Origin: Phaeobacter sp. A36a-5a
GTDB taxonomy: Bacteria; Pseudomonadota; Alphaproteobacteria; Rhodobacterales; Rhodobacteraceae
DNA: 64,000 bases
NCBI RefSeq assembly: GCF_037911135.1
Contig: NZ_JBBLYU010000001.1
Location: forward strand, 434,001 to 498,000
Reading direction: 5' to 3'
Positions 1-64,000 of the stretch are shown in pieces. A program made the position numbers and the translations under genes. Positions within the stretch are counted from its first letter, which is position 1. Each line of letters begins with the position of its first letter. The notes under the pieces were generated by a model that was not told the origin of the DNA, ran no database searches, and saw only the letters and a program-made list of their open reading frames with translations.

Positions 1-583
1 GTCACAGTTCACCCACAACACGCCGATTGAAATCGCATGGACCGTTGTGCCGATCCTGATCCTGGTCTTCATCGGGTCCTTCTCGCTGCCGGAACTGTTC
101 CGCCAGCAGGAAATCCCCGAGGGTGACCTCACCATCAAGGTGACCGGCTACCAGTGGTACTGGGGCTATGAATATGTCGACCACGAGTTCGGCTTTGAAA
201 GCTTCATGCTGGCCAAGGAAGATCTGGCAGCCAACGGCTATGCCGAAGACGAGTATCTGCTGGCCACCGACACCGCCGTCGTTGTTCCCGTTGGCAAGAC
301 CGTCGTGATGCAGGTGACCGGCGCGGACGTGATCCACTCCTGGACCATACCGGCCTTTGGTGTGAAGCAGGATGCGGTTCCGGGTCGTCTGGCCGAACTG
401 TGGTTCAAGGCTGACAAGGAAGGCATCTACTTTGGTCAGTGCTCCGAACTCTGCGGCAAGGACCACGCCTATATGCCGATCACCGTGAAAGTGGTGAGCC
501 AGGAGGCCTATGACGCCTGGCTGGAAGGCGCGATCGAAGAATACGCCGGTCTGCCCCAGTCCTATCAGGTCGCCTCCAACTGA
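1..583 (+). CDS. ctaC: Cytochrome c oxidase subunit II, 3' part (5' end outside window)
   Basis: This is the C-terminal part of subunit II of the aa3-type cytochrome c oxidase, which takes electrons from cytochrome c through the CuA centre on the periplasmic side. The reading frame is open from base 2, so the N-terminus and first membrane helix lie upstream of the window. The CuA ligands are visible: the histidine in DVIHSW, then Cys-Glu-Cys-His-Met in [29 protein letters not shown] is a typical subunit II motif. ctaB follows after about 120 bp. The assignment is certain; only the start is missing. Confidence 0.97.
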
Positions 584-594
584 GCGACACGACA

Positions 595-618
595 GGCGCT
601 TGCCTTCGGGCGGGCGCC
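595..618 (+). other. Stem-loop with TTCG tetraloop between ctaC and ctaB
   Basis: Ten base pairs (GGCGCTTGCC with GGCGGGCGCC, two G-T wobbles) close a TTCG loop, 11 bases after the ctaC stop. No T-run follows. It looks more like an mRNA-stabilising or partially attenuating hairpin than a full terminator, and could set the ctaC:ctaB expression ratio. The function is inferred. Confidence 0.35.
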
Positions 619-705
619 GCCTAGCTATCACGTGAAATCGGATCGGGCCGCGCCACGTCGCGCGCCCGCTTTGGCAAAGATTGTTCACGATCAAAAGAGA
701 GCACC

Positions 706-1647
706 ATGACTGACGCAAGCATCAACGCCAGCACCGTCCAGCAGGGGGACGCGGAGTTCGGGGATTATTTTGCCCTGCTCAAACCGCGTGTCATGTCTCT
801 GGTGGTGTTCACGGCGCTGGTGGGTCTGCTGGCCGCGCCGGTCGGGGTGCACCCTGTCATCGGTTTCAGCGCCATCCTGTTCATCGCCATCGGTGGCGGT
901 GCCTCCGGCGCGCTGAACATGTGGTGGGACGCCGATATCGACCAGGTGATGAAACGCACCAAGAGCCGCCCGATCCCCGCAGGCAAGGTCGAACCGGGCG
1001 AGGCACTGGCGTTGGGGCTGGCGCTGTCGGGCCTGTCGGTGATCATGCTGGCGCTGGCGACCAACGTGTTTGCCGGGGCGTTCCTCGCCTTCACCATCTT
1101 CTTCTATGTGGTGATCTACACCATGTGGCTGAAACGGGCGACGCCGCAGAATATCGTCATCGGCGGTGCCGCGGGGGCCTTCCCGCCGGTGATCGGCTGG
1201 ATTGCAGCGACCGGCAGCATGGCCGTTGAACCCTGGCTGATGTTTGCTCTGACCTTCATGTGGACACCGCCGCATTTCTGGGCGCTAGCGCTGTTCATGC
1301 GCTCGGATTATGACGATGCGGGCGTGCCGATGCTGACCGTGACCCATGGCCGCCGGTCGACCCGCAAACATATTCTGATCTACACCGCCCTGCTGGCCCT
1401 GCTGGCTGTTGGCACCGCCTTCTCCGGCGTTGGTGGCCCGATCTATCTGGTGGTGGCGCTGGTGCTGAACGCACTGTTCCTGCATGGCGCTTGGAAAATC
1501 TCGCGCCGCGATGAAGACGACAGCGAGGCCGACAACTTCAAGGTGGAGCGCAGTTTCTTCAAGCTGTCGCTGCTCTACCTGTTCCTGCATTTTGGCGCGA
1601 TCCTGGCCGAGGCGGTTCTGAAACCCTACGGATTGGGAGGCTGGTAA
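706..1647 (+). CDS. ctaB: Protoheme IX farnesyltransferase (heme O synthase)
   Basis: This integral membrane UbiA-family prenyltransferase of 313 aa transfers a farnesyl group to protoheme to make heme O, the precursor of heme A used by subunit I. The Asp-rich substrate motif is visible ([15 protein letters not shown], followed by SRPIPAGK), as is the second loop around [10 protein letters not shown]. Several hydrophobic helices fill the rest, and the length is normal. It lies between ctaC and the assembly genes coxF-like/ctaG, the usual alphaproteobacterial order. The stop is 1 base before the next start, so translation is probably coupled. Confidence 0.96.
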
Positions 1648-1648
1648 T

Positions 1649-1828
1649 ATGAGCCTGCGCAAAGAACATGAGCTGCACCAGAGACGTAAGGGACGCAATA
1701 TCGGTGTCGGCGTTCTGCTGGGGTCTTTTGTGGTGCTGGTGCTGGCGCTGACCATCGTCAAGGTCACATCGGCGGGGTTCAAATTCCCGAACGCCTCCGC
1801 CGCAGAGCAGAGTGAGGGGCAGGGCTGA
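1649..1828 (+). CDS. Small single-helix membrane protein, CoxF-like
   Basis: This 59-aa protein has a basic N-terminus ([17 protein letters not shown]), one hydrophobic segment at about residues 19-39, and a short polar tail. Its position between ctaB and ctaG, starting 1 base after the ctaB stop and overlapping the ctaG start by one base (TGATG), matches the small CoxF-type proteins found here in Rhodobacterales and Paracoccus. A role in oxidase assembly is inferred from position and topology; no catalytic motif is visible. Confidence 0.85.
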
Positions 1829-2415
1829 TGGCATTGCAGGGACCACAGAAAACCGTCGTACAGCTGGTTGGTGTTGTTGTCCTGATGGGCGGCCTCGCCT
1901 GGGCATCGGTGCCGTTCTATGACTGGTTTTGCCGGGTGACCGGCTTTGGCGGTGTGACGGGCGTTGCCGAGAAGGGGTCGGATACCGTTCTGGATCAGAC
2001 CATCACCGTACGCTTTGACGCCTCCAAGGAACGCAACATGCCGTGGGAATTCACCCCGGTTGAGCGTGAGATGAAGATCAAGATCGGCGAGACAGGGCTG
2101 GCTTTCTACGAGGCCTACAACCCCACCGACCGCCCGGTCGCGGGTCAGGCATCCTATAATGTGACGCCTTATTCGGCTGGTGCCTTCTTTGAGAAAATTG
2201 CCTGCTTCTGCTTTGAGGAGCAGGTGTTGCAACCGGGGGAGCGGGTCGAAATGCCCGTGACCTTCTTTGTCGATCCCGAAATTGTCGAGGATCGTGACGG
2301 AAAATACGTGCATACGATCACGCTGTCGTACACATTCTATGAAATCGATCTGCCAGAAGGGTATGCCGCCCTTGAAACCGGTGATACAGCCGGGGCAGGC
2401 ACAAACACGAACTAG
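1828..2415 (+). CDS. ctaG: Cytochrome c oxidase assembly protein CtaG/Cox11
   Basis: This Cox11-family copper chaperone delivers copper to the CuB site of subunit I. It is 195 aa: an N-terminal membrane anchor (residues about 10-27) followed by a periplasmic beta-rich domain. The signature copper-binding CFCF motif is present (KIACFCFEEQ), with the conserved MPVTFFVDP stretch after it. Length and context between coxF-like and ctaE are typical. The start overlaps the preceding stop by one base, indicating coupled translation. Confidence 0.96.
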   Translation: MALQGPQKTVVQLVGVVVLMGGLAWASVPFYDWFCRVTGFGGVTGVAEKGSDTVLDQTITVRFDASKERNMPWEFTPVEREMKIKIGETGLAFYEAYNPTDRPVAGQASYNVTPYSAGAFFEKIACFCFEEQVLQPGERVEMPVTFFVDPEIVEDRDGKYVHTITLSYTFYEIDLPEGYAALETGDTAGAGTNTN

Positions 2416-2439
2416 GCCGCTTTGGTGAGGGACACTTAA

Positions 2440-3255
2440 ATGGCGCACGCTAAAAATCACGACTATCATATTCTTCCGCCGTCGATCTGGCCTCTGCTCA
2501 GCTCGCTTGGCACGTTCATCATGCTGTTCGGTGCGGTTCTGTGGATGCACGGGATCACCGCCTATGCGTTCTGGGGCGGCTTTGTCATGGTGGTCTACAG
2601 CGCCTATGCCTGGTGGGCAGAGGTTGTCGCCGAGGCGCGCCAGGGGGATCACACCCCAGTGGTGCGGATCGGCCTGCGCTATGGCTTCATCCTCTTTGTG
2701 ATGTCCGAAGTGATGTTCTTCTTCGCCTGGTTCTGGTCGTTCTTCAAACATGCGATCTACCCGATGGAGACCTATGTCGGCACCGCCTATGCAGCGCCCG
2801 AGATCTACCCGGTCGATGCTTTCCACCTGCCGCTGATCAACACGCTGGTGCTGCTGCTGTCGGGCTGTGCGGTGACCTGGGCGCACCACGCGCTGGTTCA
2901 CAACAACGACCGCAAGGCGCTGATCCAGGGTCTGGCCATCGGCATCGTTCTGGGCATCTTCTTCACCTTCCTGCAGGGCTATGAATATGCCCACCTGCTG
3001 CACGAAGGCTGGCAGTTCGGCGGCGATGAGTTCTACTCGAACTTCTTCATGGCGACCGGTTTCCACGGTTTCCACGTGATCATCGGCACCATCTTCCTGA
3101 CCGTCTGCCTCATCCGCGCGATGAAGGGGGATTTCACCCCCGAGCAGCACGTGGGTTTTGAAGCCGCCGCCTGGTACTGGCACTTCGTTGACGTGGTCTG
3201 GCTGTTCCTCTTCGTGGCGGTCTACGTCTGGGGCACCGCCGGTCTCGCCCACTAA
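2440..3255 (+). CDS. ctaE: Cytochrome c oxidase subunit III
   Basis: Subunit III is a 271-aa polytopic membrane protein of the aa3 oxidase that stabilises the active site and supports proton uptake. The sequence shows the expected helices and family motifs, including [15 protein letters not shown] and the ending [16 protein letters not shown]. It is the last oxidase structural gene of this cluster; subunit I (ctaD) is about 42 kb away on the other strand. A strong hairpin follows 70 bases after the stop. Confidence 0.97.
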
Positions 3256-3325
3256 GGGCATCGCCCGAATTGTAACGGGTACAGGTTTAAGGTTTCGAAT
3301 CCCGACCTGACCCCGTAAGACATGC

Positions 3326-3357
3326 AGCGCGCGGAGCCATGCTCCGCGCGCTTTCTC
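3326..3357 (+). terminator. Strong stem-loop downstream of ctaE
   Basis: A perfect 12-bp stem (AGCGCGCGGAGC and its complement) closes a CAT loop and is followed by TTTCT. It lies after ctaE and before surf1, so it probably terminates the oxidase transcript or lowers read-through into surf1-thrC. The weak T-run leaves room for partial read-through. Confidence 0.6.
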
Positions 3358-3375
3358 ATTCGCAAGGACGGCGCG

Positions 3376-4050
3376 ATGCGACGGTTGATCTTTCTCTCCC
3401 TTGTTGGCGGTCTGGGCCTCATGGCGCTGCTGTCGCTGGGGATCTGGCAGATCCAGAGACTGGAGTGGAAAGAAGACCTGCTTCAGACCATCGAGGCGCG
3501 CATCGCCGCTGCGCCGACGGCGCTGCCGCTGACCCCGACCGAGGAAGACGACCGTTACCGTGCCGTCATAGTCCGCGGTCGGATCGAGCCGGGCGAACTT
3601 CATGTCTTCTGGGTGACCAAGGCGGCAGAGACCGGCTATCGCATCATCGCCCCTCTGGTGACGGAGGAGGGCCGCCGCCTGCTTCTGGACCGCGGGTTCA
3701 TTGCCTCCGCCGCCAAGGAGCGCGCGCGCGCGTTTGGTCCGGTCACGGTTACCGGCAACCTGCTGTGGCCGGATGAAGCCGACTGGACCACACCGGCCCC
3801 CGAAGTTGACACCAATATCCTCTATGCCCGCGATCTGGCCTATATGGCAGAGCGGCTCGACACTGAACCGGTGCTGATTGTGGCCCGCAGCGTCGCCCCA
3901 GATGCAGCGGTGACACCACAGCCGGTGACCACGGCGGGCATTCAGAACAATCACTTGCAATACGCGATCACCTGGTTTTCGCTGGCCCTTATCTGGGCCG
4001 CGATGACCACTTATTTCCTGTGGCGCTCGCGCCCCAAATCCGAAGGCTGA
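3376..4050 (+). CDS. SURF1 family oxidase assembly protein
   Basis: SURF1 proteins bind heme A and help insert it into cytochrome c oxidase subunit I. This one is 224 aa with a membrane helix at each end (LIFLSLVGGLGLMALLSLG near the start, AITWFSLALIWAAMTTYF near the end) and a periplasmic domain between. IWQIQRLEWK and LLLDRGFI are family motifs. I start it at the ATG after AAGGACGG; an in-frame ATG at 3322 would place the terminator stem inside the gene and is unlikely. thrC begins 4 bases later. Confidence 0.93.
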   Translation: MRRLIFLSLVGGLGLMALLSLGIWQIQRLEWKEDLLQTIEARIAAAPTALPLTPTEEDDRYRAVIVRGRIEPGELHVFWVTKAAETGYRIIAPLVTEEGRRLLLDRGFIASAAKERARAFGPVTVTGNLLWPDEADWTTPAPEVDTNILYARDLAYMAERLDTEPVLIVARSVAPDAAVTPQPVTTAGIQNNHLQYAITWFSLALIWAAMTTYFLWRSRPKSEG

Positions 4051-4054
4051 AGCG

Positions 4055-5443
4055 ATGAAATATATCTCGACCCGGGGCCAGGCGCCCGAGCTGACCTTTG
4101 AAGATGCCATGCTGACCGGGCTTGCCCGTGACGGCGGTCTTTACGTGCCGACGGAAATCCCGACCATGTCGAAGGATGAGATCGCGGCCCTTGCCGGTCT
4201 CTCCTACGAGGAGGTCGCCTTTCGCGTGATGCGCCCCTTCCTTGGGGATTGCTTCACGGATGAGGAATTCCGCGGCATCATCGCCCGCGCCTATGACGGC
4301 TTTGGCCACGCCGCCCGCGCGCCGCTGGTGCAGCTGGCGCCGAACCATTTCCTGCTGGAGCTGTTTCACGGCCCGACGCTGGCGTTCAAGGATTTCGCGA
4401 TGCAGCTGATCGGCCAGCTGTTTGAAACCGCCCTGAAACGGCGCGGCGACAGCGTGACCATCGTCGGCGCCACCTCCGGCGATACCGGATCGGCGGCGAT
4501 CCAGGCCTTTGGTGGCTTGGAGGCGGTCAATGTCTTTATCCTCTATCCGCATGGCCGGGTGTCCGAGGTGCAGCGCCGCCAGATGACCACGCCCACCGAT
4601 TCCAATGTGCATGCGCTTGCCGTGGATGGTGACTTCGACGATTGCCAGGCCGCGCTGAAGGATATGTTCAACGACTTCGACTTCCGCGATGAGGTGAAAC
4701 TGGCCGGCGTGAACTCGATCAACTTTGCCCGCGTGCTGGCACAGGTGGTCTATTACTTCACCTCCGCCGTGTCGCTGGGCGCGCCGGAGCGCAAGATCAG
4801 CTTCACCGTGCCGACCGGCAATTTCGGCGACATCTTTGCAGGTTTCATCGCCAAGCAGATGGGCCTGCCCATCGACAAGCTGGTGGTCGCCACCAACCAG
4901 AACGATATCCTGCATCGCTGCCTGAGCGGGCAGGGCTACCACAAGGGCGAAACCATTCCGTCGATCTCCCCGTCGATGGACATCCAGGTCTCGTCTAACT
5001 TTGAACGCGCGCTGTTCTATGCCTACGGGCAAGATGGCGCGGCAGTGGCTCAGCTGATGGAGGAGCTGAAGACAGGCGGTTTCGAGGTGAGCAAGGGCGC
5101 CATGCAGGCCCTGCAGGAGCATTACGTGTCCGGTCGCTGCTCGGAGGAGGAAACCTCCGCCACCATCAAATCCGAACGCGCCGCCTCGGGTGAGCTGCTC
5201 TGCCCGCATAGCGCCATCGGCGTGAAAGTCGCCAATGAACAGCGTGACACATCGGTCCCGATGGTGACTCTGGCCACCGCCCATCCGGCGAAATTCCCGG
5301 CTGCGGTCGAGGCTGCCAGCGGCGTTCATCCGCCTCTTCCCCCGCGCATGGCAGATCTGTATGACAGATCGGAGCGGGTGACGCGGATCGCCAATGATCT
5401 GACCACTCTTGAGACACATATCAGAAAGCACATCGCGAATTGA
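4055..5443 (+). CDS. thrC: Threonine synthase
   Basis: Threonine synthase is a PLP enzyme converting O-phosphohomoserine to threonine and phosphate. The 462-aa protein begins with the family signature MKYISTRGQAPELTFEDAML, has the PLP lysine in HGPTLAFKDFAMQ, and the phosphate-binding ATSGDTGSAA loop. It is the proteobacterial/yeast-type form. It starts 4 bases after surf1 and its stop overlaps the next start (TTGA), so surf1-thrC-M16 peptidase are probably co-transcribed. Confidence 0.97.
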   Translation: MKYISTRGQAPELTFEDAMLTGLARDGGLYVPTEIPTMSKDEIAALAGLSYEEVAFRVMRPFLGDCFTDEEFRGIIARAYDGFGHAARAPLVQLAPNHFLLELFHGPTLAFKDFAMQLIGQLFETALKRRGDSVTIVGATSGDTGSAAIQAFGGLEAVNVFILYPHGRVSEVQRRQMTTPTDSNVHALAVDGDFDDCQAALKDMFNDFDFRDEVKLAGVNSINFARVLAQVVYYFTSAVSLGAPERKISFTVPTGNFGDIFAGFIAKQMGLPIDKLVVATNQNDILHRCLSGQGYHKGETIPSISPSMDIQVSSNFERALFYAYGQDGAAVAQLMEELKTGGFEVSKGAMQALQEHYVSGRCSEEETSATIKSERAASGELLCPHSAIGVKVANEQRDTSVPMVTLATAHPAKFPAAVEAASGVHPPLPPRMADLYDRSERVTRIANDLTTLETHIRKHIAN

Positions 5444-6702
5444 CAGTTCAACAGCACCAACTCGCCAACGGGTTCAGGATCGTCACCGAAACCATGCCGG
5501 GGCTGCAATCTGCCGCCATCGGCATCTGGGTGACCGCAGGCGGGCGGAACGAGCGGATCGAGCAGAACGGCATCGCTCATTTTCTTGAGCATATGGCGTT
5601 CAAAGGCACCAAGCGGCGCAGCGCGCTGGAGATTGCCGAGGCGATCGAGGATGTTGGCGGCTATATCAACGCCTACACCAGCCGCGAAGTGACCGCCTAT
5701 TACGCCCGCGTGTTGCAGGAGGATGTACCTCTGGCGCTGGATGTCGTGGCCGACATCGTTCTGAAACCGGTGTTCGACCCGCGCGAGATCGAGATTGAGC
5801 GTGGCGTGATCCTACAGGAAATCGGTCAGGCGCTGGATACGCCCGATGATGTGATTTTCGACTGGCTTCAGGAAGAAAGCTATCACGATCAGCCCATTGG
5901 CCGCACCATCCTTGGCCCCGCCGAACGGGTGCGGGCCTTTGGCCGCGAAGATCTGGAACGCTTTGTCTCGGAACATTATGGCCCCGGCCAGATGATCCTT
6001 GCCGCCTCCGGTGCGGTGGATCACGATGCTATTGTCAAACTGGCCGAAGAGCTGTTTGGCAAAATGCCCCCCAAGACGTTGATTATGCCCGCAGCGGCCA
6101 GCTTCACGGGCGGTGAGGCGCGCCATGAAAAGGCGCTGGAACAGGCCCATATCGCACTGGCGTTTGAGGGGCCGGGCTACCGCGACGATGCGATCTATAC
6201 CGCGCAGATCTACTCCAGCGCACTGGGGGGCGGCATGTCGAGCCGCCTGTTCCAGGAGGTGCGTGAAAAACGCGGGCTGTGCTACACCATCTTTGCCCAG
6301 ACCGGCGCCTATGCCGATACCGGCACGCTCACGCTATATGCAGGCACCTCCGGCGATCAGCTGGATGAATTGGCTGGCATCACCATCGATGAGATGAAGC
6401 GCGCCGCCAGTGATATGAGCGACGCCGAGGTGGACCGGGCTCGGGCGCAGATGAAGGCGGGGATGTTGATGGGGCTGGAAAGCCCCACCAACCGCGCCGA
6501 ACGGTTGGCACGGCTGGTGCAGATCTGGGACAAGGTGCCGCCGCTTGAGGAGACCGTGGCGCGGATCGACGCGGTGACCACTGCCGATGTGCGCGCCATG
6601 GCCGAAGAGATGGCCCACCGGGCCTCGATGGCTTTGGCGCTCTATGGTCCGGTGGGCGATGCCGCCCCGCTGGCCGCTCTGCAGGAGAGGCGCGCGGCCT
6701 GA
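5440..6702 (+). CDS. M16 family zinc metallopeptidase, mitochondrial-processing-peptidase-like
   Basis: This 420-aa protein is an M16B peptidase related to the mitochondrial processing peptidase beta subunit and is common downstream of thrC in alphaproteobacteria. The inverted zinc motif HFLEH (H47, E50, H51) is intact, and the third ligand glutamate is in RGVILQEIGQ. The C-terminal half carries the GGGMSSRLFQEVREKRGLCY substrate-binding signature. The start is TTG overlapping the thrC stop. The physiological substrate is not known from sequence. Confidence 0.93.
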   Translation: MTVQQHQLANGFRIVTETMPGLQSAAIGIWVTAGGRNERIEQNGIAHFLEHMAFKGTKRRSALEIAEAIEDVGGYINAYTSREVTAYYARVLQEDVPLALDVVADIVLKPVFDPREIEIERGVILQEIGQALDTPDDVIFDWLQEESYHDQPIGRTILGPAERVRAFGREDLERFVSEHYGPGQMILAASGAVDHDAIVKLAEELFGKMPPKTLIMPAAASFTGGEARHEKALEQAHIALAFEGPGYRDDAIYTAQIYSSALGGGMSSRLFQEVREKRGLCYTIFAQTGAYADTGTLTLYAGTSGDQLDELAGITIDEMKRAASDMSDAEVDRARAQMKAGMLMGLESPTNRAERLARLVQIWDKVPPLEETVARIDAVTTADVRAMAEEMAHRASMALALYGPVGDAAPLAALQERRAA

Positions 6703-7292
6703 TGTTGCTGACCGGACGCAAGGTGCGTATCGAGACCGAACGCCTGACTCTCAGGCCGCCGGTTCATGCGGATTTTCGCGACTGGGCGGCGCTGCGCCAG
6801 CACAGCCAGGGCTATCTCACCCCGTGGGAACCGAGCTGGGCGGCGGATCACCTGAGCCGCAAGAGCTTCACCAATCGGGTCTATTGGGCGCGCCGGGCGG
6901 TCAGCTCCGGTTCGGCGCTGCCGCTGTTCCTGATCCGGCGCAGCGATCAGCTGCTGATCGGGGCAATCACCCTCGACAATATCCGTCGTGGGCCTGCGCA
7001 GGCGGGCACATTGGGGTATTGGACCGGTCAGCCCTTTGCCCGCCACGGCTATATGCGTGAGGCGATCGGGGCCGTGGTGCATCACGCCTTTACCAAGCTG
7101 GACCTCAGCCGGATCGAGGCGGCCTGTCTGCCGGAAAACGCCGCCTCGCGCGGGCTGTTGGAGAGTGCGGGCTTCAAATATGAAGGTGTGGCGCAATCCT
7201 ATCTGCAAATCAACGGGCGCTGGCGTACCCACGTTCTATATGCTTCCCTGCGCCATGACCGGCGCGGACGCACGCAGGTCGGCCAGGCCTGA
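6702..7292 (+). CDS. GNAT N-acetyltransferase, RimJ/RimL type
   Basis: A 196-aa GCN5-related acetyltransferase of the RimJ/RimL group, which acetylate protein N-termini or small molecules using acetyl-CoA. Visible features are ETERLTLRPP at the N-terminus, the acetyl-CoA-binding region around GYWTGQPFARHGYMREAI, and the ENAASRGLLESAGFKYEG motif. The start overlaps the preceding peptidase stop by one base, making it the likely last gene of the surf1-thrC unit. The acceptor substrate cannot be told. Confidence 0.9.
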   Translation: MLLTGRKVRIETERLTLRPPVHADFRDWAALRQHSQGYLTPWEPSWAADHLSRKSFTNRVYWARRAVSSGSALPLFLIRRSDQLLIGAITLDNIRRGPAQAGTLGYWTGQPFARHGYMREAIGAVVHHAFTKLDLSRIEAACLPENAASRGLLESAGFKYEGVAQSYLQINGRWRTHVLYASLRHDRRGRTQVGQA

Positions 7293-7355
7293 GGCCGCGG
7301 CGCGCGCGGTCAACGCGAGGGCCGACCCCACAGCACGGCATTAGGAGAGATGCGT

Positions 7356-8780
7356 ATGACCCTGAACCCTGCGGACACCGGTTTTGTCGACCATCTGCGC
7401 GCGGTGCTGCCTGCCGATACCCTGCGCCCGGCTGAACCGCGTTATCTGGAAGAGCCGCGTGGCCGCTATCACGGGCAGGCGGGGGTCATCGCCCTGCCGC
7501 GCAGCACCGACGAGGTCGCGACGGTTCTGCGCGCGGCCCATGCAGCCCATGTGCCGGTGGTGCCCTATGGCGGCGGCACCGGACTGGTCGGCGGTCAGAT
7601 CATGGGTGCCGGGGGGCCGGCGCCGCTGGTGATTTCGCTGGAACGGATGACCGCCCTGCGCGGAGTTTACCCGCAGGAGAACGTTATCGCGGTTGAGGCG
7701 GGCATGATCTTGGCCGACGTGCAACGCGCCGCCACCGAAGCGGGCCGACTGTTCCCGCTGTCACTCGCCGCCGAGGGCACCGCCCGCATCGGCGGCACCC
7801 TTTCGACCAATGCCGGCGGCGTCAATGTTCTGCGCTACGGCAATGCCCGCGATCTCTGTCTGGGACTGGAAGCCGTGCTGCCAACCGGCGAGATCTGGCA
7901 GGGCCTCAGCCGCCTGCGCAAGGACAACACCGGTTATGATCTGCGCAACCTGCTGATCGGGGCCGAGGGCACGCTGGGCATTATCACGGCAGCGTCGCTG
8001 AAACTCTCCGCGATTCCGGCCGAACAGGGCACCGCGATGCTGACAGTGGCCTCGCCCGCGGCGGCGATTGATCTGCTGGCGATGGCGCGGGACCAGCTGG
8101 GCGAGACGATCAGCGCCTTCGAACTGATCCACCGGCAGGGGCTTGAGTTCCTGCGCGAAACCCTGCCAGATCTGCGGCTGCCCTTCAGCGACCTGCCGGA
8201 CTGGTGCGTGCTGATTGATCTTGGACTGCCGCAGGGCAGCGCCCCGCAGGATGCCTTGGCGCAGCTGTTTGAGACGGCGCTGGCAGCGGGGCTGAGCAGC
8301 GATGGCGTCATCGCCCAGTCTGAGGCGCAGCGGCAGGCGCTATGGTCGGTGCGCGAACATATCCCGGAAGGCAACCGCCGCATCGGCTCGGTCTCCAGCC
8401 ATGATATCTCGATCCCGATTTCGCGCATCCCCGATTTCATTGTCGAAGGTGGCAAGCGTCTGGCGGCTCTGGGAGATATGCGGATCAATTGCTTTGGCCA
8501 TCTGGGCGACGGCAATCTGCATTACAATGTCTTTCCGGCGCAGGGGCGGGACCGCAGCGCCTATGAGCATCTGCGCGATGAGGTGAAACGCTGCGTCCAT
8601 GATCTGACCCATGACTACGGCGGCTCGGTCAGCGCCGAACATGGCATCGGGCGGCTGAAGGTCGCCGATCTGGCGCGATATGGCGATCCGGTCAAACTGG
8701 CGGCAATGCGGGCGATCAAACAGGCGCTTGATCCGCATGGCATCATGAACCCCGGCGCGGTGGTGCCACTGGCAGACTAG
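7356..8780 (+). CDS. FAD-binding oxidase, GlcD / D-2-hydroxyacid dehydrogenase type
   Basis: This cytosolic flavoenzyme of the FAD-linked oxidase C family oxidises a D-2-hydroxy acid such as D-lactate, glycolate or D-2-hydroxyglutarate. The VAO-type FAD domain is at residues about 40-220 (VPYGGGTGLVGG, then GAEGTLGIITAASLKL). The C-terminal domain has HLGDGNLHYNV and SAEHGIGRLK. I chose the ATG eight bases after AGGAG; the ATG at 7350 is only two bases from it. No glcE/glcF neighbours are present, so it is a stand-alone enzyme and the substrate is open. Confidence 0.88.
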   Translation: MTLNPADTGFVDHLRAVLPADTLRPAEPRYLEEPRGRYHGQAGVIALPRSTDEVATVLRAAHAAHVPVVPYGGGTGLVGGQIMGAGGPAPLVISLERMTALRGVYPQENVIAVEAGMILADVQRAATEAGRLFPLSLAAEGTARIGGTLSTNAGGVNVLRYGNARDLCLGLEAVLPTGEIWQGLSRLRKDNTGYDLRNLLIGAEGTLGIITAASLKLSAIPAEQGTAMLTVASPAAAIDLLAMARDQLGETISAFELIHRQGLEFLRETLPDLRLPFSDLPDWCVLIDLGLPQGSAPQDALAQLFETALAAGLSSDGVIAQSEAQRQALWSVREHIPEGNRRIGSVSSHDISIPISRIPDFIVEGGKRLAALGDMRINCFGHLGDGNLHYNVFPAQGRDRSAYEHLRDEVKRCVHDLTHDYGGSVSAEHGIGRLKVADLARYGDPVKLAAMRAIKQALDPHGIMNPGAVVPLAD

Positions 8781-8798
8781 GCAGTGGTGGTACCGTCG

Positions 8799-10019
8799 TT
8801 AGGCCGGTTGCATCCGGGGCCGCGCCGGTCGGCTGCGCATCAGCAGCAGCACCATGATCGCGATGTTGAGCCCGTTCCACAGGATCCCGTTCACAAAGGC
8901 CAGCTGATAGGACCCGCTGACGTCGTAGATCCAGCCGGACATCCAGCCTCCCAGCGCCATGCCGAGGATGGTCATCATCATTACGAAACCAACTCGCGTT
9001 CCGGCTTCCTCTGGGGGCATGTATTCCCGCACCACCAGCGCATAGCTGGGAACGATCCCGCCCTGCGCCAGGCCAAAGATGGCGCTGACCAGATAAAGCG
9101 AGACCATGCCGTCATAGGGCAGGTATAGAAACAGCGCGATACATTGCAGGATGGAGCCCACCAGCAGCGTGCGTACGCCGCCGAACCGATCCGCGACCAG
9201 CCCCGAAATCACCCGGCTGACCACGCCGCCCAGCAGCATCAGCGACAGCATCTCGGCGCCCACCGTGGGGCCGTAGCCCAGCCCGACGCAATAGGCCACG
9301 ATATGGACCTGCGGCATCGACATGGCGACGCAGCAGCCAATACCGGCCAGCCCCAAAATCCACTGGAGCTGGCGCGGAGAGAGCCCGGCCCGGGCCGCGT
9401 TGCTGGCGGATGCGGCTGCGCTGTGGCCCAGGGCGTCCACCGGGATGCGCCGCCGCAGCACCACGGACAAAGGCACGACCACCAGCAGCGTGACCATTGC
9501 CAATGTGGCGTAAACGCTGCGCCAGCCGCTTTCGGCCAGCATATCGGCAAGGGCGGTCGGCCAGATCGCCCCGGAGAGGTAGTTGCCACTGGCCACCAGC
9601 GCCACCGCGATGCCGCGCCGCCGCTGGAACCAATGCGAAATATCGGCGATCAGCGGACCAAACCCCGCTGCCGTGCCAAGCCCCAGAAACAGATGTGCCG
9701 CCGACAGCCAGAGCATATCCGGCGCCAGCATCGCCAGCCCGTAGCTCACCGCGCTGAGCGCCGCCGCCGCGCAGAGCGCCAGCGTGATGCCAAACCGGTC
9801 TACCAGACGGCCAATCACCAGATTGCCAACGGCAAAGCCGATCATCGTCAATGTATAGGGTAGCGACGCCGCCGCACGGCCTGCGCCAAACTCGGCTTCG
9901 ACCGCAGGCATCACCACAATCACCGCCCACATGCCGACATTGGCGACGGTGGCAATGGCCAGCGTCACCAGAAGTCTGGTCCAGGAGTAGCGGCTGTCGA
10001 GGATTGCGGATGTAGACAT
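8799..10019 (-). CDS. MFS transporter
   Basis: A 406-aa major facilitator superfamily protein with about 12 hydrophobic helices. The loop GPLIADISHWFQRRRGIAVA after helix 4 resembles monocarboxylate or oxalate/formate-type carriers. It is convergent with the preceding FAD oxidase, with 18 bases between the stops. Transport of an organic acid that the oxidase could use is possible, but this is inference from proximity only. Confidence 0.88.
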   Translation of the reverse strand: MSTSAILDSRYSWTRLLVTLAIATVANVGMWAVIVVMPAVEAEFGAGRAAASLPYTLTMIGFAVGNLVIGRLVDRFGITLALCAAAALSAVSYGLAMLAPDMLWLSAAHLFLGLGTAAGFGPLIADISHWFQRRRGIAVALVASGNYLSGAIWPTALADMLAESGWRSVYATLAMVTLLVVVPLSVVLRRRIPVDALGHSAAASASNAARAGLSPRQLQWILGLAGIGCCVAMSMPQVHIVAYCVGLGYGPTVGAEMLSLMLLGGVVSRVISGLVADRFGGVRTLLVGSILQCIALFLYLPYDGMVSLYLVSAIFGLAQGGIVPSYALVVREYMPPEEAGTRVGFVMMMTILGMALGGWMSGWIYDVSGSYQLAFVNGILWNGLNIAIMVLLLMRSRPARPRMQPA

Positions 10020-10212
10020 GTCGGCACGCTAGGAGACGCGCCGACATGCTGCAACGATAATAACGCCTGTTACCGGGGGAGAGAGGCCTAAAGGCTGCTA
10101 TCGTTGCAAAGGGTCTCGGCAGCGACGTCTCGGGCCGCCGCTGCCGATGGTGGCGCTGAGGCATCCCGCGATCCGAAAGGAAAAAGATCGCCGGGCTGCG
10201 TTCACGCCACCT

Positions 10213-10253
10213 GTGGGTGGTGGCCGCGCGAACCGCTTCGCTGGCCGACCCAC
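10213..10253 (-). terminator. Branched stem-loop after the fasciclin gene
   Basis: Outer arms GTGGGT/ACCCAC, then GGCC/GGCC, and inner GCGAA/TTCGC form a long interrupted hairpin starting 9 bases past the fasciclin stop. No clear T-run is present. It is plausibly a terminator or 3' protective structure. Confidence 0.35.
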
Positions 10254-10261
10254 CCGTAGGC

Positions 10262-10738
10262 TCAGGGCATGATCACGGTATCAATGACGTGAATGACGCC
10301 GTTTTCAGCCTCGATATCGGCGGTCACCACCTTGGCCTCATCGACCATCACGCCGCTGTCCAGATCAATGGTGATTTCGCTGCCCTGAACGGTGGCGGCC
10401 TTCATGTCATCGACCAGATCACCGGACATCACCTTGCCTGGCACCACGTGGTAGGTCAGGATCTCGATCAGCTTGTCCTTGTTTTCAGGCTTCAGCAGTT
10501 CTTCGACGGTGCCCTCGGGCAGGGCGGCAAAGGCGGCATCGGTCGGGGCAAACACGGTGAAGGGACCGTCGCCTTTCAGGGTGTCGACCAGGCCAGCAGC
10601 TTCAACAGCGGCGACCAGGGTCGAGAAGTCACCGGCACCCGCAGCCGTGTCAACGATGTCCTTTGCGTGACCACCGGCAAAAGCCGAGGTGGTCAGGGAG
10701 AGAGTGGCGGCGGCGGTCAGAAGTGTCTTGCGGATCAT
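10262..10738 (-). CDS. Secreted fasciclin (FAS1) domain protein
   Basis: A 158-aa exported protein with a signal peptide ([23 protein letters not shown]) and a single FAS1 domain filling the rest. The FAS1 boxes are clear: [15 protein letters not shown] and [14 protein letters not shown]1 domains mediate adhesion and protein interaction at the cell surface. It is a stand-alone gene with hairpins on the downstream side and no functional partner nearby. The specific ligand is unknown. Confidence 0.93.
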
Positions 10739-10845
10739 GAGTACAGTCCTCTGTCTGGGTTACCTGCCTGTGTCGGCATTGACGGTATTACGGCGAGGTC
10801 TGCGGTTTGGATCTGGCGGGTTTCCGCCACCTGCATGTTGACAAG

Positions 10846-10875
10846 AAAAGCGCGCCGCCTAAGCCGCGCGCTTTT
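10846..10875 (-). terminator. Rho-independent terminator for apt
   Basis: Ten-base-pair arms AAAAGCGCGC and GCGCGCTTTT with a 10-base loop lie about 80 bases past the apt stop. On the minus strand the stem ends in TTTT. It could work in both directions. Confidence 0.65.
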
Positions 10876-10956
10876 AGAATTTCCACTCACAATTATGTGA
10901 TTGAACGCTGGGTGCTCTTTGCAATTAAGGGGTGATCCAACCCTATTTGCAGAGGC

Positions 10957-11496
10957 TCAGGCGCCTTCGAATTCGCAGAGCACGGTGACATCCATGCCCA
11001 GATCTTCGAGCACCTTGCGGCCGCCAAGCTCCGGCAGGTCGATGATGAAGGCACAGGAGACGATCTCACCGCCGAGCCGCTCGATCAGCTTGATGCCCGC
11101 CGCCGCGGTGCCGCCGGTGGCCAGAAGGTCATCGACCACCAGAACCTTCTCTCCGGGCTGGATCGCGTCGTCATGGATCTCCATGATCGCCTCGCCATAT
11201 TCCAGCTTGTACTCCTGGCTGATGGTGGTGCCGGGCAGCTTGCCCTTCTTGCGGATCGGCACAAAACCGACGCTCAGCTGGTGGGCGATGGCGCCACCAA
11301 GGATGAAACCGCGCGCCTCAAGCCCGACAACCTTGTCGATCTGCTCGCCCGCATAGGGGTGCAGCATCTGGTCGATCGCCATGCGAAACCCGCGCGGATC
11401 GGCAAACAGCGTGGTGACATCGCGGAACATGATGCCCTCATGGGGGAAATCCACGATGGTGCGGATGTAGTCTTTGACAGCAGTCTTGCGGGCCAT
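10957..11496 (-). CDS. apt: Adenine phosphoribosyltransferase
   Basis: Apt salvages adenine by joining it to PRPP to give AMP. The 179-aa protein carries the PRPP-binding motif [14 protein letters not shown] and the family stretch [17 protein letters not shown] start it at [14 protein letters not shown], which has an upstream GGGGAC; the frame is open a further 62 codons upstream but that part is low-complexity. mtnP lies just upstream on the same strand: MtnP releases adenine from methylthioadenosine and Apt recycles it, so the pair makes metabolic sense. Confidence 0.96.
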
Positions 11497-11708
11497 GGGG
11501 TGTCCCCTTTTTGGTCGTCTGGAATGGGTCGTCTGATCTCTGGCGCCTGCGGCCCCTAGCGGGCGACGCGACCAATGATATGTCGCTGATGCTCTTGGCG
11601 CAGGCAAGGGGGCGGATGGGGTGGCTGCTCTCAACCGGCGCGGCTGTGGCCTTTCGGAACCAGCGGCGGAGGCGATAATCAACCGTTACCAGACCGGGCG
11701 GTCGGTAT

Positions 11709-11725
11709 GCCGAGGCCGCCTCGGC
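11709..11725 (-). terminator. Hairpin downstream of mtnP
   Basis: Seven-base-pair perfect arms (GCCGAGG and CCTCGGC) with a CCG loop lie 15 bases past the mtnP stop. There is no T-run, so termination is only tentative. Confidence 0.3.
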
Positions 11726-11740
11726 GGCCCCGGCAGCCGG

Positions 11741-12601
11741 TCAGCCCAGAACCCGTGCGGCAACCGCATCCAGTTTGGCCAGAAGCGCGGCATCGCGTTT
11801 TTCCGGCGCCGTCATGATGGCATGTTCCAGCGCGCGGTCGCAGCCATGCGGGCAGGCCACGCGGGTCGCCCCCAGCAGCGCAGGCAGCCGCTGCACCAGC
11901 GCACGGCCCTTGGCGGAATTGCCGGTCAGGGTGGCGATGATGTCGGTGATCTCCACCGCGCCATGATCCGGGTGCCAGCTGTCGAAATCCGTCACCATGG
12001 CGATGGAAGCGTAGCAAAGCTCAGCCTCGCGGGCGAGCTTGGCCTCCGGCATATTGGTCATGCCGATCACGTCGCAGCCCCAGCTGCGGTACATCTTGCT
12101 TTCGGCCATGGAGGAGAACTGCGGCCCTTCCATACAGAGATAGGTGCCGCCGCGATGCACAGTGATGCCCGCGTCCCGCGCCGCGGTCTCTGCCGCATCG
12201 GACAGCCGCTCGCAGGTCGGATGGGCCACGCTGACATGCGCCACGCAGCCGGTGCCGAAGAAGCTCTTGTCGCGCGCGAAGGTGCGGTCGATGAACTGAT
12301 CGACAGTGACAAAATCCCCCGGCGCCATCTCCTCGCGGAAGGAGCCGCAGGCGGAGATCGAAAACACATCCGTGACGCCGAGCCGTTTCAGCGCGTCGAT
12401 ATTGGCCCGGTAGGGCACTTCGGTCGGCGAATGCACATGGCCGCGCCCGTGGCGGGGCAGGAAGGCCATTTTCACACCATCGAGGTTGCCGGTCAGGATC
12501 TGATCCGAGGGCGCCCCCCAGGGCGTCTCAACCGAGACCCATTCTGCGTTTTGCAGCCCGTCGATGTCATAGAGGCCCGAGCCGCCGATGACGGCAATCA
12601 T
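11741..12601 (-). CDS. mtnP: S-methyl-5'-thioadenosine phosphorylase
   Basis: MtnP cleaves methylthioadenosine, the by-product of polyamine and acyl-homoserine-lactone synthesis, to adenine and methylthioribose-1-phosphate. The 286-aa protein begins MIAVIGGSGLYDIDGL and has RHGRGHVHSPTEVPYR and CMEGPQFSS, all typical of the PNP/MTAP family. The ATG follows AGGAAAC. It is upstream of apt on the same strand with about 240 bases between, so co-transcription is possible. An upstream in-frame GTG exists but is less well placed. Confidence 0.95.
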   Translation of the reverse strand: MIAVIGGSGLYDIDGLQNAEWVSVETPWGAPSDQILTGNLDGVKMAFLPRHGRGHVHSPTEVPYRANIDALKRLGVTDVFSISACGSFREEMAPGDFVTVDQFIDRTFARDKSFFGTGCVAHVSVAHPTCERLSDAAETAARDAGITVHRGGTYLCMEGPQFSSMAESKMYRSWGCDVIGMTNMPEAKLAREAELCYASIAMVTDFDSWHPDHGAVEITDIIATLTGNSAKGRALVQRLPALLGATRVACPHGCDRALEHAIMTAPEKRDAALLAKLDAVAARVLG

Positions 12602-12697
12602 TGTTTCCTGTGTCACGTGTTCTGTCCCCTGAAGCTGGTCCTTGCCGTTCTGCCCGAGGAGGCCCCGGTTTGACAAGCGCGACGGGGGATTTGATTG

Positions 12698-12756
12698 CTG
12701 CCGCCCTGTGGGCGGTAGCAAGGCCTTCGGCGAGAGTATTTGGAGAAAGATGACAG
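12698..12756 (-). repeat. Dispersed 3' element, copy 1 (34-bp core 12723-12756 plus stem-loop)
   Basis: Bases 12723-12756 match 36626-36659 in inverted orientation at 33 of 34 positions. Read on the minus strand, the core begins 7 bases after the stop of the small membrane gene and contains AAATACTCTCGCCGAAGGC. It is followed by a 9-bp stem with a 3-base loop (arms around CCGCCC/GGGCGG). Copy 2 has the same modular layout. It is probably a genome-wide intergenic repeat of this lineage. Confidence 0.75.
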
Positions 12757-12763
12757 GCGGGCG

Positions 12764-13168
12764 CTATTCGCGCCGGATGGTCCCGGTCAAAGCCGCCGCG
12801 CCAAGGGCGGTGACGATCCAGCCTGCAAGGGTGAAGACCCAGCGTGCCCACCACAGGATCACACCCGCAGGGCCACGGGTGGTGGAGGGTGCCCAGGCCT
12901 CGGTCTGGCCGAAGTCGATGATCGGAACCACGACGTCGGCGGCATAGGCGATGGCTGAGAAGCTTTCCCAGTCGCGGCCGGGAATGGTTGTCTCGCTCCA
13001 ATGACCGGCGGGCTTCGCAGATCGGTCACTGCGGATTTGAGGGTTCAGATCGCACATAACACGATCTGGTGAAGCTCGAGAGCTGGCGGCGATGCGCTTT
13101 TCATCTGCTGGGGAAAGCTCGCCTTCCTGCATCGTCCTTAAATCCGTTATCTTGTTGGCGCCTTGCAT
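12764..13168 (-). CDS. Small hypothetical membrane protein
   Basis: I do not recognise a named family. The 134-aa product has a polar N-terminal half (MQGANKITDLRTMQEG, ELSPADEKRIAASS) and one strong hydrophobic segment near the C-terminus (WWARWVFTLAGWIVTALGAA, about residues 104-125), ending in RRE. The stretch ADVVVPIIDFGQTEAW just before the helix resembles, from memory, the C-terminal membrane module of larger Rhodobacteraceae proteins, so this may be a shortened relative. A GGAGAA site precedes the ATG. It is divergent from the SulP gene and shares with it an intergenic palindrome. Confidence 0.62.
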   Translation of the reverse strand: MQGANKITDLRTMQEGELSPADEKRIAASSRASPDRVMCDLNPQIRSDRSAKPAGHWSETTIPGRDWESFSAIAYAADVVVPIIDFGQTEAWAPSTTRGPAGVILWWARWVFTLAGWIVTALGAAALTGTIRRE

Positions 13169-13284
13169 CACATATTCTCCAATTCCAATTATGAGAACCG
13201 TCCGATGGATTGTGGGCCAATCAAAGCGAGGCGAGTGGTTAAGTGCTGCTAAACTCTTAAGTTGAATGTCAGCAGCGCTGCCGC

Positions 13285-13306
13285 AATGTTTCGCGTGCGA
13301 AACATT
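13285..13306. promoter_or_regulatory. 22-bp palindrome, candidate operator between divergent genes
   Basis: The arm AATGTTTCGC, a 2-base centre GT, and the exact reverse complement of the arm form a perfect 10-bp inverted repeat. It lies about 117 bp from the small membrane gene start and 124 bp from the SulP start, the midpoint of the divergent spacer. Its symmetry fits a dimeric DNA-binding protein. I cannot name the regulator. Confidence 0.55.
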
Positions 13307-13429
13307 TGGACAGGAGGGCTGACCTGTTGGGCGCTGAGCGGGCGGTAACGGGGGCTGCCCTTGCCCCACTGGCGGAATTCCGCTAGGGGCGGGCGCTAAC
13401 GATACCCTTTCCCGATCACAGGTGACCCC

Positions 13430-15070
13430 ATGACCCGCGGCATTATGGCGACGCTCGCCAAACAGATTTCACCGCCCAATCTCTCCATCATGCAGGACGA
13501 GGGCTTTACCGTGGGCCGTGTGCGCACCGAATTGCTGTCGGGCCTGACCGTGGCGCTGGCGCTGGTGCCGGAGGCGGTCGCCTTTGCCTTTGTGGCGGGC
13601 GTGCACCCGCTGGTGGGGCTTTATGCGGCCTTTATGGTCGGGTTGATCACCGCGGTGTTCGGCGGGCGGCCCGGGATGATCTCGGGTGCGACCGGCGCGC
13701 TGGCGGTGGTGATGGTGGCGCTGGTGGCGCAGCACGGGGTGGAATACCTCTTTGCCACCGTGGTGCTGATGGGGATCTTGCAGATCTTTGCAGGTGTCAT
13801 GCACTGGGGGAAATTCATCCGGCTGGTGCCGCATCCGGTGATGCTCGGCTTTGTGAACGGGTTGGCGATTGTGATCTTCCTGGCGCAGCTGACGCAGTTC
13901 AAGGACCCGGACAATACCGAGGCCTGGCTGGCAGGGTCGCAGCTGATCATGATGTTGGGGCTGGTGGGGCTGACCATGCTGATCATCTGGGGCACGCCCA
14001 AGATCACCGCCATCGTTCCGGCGCCACTGGCCGGGATCGGCATCGTGGCGGCACTGGTGATTGCGCTGGGCATTGACGTGCCGACGGTGGGCGATATGGC
14101 CTCGATCAAGGGCAGTTTCCCCTCCTTCCACAATCCGTTTGGCACGGGTGAAGGCCTTTACGGCACCGCGCTGGCCCCCTTCACGCTGGAGACGCTGTGG
14201 ATCATTCTGCCCTATGCGGTGATCCTCGCGGCGATCGGCCTGATCGAGAGCCTGCTGACGCTGAACCTGGTTGGTGAAATCACCGGCAAGCGGGGCGGGG
14301 CAAGCCAGGAATGTATCGCGCAGGGGGCCTCCAATGTGGTCACAGGCTTCTTTGGCGGCATGGGCGGCTGTGCGATGATCGGCCAGTCGATGATCAACGT
14401 GAAATCCGGCGGTCGGACGCGGATTGCGGGCATTGCTGCGGCGCTGTTCCTGCTGGCGTTTATCGTGGTGGCCTCGCCGCTGATCGAGCAGATCCCGCTG
14501 GCGGCGCTGGTGGGCGTGATGTTCATGGTGGTGATCGGCACATTTGCCTGGAACAGCTTCAAGGTGATGACCAAAGTGCCCATGATGGACGCCTTTGTCA
14601 TTGTGCTGGTGACCGTGGTGACGGTGATGACCGACCTTGCGATTGCGGTGGTTGTGGGCGTGATCGTCTCGGCGTTGGCCTATGCCTGGAACAACGCCCG
14701 CCGCATCCACGCCTATACCCGCGAATCCGCGACCGACAAGGGCGCCAAGGTCTATGAGATCGAGGGGCCGCTGTTCTTTGGCTCGACCGACGGGTTCATC
14801 GAGCTGTTCGATGTGGCGAATGACCCGGATCATGTGATCGTGGACTTTGCCCGCAGCCGGGTGGTGGACCAGTCGGCGCTACAGGCGATCGAGGCGCTGG
14901 CGGGCAAGTATGAGGCCGAGGGCAAGGCGCTGGTGCTGCGGCATCTGAGCCGTGATTGCCATCAGCTTCTGACCAAGGCCGGGCATCTGATGGTCGATAG
15001 CGACGATGACCCTGACTATGCGCTGGCGGTGGACTACTCGGTCAAGACCGGGATCCTGGGCGGCCACTAA
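13430..15070 (+). CDS. SulP family anion permease with STAS domain
   Basis: SulP proteins carry sulfate, bicarbonate or other anions across the inner membrane. The 546-aa protein has about 10-14 hydrophobic helices (residues about 30-430) and a C-terminal cytoplasmic STAS domain (YEIEGPLFFGSTDGFIELF, then VVDQSALQAIEAL). The helix 1 region AVAFAFVAGVHPLVGLYAAF fits the family. No carbonic anhydrase or sulfate assimilation gene adjoins it, so the substrate is not fixed; bicarbonate or sulfate are both reasonable. A strong terminator follows. Confidence 0.92.
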   Translation: MTRGIMATLAKQISPPNLSIMQDEGFTVGRVRTELLSGLTVALALVPEAVAFAFVAGVHPLVGLYAAFMVGLITAVFGGRPGMISGATGALAVVMVALVAQHGVEYLFATVVLMGILQIFAGVMHWGKFIRLVPHPVMLGFVNGLAIVIFLAQLTQFKDPDNTEAWLAGSQLIMMLGLVGLTMLIIWGTPKITAIVPAPLAGIGIVAALVIALGIDVPTVGDMASIKGSFPSFHNPFGTGEGLYGTALAPFTLETLWIILPYAVILAAIGLIESLLTLNLVGEITGKRGGASQECIAQGASNVVTGFFGGMGGCAMIGQSMINVKSGGRTRIAGIAAALFLLAFIVVASPLIEQIPLAALVGVMFMVVIGTFAWNSFKVMTKVPMMDAFVIVLVTVVTVMTDLAIAVVVGVIVSALAYAWNNARRIHAYTRESATDKGAKVYEIEGPLFFGSTDGFIELFDVANDPDHVIVDFARSRVVDQSALQAIEALAGKYEAEGKALVLRHLSRDCHQLLTKAGHLMVDSDDDPDYALAVDYSVKTGILGGH

Positions 15071-15095
15071 GCTGTCCCGTGGCATCTGAAAGAAG

Positions 15096-15131
15096 AAACC
15101 CGCGACACCATCGGCGTCGCGGGTTTTCTCG
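15096..15131 (+). terminator. Rho-independent terminator after SulP gene
   Basis: An 11-bp perfect stem (AAACCCGCGAC and its complement) with a 9-base loop is followed by TTTTCTCG. It sits 26 bases after the permease stop and can also serve the minus-strand acetyltransferase that ends at 15171. Confidence 0.85.
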
Positions 15132-15170
15132 TTTTACGGTGATTGAACGGCGCTCTCGGGCAAAGCTTGG

Positions 15171-15812
15171 TCAGTCCGGTGCCAGGGTCTCCAGCATGTC
15201 GAGGTCACCGGACAAGAGCGCAGGTTCAGCGCGCGAGATCAGGTCGGCGGGCCAGTCCCACCATTTCAGGCCAAGCAGGCGCGCGATCTGCGGTTTGGTG
15301 AAGCGGTAGCTGTGGACGGTGCCGGGGTTGCCGGTCACGATGGCGTAGGGCGGGATTGACCCGCGCACCACCGCACCGGCACCGATGATGGCGCCATCCC
15401 CGATCCGCGCCCCCGGCAGGATCATCGCGCCATAGCCGATCCAGACATCATCGCCGATCACCGTGTCGCGGGTATCGGGCTGAAATCCGGTCATCTGCGT
15501 CTGATCGAACACCGGGAAAGGATAGCAGCTGAGCCCGTCCTGCGCGTGATTGGCAGAGGCGGTGATGATGCGCACGCCCTCGGCGATCTGGCAGAATCTG
15601 CCGATCACCACCCGCTCGCGCGATCCGGCAAAGAGATAGGGCGCCAGACGGCTGGCCCAGTCCGACGGCGGTTCAAAGGCGGAGGCATAGGTGAAGGCGC
15701 CGATGGTGAAATTCGGGTGATCAATCGCCTCCGACAGCATCACCGTGCCGGCATGGGCGCTGCCATCGGGCAGGGTGATCGGATGGCGTTTCTTTGGGTC
15801 GGGTAACGGCAT
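15171..15812 (-). CDS. Hexapeptide-repeat acetyltransferase, CatB/Vat (xenobiotic acyltransferase) type
   Basis: This 213-aa protein belongs to the left-handed beta-helix acyltransferases of the CatB/Vat group, some of which inactivate chloramphenicol or streptogramins. The hexapeptide repeats run through the C-terminal half (IGDDVWIGYGAMILPGARIG, then DGAIIGAGAVV). The catalytic histidine is in SANHAQDGLSCYPF, and AIVTGNPG follows the helix. Chromosomal relatives in marine bacteria rarely have a proven resistance role. It starts 9 bases after the flavin reductase-like gene and probably shares its transcript. Confidence 0.88.
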   Translation of the reverse strand: MPLPDPKKRHPITLPDGSAHAGTVMLSEAIDHPNFTIGAFTYASAFEPPSDWASRLAPYLFAGSRERVVIGRFCQIAEGVRIITASANHAQDGLSCYPFPVFDQTQMTGFQPDTRDTVIGDDVWIGYGAMILPGARIGDGAIIGAGAVVRGSIPPYAIVTGNPGTVHSYRFTKPQIARLLGLKWWDWPADLISRAEPALLSGDLDMLETLAPD

Positions 15813-15821
15813 TTCTGGGCC

Positions 15822-16427
15822 TCATTCATCCGGGCGGGTGAGGGAAAACAGATCCCGCACCACAGAGTAGTCACGGTAGCCAAGGCGCGCCAGCGGCTGG
15901 AAGCGGGTCACATCGAAAGTCCCGTCGATCAGGCAGCTGTCGTCGAGATGGACGCCGACCACCTCACCAAAGACCACCTTGTTGGCGGTGCCGGGAAGGG
16001 TCACGATCTGCGTCAGGCGGCATTCCAGCGCAGCCGGGGCGGCGGCGACACGACCGCAGGGAATGGTTTCGCAGGCGGCCATCTCCAGACCCGCGTGGGC
16101 AAATTCATCCACCCCCTTCGGCAGGGCTGCGGAACTGGCGTTCATTGCATCCCGCAGCGCGTAGGAGACAACATTGACGCAGAACACGCCGGTTTCGGCG
16201 ATATTGGCCACGCTGTCCTTGGTGCCGTCCTGATCGTCCTTGGCCGAGGTGGAGGCAAACATCACCTGCGGCGGTTCATAGGCGACGGCATTGAAGAAGG
16301 AATAGGGCGCCAGATTGTTGGTGCCATCGGCCGCACGGGTGGAAATCCAGCCAATGGGGCGCGGGGTGACAATGGCGTTGAACGGGTTGTGCGGCAGCCC
16401 GTGGCCGCTCTCGGGTCGGTAGAACAT
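15822..16427 (-). CDS. Flavin reductase family protein (FMN-binding split barrel)
   Basis: A 201-aa protein of the DIM6/NTAB flavin reductase-like family, which bind FMN in a split barrel. Characteristic segments are HNPFNAIVTPRPIGWISTR near the N-terminus, NLAPYSFFNAVAYEPPQVMF, and FCVNVVSYALRDAMN. Such proteins reduce flavins or act on small aromatic substrates; the partner is unknown. GGAGACC precedes the ATG. It is the first gene of a two-gene minus-strand unit with the CatB-type acetyltransferase. Confidence 0.9.
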   Translation of the reverse strand: MFYRPESGHGLPHNPFNAIVTPRPIGWISTRAADGTNNLAPYSFFNAVAYEPPQVMFASTSAKDDQDGTKDSVANIAETGVFCVNVVSYALRDAMNASSAALPKGVDEFAHAGLEMAACETIPCGRVAAAPAALECRLTQIVTLPGTANKVVFGEVVGVHLDDSCLIDGTFDVTRFQPLARLGYRDYSVVRDLFSLTRPDE

Positions 16428-16631
16428 ATGCTGGTCTCCAAGTCTGAGCCGGGCCGGTAGCCTGCTGGTATTGCTTGCGGATCCGGCTGCCGGGGTTTGC
16501 CCAAGGCTTACGCCCGTGTTAGGGCGATGACCAGCCTGCGTGAAGAGTTTGCAGCGCGCTGTGGGGCAAATCCCTCGGTGGTGCTGGGCTGGTCAGCGGG
16601 CGGTGACGGCGACGGGCGTGGAGGCGGGCGC

Positions 16632-17141
16632 GTGATTGAGTTGAAGGCAGAGCAGCCCGAGGACCGCTGGGAGGTCGAGGCGCTATATGACCTGTGCTTT
16701 GCGCCCGGTCGCGAGGCGCTGTCGTCCTATCGTTTGCGCGACGACGTGCCGCCGGTCAGCGGGCTGAGCCAGGTGGCGCGCGATCAGGGCGGTATTCTGG
16801 CCGGGGCGATCCGCTTCTGGCCGGTGCGGATTGGTGAGGCGGGCCTGCCGGCGCTGCTGCTGGGGCCGGTGGCGGTTCACCCGACCCATCAGGGCGAGGG
16901 GCTGGGCGGCGCCCTGATCCGCGACAGTCTGGCCAAGGCGGAGGAGCGCGGCTGGAGCAGGGTGCTGCTGGTGGGCGATGCGCCGTATTACCGGCGCTTT
17001 GGGTTTTCGCTGCTGCCCGCGGTCGAGATGCCGCCGCCGACCAACCCGGAGCGGGTTCTGGGTCTGGATCTGGCGGCTGGCGGCTGGGCCGATGTGCGCG
17101 GCAGGGTTCTGCGCTGGAGCGGGCCGCAGATCCCCGGCTGA
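16632..17141 (+). CDS. GNAT N-acetyltransferase, YhbS type
   Basis: A GCN5-related acetyltransferase of about 169 aa. Visible motifs are LLLGPVAVHPTHQGEGLGGA (acetyl-CoA pyrophosphate loop) and VLLVGDAPYYRRFGFS, which is typical of the YhbS/PA4866-like subgroup. I start it at the GTG preceded by GGAGG at 7-base spacing; an in-frame TTG at 16497 would add 45 poorly structured, glycine-rich residues. The substrate is unknown. Confidence 0.85.
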   Translation: MIELKAEQPEDRWEVEALYDLCFAPGREALSSYRLRDDVPPVSGLSQVARDQGGILAGAIRFWPVRIGEAGLPALLLGPVAVHPTHQGEGLGGALIRDSLAKAEERGWSRVLLVGDAPYYRRFGFSLLPAVEMPPPTNPERVLGLDLAAGGWADVRGRVLRWSGPQIPG

Positions 17142-17237
17142 TCGGGGCTGATCGGGGTGGATCGCAGGCGCAGGTTACCGAGATCTTGAAATACGGGCCG
17201 GGAAGACAAACATTTTTTTGGCAACATGAGGTATGCC

Positions 17238-18017
17238 ATGACCGAGATCCTGACCCCTGATACTGCCCTGACCACGCCGCTGGACGCTGCTGCGGTGGAG
17301 GCGGAGCTGGAGGCGCTTGCCAAGCGTTACCGCGCCGCCGGTGGGCTGGGCATCCAGATCCTGAACCTGCTGGGCGGCTCGGTTGACGGGCTACTGGACA
17401 AATTGCCTGCGCCGGTGCGGAGCCGGTTGAACGGCGCCACCGAGCAGGCGTTGCAACTGGCGATGCAGGGGGCCAGCGGATCGCGCCGGGTGGTGCCGGA
17501 TCAGCCGGCGGCGGTCAACCGCGCGGTCAGCGCCGCGATGGGCGCGGCGGGTGGCATGGGCGGTTTGCCCGGAGCATTGGTCGAGCTGCCCGCAACCACG
17601 GCCTTCCTGCTGCGCAGTATTCAGGGGGTAGCGGCCGAAGAAGGCTTTGATCCGGAGGCCGAGGGCGTGCGCTTTGACTGTATCCGGGTGTTCGCTGCTG
17701 CTGGTCCGCTGGCGGCGGATGATGGCGCGGATCTGGGGTTCCTGTCACTGCGGCTGGGGCTGACCGGGGGGGCGGTGCAGAAACTGATCGCGCAGGTGGC
17801 ACCCCGTTTCAGCATGGTTTTGGGCCAGAAGCTGGCCGCGCAGACACTGCCGGTGCTGGGGGCCGTGGCCGGGGCCACGACCAATTTCGTCTATTCGGGC
17901 TATTATCAGGAAATGGCGCGGGTCCATTTTGGTCTGCGTCGTCTGGCGGTGGCGGCGGATCAGCCACATGAGACATTGGTTGCGCGCCTGCAGGACCGGT
18001 TGCTGGCACCACGGTAG
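17238..18017 (+). CDS. EcsC family protein
   Basis: A 259-aa protein matching the EcsC family, named after a protein of the Bacillus Ecs ABC transporter locus; its biochemical role is unresolved. The family core is visible: LVELPATTAFLLRSIQGVAA followed by EGFDPEAEGVRFDCIRVFA, and a hydrophobic Gly/Ala-rich stretch near GAVAGATTNFVYSGYYQEMA. The start at the second ATG has AGG upstream; an ATG 12 bases earlier is the alternative. No ABC transporter genes adjoin it. Confidence 0.85.
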   Translation: MTEILTPDTALTTPLDAAAVEAELEALAKRYRAAGGLGIQILNLLGGSVDGLLDKLPAPVRSRLNGATEQALQLAMQGASGSRRVVPDQPAAVNRAVSAAMGAAGGMGGLPGALVELPATTAFLLRSIQGVAAEEGFDPEAEGVRFDCIRVFAAAGPLAADDGADLGFLSLRLGLTGGAVQKLIAQVAPRFSMVLGQKLAAQTLPVLGAVAGATTNFVYSGYYQEMARVHFGLRRLAVAADQPHETLVARLQDRLLAPR

Positions 18018-18147
18018 CCGCCCGACCCCCGAAGGCGGTTGCCGATCTGCGGCGGTCTGATGTGGAACACCGGCAGCGGGCGCTTCTGCCCTTGCACTTG
18101 TGGGGATTGCAGATTTAATCATCCCCTCCTGATGAAGAGTGATGACG

Positions 18148-18681
18148 ATGATACAATACGCTCTGAAATGTGCTGAAGGACACAGTTTTGACAGCTGGTT
18201 CCAGTCGGCAGCCGCTTTTGACAAGCTGGCAGCGGCGGGGATGGTGGCCTGTGCGCAATGTGGATCCAGTCAGGTGGAAAAGGCAATCATGGCGCCCCGC
18301 GTGCGCCCCGGCCGTACGGCGGTTTCGCCGGTCGGTGAGGCAGAGCTGCGTGCCGCTGCGGGGGCTGTCGCGCCGCAGCAACCTGCACCACAGGCGGCTG
18401 GAGCGCCGGGCGCGCTGCGGGCGGTTCCACCCGGTGCGGGGGCGCTGAGCACCCCATCGGGAGAGCTGGAGGCTGCGGTGGCGGAGCTGCGGCGCAAGGT
18501 TGAGAAGAATTCAGATTACGTCGGTAAGGATTTTGCCAATGAGGCGCGCGCCATGCACCTTGGTGATGCGCCGGAGCGGGCGATCCACGGTGAGGCCCGG
18601 CCGGAAGAGGCGCGGGCGCTGATCGAGGAGGGCGTGCCGGTGCTGCCGCTGCCCTTCCTGCCCAATAGAAAAACCAATTGA
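18148..18681 (+). CDS. DUF1178 family protein
   Basis: A 177-aa protein of the alphaproteobacterial DUF1178 family, function unknown. The N-terminus MIQYALKCAEGHSFDSWFQS and the later CAQCGSS give a zinc-ribbon-like cysteine arrangement, then VEKAIMAPRV. A low-complexity Ala/Pro linker (about residues 65-105) separates it from a helical C-terminus with EARAMHLGDAPERAIHGEA. I use the third in-frame start, which fits the family N-terminus; a GTG and an ATG lie 9 and 6 bases upstream. The SDR gene follows after 13 bases. Confidence 0.88.
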   Translation: MIQYALKCAEGHSFDSWFQSAAAFDKLAAAGMVACAQCGSSQVEKAIMAPRVRPGRTAVSPVGEAELRAAAGAVAPQQPAPQAAGAPGALRAVPPGAGALSTPSGELEAAVAELRRKVEKNSDYVGKDFANEARAMHLGDAPERAIHGEARPEEARALIEEGVPVLPLPFLPNRKTN

Positions 18682-18694
18682 AGGAAGAGCATGT

Positions 18695-19336
18695 ATGCAT
18701 GTCGTCGTGACAGGAACCAGCCGGGGCATTGGCCGCGAATTGGTCGCGAAGCTGCGGGAGGATGGTCACGAGGTGACGGGCACGTCGCGCGATCATTCCT
18801 CCGGTGTGCGGCTGGATGTGACCGATCCCGGCCAGCAAGCGCGGTTTGCCGCCCAGCTGAAGGGGCGACCGGTTGACCTGCTGGTGTGCAACGCAGGTGT
18901 CTATCTCGATAAATCAATGGCGCTGGAGGATTACTCTGCCGAGGTCTGGGGCAAGACGCTGGCCGCCAATGTCACCGGGGTCTTTTTGACGGTGCAGGCG
19001 CTGTTGCCGAACCTGCGGCTGGCGGCGGATCCGAAGATCGCGATCATTTCGTCACAGATGGCGAGCCATGCCCGTGCGCCCGGCGGCAGCTATGCCTATC
19101 GCGCGTCAAAGGCGGCAGCGCTCAATATCGGGCGCAATCTGGCGACGGATCTGCTGCCGGAGGGCATCGCCGTCGGGATCTATCATCCGGGCTGGGTGCG
19201 GACGGATATGGGCGGCGAAGAGGGCGACATCTCGGTGCAGGAATCCGTCGCCGGGCTGCTGCATGAGTTTGACGTGCTGAGCACGGAAACCACGGGCTGT
19301 TTTCACACCTGGGATGGCCGCATCCACGCCTATTGA
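18695..19336 (+). CDS. Short-chain dehydrogenase/reductase
   Basis: A 213-aa classical SDR. The nucleotide-binding TGTSRGIG motif opens the protein, followed by LLVCNAGVY and the catalytic serine region IISSQMAS with YAYRASK. It probably acts on a small carbonyl or alcohol substrate with NAD(P)H; sequence alone does not fix which. It is preceded by GGAAG, sits 13 bases after the DUF1178 gene, and is closed by a strong terminator. Confidence 0.9.
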   Translation: MHVVVTGTSRGIGRELVAKLREDGHEVTGTSRDHSSGVRLDVTDPGQQARFAAQLKGRPVDLLVCNAGVYLDKSMALEDYSAEVWGKTLAANVTGVFLTVQALLPNLRLAADPKIAIISSQMASHARAPGGSYAYRASKAAALNIGRNLATDLLPEGIAVGIYHPGWVRTDMGGEEGDISVQESVAGLLHEFDVLSTETTGCFHTWDGRIHAY

Positions 19337-19381
19337 GCGTGTGAGTGAAGACCGGCTGAACAGATCGGCGCGGAAACGAAT

Positions 19382-19411
19382 AAGGCCGGAGCATTCGCTC
19401 CGGCCTTTTTT
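19382..19411 (+). terminator. Bidirectional Rho-independent terminator
   Basis: An 11-bp perfect stem (AAGGCCGGAGC and complement) with loop ATTC is followed by TTTTTT. It lies between the convergent SDR and SPOR/protease-like genes and can serve both strands. Confidence 0.9.
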
Positions 19412-19449
19412 GGTTTGCAAAGCCCCGCAGGGCGGTGGCTGGCCGTGGC

Positions 19450-21240
19450 TCAGTCCCAGCAGCTGACCAGAACGGTCATGCCGCTGGCCTGACGGGTCAG
19501 CGCCCCGACCGGCAAGGCGGTTGCCTCAGCGCTGGCGTCAGAGGCGGTGACCCCGGCGCTGCTCAGGGCGGCGCGCAGGGTATCGGCATTTGCCGCAAAA
19601 CTGACCCCTTCTGGCAGCTGGGTGGCGCCTTTGGTCTGGCTCAGCAACATGCCCTGCACGGCGCCATCGGTGGTCAGCACCGGGCCGCCCGCATCGCCCG
19701 GCTGGCTGCTGAGTTGCAGACGCGAGACACCGGGGTTGCCGGACAGATCCTTTACATCCTGCAAGCTGCCCCAGCTGAGGCTGGGGGCGCCGAGGACGCC
19801 CTCGTAAGAGAAGCCGGAAACCGCGATATCGGACTGAAGCCGGGCGGAGGCGCTGGCCAGTTTGGCGACGGCCATCGGGGCCAGCGCCTCAACCGGGCGC
19901 AGCACGGCGATGCCGGTGGCGGTGTCGGTATAGGCGACCTCGGCCTGGTAGTCGTGATCCAGTGTCACCCGGGTGCAGCCTGCAACCACATCGGCGGTGG
20001 TCGCCACGCTGCCCTTGGCATCGACATAGAAGCCGGAGCGCGACAGGCGCGGCTTGCGCACGTCAAGGCCCGAGATCAGATCGACATTCTGCGGGGCATC
20101 GGCACCGGCGGCGGGATCCAGAACGCCGTCGATGCGTTCGAAGCTGGCCGACATCGCTGCCAGCACGCGGGCGCGCCGCTCGTCGTCACCGGTCGGCCAG
20201 ACCAGCGTGAAGCCCTTGATTTCGCCATTGGCGAGCCGGGCCTCGGTATAGGAGACGATGCCATTGCCGCGGCCTTCCAGGGTGAAACTGTCGCCGCTGC
20301 GCTGGCGCGGACCGTCCAGAGGGACGATCTCCAGCGTTTGCATGATGTCGTAGAGACCGTAGAGCGTGCGCCGGTCACCTGGCTGGCTGATCAGCAGCAG
20401 CTGCGCGCCGAGATCGCCGCTGCTCTTGAACAGGGCAAAGGGAGATTCGTAGCGATCGAAGGTCACTTCACCTGCGGGGACCTGCATCGAAATCCCGGCT
20501 TTGGTATCGGTGAGGGGGGCCATGCCAACCGAAATCAGCGGCGCGTTATATTCATCCATCAGCGCCTGACGCTGGGCGGTGGTCAGCACACCGGTGGGCG
20601 CGTAGCCGCGGGCCGACTGCCAGTCCGACATGGAGCCACGCGTGCCGCGACCAAAGGCGCCGTCGATGGTGGAAGTATAGAAACCGGCGGCCTTGAGCGC
20701 GGTTTGCAGATCCATGCGTTCTTCGCGGGTGAGACGGGATTCGCTGCGGCGCGCCTCAGCCGGGGTCTCATCGGGGAGCACGGTTTCGACCGGTTCCGCC
20801 GGGGCCTGGGTCACCACTGCGGGGTCGATCGGCTCCAGAACCGGGCTTTCGACGGTGGCCTGCGGTTCGGTATTGGCGGTGGCGGCTGTCGGGTAGAACT
20901 GATTGCCGAGGTTGCTGCTTAACGCGATGAAGCTGTCGCGCGGGATCTGCCGTTCGGCGCGGTAGACCTGAAGCACCCGGTCGGCATCGCTGCGGGTATA
21001 GGGGCCAAGCAGAATGCCATACCAGCCACCGCCAAGCGAGAAGCCGGAGACATCGGGCAGCCGCGCGGCAAATTCCTGCGCTTCGGCCTGGGCTTCGCGC
21101 AGGGAGGCGCGGGCGGCAACCTGGATCCAGACCGTCTCCTGCGCGGATTGTTGGGTGCCGGTCTGGGCGGTGGCAACACCTGTAAAGGCGGATGCCAGCG
21201 CCATCAGGGACAGTGCCAGCGTAGCAATCAAACTCTTCAT
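19450..21240 (-). CDS. Exported SPOR/peptidoglycan-binding protein with degenerate trypsin-like domain
   Basis: This 596-aa exported protein has a signal peptide (residues 1-26, ending ATAQ), a SPOR-like repeat domain (about 35-108), a Pro/Glu-rich linker, a peptidoglycan_binding_1 domain (about 170-232, TIDGAFGRGTRGSMSDWQ), a middle domain, and a C-terminal trypsin-like fold (about 395-565). The protease triad is lost: the histidine position reads Asp417 (VATTADVVAGC), the DIAVL aspartate reads Gly443 (TGIAVL), and the serine reads Ala517 (QPGDAGGPV). It is therefore probably a periplasmic cell-wall binding scaffold rather than a protease. The start is chosen at MKSLIATLALS with AGAGG upstream. 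Confidence 0.88.
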   Translation of the reverse strand: MKSLIATLALSLMALASAFTGVATAQTGTQQSAQETVWIQVAARASLREAQAEAQEFAARLPDVSGFSLGGGWYGILLGPYTRSDADRVLQVYRAERQIPRDSFIALSSNLGNQFYPTAATANTEPQATVESPVLEPIDPAVVTQAPAEPVETVLPDETPAEARRSESRLTREERMDLQTALKAAGFYTSTIDGAFGRGTRGSMSDWQSARGYAPTGVLTTAQRQALMDEYNAPLISVGMAPLTDTKAGISMQVPAGEVTFDRYESPFALFKSSGDLGAQLLLISQPGDRRTLYGLYDIMQTLEIVPLDGPRQRSGDSFTLEGRGNGIVSYTEARLANGEIKGFTLVWPTGDDERRARVLAAMSASFERIDGVLDPAAGADAPQNVDLISGLDVRKPRLSRSGFYVDAKGSVATTADVVAGCTRVTLDHDYQAEVAYTDTATGIAVLRPVEALAPMAVAKLASASARLQSDIAVSGFSYEGVLGAPSLSWGSLQDVKDLSGNPGVSRLQLSSQPGDAGGPVLTTDGAVQGMLLSQTKGATQLPEGVSFAANADTLRAALSSAGVTASDASAEATALPVGALTRQASGMTVLVSCWD

Positions 21241-21434
21241 CAAAAGGCCTCTATCGGGGTGATCGGTCGTTGGCGCGCACATAACCACTTTCGCGCCGCG
21301 AAGGGAACTCCTCTTCGCAGGGGGAAAACCCGGCGGATGGCGCCAAATTCGGCTGATGTGGCCTCAGGGACGCGCTGGAGGGCGGGGGCTGCGTGTTTCA
21401 GCCGGGCCGGAGCCGCTGAGGCTGCGATGCGCCG

Positions 21435-21463
21435 TTGACCCTGCGCCGGGGCTTGCATAGGAA
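21435..21463 (+). promoter_or_regulatory. Candidate sigma-70 promoter for glyQ
   Basis: TTGACC and TAGGAA are separated by 17 bases and lie 36 bases upstream of the glyQ ATG. The -35 is strong and the -10 weak, as is common in Rhodobacterales. Confidence 0.35.
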
Positions 21464-21498
21464 GAACCCCGGATTTGCTGCCCCCATAGGGAAGAAAC

Positions 21499-22428
21499 AT
21501 GACCGACACCAAAGGCGCTCCGCGCTCGTTCCAAGAGATCATTCTGCGGCTTCAGACGTATTGGGCCTCCAAAGGCTGTGCCATTATGCAGCCCTACGAC
21601 ATGGAAGTCGGCGCGGGCACCTTTCACCCGGCGACCACGCTGCGCGCGCTGGGCAGCAAGGCCTGGGCGGCCGCCTATGTGCAGCCGTCGCGCCGTCCGA
21701 CCGATGGCCGCTATGGTGAGAACCCGAACCGGTTGCAGCACTACTACCAGTATCAGGTGCTGATCAAACCCTCGCCGCCGAACCTGCAGGAGCTGTATCT
21801 GGGCAGCCTCGAGGCGATCGGCGTCGATATGGACATGCACGACATTCGTTTTGTCGAGGACGACTGGGAAAGCCCGACGCTCGGCGCTTGGGGCCTGGGC
21901 TGGGAGGTCTGGTGCGACGGCATGGAAGTCAGCCAATTCACCTATTTCCAGCAGGTCGGCGGCTACGATTGTCACCCGGTATCGGGCGAGCTGACCTATG
22001 GTCTGGAACGTCTGGCGATGTATATTCTGGGCGTCGATCACGTGATGGACATGCCGTTCAACGACCCGGACGCGCTGATCCCGCTGAGCTATGGCGATGT
22101 GTTCAAGCAGACCGAGGAAGAATACGCCCGCTGGAACTTTGACGTGGCCAATACCGAGGTGCTGCTGCGCCATTTCGAGGAGGCCGAGGCCGAATGCGCC
22201 GCGATCCTCGCGCAGGAGCATATCGACCCCAAGACCGGCAAACGCATCATCATGGCCCATCCGGCCTATGACCAGTGCATCAAGGCCAGCCATGTCTTTA
22301 ACCTGCTCGATGCGCGCGGCGTCATTTCCGTCACCGAGCGGCAGGCCTATATCGGCCGGGTGCGCGCGCTGGCCAAGCAATGCGCCGATGCCTTTGTGCA
22401 GACCGAAGCCGGCGGTCACGCAGCGTAG
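21499..22428 (+). CDS. glyQ: Glycine-tRNA ligase alpha subunit
   Basis: GlyQ is the catalytic alpha subunit of the bacterial alpha2beta2 glycyl-tRNA synthetase. The 309-aa protein shows the unmistakable family sequence: [36 protein letters not shown] and [19 protein letters not shown]. The beta subunit gene glyS is 0.7 kb downstream, with one small exported protein gene and a possible mini-gene between, instead of being directly adjacent. Confidence 0.97.
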
Positions 22429-22463
22429 TAACCCGAGGCTGATTGCCAATAGGAGTCCACGGT

Positions 22464-22997
22464 ATGGGCAAGTTCCTTTCGCTGATCCTGATTTGCTCCG
22501 GCCTCGCGGCTGGGGCGGCGATGTATTACCTGCAGGTCTACGGCTTTTACGAGGATGTCGAGCTGCAGCCGGGCAAGGACGTGATGCTGACGCCGCTTGG
22601 TGGTGGCGCGGCGCTGCCGATCCGCTACAGTGGCTTTGAGGCGATCGACGCGGAGAGTTCTCCCATTCGCTATCGCGCCTGTTTCGCTACCGATCTGAAG
22701 CCCGAAGAGCTGGCGCAACTGTTTGTGCTGTCGGATCAGAAAGAGCCGCGCAATGCGCCGGGCTGGTTTGACTGTTTTGATGCCGAAGCTATTGGTCAGG
22801 CGCTGGCCGAGGGACGCGCCGAGAGCTTTTTGTCGGTCAAGAATATCTCTTACGGGGTGGACCGCATCGTAGCGATCACCGACGCAGGGCGCGGCTATGT
22901 CTGGCATGAGCTGAACGATTGCGGCCAGAAAGCCTATGACGGCACGGTTGTGGGCGAGGAATGCCCGCCCCGGCCAGAGGCGGTCGGAGGCGAATGA
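22464..22997 (+). CDS. Small exported or membrane-anchored protein between glyQ and glyS
   Basis: I do not recognise a characterised family; similar proteins seem to sit at this position in other Rhodobacteraceae. The 177-aa product starts with a hydrophobic signal or anchor (MGKFLSLILICSGLAAGAAM) followed by a soluble domain with four cysteines (YRACFATDL, WFDCFDAE, LNDCGQK, EECPPRP). AGGAG precedes the ATG, which I prefer to an in-frame ATG 21 bases earlier. The stop overlaps a following ATG by one base (TGATG). A link to translation is not implied by sequence. Confidence 0.85.
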   Translation: MGKFLSLILICSGLAAGAAMYYLQVYGFYEDVELQPGKDVMLTPLGGGAALPIRYSGFEAIDAESSPIRYRACFATDLKPEELAQLFVLSDQKEPRNAPGWFDCFDAEAIGQALAEGRAESFLSVKNISYGVDRIVAITDAGRGYVWHELNDCGQKAYDGTVVGEECPPRPEAVGGE

Positions 22998-23143
22998 TGC
23001 TTGCCTTTCTGAAGAGTACCGCCCCTCTGGGGCGGCGCAATAGCGCCACCCCGCGGGACGGCGCAGCCCTTCGTTCAGAAGCGGCTCCGTTCCGTCAACA
23101 CGTATTTTCCGCGCCGCGCGCGGCCATCCGTAAGGACATCTGA
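22997..23143 (+). CDS. Possible 48-aa small ORF coupled to glyS
   Basis: A short frame with GGAGG six bases before its ATG, beginning at a TGATG overlap with the upstream gene and ending at a second TGATG overlap with glyS. The predicted peptide is arginine- and alanine-rich (MLAFLKSTAPLGRRNSATP at the start) with no recognisable domain. A 7-bp hairpin (CCGCCCC/GGGGCGG, loop TCT) lies inside. It may be a real mini-gene or simply a leader whose translation keeps ribosomes moving into glyS. Conservation is needed to decide. Confidence 0.35.
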   Translation: MLAFLKSTAPLGRRNSATPRDGAALRSEAAPFRQHVFSAPRAAIRKDI

Positions 23144-25371
23144 TGCCTGATCTTCTGATTGAACTGTTTTCCGAGGAAATTCCGGCCCGTATGCAGGCGC
23201 GTGCGGCGGAGGATCTGAAAAAGCGCGTGACCGATGGTCTGGTCGAAGCGGGGCTGACCTATGCCGGTGCCCATGCGCTATCGACGCCGCGCCGTCTGAC
23301 GCTGGCGCTTGAGGGGCTGCTGGAGCACTCCCCGACAGTGCGCGAGGAGCGCAAGGGGCCGAAAGTGGGCGCGCCGGACAAGGCCATCGAAGGCTTCCTG
23401 CGCGGTGCGGGCCTCACACGCGAGCAGCTGGAAGAGCGCGACACCCCGAAGGGCGCAGTCTATTTTGCCCTGATCGAAAAGCCGGGGCGCCCGGCGGCAG
23501 AGATCATTGCAGAGGTGCTGGAAGACACCATCCGCAATTTCCCCTGGCCGAAGTCCATGCGCTGGGGATCGGGCGCCCTGCGCTGGGTGCGCCCGCTGCA
23601 TTCGATCCTCTGTCTCCTGTCCAAGGAGGATGGCGCCGAGGTTGTGCCGCTGGAGATCGACGGGATTGCATCGGGCAAGACCACATTTGGCCACCGTTTC
23701 ATGGCGCCGGATCAGATCACCGTATCCAGCTTTGACGATTATGCCGCCAAGCTGAAGCGGGCGCATGTGGTGCTGGATCCGGCCGAGCGGGAAGCGGCCA
23801 TCTGGCAGGAGGCCACCAATCAGGCCTTTGCCAGCGGGTTGGAGGTTGTCGAGGACAAGGGTCTTCTGGCCGAGGTCGCTGGTCTGGTGGAATGGCCGGT
23901 GGTGCTGATGGGGGCCATCGACGATGAATTCCTGGCGCTGCCGCCGGAGGTCTTGCAGACCTCGATGAAGGAACATCAGAAGTTTTTCTCGGTGCGCAAT
24001 CCGAAGACCGGGCGGATCGAGAAGTTCATCACCGTCGCCAACCGCGAGACCGCCGACAATGGCGCGACCATCCTGGCGGGCAACCAAAAAGTTCTGTCGG
24101 CACGGCTGGCGGATGCGAAGTTCTTCTGGGAGAATGATCTGCGCACGGTGACCGAGCAGGGGTTTGAGCCCTGGGTTGCGAAGCTGGGCAATGTGACCTT
24201 CCACAACAAGCTGGGCACGCAGGCGGCGCGGATTGACCGCATTGCCGCGCTGGCCCGCGAGATCGCGCCGGTTGTCGGCGCCGATGCCGATCTGGCAGAG
24301 CAGGCCGCACGGGTGGCAAAGGCCGATCTGAGTTCCGAAATGGTCTATGAGTTCCCGGAATTGCAGGGCCTGATGGGGCGCTACTACGCGGAGGCGGCTG
24401 GCCTGCCGCAAGAGGTGGCCAATGCCTGCGAGGCGCATTATTCGCCGCTTGGCCCGTCGGATGATGTGCCTTCCGAGCCGGTCTCGGTTGCCGTGGCGCT
24501 GGCCGATAAACTGGACACGCTGACCGGGTTCTGGGCGATTGATGAAAAACCCACCGGCTCCAAAGACCCCTTTGCCCTGCGCCGTGCCGCGCTGGGGGTG
24601 ATCCGGCTGGTGCTGGACAATGATGTGCGGATGCGGCTGGACGGAGCAATTGATGCCCATCTGCTGCGCCATGAAATGGCCCAGAACGGTGGTGACCCGA
24701 TTGCTACGGGGCTGATGCAGGACATGCTGAACGAGATCGCCGATCACGGTGTCTTTGGTTCTGCCGTGCGCACGGTGCTGGATGCCTTTGACGGGGATCT
24801 GCCCAAACATATCGAGCGGCTGAAGACGCAGCTGCCGGATGTGTCGCGTGACCTCCTCTCCTTCTTCCACGACCGTCTCAAGGTGTTCCTGCGTGATCAG
24901 GGCATCCGTCATGACGTGATCGACGCCTGCATCGCGATGGAGGCCAACGATGACCTCACGCTGCTGGTGAAACGCGCCCGTGCGCTGGAGGAGTTCATGG
25001 CCTCCGAGGATGGCGAGAACCTGTTGCAGGGCTTCAAACGGGCCAACAATATCCTGGCGCAGGCCGAGGAGAAGGATGGCGTAGAATATTCCTACGGCGC
25101 GGATAAGAAATTCGCCGAGGATGACAGCGAAGTGGCCCTGTTCGATGCGCTTGCGCAGAGCGAGGGGGCGATCTCTTCGGCCATCGAGGCCGAAGATTTC
25201 GCGGCTGCCATGGGCAGCATGGCCGCATTGCGCGCCCCGGTGGATGCGTTTTTTGAAGCGGTGCAGGTCAATTCCGACAATGAGGTGGTGCGCCGCAACC
25301 GCCTGAACTTGCTGAGCCAGATCCGCAAGGTCTGCGGGCAGGTCGCCGATCTGACCCGGATCGAGGGCTGA
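23143..25371 (+). CDS. glyS: Glycine-tRNA ligase beta subunit
   Basis: GlyS is the beta subunit of glycyl-tRNA synthetase, providing tRNA recognition. The 742-aa protein begins MPDLLIELFSEEIPARMQ and contains the family signatures RWGSGALRWVRPLHSIL, LQTSMKEHQKFFSV and GFWAIDEKPTGSKDPFALRR, with an anticodon-binding C-terminus. Length is slightly above the usual 690-700 aa. TAAGGA lies six bases before the ATG. A tandem repeat and a terminator follow. Confidence 0.97.
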   Translation: MPDLLIELFSEEIPARMQARAAEDLKKRVTDGLVEAGLTYAGAHALSTPRRLTLALEGLLEHSPTVREERKGPKVGAPDKAIEGFLRGAGLTREQLEERDTPKGAVYFALIEKPGRPAAEIIAEVLEDTIRNFPWPKSMRWGSGALRWVRPLHSILCLLSKEDGAEVVPLEIDGIASGKTTFGHRFMAPDQITVSSFDDYAAKLKRAHVVLDPAEREAAIWQEATNQAFASGLEVVEDKGLLAEVAGLVEWPVVLMGAIDDEFLALPPEVLQTSMKEHQKFFSVRNPKTGRIEKFITVANRETADNGATILAGNQKVLSARLADAKFFWENDLRTVTEQGFEPWVAKLGNVTFHNKLGTQAARIDRIAALAREIAPVVGADADLAEQAARVAKADLSSEMVYEFPELQGLMGRYYAEAAGLPQEVANACEAHYSPLGPSDDVPSEPVSVAVALADKLDTLTGFWAIDEKPTGSKDPFALRRAALGVIRLVLDNDVRMRLDGAIDAHLLRHEMAQNGGDPIATGLMQDMLNEIADHGVFGSAVRTVLDAFDGDLPKHIERLKTQLPDVSRDLLSFFHDRLKVFLRDQGIRHDVIDACIAMEANDDLTLLVKRARALEEFMASEDGENLLQGFKRANNILAQAEEKDGVEYSYGADKKFAEDDSEVALFDALAQSEGAISSAIEAEDFAAAMGSMAALRAPVDAFFEAVQVNSDNEVVRRNRLNLLSQIRKVCGQVADLTRIEG

Positions 25372-25399
25372 GCCCCCCGCAGGGCCGCGATCTGACCGC

Positions 25400-25430
25400 G
25401 CAGTCCGGGCAGTCCGGGCAGTCCGGGCAG
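25400..25430. repeat. 9-bp tandem repeat, 3.4 copies
   Basis: The unit GCAGTCCGG is repeated three times exactly with a partial fourth copy, in the 3' region just past glyS and before its terminator. It may vary between strains by slippage. Confidence 0.8.
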
Positions 25431-25440
25431 GCAAAACAAC

Positions 25441-25484
25441 GAGAAACCGGGGTGATCGCAGGGTCGTCCCGGTTTTCTCCTTTT
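25441..25484 (+). terminator. Rho-independent terminator after glyS
   Basis: GAGAAACCGGG pairs with CCCGGTTTTCTC (one bulge), followed by CTTTT. It closes the glyQ-glyS transcription unit. Confidence 0.7.
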
Positions 25485-25553
25485 GGTCCACGTGCTTTTC
25501 CTTGCGGGAATGGACGACAGGGCTATGCTGCATAGCAAAGGAAAGGCGCCGCA

Positions 25554-28154
25554 GTGCAGAAAAATGATCGAGACATGGCTCGTGCCCCACAGGATGAGAC
25601 GCCGGATTTTGTGCTGATCACGCCGGTGGCGCCCATTGCCAATCACACCCATGGCGGGCGGGCGAAATGCCTGCAACGGCTGGTGCGGTTGGATCTGCCG
25701 GTGCCGCGCACCGTGGCGCTGTCGTTTCAGGCGGTGCACGGGATCGCCCAGGGCGAGATGCCCGATATGGCAGCGATTGTTGACGCCTTTCCGTCGGATG
25801 CGCTGCTCTGTGTGCGCCCGTCGTCACAGGATCCCGATTGGGGCGGCCCCGGTGCGATCCTCAATATCGGCATGAATGATGCGCGCTATGTCGACCTTTG
25901 CGACAGTCTTGGGCGCGACGGGGCGGCGGCCTTGTATCTGCGGTTTGTGCAGTCTTATGCGGTGCATGTGGCGCGGCTGGACCCGGATGTCTTTGACGAT
26001 GTGGAGGACGGTGGGCCGGATGCGCTGAGCGAGGTTCTGCACGCCTATGAGGCGGAGACCGATGAGCCGTTTCCACAGGATCCGGCGGAGCAGCTGGCGG
26101 CGGTGTTGCGGTCGATGGCGCGGGCCTGGGAAGGCACCTCGGCCCGACTGTTGCGGCAGGCCAAGGGCGCGCCTGCGGATGCCGGGCTGGGTCTGGTGGT
26201 GCAGGAGATGGTGCCGGGCTTTGGTCAGGGCGAATGCGGTTCGGGTGTGTTGCAGCTGGTCAATACCAAGACTGGTGAGCCGCAGATCACCGGGCGGTAC
26301 CTGAGCCAGAGCCAGGGGCGCGATGCGCTGGGGGCGGGGGCAGAGGCGCTGTATCTGGAGCGTGACCCGCGCGGGCCATCGCTGGAGGAATCGGCGCCCG
26401 AGGCCTTTGCCGATCTGAAATCCCATGCCCGGCTGATGCGACAGCGTCTGCGCGAAGAGATGCAGGTGGAATTCGTGATCGTGAGCGGCGCGGTGCATAT
26501 CCTGGACGGGGTGCGGGTCACCCGGTCGGCACAGGCGGCGGTGCGGATCGCGGTGGCGCTGGCCGAGGATGGCATTATCCCGCGGCAGGAAGCGGTGATG
26601 CGGGTCGACGCGCATATTCTGACCGAGCTGCTGCACCGGCAGGTGGCGCCGGGGGCGACCCGTGATGTGATCGGAAAGGGCATTGCCGCCAGCCCCGGTG
26701 CCGCCACCGGGCGGCTGGTGTTTACCGCTGCGGAGGCGCAGGCCAGTGCGGCGCGCGGTGAGCCCTGCATTCTGGTGCGGCGCGAAACCTCGCCCGAGGA
26801 TGTGCGGGGTATGCACGCGGCGGTCGGGGTGCTGACGGAGCGCGGCGGGATCACCAGCCATGCGGCGGTGATCGGTCGCGGCCTCGGGCTGCCATGTATC
26901 GTCGGGGCCTCTAACCTGAAGTTCCACAGTCGGCGCAAGCAGCTGGTGGCCCAGGGCGACCGGGTGTTCAGCCGTGGCGATATCATCACCATCGACGGCA
27001 GCAGTGGCGAGGTGCTGGCGGGCGAGCCGGAGATGCTGGAGGCGGCGGAGGACGGCGCCTTTCAGACCCTTCTCACCTGGGCCGATGAGGTGCGCGATAT
27101 CGACATCCGCGCCAATGCCGACACGCCGGAGGATGCCGAGACCGCGCGCAAGTTCAACGCGCAGGGGATCGGCCTGTGCCGGACCGAGCATATGTTCTTT
27201 GATCCCGGCCGGTTGACGGTGATGCGGGAGATGATCTTTGCCGAGACCTCGGAGGGGCGGGCTGCGGTGCTGGCGCGGTTGCTGCCGATGCAGCGGGAGG
27301 ATTTCTTTGCGCTGTTTCGCATCATGGAAGGGCTGCCGGTCTGTATTCGGCTGTTCGACCCGCCGCTGCATGAATTCCTGCCGACCTCCAAAACCGGGCA
27401 GCGGGAGCTTTCGGAAGCCTTGGGTATCCCGGTGAGCGATGTGACCCGCCGGGTCGAGGAGATGGAGGAATACAACCCCATGCTGGGCCTGCGCGGCGTG
27501 CGGCTGGGGGTGACGGTTCCGGAAATCTACGACATGCAGGCACGGGCGATTTTCGAGGCCACTCTGGATGCCTCCAAGGAGGGCGATCCGGTGGTGCCGG
27601 AGATCATGATCCCGCTGGTCTCGGCCAAACGTGAGGTGGAGCTGGTGAAGGCGCGCATTGATGCCGTCGCGCTCGCGGTGAAGGCCGAGCGTGGCGAGGA
27701 TTTCACCTATCGTCTGGGGGTCATGGTGGAGACCCCGCGTGCGGCCCTGCGCGCGGGTGAGATTTCGCCGCATACCTCGTTCCTCAGCTTCGGGACCAAC
27801 GACCTTACCCAGATGACCTATGGCATGTCGCGGGACGATGCGGGGCGGTTTATGTCGGCCTATGTCAATCAGGGCGTCTTTCCAGAGGATCCGTTCCACG
27901 TGCTGGATACAGACGGGGTCGGCGAGCTGCTGAAACTGGGGGTTCAGCGGGGCCGTGCAGAGAACCCGCAGATCACGCTGTCGATCTGTGGCGAGCATGG
28001 CGGCAACCCCGAATCGATTGCGTTCTGTCGCGAGGCCGGGTTCGATTACGTCTCCTGTTCCCCGTTTCGGGTGCCCGTTGCACGGCTTGCTGCGGCGCAA
28101 TTGGCGATTTCCAGCCAAACCGGAGATTCACCACGAGAATCTGTAAAATCGTAA
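25554..28154 (+). CDS. Pyruvate, phosphate dikinase-like PEP-utilizing enzyme
   Basis: This 866-aa protein has the PPDK layout: N-terminal ATP-grasp domain (about 1-340), phosphohistidine swivel domain with catalytic His436 (GGITSHAAVIGRGLGLPC), and C-terminal PEP/pyruvate barrel with the catalytic cysteine in ICGEHGGNPES. PPDK interconverts pyruvate + ATP + Pi and PEP + AMP + PPi. The nucleotide domain is divergent: the usual RSGA...SMPGMMDT region reads VRPSSQDPDWGGPGAILNIG, so the phosphate donor could differ. The GTG start has AAAGGAAAGG at good spacing; an ATG seven codons later is the alternative. Confidence 0.85.
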   Translation: MQKNDRDMARAPQDETPDFVLITPVAPIANHTHGGRAKCLQRLVRLDLPVPRTVALSFQAVHGIAQGEMPDMAAIVDAFPSDALLCVRPSSQDPDWGGPGAILNIGMNDARYVDLCDSLGRDGAAALYLRFVQSYAVHVARLDPDVFDDVEDGGPDALSEVLHAYEAETDEPFPQDPAEQLAAVLRSMARAWEGTSARLLRQAKGAPADAGLGLVVQEMVPGFGQGECGSGVLQLVNTKTGEPQITGRYLSQSQGRDALGAGAEALYLERDPRGPSLEESAPEAFADLKSHARLMRQRLREEMQVEFVIVSGAVHILDGVRVTRSAQAAVRIAVALAEDGIIPRQEAVMRVDAHILTELLHRQVAPGATRDVIGKGIAASPGAATGRLVFTAAEAQASAARGEPCILVRRETSPEDVRGMHAAVGVLTERGGITSHAAVIGRGLGLPCIVGASNLKFHSRRKQLVAQGDRVFSRGDIITIDGSSGEVLAGEPEMLEAAEDGAFQTLLTWADEVRDIDIRANADTPEDAETARKFNAQGIGLCRTEHMFFDPGRLTVMREMIFAETSEGRAAVLARLLPMQREDFFALFRIMEGLPVCIRLFDPPLHEFLPTSKTGQRELSEALGIPVSDVTRRVEEMEEYNPMLGLRGVRLGVTVPEIYDMQARAIFEATLDASKEGDPVVPEIMIPLVSAKREVELVKARIDAVALAVKAERGEDFTYRLGVMVETPRAALRAGEISPHTSFLSFGTNDLTQMTYGMSRDDAGRFMSAYVNQGVFPEDPFHVLDTDGVGELLKLGVQRGRAENPQITLSICGEHGGNPESIAFCREAGFDYVSCSPFRVPVARLAAAQLAISSQTGDSPRESVKS

Positions 28155-28325
28155 AGAAAACAAGGGGCTTTCGCAGGGGCAGCAGAAAGCAGCGGATTGG
28201 CGCTTAACCAAGGGGCAGCGGGGTGCGCTGTCCCGTCGCTGGACGTTTGGAGGGATTTCCACTAGGAGGTGCGATCGCGTGACGTTGGGATGGCCGTGCG
28301 CGATCTGTCTAGTGGGGATGCCCTT

Positions 28326-28973
28326 ATGAAGATTCTGACTGTAGCTGCCGTGTTTGCTGCCGCCTTGGCAGCGGCCAAAGATGTATATGCGGATTCCGGT
28401 TTGGACGCGCTGTTCGAACGTGAGCAATCCACCCTGAACGCCGTGCCGACCGGGCGTTTGAACAATTTCTTCAACTTCAACCGCTCGGCCAAGAAGGCCA
28501 AGGCGACCGAAGTGAAATTCACCAAGGCATGGCTGGACACCATTCCGGCCGCCAAGGGGGGCGAGAATTTTGCCTGCCTCGCCGAAGCGCTGTATTTCGA
28601 GGCGCGCGGTGAAACCGTGAAGGGCCAGTTCGCCGTTGCCGAGGTGATTATGAACCGCGTGAAATCCTCGCAGTTCCCTGACAGCCTGTGCGGCGTGATC
28701 AACCAGGGGACCGGGCGCAAGTATCAGTGCCAGTTCACCTACACCTGCGACGGCCATAAGGAAGTGATCCGCGAGAAAACCGCGTTTGAGCGGGTCTCCA
28801 AAGTGGCCCGTCTGGTGATGGATGGGGCGATCACCGGGATCACCGATGGCGCGACCTATTACCATACCACAGCGGTGCGTCCGCGCTGGAGCAAGAGCTT
28901 CACCAAGACCGCGCGGATCGGCGTCCATCTCTTTTACCGCGATGATCGTTTTCGGACTGCGCTCAACAACTAA
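28326..28973 (+). CDS. SleB/CwlJ-type cell wall hydrolase, exported
   Basis: A 215-aa exported protein with a signal peptide (MKILTVAAVFAAALAAAKDV) and a hydrolase_2 (SleB) domain at about residues 85-205. The catalytic-region motif LAEALYFEARGE and VAEVIMNRVKSSQFPDSLC are clear. Relatives cleave peptidoglycan during growth or spore germination; here a housekeeping cell-wall remodelling role is likely. An upstream in-frame ATG 19 codons earlier would disrupt the signal peptide. Confidence 0.9.
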   Translation: MKILTVAAVFAAALAAAKDVYADSGLDALFEREQSTLNAVPTGRLNNFFNFNRSAKKAKATEVKFTKAWLDTIPAAKGGENFACLAEALYFEARGETVKGQFAVAEVIMNRVKSSQFPDSLCGVINQGTGRKYQCQFTYTCDGHKEVIREKTAFERVSKVARLVMDGAITGITDGATYYHTTAVRPRWSKSFTKTARIGVHLFYRDDRFRTALNN

Positions 28974-29124
28974 GGCGTGTCAGGGGGCGGGTGCTTGCCG
29001 TGGTTGAAACCCTGGCAGCGCCGTTTTCGGCCACTGGTATGGCGCATGAAGGCCTGTTATGCGGGCGCGGCATGTTTATGCTGGAACCTCACCGCCAGAT
29101 AGCCAGTTCAGGGGCTCGACCGTC

Positions 29125-30045
29125 ATGTCTTCAGAAATTCGTCTCGCATTTGCGCATCCTTCCGAACGGTCGGAGGCCACTGCAGCGCGCGGACCGCTGG
29201 ATCGGATTTCGCTCAGGGATCACATCGTCGAGGTGGAAATCGGCGCCTTTCAGGCAGAACGCGGAACCACCCAGCGTATCTGCTTCAATGTGGTTGTCGA
29301 AGTTGCGCCGCTGCCTGCGGATCTGGATGATGATGTCGATCGCATCCTGTCGTATGACCGGGTGACAGAGGCGATTGCGCGTGAGCTGTCCGAAGAACGT
29401 CTGAACCTGCTGGAAACCCTGGCGGAGCGCGTGGCCGAGCGGATCCTGCTGGAACCGCAGGCCGTGCGGGCCTTTGTGCGGATTGAGAAACTGGATCGCG
29501 GGCCGGGGGCGCTGGGTGTGGAAATCGTGCGCGCCCGCAATCAGGTCGCGACCGGTGTCGACAGTGAAGAGCGCCCGCATCCGCGGCTGATGTATTTGTC
29601 CAACCGCGCCATCGACAGTGACCACCTGACCGGCTGGATCGACCAGATGCAGTGCCGTAAGCGTCCGTTGATCCTCTGTGTTGGGGCGCATGAGCTGGCC
29701 ACACCGCAGACCGGTCACAAATGGACCCAGCGCCGGATTGATCTGCTGGCGATTGAACAGAACGCCTGGCGGCTCGCGGCAAAGGATGATCGCTGTGTCG
29801 TCGTTTCGACGAGAACGGAGCTGGACTGGGCCATGAAAAACGGGCAGATTTGCGTCTGGGCTCCGTCAAAAATCGTTTTGGATGCGGTAGATGGCCCTTC
29901 GGCGGCGCCCTCTGACGCGGTGGCGCTGGCTGCCTGGTTCGCCGCCACATTCGAGGCCGGCGAGATGATCGTGATTGGCGCCGCACTGCCTGGCAATCCG
30001 GGGGTGCCGCTGCGCGCCGTGGATGTGGAGCAGACCCAACTGTGA
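29125..30045 (+). CDS. folB: Dihydroneopterin aldolase with long C-terminal extension
   Basis: FolB cleaves dihydroneopterin to 6-hydroxymethyl-dihydropterin in folate synthesis. The FolB domain is at about residues 25-145: ISLRDHIVEVEIGAFQAERG with the active-site glutamate, LSYDRVTEAI, and RIEKLDRGPGALGVEI with the conserved lysine. The protein is 306 aa, well over twice the usual 120, with about 155 extra residues (from RPHPRLMYLSNR on) that I do not recognise. The folP start overlaps its stop, so the two folate enzymes are translationally coupled. Confidence 0.9.
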   Translation: MSSEIRLAFAHPSERSEATAARGPLDRISLRDHIVEVEIGAFQAERGTTQRICFNVVVEVAPLPADLDDDVDRILSYDRVTEAIARELSEERLNLLETLAERVAERILLEPQAVRAFVRIEKLDRGPGALGVEIVRARNQVATGVDSEERPHPRLMYLSNRAIDSDHLTGWIDQMQCRKRPLILCVGAHELATPQTGHKWTQRRIDLLAIEQNAWRLAAKDDRCVVVSTRTELDWAMKNGQICVWAPSKIVLDAVDGPSAAPSDAVALAAWFAATFEAGEMIVIGAALPGNPGVPLRAVDVEQTQL

Positions 30046-31037
30046 GTTATTACCGACCGCTGGTACAACACGGGGACAATCGCCCCGAGGGGGCGTTGTC
30101 GCTGATCAGTGGCGGGCTCTGGTTTACCCAGGTGGAAGTGCTGGAGCGCGGCGCGCCACCGCGGCTGATGCCTGCCGGTCTGCTGCCCGAGGATGTGCGC
30201 CACCGGCTGACGGCGCGGCGGGCAACGATTGCCGGGCTGGATATGACGCAGCCGCAGATCATGGGCATCCTGAATGTGACCCCTGACAGTTTCTCGGATG
30301 GCGGGCAGCATGATGAGGTCAGCGCCGCCTGCGCGGCGGCTTTGCAGATGGTTGCCGATGGGGCAAGCATCATCGACGTTGGCGGAGAATCCACCCGCCC
30401 CGGTGCCGCGCTGGTCCCCGAAGATGAGGAGATCCGCCGCACCGCTCCGGTGATTGAAGCGATCCGCGCCCGTTCGCAGGTGCCGATCTCCATTGATACG
30501 CGCAAGGCGGTCGTTCTGGCCGAGGCGCTGGATGCCGGAGCGAGCCTGACCAACGACGTGTCGGGATTTACCTTTGATCCGGCTCTGGCACCCTTGACTG
30601 CGCAGGCCGGGGTTCCTGCTTGTATCATGCACGCCCAGGGCGACCCGGCGACGATGCAGGACGATCCGACCTATGAGAACGTCCTGCTGGATGTCTATGA
30701 TTTCCTGAAGGGGCAGATCGACAGGCTGGAAGATATCGGGGTGGTGCGGGAACAGATCGTGGTTGATCCGGGCATCGGGTTTGGCAAGACGCTGGACCAC
30801 AATCTGACCCTGTTGCGCAATCTCAGCCTGTTCCATGGGTTGGGGTGTCCAATCCTGCTGGGGGTGTCGCGCAAGGGCTTTATCGGCAAGCTGGGCCATG
30901 AGCCGGATGCTGCCGCCCGCGCGCCGGGCTCTATCGCGGTAGGGCTTGCAGCCCTGGCCCAAGGCGTGCAATTCCTGCGGGTGCATGATGTTGCCGAGAC
31001 GGCGCAGGCGGTTCGCCTGTGGCAGGCCGTCCGATAA
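30042..31037 (+). CDS. folP: Dihydropteroate synthase
   Basis: FolP joins 6-hydroxymethyl-dihydropterin pyrophosphate to p-aminobenzoate; it is the sulfonamide target. The 331-aa protein has MGILNVTPDSFSDGG, VGGESTRPGA, and the C-terminal GVSRKGFIGKL motifs. The first 65 residues before the TIM barrel are an N-terminal extension. It starts at GTG overlapping the folB stop by four bases and precedes glmM by 21 bases. Confidence 0.96.
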   Translation: MSYYRPLVQHGDNRPEGALSLISGGLWFTQVEVLERGAPPRLMPAGLLPEDVRHRLTARRATIAGLDMTQPQIMGILNVTPDSFSDGGQHDEVSAACAAALQMVADGASIIDVGGESTRPGAALVPEDEEIRRTAPVIEAIRARSQVPISIDTRKAVVLAEALDAGASLTNDVSGFTFDPALAPLTAQAGVPACIMHAQGDPATMQDDPTYENVLLDVYDFLKGQIDRLEDIGVVREQIVVDPGIGFGKTLDHNLTLLRNLSLFHGLGCPILLGVSRKGFIGKLGHEPDAAARAPGSIAVGLAALAQGVQFLRVHDVAETAQAVRLWQAVR

Positions 31038-31058
31038 GACCCGACCGAAAGGGCTGAT

Positions 31059-32405
31059 ATGCGCAAGTTTTTTGGCACGGATGGCGTGCGTGGCACGGCC
31101 AATATCCATCCTATGACAGCGGACATGGCGCTGCGCATTGGCGCGGCTGTCGGCCGGTATTTCCGCCGCGACGCCTCAGGGGTGCACCGTGTGGTGATTG
31201 GCAAGGACACCCGCCTGTCGGGCTACATGTTCGAAAGCGCACTGACCGCGGGGCTGACGTCGACCGGTATGAATGTGCTGCTGCTTGGCCCGGTGCCGAC
31301 ACCGGCGGTGGGGCTGATGACGCGCTCGATGCGCGCCGATCTTGGCGTGATGATCTCGGCCAGCCACAATCCGGCGGCGGATAATGGGATCAAGTTCTTT
31401 GGACCGGATGGTTTCAAACTGTCCGATACCGTCGAAATGGAACTGGAAGCTCTGATCGAGGCCGGTGTCGAACCCGCGCAGGCGCAGAATATCGGGCGTG
31501 CGAAACGGATTGATGACGCGCGGTTCCGCTACGGTGAGCGGGTCAAAAGCTCGCTGCCCCGCGATATCCGGCTGGACGGGCTGAAGGTGGTGATTGATTG
31601 CGCCAATGGGGCTGCCCACCGGGCTGCGCCGGAAATCCTGTGGGAGCTGGGCGCCGATGTGATACCGGTGGGTGTTTCACCCGATGGCACCAATATCAAC
31701 CGCGATTGTGGCTCTACTCATCCGGGGACCGCGGCGGAGACCGTTGTGGCCCATGGCGCCCATGTGGGGATCTGTCTTGACGGGGATGCCGACCGGGTGA
31801 TCCTGATCGACGAGACCGGAAAAGTGGCGGATGGCGATCAGCTGATGGCGCTGCTGGCGACCCGCTGGGCCGAGGATGACCTGCTGTCCGGCAAGGCTCT
31901 GGTGGCGACGGTGATGTCCAATCTGGGGCTTGAGCGGCACCTCGAAGCGCGCGGGATCGGGCTTGAGCGGACGGCAGTTGGTGATCGTTATGTCGTGGAA
32001 CGGATGCGCGAAGGCGGCTTCAACCTCGGCGGCGAGCAGTCCGGCCATATTGTCATGTCAGATTACGCGACCACCGGCGACGGGCTGATGGCAGGGCTGC
32101 ATTTTCTTGCGGAGATGATCCGCTCCGACAGCCCGGCGTCGCAGCTGGCGCAGCAGTTCACCCCGGTGCCGCAGCTGCTGAAGAATGTCCGATTTGCCGC
32201 CGGGCAGACACCGCTGGAAACAGATCAGGTGCAGAGCGCGATCCAGATCGCCGAAGCCTCTCTTGCGCGGCAGGGACGTCTGCTGATCCGCAAGTCAGGC
32301 ACCGAACCGCTGGTTAGGGTCATGGCCGAATGCGAAGATGCTGCCGTGCTGAGAGAGGCAGTGAATAGCGTGGTTGCTGCGGTTGAGGCGGCTGTGGCTG
32401 AATAG
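31059..32405 (+). CDS. glmM: Phosphoglucosamine mutase
   Basis: GlmM converts glucosamine-6-phosphate to glucosamine-1-phosphate for UDP-GlcNAc synthesis. The 448-aa protein starts [15 protein letters not shown]; the phosphoserine is Ser102 in [12 protein letters not shown], the metal loop is DGDADR, and the sugar loop is GGEQSGH. Length and motifs are standard. The folP-glmM order is conserved widely in bacteria. Two hairpins lie downstream. Confidence 0.97.
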
Positions 32406-32483
32406 TCCGGTCGTCGGATATGCCCTGTGACAGGGCATGTGACATTACAGGGCTTGTGACAGGCCGATGGACAGCTGAGATGG

Positions 32484-32514
32484 ACCCGCTACCCGTGACC
32501 GGGTGGCGGGTTTT
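32484..32514 (+). terminator. Rho-independent terminator after glmM
   Basis: A 12-bp stem with one wobble (ACCCGCTACCCG with CGGGTGGCGGGT, loop TGAC trimmed to 4) ends in TTTTGC. A smaller 8-bp hairpin (ATGCCCTG/CAGGGCAT) is at 32420-32438. The main stem can also serve the convergent transporter gene. Confidence 0.8.
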
Positions 32515-32522
32515 GCTTTGTC

Positions 32523-33440
32523 TCAGGGTCGCAGCTTGCGCGGGGAGCCAAACAATCGCCGCAACGCACCGAACTGGCTGATGCCCAGACCGCCGAGGAT
32601 CAGGGTCATCGCCAGCAGCATGGAGGGCGGAAGTTCCTCGCCCAGAAATATGGCCCCCAGAACCACCGCCCAGACCGGAACCTGATAGTTGGTCAGTGTC
32701 ATGAAGGTGGGGCCTGCTTCACGAACGACAATGACCCGCAGCAGATTGGCAGCGGCGGTGGGGATCAGGCCCAGAACCGCTGCAATGCCCAGGGTTTGCA
32801 TGTCCGGGATCACCGGTGGTCCCTCCAGCAGCCAGGCCGCAGGCAGGGTCACGGCAGAACCGATGATGAGCAGGATGGCGGCCAGCCCCAGCGGATCCAC
32901 TGGCGGCAGGCGCCGGGTCAGGATGGAGCTGACCGAATAGCAGGCGGCGGCGGACAGGCAGGCGGCCCGGCCATAGCCCTCCAATGCGGCGCCGGTGCTC
33001 TGAAACGCCTTGCTGCCGATAAGGACCGCGACCCCGACAAAGCCGATGGAAAACCCGATCAGGCGGCGCAGGGTCATCTGCTCTCCCGGCACAAAGACAT
33101 GCGCCAAGGGCAGCACCATCAGCGGAATCGCCGCCATGCTGACGCCGGTAAATCCGGAGGAGACATGCTGCTGGCCCCATGAAATCAGCATGAAGGGCAG
33201 CGCGGTGCTGAGGACGCCGATGATCACCAGCGATGGCCAGTTGGTCTCATCCTTGAACAGCCTGAACCCGCGCAGACCCCAGATCGCGGTCAGCAGCAAA
33301 GCTGCAAACCCGATGCGACTGGCCGCGAGCCAGAACGGCGTCGTGCCCGTCAGGGCCAGCTTGATCAGCAGGAATGTCCCACCCCAGACAAAGCCCAGGG
33401 TGGCGATCATCAGCCAGTAGCGCGGGGCGATATCGGGCAT
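32523..33440 (-). CDS. DMT superfamily (EamA) transporter, copy A
   Basis: A 305-aa protein with about ten hydrophobic helices in two EamA repeats, typical of drug/metabolite exporters such as RhaT/YdcZ relatives. The motifs GFVWGGTFLLIKLAL at the N-terminus and TNYQVPVWAVVLGAIFLGEE in the second repeat are diagnostic. It is followed on the same strand (upstream) by a paralogous gene at 33534, indicating a tandem duplication. The substrate is unknown. Confidence 0.9.
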   Translation of the reverse strand: MPDIAPRYWLMIATLGFVWGGTFLLIKLALTGTTPFWLAASRIGFAALLLTAIWGLRGFRLFKDETNWPSLVIIGVLSTALPFMLISWGQQHVSSGFTGVSMAAIPLMVLPLAHVFVPGEQMTLRRLIGFSIGFVGVAVLIGSKAFQSTGAALEGYGRAACLSAAACYSVSSILTRRLPPVDPLGLAAILLIIGSAVTLPAAWLLEGPPVIPDMQTLGIAAVLGLIPTAAANLLRVIVVREAGPTFMTLTNYQVPVWAVVLGAIFLGEELPPSMLLAMTLILGGLGISQFGALRRLFGSPRKLRP

Positions 33441-33533
33441 CGCGATCTCCCTTTGTGGTGTCGCGCGACAAGACCCCGACGGAGTGGCCGGGTCAATCGC
33501 AATTGCTTTGTCCGCTATCGAACGATTTGCGGT

Positions 33534-34442
33534 TCAGGCCATGCGCGGGCGGCGGCTGCGGCTGAGGAGCAGGCCGCCGAGGATCAGCGCCAGCGCGGCA
33601 AACAGCTGCGGTGGCAGGGTTTCCCCCAGCAGCGCCGCACCAAAGATCACCGACCAGACCGGCACCTGATAGTTCACGGTGGACAGGAAGGCCGGGCCTG
33701 CGCTGCGGGCGACCTGCACCAGCAGCACTTGGGCGAGCGCGGTGGGCAAGAGGCCAAGGTAGATCACGGCGCGCAGTGGCAGGGGGGCGGGCAGCTCTGG
33801 CAGCCCTTCGGCCCAAAGCGCGGCCGGCACCATCATTGTGGCTCCGCACAGGAGGGTTGCTGCCGAGAGCGAGAGCATATTCACCTGTGGGCAGAGCCGG
33901 GTGATGATCGCACCGATGGCATAACAGAGCGAGGCCCCAAGGCAGGCGAGGCGGGCCAGCGATTCATAATCCGTTCCGGCAGAGCGGAGGGCGTCGACCC
34001 CGATCAGCACCACCACACCGGCAAAGCCGATCAGGAAGCTGATGCTGCGGCGCAGGGTCATATGTTCGCCCGGCACCAGAAAATGCGCCAGCGGCAGCAC
34101 AAACAGCGGCACCACCGCCATGCAGACCCCGGCAAAGCCGCTGGCCACAAAAGTCTGCCCCCAGCTAAGCAGGGTGAAGGGCAGCGCATTGGTAAAGAGC
34201 CCCATGCCAGCCGCGCAGGCCCAGATGATGCGGCCGTCGCGGTTGCGCAGGGTGGGCAGGCCGATTCCCATGGCGTAGACAGCCGCCAGCAGACAGGCTG
34301 CACCGATGGAGATCCTGAGCGCGGCAATGGTCAGCGGCGCAAAGCCCCTGAGCGCCAGTGATACCGCCATGAAGGAGGCGCCCCAGATCACACCTAGGAA
34401 CAACAGCTTGGCCCAATTGGCGGCACCGGGGGAGTCTGGCAT
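33534..34442 (-). CDS. DMT superfamily (EamA) transporter, copy B
   Basis: A 302-aa EamA transporter with ten predicted helices, paralogous to the neighbouring gene: both share GVIWGASF/GFVWGGTF-type openings, a FTLLSWGQTFVASGFAGVCM-like helix, and NYQVPVWSVIFGAALLGE. The pair is oriented head-to-tail on the minus strand with 93 bases between them. Export of an amino acid or similar metabolite is possible, but not shown by sequence. Confidence 0.9.
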   Translation of the reverse strand: MPDSPGAANWAKLLFLGVIWGASFMAVSLALRGFAPLTIAALRISIGAACLLAAVYAMGIGLPTLRNRDGRIIWACAAGMGLFTNALPFTLLSWGQTFVASGFAGVCMAVVPLFVLPLAHFLVPGEHMTLRRSISFLIGFAGVVVLIGVDALRSAGTDYESLARLACLGASLCYAIGAIITRLCPQVNMLSLSAATLLCGATMMVPAALWAEGLPELPAPLPLRAVIYLGLLPTALAQVLLVQVARSAGPAFLSTVNYQVPVWSVIFGAALLGETLPPQLFAALALILGGLLLSRSRRPRMA

Positions 34443-34465
34443 CGGATCACCTCAGTGAAATAAAT

Positions 34466-34496
34466 GAAAAAGGGCGCCCCAAACAGGAGCGCCCCG
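34466..34496 (-). terminator. Rho-independent terminator for ilvC
   Basis: On the minus strand GGGCGC pairs with GCGCCC, followed by TTTTTCATTT. It lies about 40 bases past the ilvC stop. Confidence 0.65.
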
Positions 34497-34531
34497 GAGA
34501 GCTAGGGTGTGCGAGCAGTCTCGCGGGCGCC

Positions 34532-35649
<1,118 letters not shown>

Positions 35650-35677
35650 ATGGTCATTCGTGTACTATGCAATTATG

Positions 35678-36142
35678 ATGAAAATCATGCTTGATGACTT
35701 GGACCGACGCATACTTCGCCATCTTCAGGCGGATCCAGAACAATCGCTGCCTGATCTGGGGGATCGCCTTGGCCTCACCGCCTCGCGCCTGTCGCGGCGG
35801 CTGGAGAAGCTGCGCGAGACCGGCGTGATCCTTGGGCAGCGGGCGGTGATCGACTGGCGTGCGCTTGGCTATGAGGTGGAGGTTTCGCTGCGGATCACGC
35901 TGGACAAGACCAATCCCCGCGCCTTTGATGAATTCATCCCCGCCGCGCGTGAGATCCCGGAGGTGCTGGAAATCCAGACCTTCCTCGGCCAGGTCGATGT
36001 ACGGCTCTCGGTGATTGCGCGGGACATGGCACATTATCAGGGGATTTACCGCAGCCAGATCCTGATCCTGCCGCATATCACCGACATCGAGGCGCTGATG
36101 CATGTGGCACGCATCAAATCGGACGAGGCGCTGCCGATATGA
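35678..36142 (+). CDS. Lrp/AsnC family transcriptional regulator, first copy
   Basis: An Lrp/AsnC regulator of about 154 aa. The N-terminal helix-turn-helix is at DDLDRRILRHLQADPEQSLP to LGLTASRLSRRLEKLRETGV, and the C-terminal RAM effector domain includes VDVRLSVIARDMAHYQGIYR. Several ATGs are clustered at the start and none has a good Shine-Dalgarno, so the start is uncertain by a few codons. It is divergent from ilvC and overlaps the second Lrp gene by four bases. Confidence 0.9.
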   Translation: MKIMLDDLDRRILRHLQADPEQSLPDLGDRLGLTASRLSRRLEKLRETGVILGQRAVIDWRALGYEVEVSLRITLDKTNPRAFDEFIPAAREIPEVLEIQTFLGQVDVRLSVIARDMAHYQGIYRSQILILPHITDIEALMHVARIKSDEALPI

Positions 36143-36597
36143 TGGCTCTGGATGACATCGACCACGCGCTGCTGCGCGCATTGGGACGGGATGCCACGCA
36201 ATCGGCCGGCGCCTTGGGGCGCGAACTGGGGCTGAGCCAGCCCGCAACCTGGCGCCGCATCCGCCGCCTGCAGGAGACGGGGATCATCCGGGGCCGCAAG
36301 CTGGATCTTGATGCCGGCAAGCTGGGCTTTGGTGTGACGGTCTTTCTGGGGCTCAAACTGGCCACCAAGGGGCGCGTCTCGCTTGAGGATTTCGAACGTG
36401 CGGTGACTGCCATCCCGGAGGTGCAGACGGTCGAACATGTGCTGGGCATGTATGACTATCGCCTGCGGGTGACGGCGCGCGACATTGCTGATTTTGAACG
36501 CGTGCTGCGCCGCCGGATCATGACCCTGCCCGGGGTGGGCAATGTGGATGCCAATGTGCTGCTGAGCGAAGAGCGCCGACCCGGCCCGCTCGGCTAG
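36139..36597 (+). CDS. Lrp/AsnC family transcriptional regulator, second copy
   Basis: A 152-aa Lrp/AsnC paralogue: HTH around ALGRELGLSQPATWRRIRRL and a RAM domain with VLGMYDYRLRVTARDIADFE. It overlaps the preceding regulator gene by four bases (ATGA), so both are made together and could form hetero-oligomers. The recognition helices differ (SRLSRRLEKL versus ATWRRIRRL), implying different operators. A dispersed repeat lies just after its stop. Confidence 0.9.
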   Translation: MMALDDIDHALLRALGRDATQSAGALGRELGLSQPATWRRIRRLQETGIIRGRKLDLDAGKLGFGVTVFLGLKLATKGRVSLEDFERAVTAIPEVQTVEHVLGMYDYRLRVTARDIADFERVLRRRIMTLPGVGNVDANVLLSEERRPGPLG

Positions 36598-36625
36598 ACG
36601 CCGCCGTCGCCCGGATGCGACAGCC

Positions 36626-36681
36626 CTGTCATCTTTCCCCAAATACTCTCGCCGAAGGCACCGGTCCCCGCAGGGGGGCGG
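36626..36681 (+). repeat. Dispersed 3' element, copy 2 (34-bp core 36626-36659 plus stem-loop)
   Basis: The core matches 12723-12756 (inverted) at 33 of 34 positions and starts 28 bases after the second lrp stop, in sense orientation. An imperfect 9-bp stem with a 3-base GCA loop follows (CCCC/GGGG at its tip), then CTTATTTT. Same module order as copy 1. Confidence 0.75.
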
Positions 36682-36685
36682 ATCC

Positions 36686-37882
36686 TTATTTTACCCCAAG
36701 CCCCATCTGCATCAGGGTCTTGCGTACGGGGGCCATGGAATAGAGCGCATTCAGGCCAAACGCGCGTAAATCGCGCAGCGGGCGAGGCGACAGCATCGAG
36801 GTCCGGTTCAATAGGTCGATCCCCTTCACCCGCATCAGAATGTCGCCATGGCGGGCCTTGTGATAGCTCTCGAGCATCCTGGCGTCGCCCAGGGCCTCGG
36901 GCCGGGTCTGTGCCAGATCCAGCAGCACCCGCAGATCTCCCAGCGACATATTCAGGCCCTGGGCGCCGATTGGTGGCACCACATGGGCGGCTTCGGCCAT
37001 CAGGGCAAGGCGTTCGCCCGACATGCGGGCGGCAGACTGGCTGATGATCGGCCAGATGCTGCGGCGGGAGGCCAGCCGCAGTTCTCCCAGCACACCGCAG
37101 CTGCGCCGGTTCATCTCGATTTCGAACGGGGCCTGATCCATCCGCTGCAATGCCTCGGCTCTTGGGCCGCGTTCCATCCAGACAATCGCAGAGGAGGGCC
37201 GACCGTCGTGATCGGGCAGCGGCACCAGAGTGAAGGGGCCGCCGGAGCGGTGAATTTCGGTCGAGACATTCTGATGGGGCAGGTCGTGGGTCACGGCGAA
37301 GGCCAGCGCCTTCTGTCCGTAACGGGTGGTCCGCACAGGGATGCCCGCTGCCCGCCGCATCGGGCTGTCGCGCCCGTCACAGGCGAGCACAAGACGGGCC
37401 GTGACCCGGGTGCCATCGCTCAGGGTGACCTGGGCGGAGTCCGTGCGCGTGAACAGGCCGGTGGTGCCCAGACCCGCACGGAAATCCACCGTCTCCAGAT
37501 CGTCCAGACGCGCCAAAAGTTCCCGCCGCAGGAGCCAGTTGGGCAGGTTCCAGCCAAAGGGCTGATCGGAGATATCGGCGGATTTGAAATCCTTGGTGAC
37601 ACGGGCCACCGGCTCTGCCCCGCCAGCGTCGATGATCCGCATGATGTCCAGCGGCGCGGCGTGGGCGTCGAGCCGGGTCCAGATCCCGGCGTCCTGCAAC
37701 AGCGCCTTTGCCGGTTGCAGTATTGCGGTGGTTCGCAGATCGGCACCGGCCTCGTCGCGCAGTGTTACGGGCGCGGTCGGGTCGACGCAGATCACCCGGA
37801 ACCCGGCGGCGCCAAAGGTTGCGGCGGCGGTGAGCCCGGCGATACCGCCACCCGAAATCAGAATGTCACAGCTGTCAGTCAT
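36686..37882 (-). CDS. UbiH/UbiF/COQ6-type FAD-dependent hydroxylase
   Basis: A 398-aa flavoprotein monooxygenase of the ubiquinone-biosynthesis hydroxylase family. It has the dinucleotide motif ISGGGIAGLTAAATFGAAGF, the DG motif ACDGRDSPMRRAAGI, and the second FAD motif region EAAHVVPPIGAQGLNMS, where the usual GD before AAH reads AE. It most likely hydroxylates the quinone ring in ubiquinone synthesis. Which position (UbiH, UbiF or UbiI) cannot be told from sequence alone. Confidence 0.9.
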   Translation of the reverse strand: MTDSCDILISGGGIAGLTAAATFGAAGFRVICVDPTAPVTLRDEAGADLRTTAILQPAKALLQDAGIWTRLDAHAAPLDIMRIIDAGGAEPVARVTKDFKSADISDQPFGWNLPNWLLRRELLARLDDLETVDFRAGLGTTGLFTRTDSAQVTLSDGTRVTARLVLACDGRDSPMRRAAGIPVRTTRYGQKALAFAVTHDLPHQNVSTEIHRSGGPFTLVPLPDHDGRPSSAIVWMERGPRAEALQRMDQAPFEIEMNRRSCGVLGELRLASRRSIWPIISQSAARMSGERLALMAEAAHVVPPIGAQGLNMSLGDLRVLLDLAQTRPEALGDARMLESYHKARHGDILMRVKGIDLLNRTSMLSPRPLRDLRAFGLNALYSMAPVRKTLMQMGLGVK

Positions 37883-37993
37883 CAGACCTGCCTTTCATCA
37901 CTGGTCCTGAGATAGGCCGCTGGCAGCTGGAATGACAAGCGACATACTGTCCTTATGCCGGGCCTTTTTCGGGGTTCAATTGGCGCCGCGCCC

Positions 37994-38236
37994 CTAGCCA
38001 CGGGTGATCATCACCAAGACGACAAACATGATGCCGGTCTTGGCGACCGCAGGGAGGAACAGCGCGGGCAGGCCCCAGATCGCAACAGCGAGGCCCCAGA
38101 GCAGAACATAAAGGAGGATAGCCAGAAGCGCCTTTGTGGCGCCACTGTTATGGCTGTCGGCAGGCACGGGAGCCGCCGCCGGGGCTGCGGTCACAGTGGT
38201 GCGGTGCTGGCTGTGGTCGAACGTCAGGTCATTCAT
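37994..38236 (-). CDS. Small hypothetical membrane protein
   Basis: An 80-aa protein with a polar Ala/Pro-rich N-terminus (MNDLTFDHSQHRTTVTAAP) and two closely spaced hydrophobic segments (ALLAILLYVLLWGLAVAIWG and FLPAVAKTGIMFVVLVMI). I do not recognise the family. AAGGATG precedes the ATG. It lies upstream of the ubiH-like gene on the same strand with about 110 bases between. Coding status is supported by the start context and helix pattern only. Confidence 0.65.
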   Translation of the reverse strand: MNDLTFDHSQHRTTVTAAPAAAPVPADSHNSGATKALLAILLYVLLWGLAVAIWGLPALFLPAVAKTGIMFVVLVMITRG

Positions 38237-38418
38237 CGGGCGGGCATCCTTGGCTGTGGCGGAGTGCGCAGCCTGATGGCGGAAGGGCCGGGCCTGCGCG
38301 GAAAAGATACCTGCCATATAGAGGTTAGCAGCCCCGGAAAAAGTCGGGTGCGGCTGCGCGCCACGGGGGTGCGACAGGATGCGCAGGCCGGGGGCCAGCT
38401 TACGCTGTCCGCAGGCGG

Positions 38419-39060
38419 CTACAGCAACCCGAGAAACCCGGTCAGATCATCCGTGTGGTGGTGAATATGCGCGCCGGTCGCCGCGGTTGGTGCCACATGC
38501 ACCGTACGCATCCCCAGATCATGCGGCGCCTGCAGATTGCGCGGATCGTCCTCGAACATCGCAGCCTTTGTCGGGTCGATCTTTGCCTTGGCAAAGATGA
38601 TGTCAAAGGCCTGACGTTCGGGTTTGGGGCGGTAATTGGCATGTTCAACCCCGTAGATCTCGTCAAAGCAGCCCTCAAGACCCCGCGCCGCCAGCACCCG
38701 CTCGGCATAGGGGGCGGTGCCATTGGTATAGATGATCCGCTTGCCCGGCAGATCCCGGATCCGTTCGGCCAGCAGGCTGTCCGGCTCCAGATGATCGAAA
38801 TTGATGTCGTGGACCTCGATCAGGAACGGGTCCGGGTCCAGATCGTGATGGGCCATCAGCCCGGCAAGGGTGGTGCCATGTTCGCGCCAGTAGTCATCTC
38901 GCAGCTTATTGGCCATCTGCTGGTCGACGCCAAGCGCGGTCATGACGTAGTCCGTCATCTTGACCTCGATCTGATCGAACAGCCGGGCGGAGGGGTGATA
39001 GAGGGTGTTGTCGAGATCGAACACCCAATGGCGGACGTGAGAAAAAGATTGCGATACCAT
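38419..39060 (-). CDS. Pyrimidine 5'-nucleotidase-like HAD hydrolase
   Basis: A 213-aa HAD-superfamily phosphatase of the SDT1/pyrimidine 5'-nucleotidase group. Motif I is FDLDNTLYHPS with the nucleophile aspartate, motif II is IIYTNGTAPYAERVL, and motif IV is FEDDPRNLQ. Relatives dephosphorylate UMP/CMP and related nucleotides. The start at MVSQSFSHVRHWV removes 12 upstream residues without family similarity. It is divergent from the GntR gene. Confidence 0.9.
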   Translation of the reverse strand: MVSQSFSHVRHWVFDLDNTLYHPSARLFDQIEVKMTDYVMTALGVDQQMANKLRDDYWREHGTTLAGLMAHHDLDPDPFLIEVHDINFDHLEPDSLLAERIRDLPGKRIIYTNGTAPYAERVLAARGLEGCFDEIYGVEHANYRPKPERQAFDIIFAKAKIDPTKAAMFEDDPRNLQAPHDLGMRTVHVAPTAATGAHIHHHTDDLTGFLGLL

Positions 39061-39240
39061 GGCCTGTGACCTAGGTCGCCCGCCGCATGATTGCAACTGT
39101 CGCCATGCGCCGGTGCACTACATCGTCGTGGCGTCTTCGGGTCGATCCGAGGGGCTGATTTTAACTGCGTGGTCGGGGCGGGGTTGATTGCACGGCGGCC
39201 GGACCTGTAGACATCGGGGGTCAACAACCCAAGGATCGAC

Positions 39241-39894
39241 ATGAACCTGACCCGCAGCACCAGCCAGACCGACGCTTACGCGCTGATCCTTGAAGCCATT
39301 GATGTCGGGGTTTACCGGCCCGGAGACCGTCTGGTCGAGAGCGACCTTGCCGAACGGTTCGGTGTCTCGCGCACGCCCATCCGCGAGGCGTTGCAGCGGC
39401 TGGAGACCCAATCGCTGCTGGAGCGCGATGGCCGGTCGCTGATTGTTGCCTCGCTGGATCACAACCAGATGGCGGAGCTATATGTGGTGCGGCGCGAACT
39501 GGAAGGGCTGGCGGCCAGCCTTGCGGCGCGGCACGCTACCGAGGAGGAGGTCCGGGTACTGCAGGAGATGGTCGCCTCTGACGATGCCTTTGTAGACAAT
39601 CCGACGGAGCTTGCGAAGGCCAACCGCCGGTTTCACGAGCAGATCCATCTGGCGTCACATAACCGGTATCTGGTGCAGCAGCTGAACCTGGTCCACCGCA
39701 CGATGGCGCTGATGGCGACCACCTCGCTGGCGGCGGAGGGGCGGGGCCGGATTGCGCAGGCCGAACATAAGACCATCGTGAACGCGATCGAGCGTCGCGA
39801 TGAAGAGGCGGCGGGGCGGGCGCTGAAGGACCATATTTCTGTCGCCTTCATGACCCGGCTGAAACAGGACGCGGGCGATCGCAGCAAGGGCTAG
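39241..39894 (+). CDS. GntR family transcriptional regulator (FCD subgroup)
   Basis: A 217-aa regulator: winged HTH at residues about 10-72 (YRPGDRLVESDLAERFGVSR, then TPIREALQRLE) and a C-terminal all-helical FCD ligand-binding domain with the metal-binding pattern RFHEQIHLASHN and AEHKTIVNAIERRD. FCD regulators usually respond to organic acids. AAGGATC precedes the ATG. It is convergent with the glycosyltransferase gene, the stops overlapping by four bases; the regulated gene is not obvious. Confidence 0.92.
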   Translation: MNLTRSTSQTDAYALILEAIDVGVYRPGDRLVESDLAERFGVSRTPIREALQRLETQSLLERDGRSLIVASLDHNQMAELYVVRRELEGLAASLAARHATEEEVRVLQEMVASDDAFVDNPTELAKANRRFHEQIHLASHNRYLVQQLNLVHRTMALMATTSLAAEGRGRIAQAEHKTIVNAIERRDEEAAGRALKDHISVAFMTRLKQDAGDRSKG

Positions 39895-41843
39895 GTGCCA
39901 CCGGTCGGGAGCCTCGGGGCGAGCGGCTTGCGAGCCTTCGCGGGTTGGCCGTGCGCGGTCTTGTCCCAGAAGAACGGTTTGAAAATCAGCTCGTAGAGCG
40001 CCTTGTATACGGCAATCACACCCAGCGGAAAATAGAGCATCATGCTGGGCGCCCAGAGCGCCAGCGATCGCCGACCGCTGGCAAAGGCCGCCGTAACGGC
40101 GATGATGATGCCAAGGAGTTCAAAGAAAACCAGGGCGGCAGCGGCCAGATAGGGCGCGCCTGCGGGCAGCAGCGGGGCGCTGGGATGGCCAAGGCCGAGG
40201 GTGATCAGCCAGAAGGTCCAGAGGCAGGGCGCCAGCAGGAACTGGCCAACGGTGCCGAGGAAGAAGGCCTGAAGGCCGAGGAACTGGCGCCAGCCCAATT
40301 GCCGCGCCAGTACGGCGGGGCGGCGCATATGCACCAGATAGGTGACCATGAACCCCTTCAGCCAGCGCGAGCGTTGCTTGATCCAGGGCCATGCGCGGCA
40401 GTTGGCCTCCTCATAGGTGGTGGTGGGCAGCATTTCCGTGCGATAGCCAAGGCGGCTGAGGCGGACGCCAAGATCGGCATCCTCGGTCACGTTATGGGCG
40501 TCCCAGCCGCCCAGCTGTTCCAGAACGTTACGGCGGATAAACAGCGTGGTGCCACCCAGCGGAACCACCAGCCCAAGGCGGGCGATGCCCGGCAGTACGA
40601 TGCGGAACCAGCTGGCGTATTCGAGGGTGAAACAGCGCGAGATCCAGTTCTGATCCGGGTTGTAGTAGTCGAGCGCGCCTTGCAGGCAGGCCAGATCGTT
40701 ATCGCCCTGCGCAAAGGCACGTGCGACCTGTTCCAACTGGTCGGGATCCGGGGCATCTTCGGCATCCCAAACACCGATAATTTCCCCCCGGCAGTAGTTC
40801 AGCGCGTAGTTCATCGCCCGTGGCTTGGTGGTCAGGCCGCCGTGGGCGGGTACTTCGATCACGCGGAACCAATCGGGTAAATCGGCGCAATGGATGGCGT
40901 TGCGGGTGACCTCGTCGTCTTCTTCGAGGACCAGAAGCACTTCGAGCAGGCTGCGCGGGTAGGTGAGTTTGCACAGGCGTCGCAGGAGGGCGCGGCCGAT
41001 TTCGGCCTCTTTGTAGAGCGGGACAAGGATCGACATGCGCGGCAGGCGCCGTCCCGTGGCCGCCAGCTGTAGAGGGCCTGCGCTGGGCGGCTGCTTTGGT
41101 AGAGGCTGCGTGCTCTCGTGCAGACGTCGCCGCCGCCGGTCCTGCAAATGGGATACGAAACCTGCACATTTCAGCAGAATGAACAGCAAGAGCGTAAAGA
41201 GCGCCAACCCGCAGAGTAGGGTGAAAACCAGCCTTGGCCGGGTCGCGGTCAGGCCAAGGCCGGCGAGTCCCGTCAGCAGCGGCAGGCCTAGCCAGTTCGG
41301 CTGGCGCAAAGTGCGGCAGCTATAGCGCAGCGGTACAGAGGCGCTGGCGTCGCGGGCAAGATCCTCGCGGAAATGACTGCTGAGCAGTTCGGTGATCTGC
41401 GCTTCGCTTGCGATCACCGGTCGCACATCGCCAAAGCTTTCTGCAAGGTCGCGCTGCACCTCGGCAAAGGCGGCTGGATGCGCTATCGCGACGATCACGG
41501 TCTGCCCCAGTTGCATGTATGGCAGCGCACAGCGACGCAGCCAGAACCGGGCGGGTTTGCGCGCGAGCAGACGCGCCTGGGGGCGATGACCGCCCAGATC
41601 AACCCGTGGCATCCCGTGCTGGGACGACAGCGCATCCAGAACCTGCTCCTGACTGGCCCACCCTTCGGAAACAAGGATCTGATCAATCGGAGCGCGCTGA
41701 TGCTGACGCAGAACCAGCGCCCGCATCAGGTGATCCTTGCTGACGGCGTGATCTTCCACCAGCCGCCGTTCAAAGGAGGTCTGGCGTTCGCGCCGAATGA
41801 GGGGTCGTGCCGCCTCTAGGAATTTGAGGTTGTGTTCAACCAT
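39891..41843 (-). CDS. Membrane family-2 glycosyltransferase with N-terminal MshEN/GspE-like domain
   Basis: A 650-aa processive-type GT2. The N-terminal 155 residues resemble the MshEN/GspE N-terminal domain (VSKDHLMRALVLRQHQRAPI, then LVSEGWASQEQVLDALSSQ), which can bind c-di-GMP in other proteins. Two helices follow (about 184-228), then the GT domain with DAED (360-363), TEDAD (453-457) and QRSRW (490-494), and C-terminal helices. It resembles cellulose-synthase-like enzymes and probably makes an exported polysaccharide. It stands alone, without export genes nearby. Confidence 0.87.
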   Translation of the reverse strand: MVEHNLKFLEAARPLIRRERQTSFERRLVEDHAVSKDHLMRALVLRQHQRAPIDQILVSEGWASQEQVLDALSSQHGMPRVDLGGHRPQARLLARKPARFWLRRCALPYMQLGQTVIVAIAHPAAFAEVQRDLAESFGDVRPVIASEAQITELLSSHFREDLARDASASVPLRYSCRTLRQPNWLGLPLLTGLAGLGLTATRPRLVFTLLCGLALFTLLLFILLKCAGFVSHLQDRRRRRLHESTQPLPKQPPSAGPLQLAATGRRLPRMSILVPLYKEAEIGRALLRRLCKLTYPRSLLEVLLVLEEDDEVTRNAIHCADLPDWFRVIEVPAHGGLTTKPRAMNYALNYCRGEIIGVWDAEDAPDPDQLEQVARAFAQGDNDLACLQGALDYYNPDQNWISRCFTLEYASWFRIVLPGIARLGLVVPLGGTTLFIRRNVLEQLGGWDAHNVTEDADLGVRLSRLGYRTEMLPTTTYEEANCRAWPWIKQRSRWLKGFMVTYLVHMRRPAVLARQLGWRQFLGLQAFFLGTVGQFLLAPCLWTFWLITLGLGHPSAPLLPAGAPYLAAAALVFFELLGIIIAVTAAFASGRRSLALWAPSMMLYFPLGVIAVYKALYELIFKPFFWDKTAHGQPAKARKPLAPRLPTGGT

Positions 41844-41916
41844 GACAGCACAGTTTATGCGGTCATGGATTCGAGCAAGAGGTTTTTACAGGGGCGCATT
41901 TATCAAGCCCTTGTTT

Positions 41917-41940
41917 TCCATGGCAAAAGCTTGCCATGGA
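41917..41940. promoter_or_regulatory. 24-bp palindrome upstream of the glycosyltransferase gene
   Basis: Arms TCCATGGCAA and its exact complement flank a 4-base AAGC centre. It lies about 74 bases upstream of the glycosyltransferase start and 41 bases past the carA stop. Neither strand has an immediate T-run, so an operator is as likely as a terminator. Confidence 0.45.
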
Positions 41941-41980
41941 GCCGTGTTTTTTGCGTAGGCTTATCTCAGCCCCGCTGAAT

Positions 41981-43144
41981 TTACGCAGATTTGCGCGCAG
42001 CCATAGCCTCGGCGAAGCGCTCGAACAGGTAGAAACTGTCCTGCGGGCCTGGGCTTGCTTCGGGGTGGTGCTGCACCGAATAGACCGGACGATCGGAGAT
42101 GCGAATGCCACAGTTGGAGCCGTCGAACAGCGACACATGCGTCTCTTCGACACCGTCAGGCAGGCTCTGCCCGTCGACGGCAAACCCGTGGTTCATCGAG
42201 GTGATCTCAACTTTGCCGGTGGCGTTCTCCTTCACCGGGTGGTTGGCGCCGTGGTGGCCGTGGTTCATTTTGACAGTCTTGCCGCCAAGCGCCAGTGCCA
42301 GCATCTGGTGGCCGAGGCAGATGCCGAACATCGGCAGATCCGTGGTGTCGAGGATCTGCTGGATCATCGGCACGGCATAGACGCCGGTGGCGGCGGGATC
42401 ACCGGGACCATTGGAGAGGAAGACACCATCGGGGTTATGGGCCAGCACCTCATCAGCGGTGGCAGAGGCCGGCAGGACGGTCACGTCACAACCCGCCGAG
42501 GCGAGGCAGCGCAGGATATTGCGCTTGGCACCGTAGTCGATGGCGACAACCTTGTGCTTGGGGTCTTCCTGACGGGTATAGCCCTCGGGCCAGGCCCACC
42601 GCATTTCGTCCCAGCGATAGCTTTGCGCGCAGGTAACGTCCTTGGCCAGGTCGCGTCCTTCGAGGCCCGACCATTCGCGGGCCTTGGCGATCAGTGCTTC
42701 GATGTCGAAATTGCCGTCGGGATCATGGGCCAGGGCCACATGCGGGGCGCCCTGCTGGCGGATCGCACGGGTCAGGCGGCGGGTGTCAACGCCGCCGATG
42801 GCGATACGTCCGGTGCGGGTGAGCCAGGTTTTCAGCTCTTCGGTGGCGCGCCAGTTGGAGGATTGTGTCGGATCCCATTTCACCACCATGCCTGCGGCGA
42901 CGGGATCGGCGGTTTCGTCATCCTCGGGGGTGACGCCGGTGTTGCCGATGTGAGGGAAGGTGAAGGTCACGATCTGCCCCGCGTAGGAGGGGTCGGTCAT
43001 GATTTCCTGATAGCCGGTCATGGCCGTGTTGAAGCAGAGTTCTGCGACGGTTTCGCCGGTGGCACCAAAGCCGTTTCCATAAAAGATGGTGCCATCAGCC
43101 AGTGCCAAACATGCGGTGGGCTTGGGTGGGACGGTATCGGCCAT
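41981..43144 (-). CDS. carA: Carbamoyl-phosphate synthase small (glutaminase) subunit
   Basis: CarA hydrolyses glutamine and passes ammonia to CarB for carbamoyl phosphate, feeding arginine and pyrimidine synthesis. The 387-aa protein has the N-terminal CarA domain (LALADGTIFYGNGFGATGE) and a class I glutamine amidotransferase domain with the nucleophile cysteine in MFGICLGHQML and the His/Glu pair in QHHPEASPGP. GGAGAG precedes MADTVPPK. carB is not in this window. It is divergent from yqeY. Confidence 0.97.
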   Translation of the reverse strand: MADTVPPKPTACLALADGTIFYGNGFGATGETVAELCFNTAMTGYQEIMTDPSYAGQIVTFTFPHIGNTGVTPEDDETADPVAAGMVVKWDPTQSSNWRATEELKTWLTRTGRIAIGGVDTRRLTRAIRQQGAPHVALAHDPDGNFDIEALIAKAREWSGLEGRDLAKDVTCAQSYRWDEMRWAWPEGYTRQEDPKHKVVAIDYGAKRNILRCLASAGCDVTVLPASATADEVLAHNPDGVFLSNGPGDPAATGVYAVPMIQQILDTTDLPMFGICLGHQMLALALGGKTVKMNHGHHGANHPVKENATGKVEITSMNHGFAVDGQSLPDGVEETHVSLFDGSNCGIRISDRPVYSVQHHPEASPGPQDSFYLFERFAEAMAARKSA

Positions 43145-43301
43145 GGCGCGACTCTCCAATATGGGCAAAATTCACGGGTATCTAAGGGGTGTGCGCCAAG
43201 CCGTCAAGCCTCCGTCGCTGCGATCTGGGCCTGTTTGCGGGGCGAGGCCGGCACCATCTAACGGTGTTTGGGTGCCCCAACGTCATTTGTCTGGCCCCAA
43301 C

Positions 43302-43330
43302 TTGAACTTGACTACCACTTTAGGTAAAGA
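43302..43330 (+). promoter_or_regulatory. Candidate sigma-70 promoter for yqeY
   Basis: TTGAAC and TAAAGA are 17 bases apart, with the -10 ending 34 bases before the yqeY ATG. A second TTGACT overlaps but gives poor spacing. This is inferred from consensus only. Confidence 0.4.
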
Positions 43331-43364
43331 TCCGGTTTCCGACTCCGTGGGAATGGACAGATAA

Positions 43365-43838
43365 ATGGATACGCGAACTCGGGTCAATATGGCCCTGAAA
43401 CAGGCCATGAAGGACCGCGCAGCTGCCCGACTGGCAACCTTGCGTCTGATCAATGCCGCGATCAAGGACCGTGAAATTGCCGACCGGGTCGATGGTGAAG
43501 GGGGCGGAATTGGCGATGCAGAGATCCTCGCCATTCTGGGCAAGATGACCAAGCAGCGCAACGAAAGCGCACGCGCCTACGAGGAAGGCGGACGGCTGGA
43601 CCTGGCCGAACGCGAGCTGGGTGAGATTGCTATCATTGAGGAGTTCCTCCCCAAACAGCTGAGCGACGACGAAATCGCCGAGGCGGTCAAGGCTGCGGTT
43701 GCTGATACCGGTGCGCAGTCGATCCGTGACATGGGCAAGGTGATGGGCGCCCTGAAGGGCAAATACACCGGCCAGATGGATTTCGGCAAAGTCGGCCCCC
43801 TGGTGAAGGATCAGCTCTGCCACAGCGGCGACTGCTGA
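43365..43838 (+). CDS. YqeY/GatB-like domain protein
   Basis: A 157-aa helical YqeY-family protein related to the tRNA-binding tail of GatB. The N-terminus MDTRTRVNMALKQAMKDRAA and the segment EFLPKQLSDDEIAEAVKAA with GKVMGALKGKYTGQMDFGKV are typical. The role is uncertain; a link to tRNA-dependent amidation is only by homology. It is divergent from carA, an arrangement common in alphaproteobacteria, and ends in a strong terminator. Confidence 0.93.
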   Translation: MDTRTRVNMALKQAMKDRAAARLATLRLINAAIKDREIADRVDGEGGGIGDAEILAILGKMTKQRNESARAYEEGGRLDLAERELGEIAIIEEFLPKQLSDDEIAEAVKAAVADTGAQSIRDMGKVMGALKGKYTGQMDFGKVGPLVKDQLCHSGDC

Positions 43839-43865
43839 CGCTGACCTGAGCCAATCGCTGTCAGA

Positions 43866-44687
43866 TCAGAAGCCCGCCACCTTTGGCGGGCTTTTTGCTG
43901 GGCATTGGGTTGCCGACCAGGGGGTTGCCCGGGGCTGGTATGTGGATGATTGGCCGAGGTCGGCCGCGCATTGCAGGAAGGTGGCGCGCACCTCAGCGGC
44001 AAAGGGATTGTCGCGCAGGATCGCCTGCTGCACGTTAGGGGCATCTCCGGCGACCATCCGGCTGGCCTGTTGCATCAGTTCGAAACTGGCTGTGGTCATC
44101 CGCAGGGGACCCGGGGCAACCTGACTGAGCGCCTGGGCGATCAGATGGGTCAGACCCTGTACTGTCGCCAATTCGCGGTCATGGGCCTCGGGTGTGGTCC
44201 AGATGACATCGAGCCCGAAGACATGGCGCAGCAGCGCCGCCAGACGCAAGGGGCGCCCGCCGCGTAAGGGGCAGAGAGCGATTTTCTGACCGGCGAGACC
44301 CTGCGCGGCGCTTTGGGGGCCGAACAAGGGATGGCTTCCCAGAAGCTGGACCTCAGGCGGCAGGGTCCGCAGCATCACCTCCGCCGGCGCCATTTTGACA
44401 GAGCCGACATCCATCACCAATGCGCCGGTGGTGAGAAGCGGTGCAATCTCGTGGCAGAGCTGCTCCATCGCACTGACAGGGACGGCAAGAATGACCAGCG
44501 GGCAGGCGGCGGTTTCGGCAAGCGGGCAGAAACGCAGGGACGGGTGTTGCGGCAGGTCACAGCCTGAGGCTGGATCATGCACGCAGATCGGCACCAGCGG
44601 CGACAGGTGACGGGCGATCAGCTGGCCAAAGGCGCCAAAACCAATCAGGCCAACGCGGGGAAATCTGGTGGAAAGCGACATCGACAT
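43866..44687 (-). CDS. Prephenate/arogenate dehydrogenase-like protein
   Basis: A 273-aa protein of the TyrA-like prephenate/arogenate dehydrogenase family, which makes tyrosine precursors by oxidative decarboxylation. The NAD(P) motif GLIGFGAFGQLIARHL opens the protein; LLGSHPLFGPQSA and the histidine region DRELATVQGLTHLIAQALSQ follow. The start is one of two close ATGs (44687 or 44681); GGAG is just upstream. The last codons (PPKVAGF) are read from the yqeY terminator stem on the opposite strand, so the gene end and terminator overlap. Confidence 0.87.
   Translation of the reverse strand: MSMSLSTRFPRVGLIGFGAFGQLIARHLSPLVPICVHDPASGCDLPQHPSLRFCPLAETAACPLVILAVPVSAMEQLCHEIAPLLTTGALVMDVGSVKMAPAEVMLRTLPPEVQLLGSHPLFGPQSAAQGLAGQKIALCPLRGGRPLRLAALLRHVFGLDVIWTTPEAHDRELATVQGLTHLIAQALSQVAPGPLRMTTASFELMQQASRMVAGDAPNVQQAILRDNPFAAEVRATFLQCAADLGQSSTYQPRATPWSATQCPAKSPPKVAGF
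43870..43896 (+). terminator. Rho-independent terminator after yqeY
   Basis: Ten-base-pair arms (AAGCCCGCCA and complement) with a 4-base loop and TTTTT tail. It overlaps the 3' end of the convergent tyrA-like coding region. Confidence 0.9.
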
Positions 44688-44779
44688 CGGGCTCCGGTCT
44701 GTGCCGCGCTGCCGTTGGGATGATGTGAGATGCTGCCTCTGTCCGCCGGAACGCGGCGGGATGAACATCAAGAAATGAG

Positions 44780-44840
44780 AATACGTCCGCCGTTATGAAA
44801 ACAGCGGATAATACTGGATCGAAAAGGATACGGACGTATT
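44780..44840. repeat. Spaced 10-bp inverted repeat upstream of tyrA-like gene
   Basis: AATACGTCCG (44780-44789) and its exact complement (44831-44840) are separated by 41 bases, in the spacer between the DUF2244 gene and the tyrA-like gene. The spacing is about five helical turns centre to centre. It could be a pair of operator half-sites on one DNA face. Confidence 0.5.
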
Positions 44841-44917
44841 GAACATATGCCTCTGATACGCGGCGCCCCGGCCAAAGTCAAAGGTGCAGTTATGCGGGGC
44901 GCTCCGGCATCGGGGTG

Positions 44918-45409
44918 TCACGGGCTGTGCCGGTGCAGCGCGGTCTTCAGATCCTCATAGAGCGCCTTGCGTTCCTCCTCGGACAGGAAGGCGCCGATTT
45001 CGACCTCTCGGCCACTGCCGCGCAGGGTGACGTAATTCGGCACGGGTCCGTCATCGGCATGCAGCTCGACCTGTGTCCAATAGCGGTTACAACGCCAGTT
45101 CTGGCGCTGTCCGGTCGGGTTGATGCGCTCCAGATGCGCTTCGGTGGAGTCCAGCGTCAGCACTTCCAGCACATGCCGGTCACGGCGACTGCGATCCAGC
45201 GCCCATTTCACCGCAAACAGCGTCGCTGTCACAAAGGGCAGAACCCCCCAGAGCGCCGCACTGCCCAAAAGGGGGATCATCGGGATGGTGATCAGCGCCG
45301 CAAGCACCCCCAGAAAGCGGACATAGCCCTCTGGCGGCAGCGACTGATGCGGCCATAGGTGCAGCTCTTGATTGCTGTCGGTTCGGGCTGTGATCCATTG
45401 ATACGGCAT
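44918..45409 (-). CDS. DUF2244 family membrane protein
   Basis: A 163-aa protein with two hydrophobic segments (VRFLGVLAALITIPMIPLLG and ALWGVLPFVTATLFAVKWAL) and a basic C-terminal domain, matching the alphaproteobacterial DUF2244 family. Family members often adjoin cytochrome oxidase genes, as here 160 bases downstream of ctaD on the same strand. A role in oxidase biogenesis is inferred from that context. A terminator between ctaD and this gene suggests its own promoter or read-through. Confidence 0.88.
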   Translation of the reverse strand: MPYQWITARTDSNQELHLWPHQSLPPEGYVRFLGVLAALITIPMIPLLGSAALWGVLPFVTATLFAVKWALDRSRRDRHVLEVLTLDSTEAHLERINPTGQRQNWRCNRYWTQVELHADDGPVPNYVTLRGSGREVEIGAFLSEEERKALYEDLKTALHRHSP

Positions 45410-45504
45410 GGCGTGAATTTAGCGTCCGCCAGCGGCCTGTCCAGCATCTCGACAGGGCCATGCGTCGCAGCTGCAAAAGGGGGGGAACCGGGTCGGTGCT
45501 GCGG

Positions 45505-45541
45505 GCAGAAAGAAGGCCCCGAAGCGGGTGCTCCGGGGCCT
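45505..45541 (-). terminator. Rho-independent terminator after ctaD
   Basis: On the minus strand AGGCCCCG pairs with CGGGGCCT around a 12-base loop, then TTCTTTC. It begins 26 bases past the ctaD stop. Confidence 0.7.
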
Positions 45542-45566
45542 GTCTGTCATTCAGTTCATCAACACC

Positions 45567-47240
45567 TTAGTGCGAATGGGAGCGATCCCAGTCTTCCTGC
45601 TTGGGCAGGATTTCGAAGGTGTGCTCCGGCGGCGGAGAGGGCAGGGTCCACTCCAGCGTATCCGCATATTCGTTCCAGTAGTTGTTCTGGGTGATGCGGG
45701 CGCCGCGCAGCAGCGAGTAGATCACAACGCCAAAGAACAGCAGGAACGATGCAAAGGACAGGAACGCGCCATAGGACGAGATCTTGTTCCAGTACGCAAA
45801 GCCTTCCGGGTAGTCGATGTAACGACGCGGCATGCCCTGACGGCCCAGGAAGTGCTGGGGGAAGAAGGTCAGGTTGGCGCCGATGAAGAACATCCAGAAA
45901 TGGATCTGGGCGCCCAGCTCGGAGTACTGACGACCGGTCATCTTGCCGAAGTAGAAGTACACACCGGAGAAGATCGCAAAGACAGCACCCAGCGACATCA
46001 CGTAGTGGAAGTGCGCAACCACATAGTAGGTGTCGTGATAGGCGCGGTCGACAGCCGCCTGCGACAGAACCACACCGGTCACACCACCGACGGTGAACAG
46101 GAACAGGAAGCCGAAGGCGAACATCATCGGAGCTTTGAACTCGATGGAGCCGCCCCACATGGTGGCGATCCAGGAGAACACCTTAACCCCGGTCGGAACC
46201 GCGATCACCATGGTGGCCAGCATGAAGTAGGCCTGCTGGTTCAGCGACATGCCGACGGTGTACATGTGGTGCGCCCAGACGACAAAGCCCAGAACACCAA
46301 TCGCGATGATCGCCCAGACCATCGGCAGGTAGCCGAAGACCGGTTTGCGGGCGAAGGTCGCGATCACGTGGGAGATGATGCCAAAGCCCGGCAGGATCAC
46401 GATGTACACTTCCGGGTGGCCGAAGAACCACAGGATGTGCTGATACAGGATCGGGTCGCCGCCGCCGGCAGGGTCAAAGAAGGTGAACCCAAAGTTGCGG
46501 TCCATCAGCAGCATGGTGATCGCGCCGGCCAGAACGGGCAGGGACAGCAGGATCAGCCAGGAGGTGACGAAGATCGACCAGGAGAACAGCGGCACCTTGA
46601 ACAGGGTCATGCCGGGGGCACGCATGTTCAGGAAGGTGGTGATCATGTTGATCGCACCGAGGATCGAGGACGCACCAGAGACGTGAACGGCGAAGATCGC
46701 CAGGTCCATGGAGAAGCCGCCTTCGTTGGTGGACAGCGGCGGGTAGAGAACCCAGCCGACGCCGGAACCGGCCTGGTCGTTGCCGCCCGGTGCGAGGACC
46801 GAGGCAACCGCCAGCGAGGTGCCCGCGACATACATCCAGAACGACAGGTTGTTCATCCGCGGGAACGCCATGTCCGGCGCGCCGATCTGTAGCGGCATGA
46901 AGTAGTTGCCGAACCCGCCGAACAGCGCGGGAATAACCACGAAGAACATCATCAGGATGCCGTGGCCGGTGATCAGAACGTTCCACAGATGCCCATTGGG
47001 GGTACATGCCGCAGACGCATCTGCAAAAAGACGTGCACCTTCAAGGCACATGTACTGAACGCCGGGATCCATCAGTTCAAGCCGCATGTAAACGGTGAAC
47101 GCGACGGAGATGAAACCAACGATCGCCGAAACGATCAGGTAGAGAATGCCGATATCCTTATGGTTCGTGCTCATGAACCAGCGGGTGAAAAAACCGCGCT
47201 CGTCTTCGTGGCCGTGACCATGAATGGCTGCATCTGCCAT
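45567..47240 (-). CDS. ctaD: Cytochrome c oxidase subunit I
   Basis: Subunit I of the aa3 oxidase reduces O2 at the heme a3-CuB centre and pumps protons. The 557-aa protein shows about 12 helices, the heme a region [20 protein letters not shown], the CuB His-Tyr motif [17 protein letters not shown], and [18 protein letters not shown] precedes [10 protein letters not shown]. It is split from the ctaC-ctaE cluster at the left edge of the window by 42 kb. A perfect FNR box lies 108 bases upstream of the start. Confidence 0.98.
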
Positions 47241-47566
47241 TAAGGTGCCTCCTGTTGCATAACGATAGGCCAACAAACACCGTCCCCGGCGGGCCTAGAC
47301 TCATCCTGCGTTTTAGTTCGCCGGCAACAGGCCTTCAATGGCGGAGTTTGATATGGATCAAGAATAATTGTCGCGGGCAGGCCCTTTCGGGCTGCCTTTC
47401 TGATCCTTTGGCGCCGTGGTCCGGCGTATGTCACGGCGAAGCGCCCCCCGGCCTTGGGTCGTCCGGGAAGGATTTAGCCGTGTTTTATCGAACGGGCGGT
47501 CCTTGTGTGCTTGACCAGCGGGCGATAGCCGCGCAAGTTCCCGTTGATAGCTACGGAGGGCAGATA
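47241..47566. other. Divergent spacer between ctaD and the HIT gene
   Basis: No credible gene is seen in these 326 bases. They hold the AGGAGG site of ctaD, the FNR box, and the GGAGGG site of the HIT gene. The HIT reading frame continues open leftward to 47255, but that part lacks family similarity. Promoters for both genes must lie here; I could not assign them reliably. Confidence 0.6.
47348..47361. promoter_or_regulatory. Perfect FNR/CRP-type box upstream of ctaD
   Basis: TTGAT, ATGG, ATCAA matches the FNR consensus (TTGAT-N4-ATCAA) exactly. FnrL is the oxygen-sensing regulator with this site in Rhodobacterales. Position 108 bases before ctaD (and about 206 before the HIT gene) fits control of the aa3 oxidase by oxygen. 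Confidence 0.75.
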
Positions 47567-47995
47567 GTGGCGGTGTACGATCCAAACAATATCTTCGCAA
47601 AAATTCTGCTCGGAGAACTGCCAGCGCACAAAGTCTACGAAGACAATGACACGCTGGTGTTCATGGATATCATGCCGCGCTCCGACGGGCATATGCTGGT
47701 GATCCCCAAGACGCCCTGCCGGAATGTCCTTGACGCATCGCCGGCCCAGCTGGCGGCGGTCATGGCGACCGTGCAGAAGATCGGTCGGATCGCGATGCAG
47801 GCATTTGACGCCCAAGGGATTAGCATTCAGCAGTTCAACGAGGCTGCGGGTGGGCAGGAGGTGTTCCATCTGCATTTCCACGTGCTGCCACGTCGCGACG
47901 GCGATACAGTGCGACCACCGGGCATAATGGCCGATCCGGGTGTTTTGCAGGCACATGCGGAGATAATGCGTAAGGCCGTGGACGCCGCCGCCTGA
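47567..47995 (+). CDS. HIT family nucleotide-binding protein
   Basis: A 142-aa histidine-triad hydrolase, acting on purine nucleotide derivatives such as AMP-NH2 or ApnA. The triad HLHFHV is intact and the N-terminus YDPNNIFAKILLGELPAHKV is typical. I start at GTG (47567), six bases after GGAGGG; the frame extends far upstream without similarity. It is divergent from ctaD. Confidence 0.92.
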   Translation: MAVYDPNNIFAKILLGELPAHKVYEDNDTLVFMDIMPRSDGHMLVIPKTPCRNVLDASPAQLAAVMATVQKIGRIAMQAFDAQGISIQQFNEAAGGQEVFHLHFHVLPRRDGDTVRPPGIMADPGVLQAHAEIMRKAVDAAA

Positions 47996-48446
47996 TAGAG
48001 GCCGCATGTTCTCAGAGTAAGCGATTACCGGCGGGCTGTCCTGGCCTGTCGCGGCTCGTGTTGCTGTGCTGATGCACAGGCGCGAAGTCGCGGACCAGTT
48101 ATTCTACCTTTGGATGAAATTTATATTGATATGTGTGACCCGTTTATCCTAGGGTCCCGGCAGTCTCGGCCATAGGGCCTGAAGAACTGAGAACTGAACC
48201 GATATCGGGAGGGGGCTTGGCAGCGCAGCTGTCCAGGCGGAGCGATGTGGGTTTCATGTTTATGGCGGCCTGTCCCTGGCCTGCCCGTGGTGTCTTTGCA
48301 GCGCCCGGCGAAGGGGAACCGGAAATGAAAGTTGCGGCAGTCTCGTATCGGTCGGGGCTGGTTGTGTTCATACCAACCTGCGCAGATGCGCCATGGTTTT
48401 GCAAAGTGACGGGCGTTTGGCCTGTGTATGTTGCTGAGGAGGGGCC
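47996..48446. other. 451-bp region without a convincing gene
   Basis: Short frames exist on both strands but lack family similarity, good start sites, or plausible codon use. An AT-rich patch near 48116-48135 (GAAATTTATATTGATATG) could be promoter DNA for the following gene. I see nothing else that can be named. Confidence 0.5.
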
Positions 48447-50360
48447 GTGGGTAAGACGGCAGAGGATAGTGGTGATCTAAGGGGGCTGTCGGACGAGACA
48501 GTGGCAGCGGCCGTCTACGGCTCTGTTCTTGGCGCGTCCAATGCGGTCGCCTGGCGGGACCGGCTGATCCGTGCGGGCTATGATGGTGTCGCCGGGAAAG
48601 CCAAGAGCGCACTGATAGGATCGACGCCGGTTGGCGCCGGTAAGGCGGTTGCCAGCTCCTGGCAGGGATCTGCGGGCTCTTCTGATGGGGTGGGGCTTTC
48701 GGCGCATTTGTCACCTGAAGGCGAGCTTGCCGGGGCGGCGCTGATCGGACGTCACTTTGACCGCGCCATCTATCTCAGGAGTCGCCTGATCGCGGCGCAG
48801 AACCATGGATCCTGGCCAGAGCTTCAGGCAGTGCTTCCCTGCGGTGCGAGAAACTGGCTGCTGGTATCGCGCGAGGCGGAGATTCTGGCCGCAGGTGATG
48901 ACTGGCCGAGTCGTGGGCGCATCACCGCGCCCTGGATCGCTCAGGCCATCGGGGTTGCGGATGCCAAGCTGCCGCTGTGGCACACGCTTTTTGATGAGGA
49001 TAGCCCGCGCCCAGCACTTACGTTGCTGCGGGGCGAGGGGGGGCGGCTGCTGATGTGCCAAGCGGTGGGCGGCCGCGGGGAGAGGCTGGGCGCCGTCGAT
49101 GGTCTTTCTGGCGCGAGTCCGTCTGACATGGCTGCATGGCGCGGCCGATTACGGGCCGTGGACCCCTCGGCACCGGCGGTTCTGGTGGAACAGCTTACGA
49201 CCGGCTGGTCGGATGTGGCGGCAGATCAGGTGGCATTGCGGTTCGGCTTTGATCCGGAGGAAATGTCGCTGCTGCGTCATCTGTTGATTGAGGCCGACTG
49301 GATTGAGCTGCGCATCGGGACCGGTGCCGAACGCGGGCCTGAACTTGCCCTTCTGGGCCAGATGCTCAGCAAAACTGCAGCGCCAAACTGCCCTGAGATG
49401 CTGCGGTTCCTTGCCTATCTCATGCAGCAGACGACTCGCGATCACGATATAGCTGCGGGTCGCGCGTCACCCCCACAACGCGTACTGAGCCTGGCGTCCG
49501 GGCTGACTTCACAATATTTGCAGTTTGGCGCCGAGCGCGGCCAGCCGGTGATCTTTGTCCATGGTATCTTTGACGGGGTTGCGGCGATCCAGCGGCTGCA
49601 ACCGCAGTTGCGGGCGCGTGGCCTGCGGTGTCTGGCACCTTTGCGCTGCGGCTATGGTGGCTCGGACAGTTTGCCGAGCGGGACTGATCCGATTGATTTA
49701 TTCGTAACCCAGTTGGATGCGCTGATCGACGCGGAGGGTTTGGTCAATCCCATCCTGATGGGGCATCGCAGCGGATGCCTGTTTGCCGCCGCCGCCGGGC
49801 GCAGGCTGCGTGACCGGCTGGGCGGGGTGGTCTGTATCGGCGCGACACTGCCATTGCCCAGTATCGGACATGCAAGGGCCCTGCGCGGGCATCAGCGCGC
49901 GCTAGCGCTGAGCGCGGTCCATGCCAGCGCGGTTCTGCCGCTTGTGGTGCGCAGCTGGTCACGGTCCGTGCGGCAAAAGGGGCCGCAGGTCCTGGTGTCG
50001 CGCCAGATCGCCCGCGAAAGCGCGGACCGTCAACTCTTGGCCGACCCCGCGTTGAGCGCGGTTCTGGACCAGAGCCACAGGATGATGATGCAGCAGGGGC
50101 GCGGCGGCTACGAAATTGATCTGCGGCTGGCGGTTCGCTCGCGCGACATGCGCCATTGTGCCAAGGCCGCGCCGACCATCTATCTGCATGGCGGAGAAGA
50201 TACCGTGACGCCGGTCGACAAATTGCAGGCCGCGCTGGGGAGTGGTCACGCCAACCTTCAGATCCGGGTCAGCAAACGCGCCGGTACCATGCTGCTCTAT
50301 GCCCAGCCGGAGCTGGTGTTTGCAGCGATCGACGACCTGCGTCAGCGCATGACGTCATGA
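48447..50360 (+). CDS. LuxR-type HTH-like/alpha-beta-hydrolase fusion, likely pseudoenzyme regulator
   Basis: A 637-aa protein. Residues 1-250 look like a PAS-like sensory region; 262-325 align by eye with a LuxR/GerE helix-turn-helix (ALRFGFDPEEMSLLRHLL, then LGQMLSKTAAPNCPEMLRFL), though the recognition helix is degenerate. Residues 355-634 form an alpha/beta-hydrolase fold (GQPVIFVHGIFDGV, LRCGYGGSDSL). The nucleophile elbow reads G-H-R-S-G (Arg441 in place of Ser) and the histidine position reads Thr614 (RAGTMLLYAQPE), while Asp585 is kept. It may bind a small ligand rather than hydrolyse it. GTG start after GAGGAGG. Confidence 0.75.
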   Translation: MGKTAEDSGDLRGLSDETVAAAVYGSVLGASNAVAWRDRLIRAGYDGVAGKAKSALIGSTPVGAGKAVASSWQGSAGSSDGVGLSAHLSPEGELAGAALIGRHFDRAIYLRSRLIAAQNHGSWPELQAVLPCGARNWLLVSREAEILAAGDDWPSRGRITAPWIAQAIGVADAKLPLWHTLFDEDSPRPALTLLRGEGGRLLMCQAVGGRGERLGAVDGLSGASPSDMAAWRGRLRAVDPSAPAVLVEQLTTGWSDVAADQVALRFGFDPEEMSLLRHLLIEADWIELRIGTGAERGPELALLGQMLSKTAAPNCPEMLRFLAYLMQQTTRDHDIAAGRASPPQRVLSLASGLTSQYLQFGAERGQPVIFVHGIFDGVAAIQRLQPQLRARGLRCLAPLRCGYGGSDSLPSGTDPIDLFVTQLDALIDAEGLVNPILMGHRSGCLFAAAAGRRLRDRLGGVVCIGATLPLPSIGHARALRGHQRALALSAVHASAVLPLVVRSWSRSVRQKGPQVLVSRQIARESADRQLLADPALSAVLDQSHRMMMQQGRGGYEIDLRLAVRSRDMRHCAKAAPTIYLHGGEDTVTPVDKLQAALGSGHANLQIRVSKRAGTMLLYAQPELVFAAIDDLRQRMTS

Positions 50361-50389
50361 TCGGCCTGTCGCGCAACGGGGGCTGACGC

Positions 50390-51061
50390 CTAGTCGAGGG
50401 CACAGGTATCGGTTGTGGCAAAGGCGAAATCGAAACATTGCTTCAGCGCCACATCCACATCCGTCATCGTGACCGGCAACCCCAGATCCACGAGGCTGGT
50501 GACGCCAAATTCGGTGATGCCGCAAGGGACGATGCCGTCAAAATGGCTGAGGTCGGGCTCCACGTTGATCGAAATGCCGTGAAAGCTCACCCATTTGCGC
50601 AGGCGGATGCCGATTGCAGCGATCTTGTCCTCGGTCTTCTCTCCGTTGGGCCGCAGGGGTTTGTCGTCCCGCTCCACCCAGACGCCGACACGGCCGTCGC
50701 GGATATGGCCGGTCACGTTGAACCGGTCGAGCGCCAGGATCACCCAGCGCTCCATCTGGCGGACGAAACAGCGCACATCGCGGCCCCGTTTGGCGACATC
50801 CAGCATGACGTAAACCACGCGCTGGCCGGGTCCGTGGTAGGTATATTGTCCGCCGCGCTTGCTTGCGTAGACCGGGAAACGGTCGGGGTCGGTCAGATCG
50901 TCGGGCCGCGCCGAGGTGCCGGCCGTATAGAGCGGGGGATGTTCAACCAGCCAGATACATTCCTCGTGGGTTCCTGCGGCAATACCAGCCGCACGCTCCT
51001 CCATGAAGGTGACGGCCTCGTCATAGCCGGTCAGGCCGGAGGTGGTGATCCATTCAACCAT
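50390..51061 (-). CDS. lipB: Lipoyl(octanoyl) transferase
   Basis: LipB moves octanoate from acyl carrier protein to lipoate-dependent enzymes such as pyruvate dehydrogenase. The 223-aa protein has the substrate loop [17 protein letters not shown], the lysine in [17 protein letters not shown] and the catalytic cysteine in [14 protein letters not shown]. Length and motifs are standard. It is convergent with the hydrolase fusion and divergent from the next exported protein gene. Confidence 0.96.
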
Positions 51062-51185
51062 CGACGGTGTCCTTTGTTATGACTTTTGTAACCACTATAG
51101 AGCAATGCGCGGAATTTTCTGGCCTGCGTGATGGGTCGTGCGCTACCGTGATTGCGTGTATTCATCAATGGGGGGGACGCGTAAT

Positions 51186-52859
51186 ATGTTCTCAAAATCT
51201 CTTAAAACTACATTGGCAGCATCAATTCTGGCGACCTCCGGCGCTGCTCCGGCGGTTGCCGACAATCTTGGCGCGGCGCTGGTCGGCAGTATCATCGGCG
51301 GCGTGATCGTCAATGAAGCGCATAAAAACCGCGCGCGCAAACAGCCAGTGACCCGCAAACGGACCTATTCGCCCGCGCGGGCGCAGAACCGTGAAACGCA
51401 GACGGCGCTGAATTACTTCGGCTTTCCCGCCGGCTCCCCCGATGGCGTGATGGGGCGCAAATCCCGCAGCGCCGTGGCGCAGTATCAGGGGCATATGGGT
51501 TTCCCGGCGACCGGGCAGCTGACACAATATGAACGGGATTTCCTGGTGTCGTCCTACAGCCGCGCTCAGATTGGCGGCCCGCAGGTGATCAAGGCGATGC
51601 AGGGCCCCAATGGCGTCCGCGGGCTGTTGCGGATCTGGCGGGATGAGGCGACCGGCACCCGCAGCGCGAGTGCAGCCGGCTATGGCAGCTACGGCGGCCT
51701 GCCGTTTGAAGTCAGCCAGGCCGTGGATGAAATCGCGGCCAGCGCCGATCCCAGCGCCGAACAGCTGTTGCAACGTTCGGGTTTCATGCAGCTGGCGGAT
51801 CTGAACGGCGATGGCAAGAACGACTACATGATCGACACCTCGGTGTCCGGCAGCTCCTTCTGGTGCGGTGCGTCGCATTGCTCCGTCATGGTCTTTGCCT
51901 CAACGCCGCAGGGCTATCAGCGCAATGACTTCATGGCGCGGGGCGTCACGACGGCAAACTTCGCCTGTCATCAGGGCGTCTGCCGGATGACGGATGAGCC
52001 GACGTCGGGCACGGTTCAGGCGGCTGTGCCAACCCCGGCCCCTGCGCCCGCACCCGCTCCGGGAGCAACTGTGCTGGCCTCCGCGCCGCAGGCCGTCGCT
52101 CCGGCGCCTGCTCCCGCACCCGCTCCTGCCGGAGGCGGGCTGGCCGGCATTCAGCTGTTCCAGCAACCGGCACCGGCGGCAAGCACCGCGTCGCTCACCA
52201 GCCATTGCAGCAAGGTCAGCCTGCTCACCAGTTCCAACGGTGGCTATATGACCGTTGCCAATCTGCGCGACCCGGAGCTGGCATTGGGAGAGCAGTTCTG
52301 CCTGACCCGGTCCTATGCGATCAATTCCGGCGAAGCGCTTGTGGCCAAGGTTCAGGGAGTAAGCCAGGCACAGGTCGACAGCCAGTGCGACGCCTTTGGG
52401 CCTGCTGTTCAACCCTATCTTGCCAAACTGGCGACCACGGGCAGTGACGCCTTGATTTCCGACGTGCAGAAATTTGTGCTGCAATCCAACATGTCGATCG
52501 AGCAGCTGTCCAATACCGCCGGGATCTGCCTGTTCTCGGGGTATCGCCGTGACAATATGGAGGTGGCGCTAGGAGCGGCGCTCATCATGGTTGGTGTCGG
52601 CCAGCGTCCCTATGCCGAGCTGATCGGCCATCACCTGGCGCAGGGCTTTGGCGTTGCGAAATCGCCCGAGCAGGCACAGGGCTGGTATCAGACAGCGGTT
52701 TCCGCGCTGGAGGCCGGGGTTGATCCGGTCTTCGCACCCGGACAGCCGGAACGAGTCGCCCTGATCAAGGCCGCCGCTGCGGGCCTGACCGGCGCATTGG
52801 CACAACCGGTACCGGCGTCCAGCACCGCAGCCGCGCTGCCGAGTTTCTCAACGGACTGA
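51186..52859 (+). CDS. Exported peptidoglycan-binding-domain protein with Pro-Ala linker
   Basis: A 557-aa exported protein: signal peptide (MFSKSLKTTLAASILATSG, cleavage near PAVA), a glycine-zipper-like segment (LGAALVGSIIGGVIVNEAH), a peptidoglycan_binding_1-like domain (about residues 64-115, SPDGVMGRKSRSAVAQYQ), an EF-hand-like DLNGDGKND, a Pro-Ala repeat linker (about 282-318), and a C-terminal helical domain with Sel1-like features (GFGVAKSPEQAQGWYQTAVS). It probably anchors in the cell wall; exact role unknown. A GGGGGGA run precedes the ATG. A strong terminator follows. Confidence 0.85.
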   Translation: MFSKSLKTTLAASILATSGAAPAVADNLGAALVGSIIGGVIVNEAHKNRARKQPVTRKRTYSPARAQNRETQTALNYFGFPAGSPDGVMGRKSRSAVAQYQGHMGFPATGQLTQYERDFLVSSYSRAQIGGPQVIKAMQGPNGVRGLLRIWRDEATGTRSASAAGYGSYGGLPFEVSQAVDEIAASADPSAEQLLQRSGFMQLADLNGDGKNDYMIDTSVSGSSFWCGASHCSVMVFASTPQGYQRNDFMARGVTTANFACHQGVCRMTDEPTSGTVQAAVPTPAPAPAPAPGATVLASAPQAVAPAPAPAPAPAGGGLAGIQLFQQPAPAASTASLTSHCSKVSLLTSSNGGYMTVANLRDPELALGEQFCLTRSYAINSGEALVAKVQGVSQAQVDSQCDAFGPAVQPYLAKLATTGSDALISDVQKFVLQSNMSIEQLSNTAGICLFSGYRRDNMEVALGAALIMVGVGQRPYAELIGHHLAQGFGVAKSPEQAQGWYQTAVSALEAGVDPVFAPGQPERVALIKAAAAGLTGALAQPVPASSTAAALPSFSTD

Positions 52860-52885
52860 TCGGTTTTCACACCATCAGACCTGTC

Positions 52886-52925
52886 AACGGGGGCGGAATG
52901 ATCATCCGCCCCCGTTCCTTTTTCG
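52886..52925 (+). terminator. Rho-independent terminator
   Basis: A perfect 12-bp stem (AACGGGGGCGGA and complement) with a 7-base loop is followed by CCTTTTT, 26 bases after the exported protein gene. Confidence 0.9.
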
Positions 52926-53015
52926 GGCGAGCAGAAAAGCCTGAGAAATGATCATTTTGCATCTTCACAACCGTCCCGCGCTCGTCTATACGCCGCTACA
53001 CCAAGTCAAGACAGT

Positions 53016-53102
53016 GCGGTCGTGGCGGAATTGGTAGACGCGCAGCGTTGAGGTCGCTGTGGGGTAACACCCGTGGAAGTTCGAGTCTTCTCGACCGCAC
53101 CA
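53016..53102 (+). tRNA. tRNA-Leu(GAG)
   Basis: An 87-base tRNA with a complete cloverleaf: acceptor GCGGTCG/CGACCGC, anticodon stem CAGCG/CGCTG around loop TTGAGGT with anticodon GAG at 53050-53052, a long class II variable arm, and T-arm GTTCGAGTC. The 3' CCA is encoded. It decodes CUC/CUU leucine codons. Confidence 0.96.
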
Positions 53103-53365
53103 TTTCACATTTTGATGTGAAGACATCCAAAAATCCAAAACTCTCAGCATCTTGCACCCTGCGGAAAACGGTCTATCTGTCGTAGGCCCATGGTGGTTTG
53201 ATGGCCGCGTTGAAGATGGTTCTTGTCCCAAGAGCCATCGCTTTTCGTCGGCATTCCAGGGGCTTGACAGGAAATCGCTCACAGGCTCGATCGTTTCACC
53301 GAGGGGGAGGCCGATTGGTTTCTGGCAGGATGCGTGACTCACGGTTCGAAAACTGAGTGTTGACC

Positions 53366-53458
53366 ATGTCTGATCTCTTCTAGCTGACGGATGCGCAGCT
53401 AGCGAGTTTTTTTTCGCTCTTCCCGGGAGCCGATGGCGAACCCCACGTTGAAGGCAGG
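53366..53458 (+). pseudogene. IS5-family transposase N-terminal remnant
   Basis: The frame reads MSDLF, stop, LTDAQLASFFSLFPGADGEP, then HVEGR. This closely follows the IS5/IS427-group transposase N-terminus (MSDLFWLTDAQ...FFP...GKPRV..R), with the conserved Trp codon TGG replaced by TAG. Similarity ends after about 31 codons, so most of the gene is gone. The family call is from memory of the motif. Confidence 0.65.
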
Positions 53459-53510
53459 CTGCTTCTCCTGAAAGAAACCTCCAACAAAGTCGGTGTTTTG
53501 CAGAAAGTAT

Positions 53511-53549
53511 GCCTAATAGAAAACCACCGAGAGCGGGGCTCCCGGTGGT
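53511..53549 (-). terminator. Rho-independent terminator for nrdJ
   Basis: On the minus strand ACCACCG pairs with CGGTGGT and an inner GAGC pairs with GCTC, then TTTTCTATTA follows. It lies about 90 bases past the nrdJ stop. Confidence 0.7.
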
Positions 53550-53637
53550 CTATTTGCTGTGCATCAGAAGGCTAGGAAGCGCCTCTGAATGCGAAGGTCA
53601 TGCTGCGTCCGACTGTCGAGACATCAGGTGCCGCAGG

Positions 53638-55932
53638 TTACCCGCATTTGCTGTGGCCGCAGCTGCGGCAGGTCATGCAGCCTTCCACCATCTGCAGATC
53701 GTATTGGCCGCAGCTGGGGCAGGGTTTGCCGCGTGGAGCATTGAGGGAAACCACTTCCGCTTGCGGATCTGATTTCAGCCCCATGCCTTCACCTTCGATG
53801 AAGCCGGTTGCCACCATATGGGTTTCAATCACGCCGCCGATCGCCGCCAGAATGGAGGGGATGTATTTGCCTTGCACCCAGGCGCCGCCCCGCGGATCGA
53901 AGACCGCTTTCAGCTCCTCGACGACAAAGGACACATCGCCGCCACGGCGGAACACGGCCGAGATCATCCGGGTCAGCGCCAGCGTCCAGGCATAGTGCTC
54001 CATGTTCTTGGAGTTGATGAAGACCTCAAACGGGCGGCGGTGGCCGTTGATGATGATGTCGTTGATGGTGAGGTAAATGGCGTGCTCGGAATCCGGCCAC
54101 TTCAGCTTGTAGGTGTGGCCTTCCAGAGACTGCGGGCGGTCCAGCGGCTCTGACATATAGACCACTTCGGCGCCATTCTCGCCCATATCGCTTTGATGCG
54201 GTGCATCGGCGCTTTCGCCCGGCGCCTTGTCGGAGCTTTCGCTGACGGTCAGGACTGAGCCGGTTACGTCATTGGGGCGATAGGTGGTGCAGCCTTTGCA
54301 ACCAAGGTCCCAGGCCTGCATGTAGACGTCCTTGAACTCATCAAAGGAAATGTCTTCGGGGCAGTTGATGGTCTTGGAGATCGACGAGTCGATCCATTTC
54401 TGCGCCGCCGCCTGCATCTTAACGTGGTCGGAGGGGGGCAGGGTCTGGGCGTTGACGAAATAGTCGGGCAGCTCCTTGTCGCCGAATTTGTCGCGCCACA
54501 TCTGCACGGCGTAATCCACGACTTCCTCTTCAGTGCGGCTGCCGTCCTTTTGCAGGACCTTGCGGGTATAGGCATAGGCAAAGACGGGTTCGATCCCCGA
54601 GGACACGTTGCCCGCATAAAGCGAGATGGTGCCGGTCGGTGCGATGGAGGTCAGCAGCGCGTTGCGGATACCGTGTTCGCGGATTGCGTCGCGCACATCC
54701 TCGTCCATATTCATCATGGTGCCCGACGCCAGGTAGGCGTCCGCATCGAACAGCGGGAAGGCGCCTTTTTCCTTGGCCAGATCCACCGAGGCCAGATAGG
54801 CCGCGCGGGCGATCGCGTGCAGCCAATCCTCGGTCTGCCGCGCGGCTTCGTCCGAGCCATAGCGCAGCCCCAGCATCAGCAGTGCGTCGGCAAGGCCTGT
54901 TACACCAAGACCGATGCGGCGCTTGTTCTGGGCTTCCTGTGCCTGGGCCTCCAGCGGGAATTTCGACACGTCTACAACGTTGTCCATCATCCGCACCGCG
55001 GTGGCGACCAGCTCTTTCAGGGCCTGCGGATCCAGTTCGGAGTCTTTCTCGAAGGGGTTCTTGACCAGGCGCGCCAGATTGATCGAGCCAAGCAGGCAGG
55101 CGCCATAGGGGGGCAGGGGCTGTTCGCCGCAGGGGTTGGTGGCCGCGATCTGTTCCACGTAGGACAGGTTGTTGGCCTTGTTGATGCGGTCGATGAAGAT
55201 CACACCGGGTTCGGCGTAATCATAGGTCGCCTGCATGATCTTGTTCCACAGGTCCCGCGCCTGGACGGTGTGATAAACCTTGTCACCAAAAACCAGATCC
55301 CAGGATCCATCTGCCTTTACCGCTTCCATGAAGGGGTCGGTGACCAGCACGGACATGTTGAACATGCGCAGGCGGGCGGGGTCGGATTTCGCGGTGATGA
55401 AGGCCTCGATATCGGGATGGTCGCAGCGCATGGTCGCCATCATCGCGCCCCGGCGCGAGCCTGCGGACATGATGGTGCGGCACATGGCGTCCCAGACATC
55501 CATGAAGCTGAGCGGGCCAGAGGCGTCTGCGGCAACACCTTTCACATCGGCGCCGCGCGGACGGATGGTGGAGAAGTCATAGCCGATGCCACCGCCCTGC
55601 TGCATGGTCAGCGCGGCCTCTTTCAGCATGTCGAAGATGCCAGCCATGCTGTCGGGGACGGTGCCCATCACGAAGCAGTTGAACAGGGTCACCTGCCGCG
55701 CGGTGCCGGCACCGGCGGTGATCCGACCAGCGGGCAGATACTGGAAGTCCTCAAGCGCGCCGTAGAATTTGTCCTCCCACATCTTGGGATCGGTCTCAGC
55801 CCGTGCCAGGTCGCGGGCGATGCGGCGCCAGCTGTCTTCGACGGTCTGGTCGATGGGGGTGCCATCGGCCTGTTTGAAACGGTATTTCATGTCCCAGATC
55901 TGTTCGGCAATCGGGGCGGCAAAGCGGCTCAT
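53638..55932 (-). CDS. nrdJ: Adenosylcobalamin-dependent (class II) ribonucleoside-diphosphate reductase
   Basis: This class II ribonucleotide reductase makes deoxyribonucleotides using B12 as radical source and works with or without oxygen. The 764-aa protein has NPCGEQPLPPYGACLLGSIN, TGLADALLMLGLRYGS, and APTGTISLYAGNVSSGIEPV, and a C-terminal zinc-ribbon-like cysteine cluster (CPSCGQY, CMTCRSCGHSKCG). I start at MSRFAAPIAEQIW. No cobalamin riboswitch is evident in the short upstream region. It is divergent from the DUF1489 gene. Confidence 0.95.
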   Translation of the reverse strand: MSRFAAPIAEQIWDMKYRFKQADGTPIDQTVEDSWRRIARDLARAETDPKMWEDKFYGALEDFQYLPAGRITAGAGTARQVTLFNCFVMGTVPDSMAGIFDMLKEAALTMQQGGGIGYDFSTIRPRGADVKGVAADASGPLSFMDVWDAMCRTIMSAGSRRGAMMATMRCDHPDIEAFITAKSDPARLRMFNMSVLVTDPFMEAVKADGSWDLVFGDKVYHTVQARDLWNKIMQATYDYAEPGVIFIDRINKANNLSYVEQIAATNPCGEQPLPPYGACLLGSINLARLVKNPFEKDSELDPQALKELVATAVRMMDNVVDVSKFPLEAQAQEAQNKRRIGLGVTGLADALLMLGLRYGSDEAARQTEDWLHAIARAAYLASVDLAKEKGAFPLFDADAYLASGTMMNMDEDVRDAIREHGIRNALLTSIAPTGTISLYAGNVSSGIEPVFAYAYTRKVLQKDGSRTEEEVVDYAVQMWRDKFGDKELPDYFVNAQTLPPSDHVKMQAAAQKWIDSSISKTINCPEDISFDEFKDVYMQAWDLGCKGCTTYRPNDVTGSVLTVSESSDKAPGESADAPHQSDMGENGAEVVYMSEPLDRPQSLEGHTYKLKWPDSEHAIYLTINDIIINGHRRPFEVFINSKNMEHYAWTLALTRMISAVFRRGGDVSFVVEELKAVFDPRGGAWVQGKYIPSILAAIGGVIETHMVATGFIEGEGMGLKSDPQAEVVSLNAPRGKPCPSCGQYDLQMVEGCMTCRSCGHSKCG

Positions 55933-56117
55933 ATGGCGAATCCCTATGGTCGGTCGTGGCAAGGTGGCGGCCTGACTACACCAGCCGCGCCGATATCCTC
56001 AACGCAGAAATCGCGCGGAGGCGTAAATTTATCATCATCGTACCACAACACCTTGTCGATCTGCCAGTCTGACCTACAATATAGAGTTGATCATCTGGAC
56101 GACTCTGTGGGCATCTT

Positions 56118-56549
56118 GTGGATAACTATATCAACCTCGTGAAACTTTCCGTTGGGACTGAAACTGTTGACGGGCTGGCAGCCTGGCAGGCGGAGTACCG
56201 CAAGCAGTTGCCGGAGGGATTGCCGCGCCATGTTACGCGGATGTGGCCCAAGCGCGAAGCGGAGATCCTCAATGGTGGGTCGATCTATTGGGTGATCAAG
56301 GGACAAATCCAGTGTCGTCAACGCATTTTGCGGCTGGACGAGGTGATCGGTGGCGACGGAATCCGCCGCTGTGCAATTGTTCTGGAGCCGGAAATCCACC
56401 GTACACAGGTCGCAACGCGGCGGGCTTTTCAGGGGTGGCGCTATCTGAAGCCGGAGGACACGCCGCCGGATCTGCGAAAAGGGCGTTTGGCAGAAAAGCC
56501 GTTGCCGCCTGAGCTGTCGCAGGCGCTTGCGGAAATCGGCGTGATCTGA
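56118..56549 (+). CDS. DUF1489 family protein
   Basis: A 143-aa protein matching the alphaproteobacterial DUF1489 family, function unknown. The N-terminus MDNYINLVKLSVGTETVDGL and the segment GSIYWVIKGQIQCRQRIL are typical, and the C-terminal RAFQGWRYLKPEDTPPDL completes it. The start is GTG. It is divergent from nrdJ, an arrangement that may simply be local. Confidence 0.92.
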   Translation: MDNYINLVKLSVGTETVDGLAAWQAEYRKQLPEGLPRHVTRMWPKREAEILNGGSIYWVIKGQIQCRQRILRLDEVIGGDGIRRCAIVLEPEIHRTQVATRRAFQGWRYLKPEDTPPDLRKGRLAEKPLPPELSQALAEIGVI

Positions 56550-56603
56550 CCAGCCGACGACCAATCGGCTATGATCGCCTATGTGTCAGGGGCGCAGTGA
56601 CGC

Positions 56604-56627
56604 AAAAAAGGCCCCTGCCGGGGCCTT
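56604..56627 (-). terminator. Rho-independent terminator for the DUF1244 gene
   Basis: On the minus strand GGCCCC pairs with GGGGCC (loop GGCA) and is followed by TTTTTT, about 60 bases past the gene stop. On the plus strand it may also end the DUF1489 transcript. Confidence 0.8.
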
Positions 56628-56685
56628 CATCAGGTCGCTTCACGCGGCAGTAACTTCGCGGTCCGTCGGTGGCGGCGCTGGACCG

Positions 56686-57003
56686 TCAGGAGGGCTCTTT
56701 TCCTACATTCTCTTGAAATGCGGTCTCAAAAGCGGCCTGTTTCTCGACAGAGGCCTCGGTCTGATAGTTGGCTTTCCATTCATCCATGGTCATGCCGTAG
56801 AAGCTTTCACGTGCCTCGGCTTTTCCCATCTCGATGCCGCGTTCATTGGCGGCTTCCTGATACCAGCGCGACAGGCAATTGCGGCAGAACCCTGTGAGAT
56901 TCATCATGTCGATGTTCTGCACATCGGTGCGGTCTTCCATCAGGTGCTGGCGCAACCGGCGGAAGGCGGCCGCCTCTAGTTCGATCTGGGTCTGCTTGTC
57001 CAT
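56686..57003 (-). CDS. DUF1244 family protein
   Basis: A 105-aa helical protein of the DUF1244 family, widespread in proteobacteria and uncharacterised. The core FRRLRQHLMEDRTDVQNIDM followed by GFCRNCLSRWYQEAA carries a conserved cysteine pair. AAGGAG lies before MDKQTQIELEAAA. It follows the N-formylglutamate amidohydrolase-like gene on the same strand. Confidence 0.93.
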   Translation of the reverse strand: MDKQTQIELEAAAFRRLRQHLMEDRTDVQNIDMMNLTGFCRNCLSRWYQEAANERGIEMGKAEARESFYGMTMDEWKANYQTEASVEKQAAFETAFQENVGKEPS

Positions 57004-57091
57004 GTCGGGCTCCTTCCATGACACTATCTGCGTGACTAGCAGTTGCACCCGGGCGGAGCAACTCGCACCGATGGTCGCGCCCTATCGGGTG

Positions 57092-57829
57092 TCAGAGACC
57101 TGATTTGTTCAAGGCGCAGGGCAGTACATTGGCCAGACGTTCGGCCCAGTCCTGCTGCTCGGCCGCACTGGCAATCAGATCGTTGCGCAGTTCGATCAGC
57201 GTGTTTGGGCGCGCATGGGCGGTACCATGTCGATCCAGCGTATCGCCGGGCAGATAGCCTGTGTAGGGCGCATTCACGCCGACGCAGAGGTCCGGCTGCG
57301 CCTTCATCTCGGTGACGATATGGGGCGACAGGGGCTCGTTGTCAGGTGACAGGATTCCGATGTGCCAGGGCCGTGGCGGACGTCCGCGCAGCTGGCGGGT
57401 GAAGGAGTGGATGGACACCAGAATTGCGTCGGGCCGCATCAGCAGCTCGGCCAGGGCATCATGATAGGGGTGGTAGCAGGCCGCCATCCGCGCCGTTCGC
57501 TCGGCCGCATCGGCGTGGCGGTTGCCGGGAATGATGGTCCCGTCGTAGAGTTTCATAAGCAGGGTTGGATCATCCGGGCCACGGTTTGGATCAATCACCA
57601 GTCGCGAGAAATTGGAGGCGATGACCGGCGCATCCAGAAGCTGCCCCAACTGCTGTGCCACCCCATAGGCGCCGATATCATAGGCAATGTGGCGCTCCAT
57701 GTCCGCGCGCGGCAGGCCAAGTTCGCCGTTGTTCACAAAGGGGGGGACATGATTGGTGGCGTGATCGCAGCAGATCACCCAGCGGGCAGGGCGCCCGGCC
57801 CCATGCAAGAAGAATGGTGAATATGTCAT
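57092..57829 (-). CDS. N-formylglutamate amidohydrolase family protein
   Basis: A 245-aa metallohydrolase of the N-formylglutamate amidohydrolase family, which in histidine degradation releases formate from N-formylglutamate. Recognisable segments are WVICCDHATNHVPPF, HIAYDIGAYGVAQQL, and LVSIHSFTRQLRG with metal-binding histidines. No hut genes adjoin it, so the substrate may be different. It is upstream of the DUF1244 gene on the same strand. Confidence 0.9.
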   Translation of the reverse strand: MTYSPFFLHGAGRPARWVICCDHATNHVPPFVNNGELGLPRADMERHIAYDIGAYGVAQQLGQLLDAPVIASNFSRLVIDPNRGPDDPTLLMKLYDGTIIPGNRHADAAERTARMAACYHPYHDALAELLMRPDAILVSIHSFTRQLRGRPPRPWHIGILSPDNEPLSPHIVTEMKAQPDLCVGVNAPYTGYLPGDTLDRHGTAHARPNTLIELRNDLIASAAEQQDWAERLANVLPCALNKSGL

Positions 57830-57949
57830 CTGTCCGTCGCCATTTGATGATGAAGCTTTAGGGGAGTTGCGGCAAAATGGGAATTAGGCGATAAGCGCCG
57901 CAGCAATGTTTGCGATAACACCGTTCCAGCCGATGAAGAGGATGACCCC

Positions 57950-59395
57950 ATGAGAAGATCGCGCAATGTAAAGATTGTTGCCACCCTTGGGCCGGCATCC
58001 GAAACCTATGAGACCATCCGTGCCCTGCATGAGGCGGGTGCAGATGTGTTCCGTCTGAACATGTCGCACGGCAGCCACGAAGAGATTGCCGCCAAACATG
58101 CGATTATTCGCAAGGTCGAGGCCGATCTGGACAGCTCGATTGCCATCCTCGCCGACCTTCAGGGGCCGAAGCTGCGTGTCGGCGTCTTTGCCAATGGTTC
58201 GGAGGAGCTGGTCGAAGGTGCGTCCTTCCGGCTGGATCTGGACAAGGCAGAGGGTGACGTGAATCGCGTCTGTCTTCCCCACCCCGAGATTTTCGAAGCC
58301 CTGCAGCCCGGTGCCCATCTGCTGGTCAACGATGGCAAGATTCGCCTGAAGGTGGAGACCTGCGGCAACCACTTCGCCAATTGTACCGTCACCACAGGTG
58401 GGACAATCTCCAACCGCAAGGGGGTGAATGTTCCCGATGTGGTGCTGCCGCTGGCGGCCCTGTCGGAGAAAGATCGCGGCGATCTGGAATTTGTCTGCGG
58501 GCTGGGCGTCGATTGGCTGGCGCTGTCCTTTGTTCAGCGCGCCAAGGACGTCTACGAGGCACGTGGTCTTGCGGATGGTCGCGCGGCAGTGCTGTCGAAA
58601 ATCGAAAAACCGGCTGCGGTCGACAATTTCGATGAAATCCTAGATGCCTCCGACGGGATCATGGTTGCGCGCGGCGATCTGGGTGTTGAACTGCCGGTTG
58701 CTGCAGTGCCGCCGATCCAGAAACGTCTGGTGCGTCGCTGCCGTGCAGCTGCCAAACCGGTGATCGTGGCCACCCAGATGCTGGAAAGCATGATCGAAAG
58801 CCCGATGCCGACCCGCGCCGAAGTCTCCGATGTGGCAACCGCGATCTACGAGGGGGCGGATGCAATCATGCTCTCCGCTGAATCCGCGGCAGGCCAGTAC
58901 CCGATCGAAGCGGTGAAGACGATGGATAATGTCGCCACCGAGGTAGAGGTGGATCCGACCTATAGCCAGATCATTGCCTCTTCCCGCTCGGCCAAGGGCG
59001 ATACCGTCGCCGACGCGATTGTCGCTGCCGCGCGTGAAATCGCCGAGAAGACCGAGATCAAGGCGATCTGCTGCTATACCCAAAGCGGCACCACCGCGCT
59101 GCTGACCGCACGGGAGCGTCCGGGCGTGCCGATCATTGCGCTGACGCCGCTGAACCGGACAGCCCGCCGTCTGGCGCTGAGCTGGGGCTGCAACTGTGTG
59201 GTGACGCCGGATCAGGAACGCTTCAAAGGCGCTGTGGTCGGTGCCGCGCGTGCCGCCCGTTCCGGCGGCTTCGCCGGGGAAACCGATCAGATCGTCGTGA
59301 CGGCCGGTGTGCCTTTCAACGTTCCGGGCACCACCAACATCCTGCGTGTGGCACCCTGCGATGAACGTTTGATCTACAGCACCGACCCGGAGTAA
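57950..59395 (+). CDS. pyk: Pyruvate kinase
   Basis: Pyruvate kinase converts PEP and ADP to pyruvate and ATP at the end of glycolysis. The 481-aa protein has KIVATLGPASETYETI, FRLNMSHGSHEEI, the catalytic lysine region VLSKIEKPAAVDNFDEI, and MVARGDLGVELP. Length is typical. GAGGATG precedes the ATG. A PPDK-like enzyme in the same window would run the opposite direction, but no shared regulation is seen. Confidence 0.97.
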   Translation: MRRSRNVKIVATLGPASETYETIRALHEAGADVFRLNMSHGSHEEIAAKHAIIRKVEADLDSSIAILADLQGPKLRVGVFANGSEELVEGASFRLDLDKAEGDVNRVCLPHPEIFEALQPGAHLLVNDGKIRLKVETCGNHFANCTVTTGGTISNRKGVNVPDVVLPLAALSEKDRGDLEFVCGLGVDWLALSFVQRAKDVYEARGLADGRAAVLSKIEKPAAVDNFDEILDASDGIMVARGDLGVELPVAAVPPIQKRLVRRCRAAAKPVIVATQMLESMIESPMPTRAEVSDVATAIYEGADAIMLSAESAAGQYPIEAVKTMDNVATEVEVDPTYSQIIASSRSAKGDTVADAIVAAAREIAEKTEIKAICCYTQSGTTALLTARERPGVPIIALTPLNRTARRLALSWGCNCVVTPDQERFKGAVVGAARAARSGGFAGETDQIVVTAGVPFNVPGTTNILRVAPCDERLIYSTDPE

Positions 59396-59432
59396 CCTGA
59401 ACGCGTCTTAGTCTTCTGCGAGGACGCGCAGC

Positions 59433-59654
59433 ATGGATACGGATCTGGCACTGGTGCTTGGGTTGTTGCTGGCTTTTCTGGCAATACCCGCGCTGTTGTC
59501 TGCCGCTACCGACCGCCGCACCCCCAGGGTGTCGGCGGTTTTTCTTGTCGTGGCGGTGGGTCTGCTCCTATATGCGTTCAGTACAAAATCCGGCGGGTAT
59601 CAGATCGACGATATCCCGAAAGCCATTTTCCGGGTGATTGGCCGCTTTACCTGA
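59433..59654 (+). CDS. Small two-helix hypothetical membrane protein
   Basis: A 73-aa protein with two hydrophobic helices (ALVLGLLLAFLAIPALLSA and VSAVFLVVAVGLLLYAF) and a basic C-terminus ending in IPKAIFRVIGRFT. I do not recognise a named family. It is 37 bases downstream of pyk on the same strand and may be co-transcribed. Confidence 0.75.
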   Translation: MDTDLALVLGLLLAFLAIPALLSAATDRRTPRVSAVFLVVAVGLLLYAFSTKSGGYQIDDIPKAIFRVIGRFT

Positions 59655-59844
59655 GCGTCATGGCGCGCGCTGACTGTCGAGGCCGCGCTGACTGAACCTC
59701 AAGGAGGGCGGATTGGCCGTCTGCTCGAAGAATCTGCTTGCCCTTATGGTCCAGCTTGCGTAAACGGCAGCCCTGTTCGCGTGGCCGGCCCAATGTGGCA
59801 TGCCGAGTCGCGCATAGACCGAACCCGCATTGAAGGAGACGGAA

Positions 59845-60045
59845 ATGCCCAAAATGAAGACAAAATCGAGCGCCAAGAAGCGCTTCAAAGTGACCGCGAC
59901 CGGCAAGGTCCTCGCAGGTCAGGCCGGCAAGCGCCATGGCATGATCAAGCGGACCCGCAAGTTTATCCGCGACGCCCGCGGCACCACTACCCTGTCGGCA
60001 CCCGACGCAAAGATCGTCAAGGGCTTCATGCCCTACGACCGCTAA
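59845..60045 (+). CDS. rpmI: 50S ribosomal protein L35
   Basis: Ribosomal protein L35, 66 aa, begins [20 protein letters not shown] and ends in the conserved [16 protein letters not shown] precedes the ATG. It is followed 15 bases later by rplT. infC, often the first gene of this operon, is absent here. Confidence 0.98.
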
Positions 60046-60060
60046 GAGGAGATCTGAGAT

Positions 60061-60426
60061 ATGTCCCGCGTTAAAGGTGGTACCACAACTCACGCCCGTC
60101 ACAAGAAAGTCATCAAGGCCGCAAAAGGCTACTATGGCCGTCGCAAGAATACCTTCAAGGTCGCGCGTCAGGCTGTTGACAAGGCAAACCAATACGCAAC
60201 CCGCGACCGTAAGAACCGCAAGCGGAATTTCCGCGCGCTGTGGATCCAGCGGATCAACGCAGCTGTGCGTAGCCACGACGAGGCTCTGACATACTCCCGC
60301 TTCATCAACGGCCTGACCCTGGCCGGTATCGAAGTGGACCGCAAAGTGCTTGCCGATCTGGCCGTACACGAGCCCGAAGCATTCGGTGCCATCGTGAAGC
60401 AGGCACAGAGCGCACTGGCAGCCTAA
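60061..60426 (+). CDS. rplT: 50S ribosomal protein L20
   Basis: Ribosomal protein L20, 121 aa, binds 23S rRNA early in large-subunit assembly. It shows [37 protein letters not shown] and the C-terminal [28 protein letters not shown] precedes the ATG. The stop codon sits within a 14-bp perfect palindrome, and a strong terminator follows. Confidence 0.98.
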
Positions 60427-60448
60427 GCTTAGGCGCAAGACAATTCCG

Positions 60449-60479
60449 AAAGGGCCGCTCTGCAAAGGGCGGCCCTTTT
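60449..60479 (+). terminator. Rho-independent terminator after rplT
   Basis: A perfect 10-bp stem (AAAGGGCCGC and complement) with a 10-base loop and TTTT tail closes the rpmI-rplT operon before pheS. Confidence 0.9.
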
Positions 60480-60641
60480 GCTGTTGCTGATCTGCTAGAG
60501 AGGCAGGCTATACGGTCTGACGGAGGCGGGGAGGCTGCCGGATTGTCGCGATTGCCGCCCGATTGGCAGAGAACCGGTTCAAAAGCTTGCTTTCAGCTTC
60601 TGCTGTGGTAGCAGGGCTGCAGCATTATTCAGGGGACCGTC

Positions 60642-61715
60642 ATGGACGATCTTAAAGCAAAATATCTCGGGCAGATCGCCGATGCTGCCGATGAAAACGC
60701 GCTGGAGACCATCCGGGTTGCAGCAGTTGGGAAAAAGGGCGAAGTCGCGCTGAAGATGCGTGAGCTGGGCAAGATGACGCCTGAAGAGCGTCAGGTTGCG
60801 GGTCCGGCCCTGAACGCGCTGAAGGATGAGATCAACGCCGCACTCGCCGCCAAGAAGGCCGGGCTGGCCGATGCCGCATTGGATGCGCGCCTGCGGACCG
60901 AATGGCTGGACGTCACCTTGCCGACCCGCCCGACGCGCAGCGGGACTCTGCATCCGATCAGCCAGGCCAGCGAGGAGTTGACCGCGATCTTTGCCGAGCT
61001 GGGTTTCTCCGTTGCCGAAGGTCCGCGTATCGACACCGACTGGTACAATTTCGATGCGCTGAATATTCCCGGCCACCATCCGGCACGCGCTGAGATGGAC
61101 ACGTTCTACATGCACCGCGCCGAGGGCGATAACCGCCCGCCGCATGTGCTTCGCACCCATACCAGCCCCGTCCAGATCCGCTCGATGGAGAAGATGGGTG
61201 CGCCTTTGCGCATCATCTGTCCGGGTGGCGTTTACCGCGCTGATTACGACCAGACCCACACGCCGATGTTCCATCAGGTCGAAGGCCTCGCGCTGGACAA
61301 GAACATCTCCATGGCGAACCTGAAATGGGTGCTGGAAGAATTCGTGAAATCCTTCTTTGAGGTGGACAGCGTCGATCTGCGTTTCCGTGCGTCGCATTTC
61401 CCCTTCACCGAACCGTCGGCCGAGGTTGATATCCGCTGTTCCTGGAAAGATGGCACCTTGAAAATCGGTGAGGGTGACGACTGGCTTGAAATCCTTGGCT
61501 CCGGCATGGTGCACCCCAAGGTGATTGCCGCTGGCGGGATCGACCCGGACATCTATCAGGGGTTTGCGTTCGGGATGGGGATCGACCGGATCGCGATGCT
61601 GAAATACGGTATTCCTGATCTGCGCGCCTTCTTCGACAGCGACCTGCGCTGGCTGCGCCACTACGGTTTCCAGTGTCTCGACGTGCCGACGCTGCACGGT
61701 GGTTTGAGCCGCTAG
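60642..61715 (+). CDS. pheS: Phenylalanine-tRNA ligase alpha subunit
   Basis: PheS is the catalytic subunit of the alpha2beta2 phenylalanyl-tRNA synthetase. The 357-aa protein has an N-terminal coiled-coil region, then class II motifs: [54 protein letters not shown] and [21 protein letters not shown] terminator precedes it (after rplT), so it has its own promoter. pheT follows after a separate esterase gene. Confidence 0.97.
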
Positions 61716-61735
61716 GCCCGGATGACGGACTTCTG

Positions 61736-61768
61736 AACGCCTGCCTCGTACCTGAGGCGGGCGTTTTG
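61736..61768 (+). terminator. Rho-independent terminator after pheS
   Basis: A 12-bp stem with one wobble (AACGCCTGCCTC with GAGGCGGGCGTT), 6-base loop, followed by TTGGTTT. It separates pheS from the downstream esterase and pheT. Confidence 0.85.
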
Positions 61769-61842
61769 GTTTGGGGGCCTAGGTTCACCGCCCCACAAAC
61801 ATGTGAAATGACAGGGGCGTGGTGTCGGGTAGTCTCCCGTCT

Positions 61843-62664
61843 ATGACACGTTTTCTCCTCTTGCTCTCAACCGCTTACATGTGTGCCACCTCTGTCGCGG
61901 CCATGGGGCCGTGGAAGGCAACTGCAGACCCCTGCGGCGAAGAGCTGGCCTGCGCGCTGGGAGATCGCAGCTATCACGTGATGGAGCCTGATAACTGGGA
62001 CGGTGTCGCGCCGCTGCCTGTTCTGATGCATTTTCATGGCTGGTCGCGAACAGGCAAACATGCGTTGCGCTCCGATCGGGTCGGGGCCTCGGCCAAACGG
62101 CGGGGCGTATTGCTGGTCACCCCGAATGGCCGTGGCAAGAGCTGGAATTTCTGGACGGCAGACACCGAGGATGTGCCCTTTGCCGATGCGGTGCTGGCGG
62201 ATGTGGCAAAACGCTACCCGGTCGATGCCGAACAGGTCTTTGTCTCGGGCTATTCCTACGGATCCGCCATGGCCTGGCGTTACGCCTGCCAGAGCGGCAA
62301 GGGGATTGCGGCATTGCTGGCGGTGGCGGGCAGTATTGATCAAACCGAAATCTGCGCCGAGGCCCCGCAGGAGGTTCGGCATGTGCACGGGCTTGCGGAC
62401 ACGGTGATGGATTTTCCGATGGGGCCGGGGGATGATGTGACCTATCCGGTGGCCTTGTGGCGGCGGGCGTTCGACTGTTCCGGCGGAGGCGAGGCGCAGG
62501 GAGATTGGCAGGTCCGCAGTTTCCTGACATTTTCGCGCACCGGCTGGAGCTGCGGTGGGCATGATGTCACCCTGGATCTGCACCCGGGCGGGCATTTCAT
62601 CCCGCATGGTTGGATCGGTCGGCAGCTGGATGAGCTTTTGGGTCTCACCCCCAGCTATCCTTAG
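61843..62664 (+). CDS. Exported PHB-depolymerase/LpqC-like alpha-beta hydrolase
   Basis: A 273-aa exported esterase of the polyhydroxybutyrate depolymerase/LpqC-like group, with signal peptide MTRFLLLLSTAYMCATSVAA. The catalytic serine is in VSGYSYGSAMAWRYAC, the aspartate is probably in HGLADTVMDFP and the histidine in HPGGHFIPHGW, so the triad looks intact. LMHFHGWSRTGK supplies the oxyanion region. Substrate could be short polyesters or feruloyl-type esters. It is inserted between pheS and pheT. Confidence 0.88.
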   Translation: MTRFLLLLSTAYMCATSVAAMGPWKATADPCGEELACALGDRSYHVMEPDNWDGVAPLPVLMHFHGWSRTGKHALRSDRVGASAKRRGVLLVTPNGRGKSWNFWTADTEDVPFADAVLADVAKRYPVDAEQVFVSGYSYGSAMAWRYACQSGKGIAALLAVAGSIDQTEICAEAPQEVRHVHGLADTVMDFPMGPGDDVTYPVALWRRAFDCSGGGEAQGDWQVRSFLTFSRTGWSCGGHDVTLDLHPGGHFIPHGWIGRQLDELLGLTPSYP

Positions 62665-62753
62665 GCCGAGAGCGGAGCCAAGGCTTGCACATGGGGGCAA
62701 TCTTTGTCATTGCCTGCTGCAACATGCATGGCTTGCCATAGGAAACCGGACCG

Positions 62754-64000
62754 ATGAAATTCACTCTTTCTTGGCTGAAAGACCACCTCGACACTGAGGC
62801 CTCCGTCGAGGACATCACCGAAACACTGACCGACCTCGGGCTTGAGGTCGAAGGTGTGTCGAACCCTGCGGACCGGCTGAAGGATTTTACGCTGGGCTAT
62901 GTGAAACATGCCGAGAAACACCCCGACGCGGACAAGCTGCGGGTGTGCAAGGTCGACACCGATGAAGGCGAGATGCAGATCATCTGCGGCGCGCCCAATG
63001 CCCGTGAAGGTATCACCGTCGTGGTTTGCAAACCGGGCATGTATATTCCCGGTCTCGACATCACCATCGGTGTGGGCAAGATCCGCGGTGTCGAGAGCTT
63101 TGGCATGATGGCCTCCGAGCGCGAGCTGGAACTGTCGGATGAACATGACGGCATCATCGAGCTGCCTTCGGGCGATGTCGGCGATCGCTTCGTCGATTGG
63201 CTGTCCGAGAATAGCCCGGCCAAGGTCGATCCCGTTATTGAAATCGCCATCACGCCGAACCGCCCGGATGCGCTGGGGGTTAGGGGGATCGCGCGGGATT
63301 TGGCCGCACGCGGGCTGGGCACATTGAAGCCGCTTGATATCGAGCCGGTCGACGGCGGATTCGAAAGCCCGATCAAGGTCAATATCGACGCAGATACGCT
63401 GGATGGCTGCCCGCTGTTCACCGGTCGCCTGATCCGCGGCGTGAAGAACGGCCCTAGCCCGCAGTGGCTACAGGACCGGTTGAGCGCCATTGGTCTGCGT
63501 CCGATTTCGACACTGGTTGATATCACCAATTATTTCACCTTCGATCAGAACCGCCCACTGCATGTCTTTGACGCGGCCAAGGTGGCGGGCAATCTGCGCA
63601 TCCACCGGGCAGCGGGTGGCGAGACGCTGACCGCGCTGGATGAGAAGGACTACACCTTCGCCGAAGGGCAGATGGTCATCTCCGACGACAATGGCCCGGA
63701 GAGCATTGCGGGCATCATGGGCGGGGCCGACACCGGGTGCACCGAGGAAACGACCGATGTGTTCCTTGAGAGCGCATTCTGGGACCATGTACAGATCGCG
63801 ACCACTGGCCGGGCGCTGAAAATCAACTCGGACGCGCGCTACCGTTTCGAGCGGGGCGTCGACCCCGAATACACCCGTGAAGGTCTCGATCATGCCACCC
63901 GGATGATCCTCGACCTCTGCGGTGGCGAGCCGTCGAATGTGGTGATCGCAGGCGCTGTACCGGATCACGCGCGCGCCTATAAGCTGGATCCCGAGCGGGT
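62754..64000 (+). CDS. pheT: Phenylalanine-tRNA ligase beta subunit, 5' part (runs off window)
   Basis: PheT is the beta subunit that binds tRNA and edits mis-charged Tyr-tRNA. The first 415 codons are present: MKFTLSWLKDHLDTEASVED, the tRNA-binding OB-fold domain (about residues 40-145, HPDADKLRVCKVDTDEGEMQ, GMMASERELEL), and the B3/B4 domain with SARYRF-like NSDARYRFERGVDPEY. AGGAAA precedes the ATG. It continues past base 64000. Confidence 0.97.
   Translation, partial: MKFTLSWLKDHLDTEASVEDITETLTDLGLEVEGVSNPADRLKDFTLGYVKHAEKHPDADKLRVCKVDTDEGEMQIICGAPNAREGITVVVCKPGMYIPGLDITIGVGKIRGVESFGMMASERELELSDEHDGIIELPSGDVGDRFVDWLSENSPAKVDPVIEIAITPNRPDALGVRGIARDLAARGLGTLKPLDIEPVDGGFESPIKVNIDADTLDGCPLFTGRLIRGVKNGPSPQWLQDRLSAIGLRPISTLVDITNYFTFDQNRPLHVFDAAKVAGNLRIHRAAGGETLTALDEKDYTFAEGQMVISDDNGPESIAGIMGGADTGCTEETTDVFLESAFWDHVQIATTGRALKINSDARYRFERGVDPEYTREGLDHATRMILDLCGGEPSNVVIAGAVPDHARAYKLDPER

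Follow-up and report, generated by a model that had tools for sequence, protein, structure and literature searches.

A predicted wall-tethered trypsin-fold pseudoprotease encoded beside glyQ in the Rhodobacteraceae

What does a bacterium do with a protease domain that appears to have lost every residue needed for cutting? The question is raised by a gene on the minus strand at 19450..21240 of the window (the whole 64,000-nucleotide stretch of Phaeobacter sp. A36a-5a DNA analysed here), which runs for 596 codons from an ATG, plus a stop (coding part without the stop, window:19453-21240(-)), and whose product carries, in order, a SPOR domain, a PG_binding_1 domain, a PsbP/Mog1-like domain, an inactive Trypsin_2 domain and a tail ending in CW. 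Profile-based annotation would label this protein a trypsin-like peptidase. The first-pass annotation had instead described it as a SPOR, peptidoglycan-binding and trypsin-like fusion with a ruined active site, and the fusion is borne out by Pfam, in which SPOR (residues 34-99, E 6e-7), PG_binding_1 (residues 172-227, E 4e-11) and Trypsin_2 (residues 402-531, E 2e-12) all score above their curated cut-offs. An antisense ORF of 495 amino acids (window 19435-20922 (+)) overlaps the gene, and is most likely a mechanical by-product of high G+C coding DNA.

The N-terminal part of the protein points to the cell wall. SPOR domains prefer denuded glycan and are often septal, and PG_binding_1 is a wall-binding module. 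By sequence inspection, residues 1-25 (21166..21240, minus strand) form a putative export signal that ends in VATA before a Q and has no lipobox; the AlphaFold2 (AF2) model places a helix at residues 2-20, and A25, the last residue of the putative signal, is kept in at least 95% of 90 homologues. At the sequence level, export of the protein is well supported by its signal-peptide-like N-terminus. The SPOR domain (20944..21141, minus strand) contains Q40, which is present in at least 95% of the 90 homologues, is invariant in alignments A1 and A3, and by motif is the equivalent of the glycan-contacting Q270 of RlpA (PMC6895207), in line with a conserved Gln being among the contacts by which SPOR domains bind denuded glycan (PMC6895207). 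The Pfam match and this Gln together place the domain among SPOR domains; most of its other residues vary across homologues, and the Pfam SPOR model matches just 23 of 60 members at E up to 0.01. The PG_binding_1 domain (20560..20727, minus strand) was found in all 60.

Between the wall-binding modules and the trypsin part lies a conserved region of about 148 amino acids (residues ~236-383; 20092..20535, minus strand) in which a Pfam search found no domain. It is modelled by AF2 with a pLDDT of 94, and Foldseek against the PDB relates it to 2xb3, 2vu4 and 1jhs (TM ~0.55-0.6, E 1e-5 to 1e-3), hence our description of it as PsbP/Mog1-like. The trypsin/HtrA-fold domain follows (residues 396-565; 19546..20055, minus strand), delimited by Pfam, phmmer, AF2 and PDB matches, and then a C-terminal helix/strand tail seen in the alignments and the AF2 model (residues 578-596; 19453..19509, minus strand), which ends C594-W595-D596; the tail is conserved, and family proteins end in CW plus about one residue. 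No PDZ domain was matched anywhere in the protein and the CW tail forms its end, so that its layout is not that of the HtrA proteins DegP and DegS. The whole-protein AF2 model has a mean pLDDT of 88.8, mostly above 90 in the trypsin part, and a pTM of just 0.48, and therefore does not give the relative arrangement of the domains. The best PDB matches of the modelled trypsin part are MarP (Rv3671c), DegS and other HtrA proteins (E ~1e-9). Profile and predicted structure thus agree on a trypsin-like (S1/HtrA-type) fold.

The predicted fold is kept, whereas the catalytic residues are gone. The former His position is D417 (19990..19992, minus strand), the former Asp position is G443 (19912..19914, minus strand), and the former Ser position is A517, preceded by a near-invariant new acid, D516 (D516-A517, 19690..19695, minus strand). 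Aligning the domain with human HTRA2 (phmmer, solved structures) pairs TNAHVV with TTADVV, ADIATLR with TGIAVLR and GNAGGP with GDAGGP, the solved HTRA2 used here itself having Ala at the Ser position. The replacements extend to 172 non-redundant homologues, pooled from 90 aligned sequences, 80 named genome loci and divergent members, among which the catalytic His occurs in none, the Asp in two and the Ser in four. Position 417 is acidic in 138 (E 87, D 51), otherwise Q (12) or A (11), also tolerates S, K and R, and is never His, including in the 90 aligned homologues; position 443 is Gly in 159, and position 517 is Ala in 134, Val in 20 and Ser in four. EGA (71) and DGA (36) are the most frequent combinations at the three positions. 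A conserved His was also sought across the whole trypsin domain of the 90 homologues, and none was found. By contrast, relatives outside the pseudoprotease clade, mostly from other alphaproteobacterial families, have H-D-S intact in 28 of 28, which rejects an error in the register of the triad. Recent decay or a sequencing artefact is rejected as well, given the low dN/dS and a pattern seen throughout the family. The original reading of the three substitutions is thus confirmed by position, by the HTRA2 alignment and by the 28 triad-bearing relatives. With D417, G443 and A517 in place of the His-Asp-Ser of active S1/HtrA proteases, the C-terminal domain, judged from its sequence, cannot cut.

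Loss of catalysis has not been followed by loss of constraint. In two close pairs (with a same-genus copy and with a Phaeobacter copy), the dN/dS of the trypsin domain is ~0.09 and ~0.17, values that are rough, being simple Nei-Gojobori estimates at high dS, and pN is well below pS. These estimates indicate that the dead domain is under purifying selection, and catalytic residues lost with fold and selection retained are what define a pseudoprotease. The fold glycines, T414, D439, P543, F548 and both Cys are kept in dead and live groups alike, while other positions switched between live and dead, namely Asn to Asp516, Gln to Arg507 and Gly to Arg401. Asp516 is present in 169 of the 172 dead homologues, compared with Asn in 26 of 28 live relatives. 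A near-invariant new acid beside the lost nucleophile argues for a surface that was reshaped and then maintained, rather than one in random decay. R401, which replaces a Gly of the live relatives, prompted us to consider a zymogen-like salt bridge R401-D516, but divergent members do not retain R401, and the idea was rejected. The two cysteines are C422 (19975..19977, minus strand), conserved in 172 of 172 homologues and in active relatives, and C594, present in 171 (with W595 in 167); the pair also occurs in live relatives, and we infer a C422-C594 disulfide. In five highly divergent, long-branched sequences (L203, L207, L214, L219 and L223), further changes affect the GD.GGP motif or the old Asp strand, suggesting that some lineages went through a second round of erosion.

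The origin of the domain can be traced to live proteases. Outside the Rhodobacteraceae, trypsin domain plus tail matches alphaproteobacterial proteases in which H-D-S, GNSGGP and the Cys pair are all present, and whose fusion partners are Sel1, MORN or PG-binding domains. The family itself yielded six live copies. One of these, from genome G162 (L232:4569-6809), has the SPOR, PG-binding, middle and trypsin layout with an intact triad, was not found beside glyQ, and is possibly a living precursor. In a tree of 63 domains from which the triad columns had been removed, a single branch separates dead from live (bootstrap 100, SH-aLRT 98) and is present in all 200 bootstrap trees counted, in a tree that is unrooted, whose bootstrap is not fully settled and in which several end branches are long; a quicker tree of 71 rows gives the same split. 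Since one branch divides dead from live even without the triad columns, a single loss of the triad is probable, and would date to the ancestor of most present-day Rhodobacteraceae or to an earlier time. On the simplest reading of the same sequences, the Cys pair predates this loss.

In our survey of 395 Rhodobacteraceae genomes, nearly every one representing a different genus, some match was found in 381 and a strong one in 338 (E below 1e-36, counted by eye), and the full-length protein is confined to this family among 385 genomes sampled across the class. About 57 of the 395 lack a strong full-length match, and a live tail-bearing replacement is also missing from most of those that were checked; the protein is therefore not indispensable. 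Strong full-tail live copies occur in about five of 30 genomes lacking the dead gene and about one of 30 bearing it, suggestive only, and mutual exclusion or replacement of the two forms was not convincing; most genomes without the dead gene have neither. One record titled 'Nocardioides marinus', an actinobacterial name, holds a 65%-identical copy of the Rhodobacteraceae gene (L097), and is probably mislabelled or contaminated.

In the window, the divergently transcribed neighbor of the pseudoprotease gene is glyQ, encoding the glycyl-tRNA synthetase alpha subunit (21499..22428, plus strand), and the two genes are arranged divergently at 136 of the 138 loci examined, with a DUF6446 gene and glyS as the usual order after glyQ. 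The DUF6446 gene (window 22443-22997 (+), between glyQ and glyS) is itself beside glyQ in 122 of the 138 Rhodobacteraceae loci. Cell-cycle control by CtrA was considered as support for a septal role and set aside, no TTAA-N7-TTAA site being found in 135 intergenic regions towards glyQ. In G023 (L234:5246-6886) and G290 (L236:5565-6728), glyQ-linked copies with the SPOR, PG-binding and middle parts end before the trypsin domain, and G023 has a separate live trypsin copy elsewhere in its genome (L233).

Taken together, we consider it fairly probable that this is a peptidoglycan-tethered, exported pseudoprotease, whose dead domain serves in binding or regulation. A disarmed domain preserved for so long probably works by holding rather than by cutting. 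In the mechanism that we propose, a live protease of the alphaproteobacterial subfamily marked by the GC...CW cysteine pair would have lost its triad, and the gene would then have been passed down beside glyQ. SPOR and PG_binding_1 would anchor the protein on the sacculus, perhaps at the septum, and the dead domain would serve as a fixed binding module, in which C422-C594 pins the tail beside the dead cleft and holds the shape of the cleft. The domain may dock a periplasmic partner, e.g., a peptidoglycan hydrolase, a synthase or a live protease, which would be analogous to the dead LytM domains of DipM, EnvC and NlpD. The first-pass annotation had proposed an exported pseudoprotease with an intact fold selected for a non-catalytic role, which stands at the sequence level given the probable single loss, the conservation, the low dN/dS, the core fold and the signal-peptide-like N-terminus. 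SPOR and PG_binding_1, with the invariant SPOR Gln, make plausible the annotation's further idea that the protein is kept for binding, as a scaffold at the septum or in the cell wall; in a few genomes, the SPOR/PG-binding part occurs without the trypsin domain. A more specific version, in which a regulator acting at the septum or cell wall, vertically inherited throughout the Rhodobacteraceae, uses the trypsin fold, its cleft locked by the C-terminal disulfide, in the role that dead LytM domains fill elsewhere (docking, activating or restraining peptidoglycan enzymes), is put forward very tentatively.

Other explanations have to be weighed against a binding or regulatory module. The dead domain could be a structural relic that merely stabilises the protein, while SPOR, PG_binding_1 and the PsbP/Mog1-like domain do the work, as the glyQ-linked proteins of G023 and G290 and the extra erosion around the old active site in divergent members would suggest. 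However, these are just two clear trypsin-less cases, every other copy examined has both domain and tail, and a relic would be expected to lose the oxyanion-loop motif, whereas GD.GGP is near-invariant, the tail Cys is invariant and dN/dS is 0.09-0.17 in the two close pairs; we regard a relic as unlikely. That the protein is still a protease, through a non-canonical triad or an altered register, is extremely improbable. The Trypsin_2 and HtrA models do match, and the oxyanion-loop glycines of GD.GGP are kept, but all three positions are replaced across the 172 sequences, the domain offers no conserved His, and the triad columns of the live relatives make a register error unlikely.

Two further readings accept a dead domain but give it a different partner. 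The remodelled cleft, acidic at D/E417 and D516, might bind a small ligand or a metal ion rather than a protein, consistent with the frequency of acids at both positions (138 and 169 of 172) and with the precedent of MamO, a trypsin pseudoprotease that binds metal (PMC4794232). Yet the di-histidine site of MamO is absent from a domain without conserved His, and position 417 also accepts Q, A, S, K and R, which leaves this reading improbable. Alternatively, the protein might regulate a live periplasmic protease, e.g., a DegP-type HtrA, through mixed oligomers or competition for substrate, instead of wall enzymes. The same genome carries further Trypsin_2 proteins, at least one of them a canonical HtrA, and MamO, which promotes MamE-dependent proteolysis, again provides a precedent (PMC4794232). 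Nevertheless, the protein has no PDZ domain, its sequence and tail are unlike those of DegP-type proteins, and its wall-binding domains point to a wall-located partner; we hold such a role to be very improbable.

With a probable one-time ancient loss, retention across most Rhodobacteraceae genera and a live homologue of the same architecture in one genome, the family offers a clean natural case for asking how a binding protein arises from a protease. It is also a candidate for a new cell-wall factor in a group of environmental importance. No description of the family was found in open papers, most subscription papers lying outside the search. An abundant SPOR protein reported in the D. shibae vesicle proteome, Dshi_0924 (PMC7901474), is at most a candidate for the same protein. 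Trypsin-fold pseudoproteases are already known; the novelty lies in a version that binds the wall, runs through a whole family and has a traceable live precursor.

Among known systems, the closest are the alphaproteobacterial Trypsin_2 proteases with a GC...CW tail (L177-L200), which share the Cys that follows the His helix, have a C-ending tail (usually CW), and align over the whole domain and tail. They differ in keeping the triad and GNSGGP, in N-termini made of Sel1, MORN and/or PG-binding domains, and in being scattered over many families. The G162 protein has the same domain order, shares the Cys pair and, by profile match, includes the PsbP/Mog1-like part; it differs in its intact H-D-S and its location away from glyQ. 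MarP (Rv3671c) is both the top PDB fold match and the best NCBIfam hit; however, it is an active protease of which only the protease part matches, and the score against the MarP family model NF033740 is 46.6 bits, far below the cut-off of 250. The MamO/MamE family of magnetotactic bacteria likewise repurposed a bacterial HtrA/trypsin-fold domain after loss of catalysis (PMC4794232). MamO, which acts in magnetosome formation, has Thr for Ser, keeps His and Asp, and binds metal through two His (PMC4794232), whereas our pseudoprotease has all three residues replaced, lacks a conserved surface His pair of this type and carries wall-binding domains. Only in how it might work is there an analogy with the dead LytM regulators DipM, EnvC and NlpD (PMC10336132), in which a dead peptidase-type domain also sits on a wall-associated envelope protein, albeit with an unrelated fold. 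In DipM, from another alphaproteobacterium, amidase and lytic-transglycosylase partners have been demonstrated, so that a dead peptidase-type domain can steer wall enzymes (PMC10336132).
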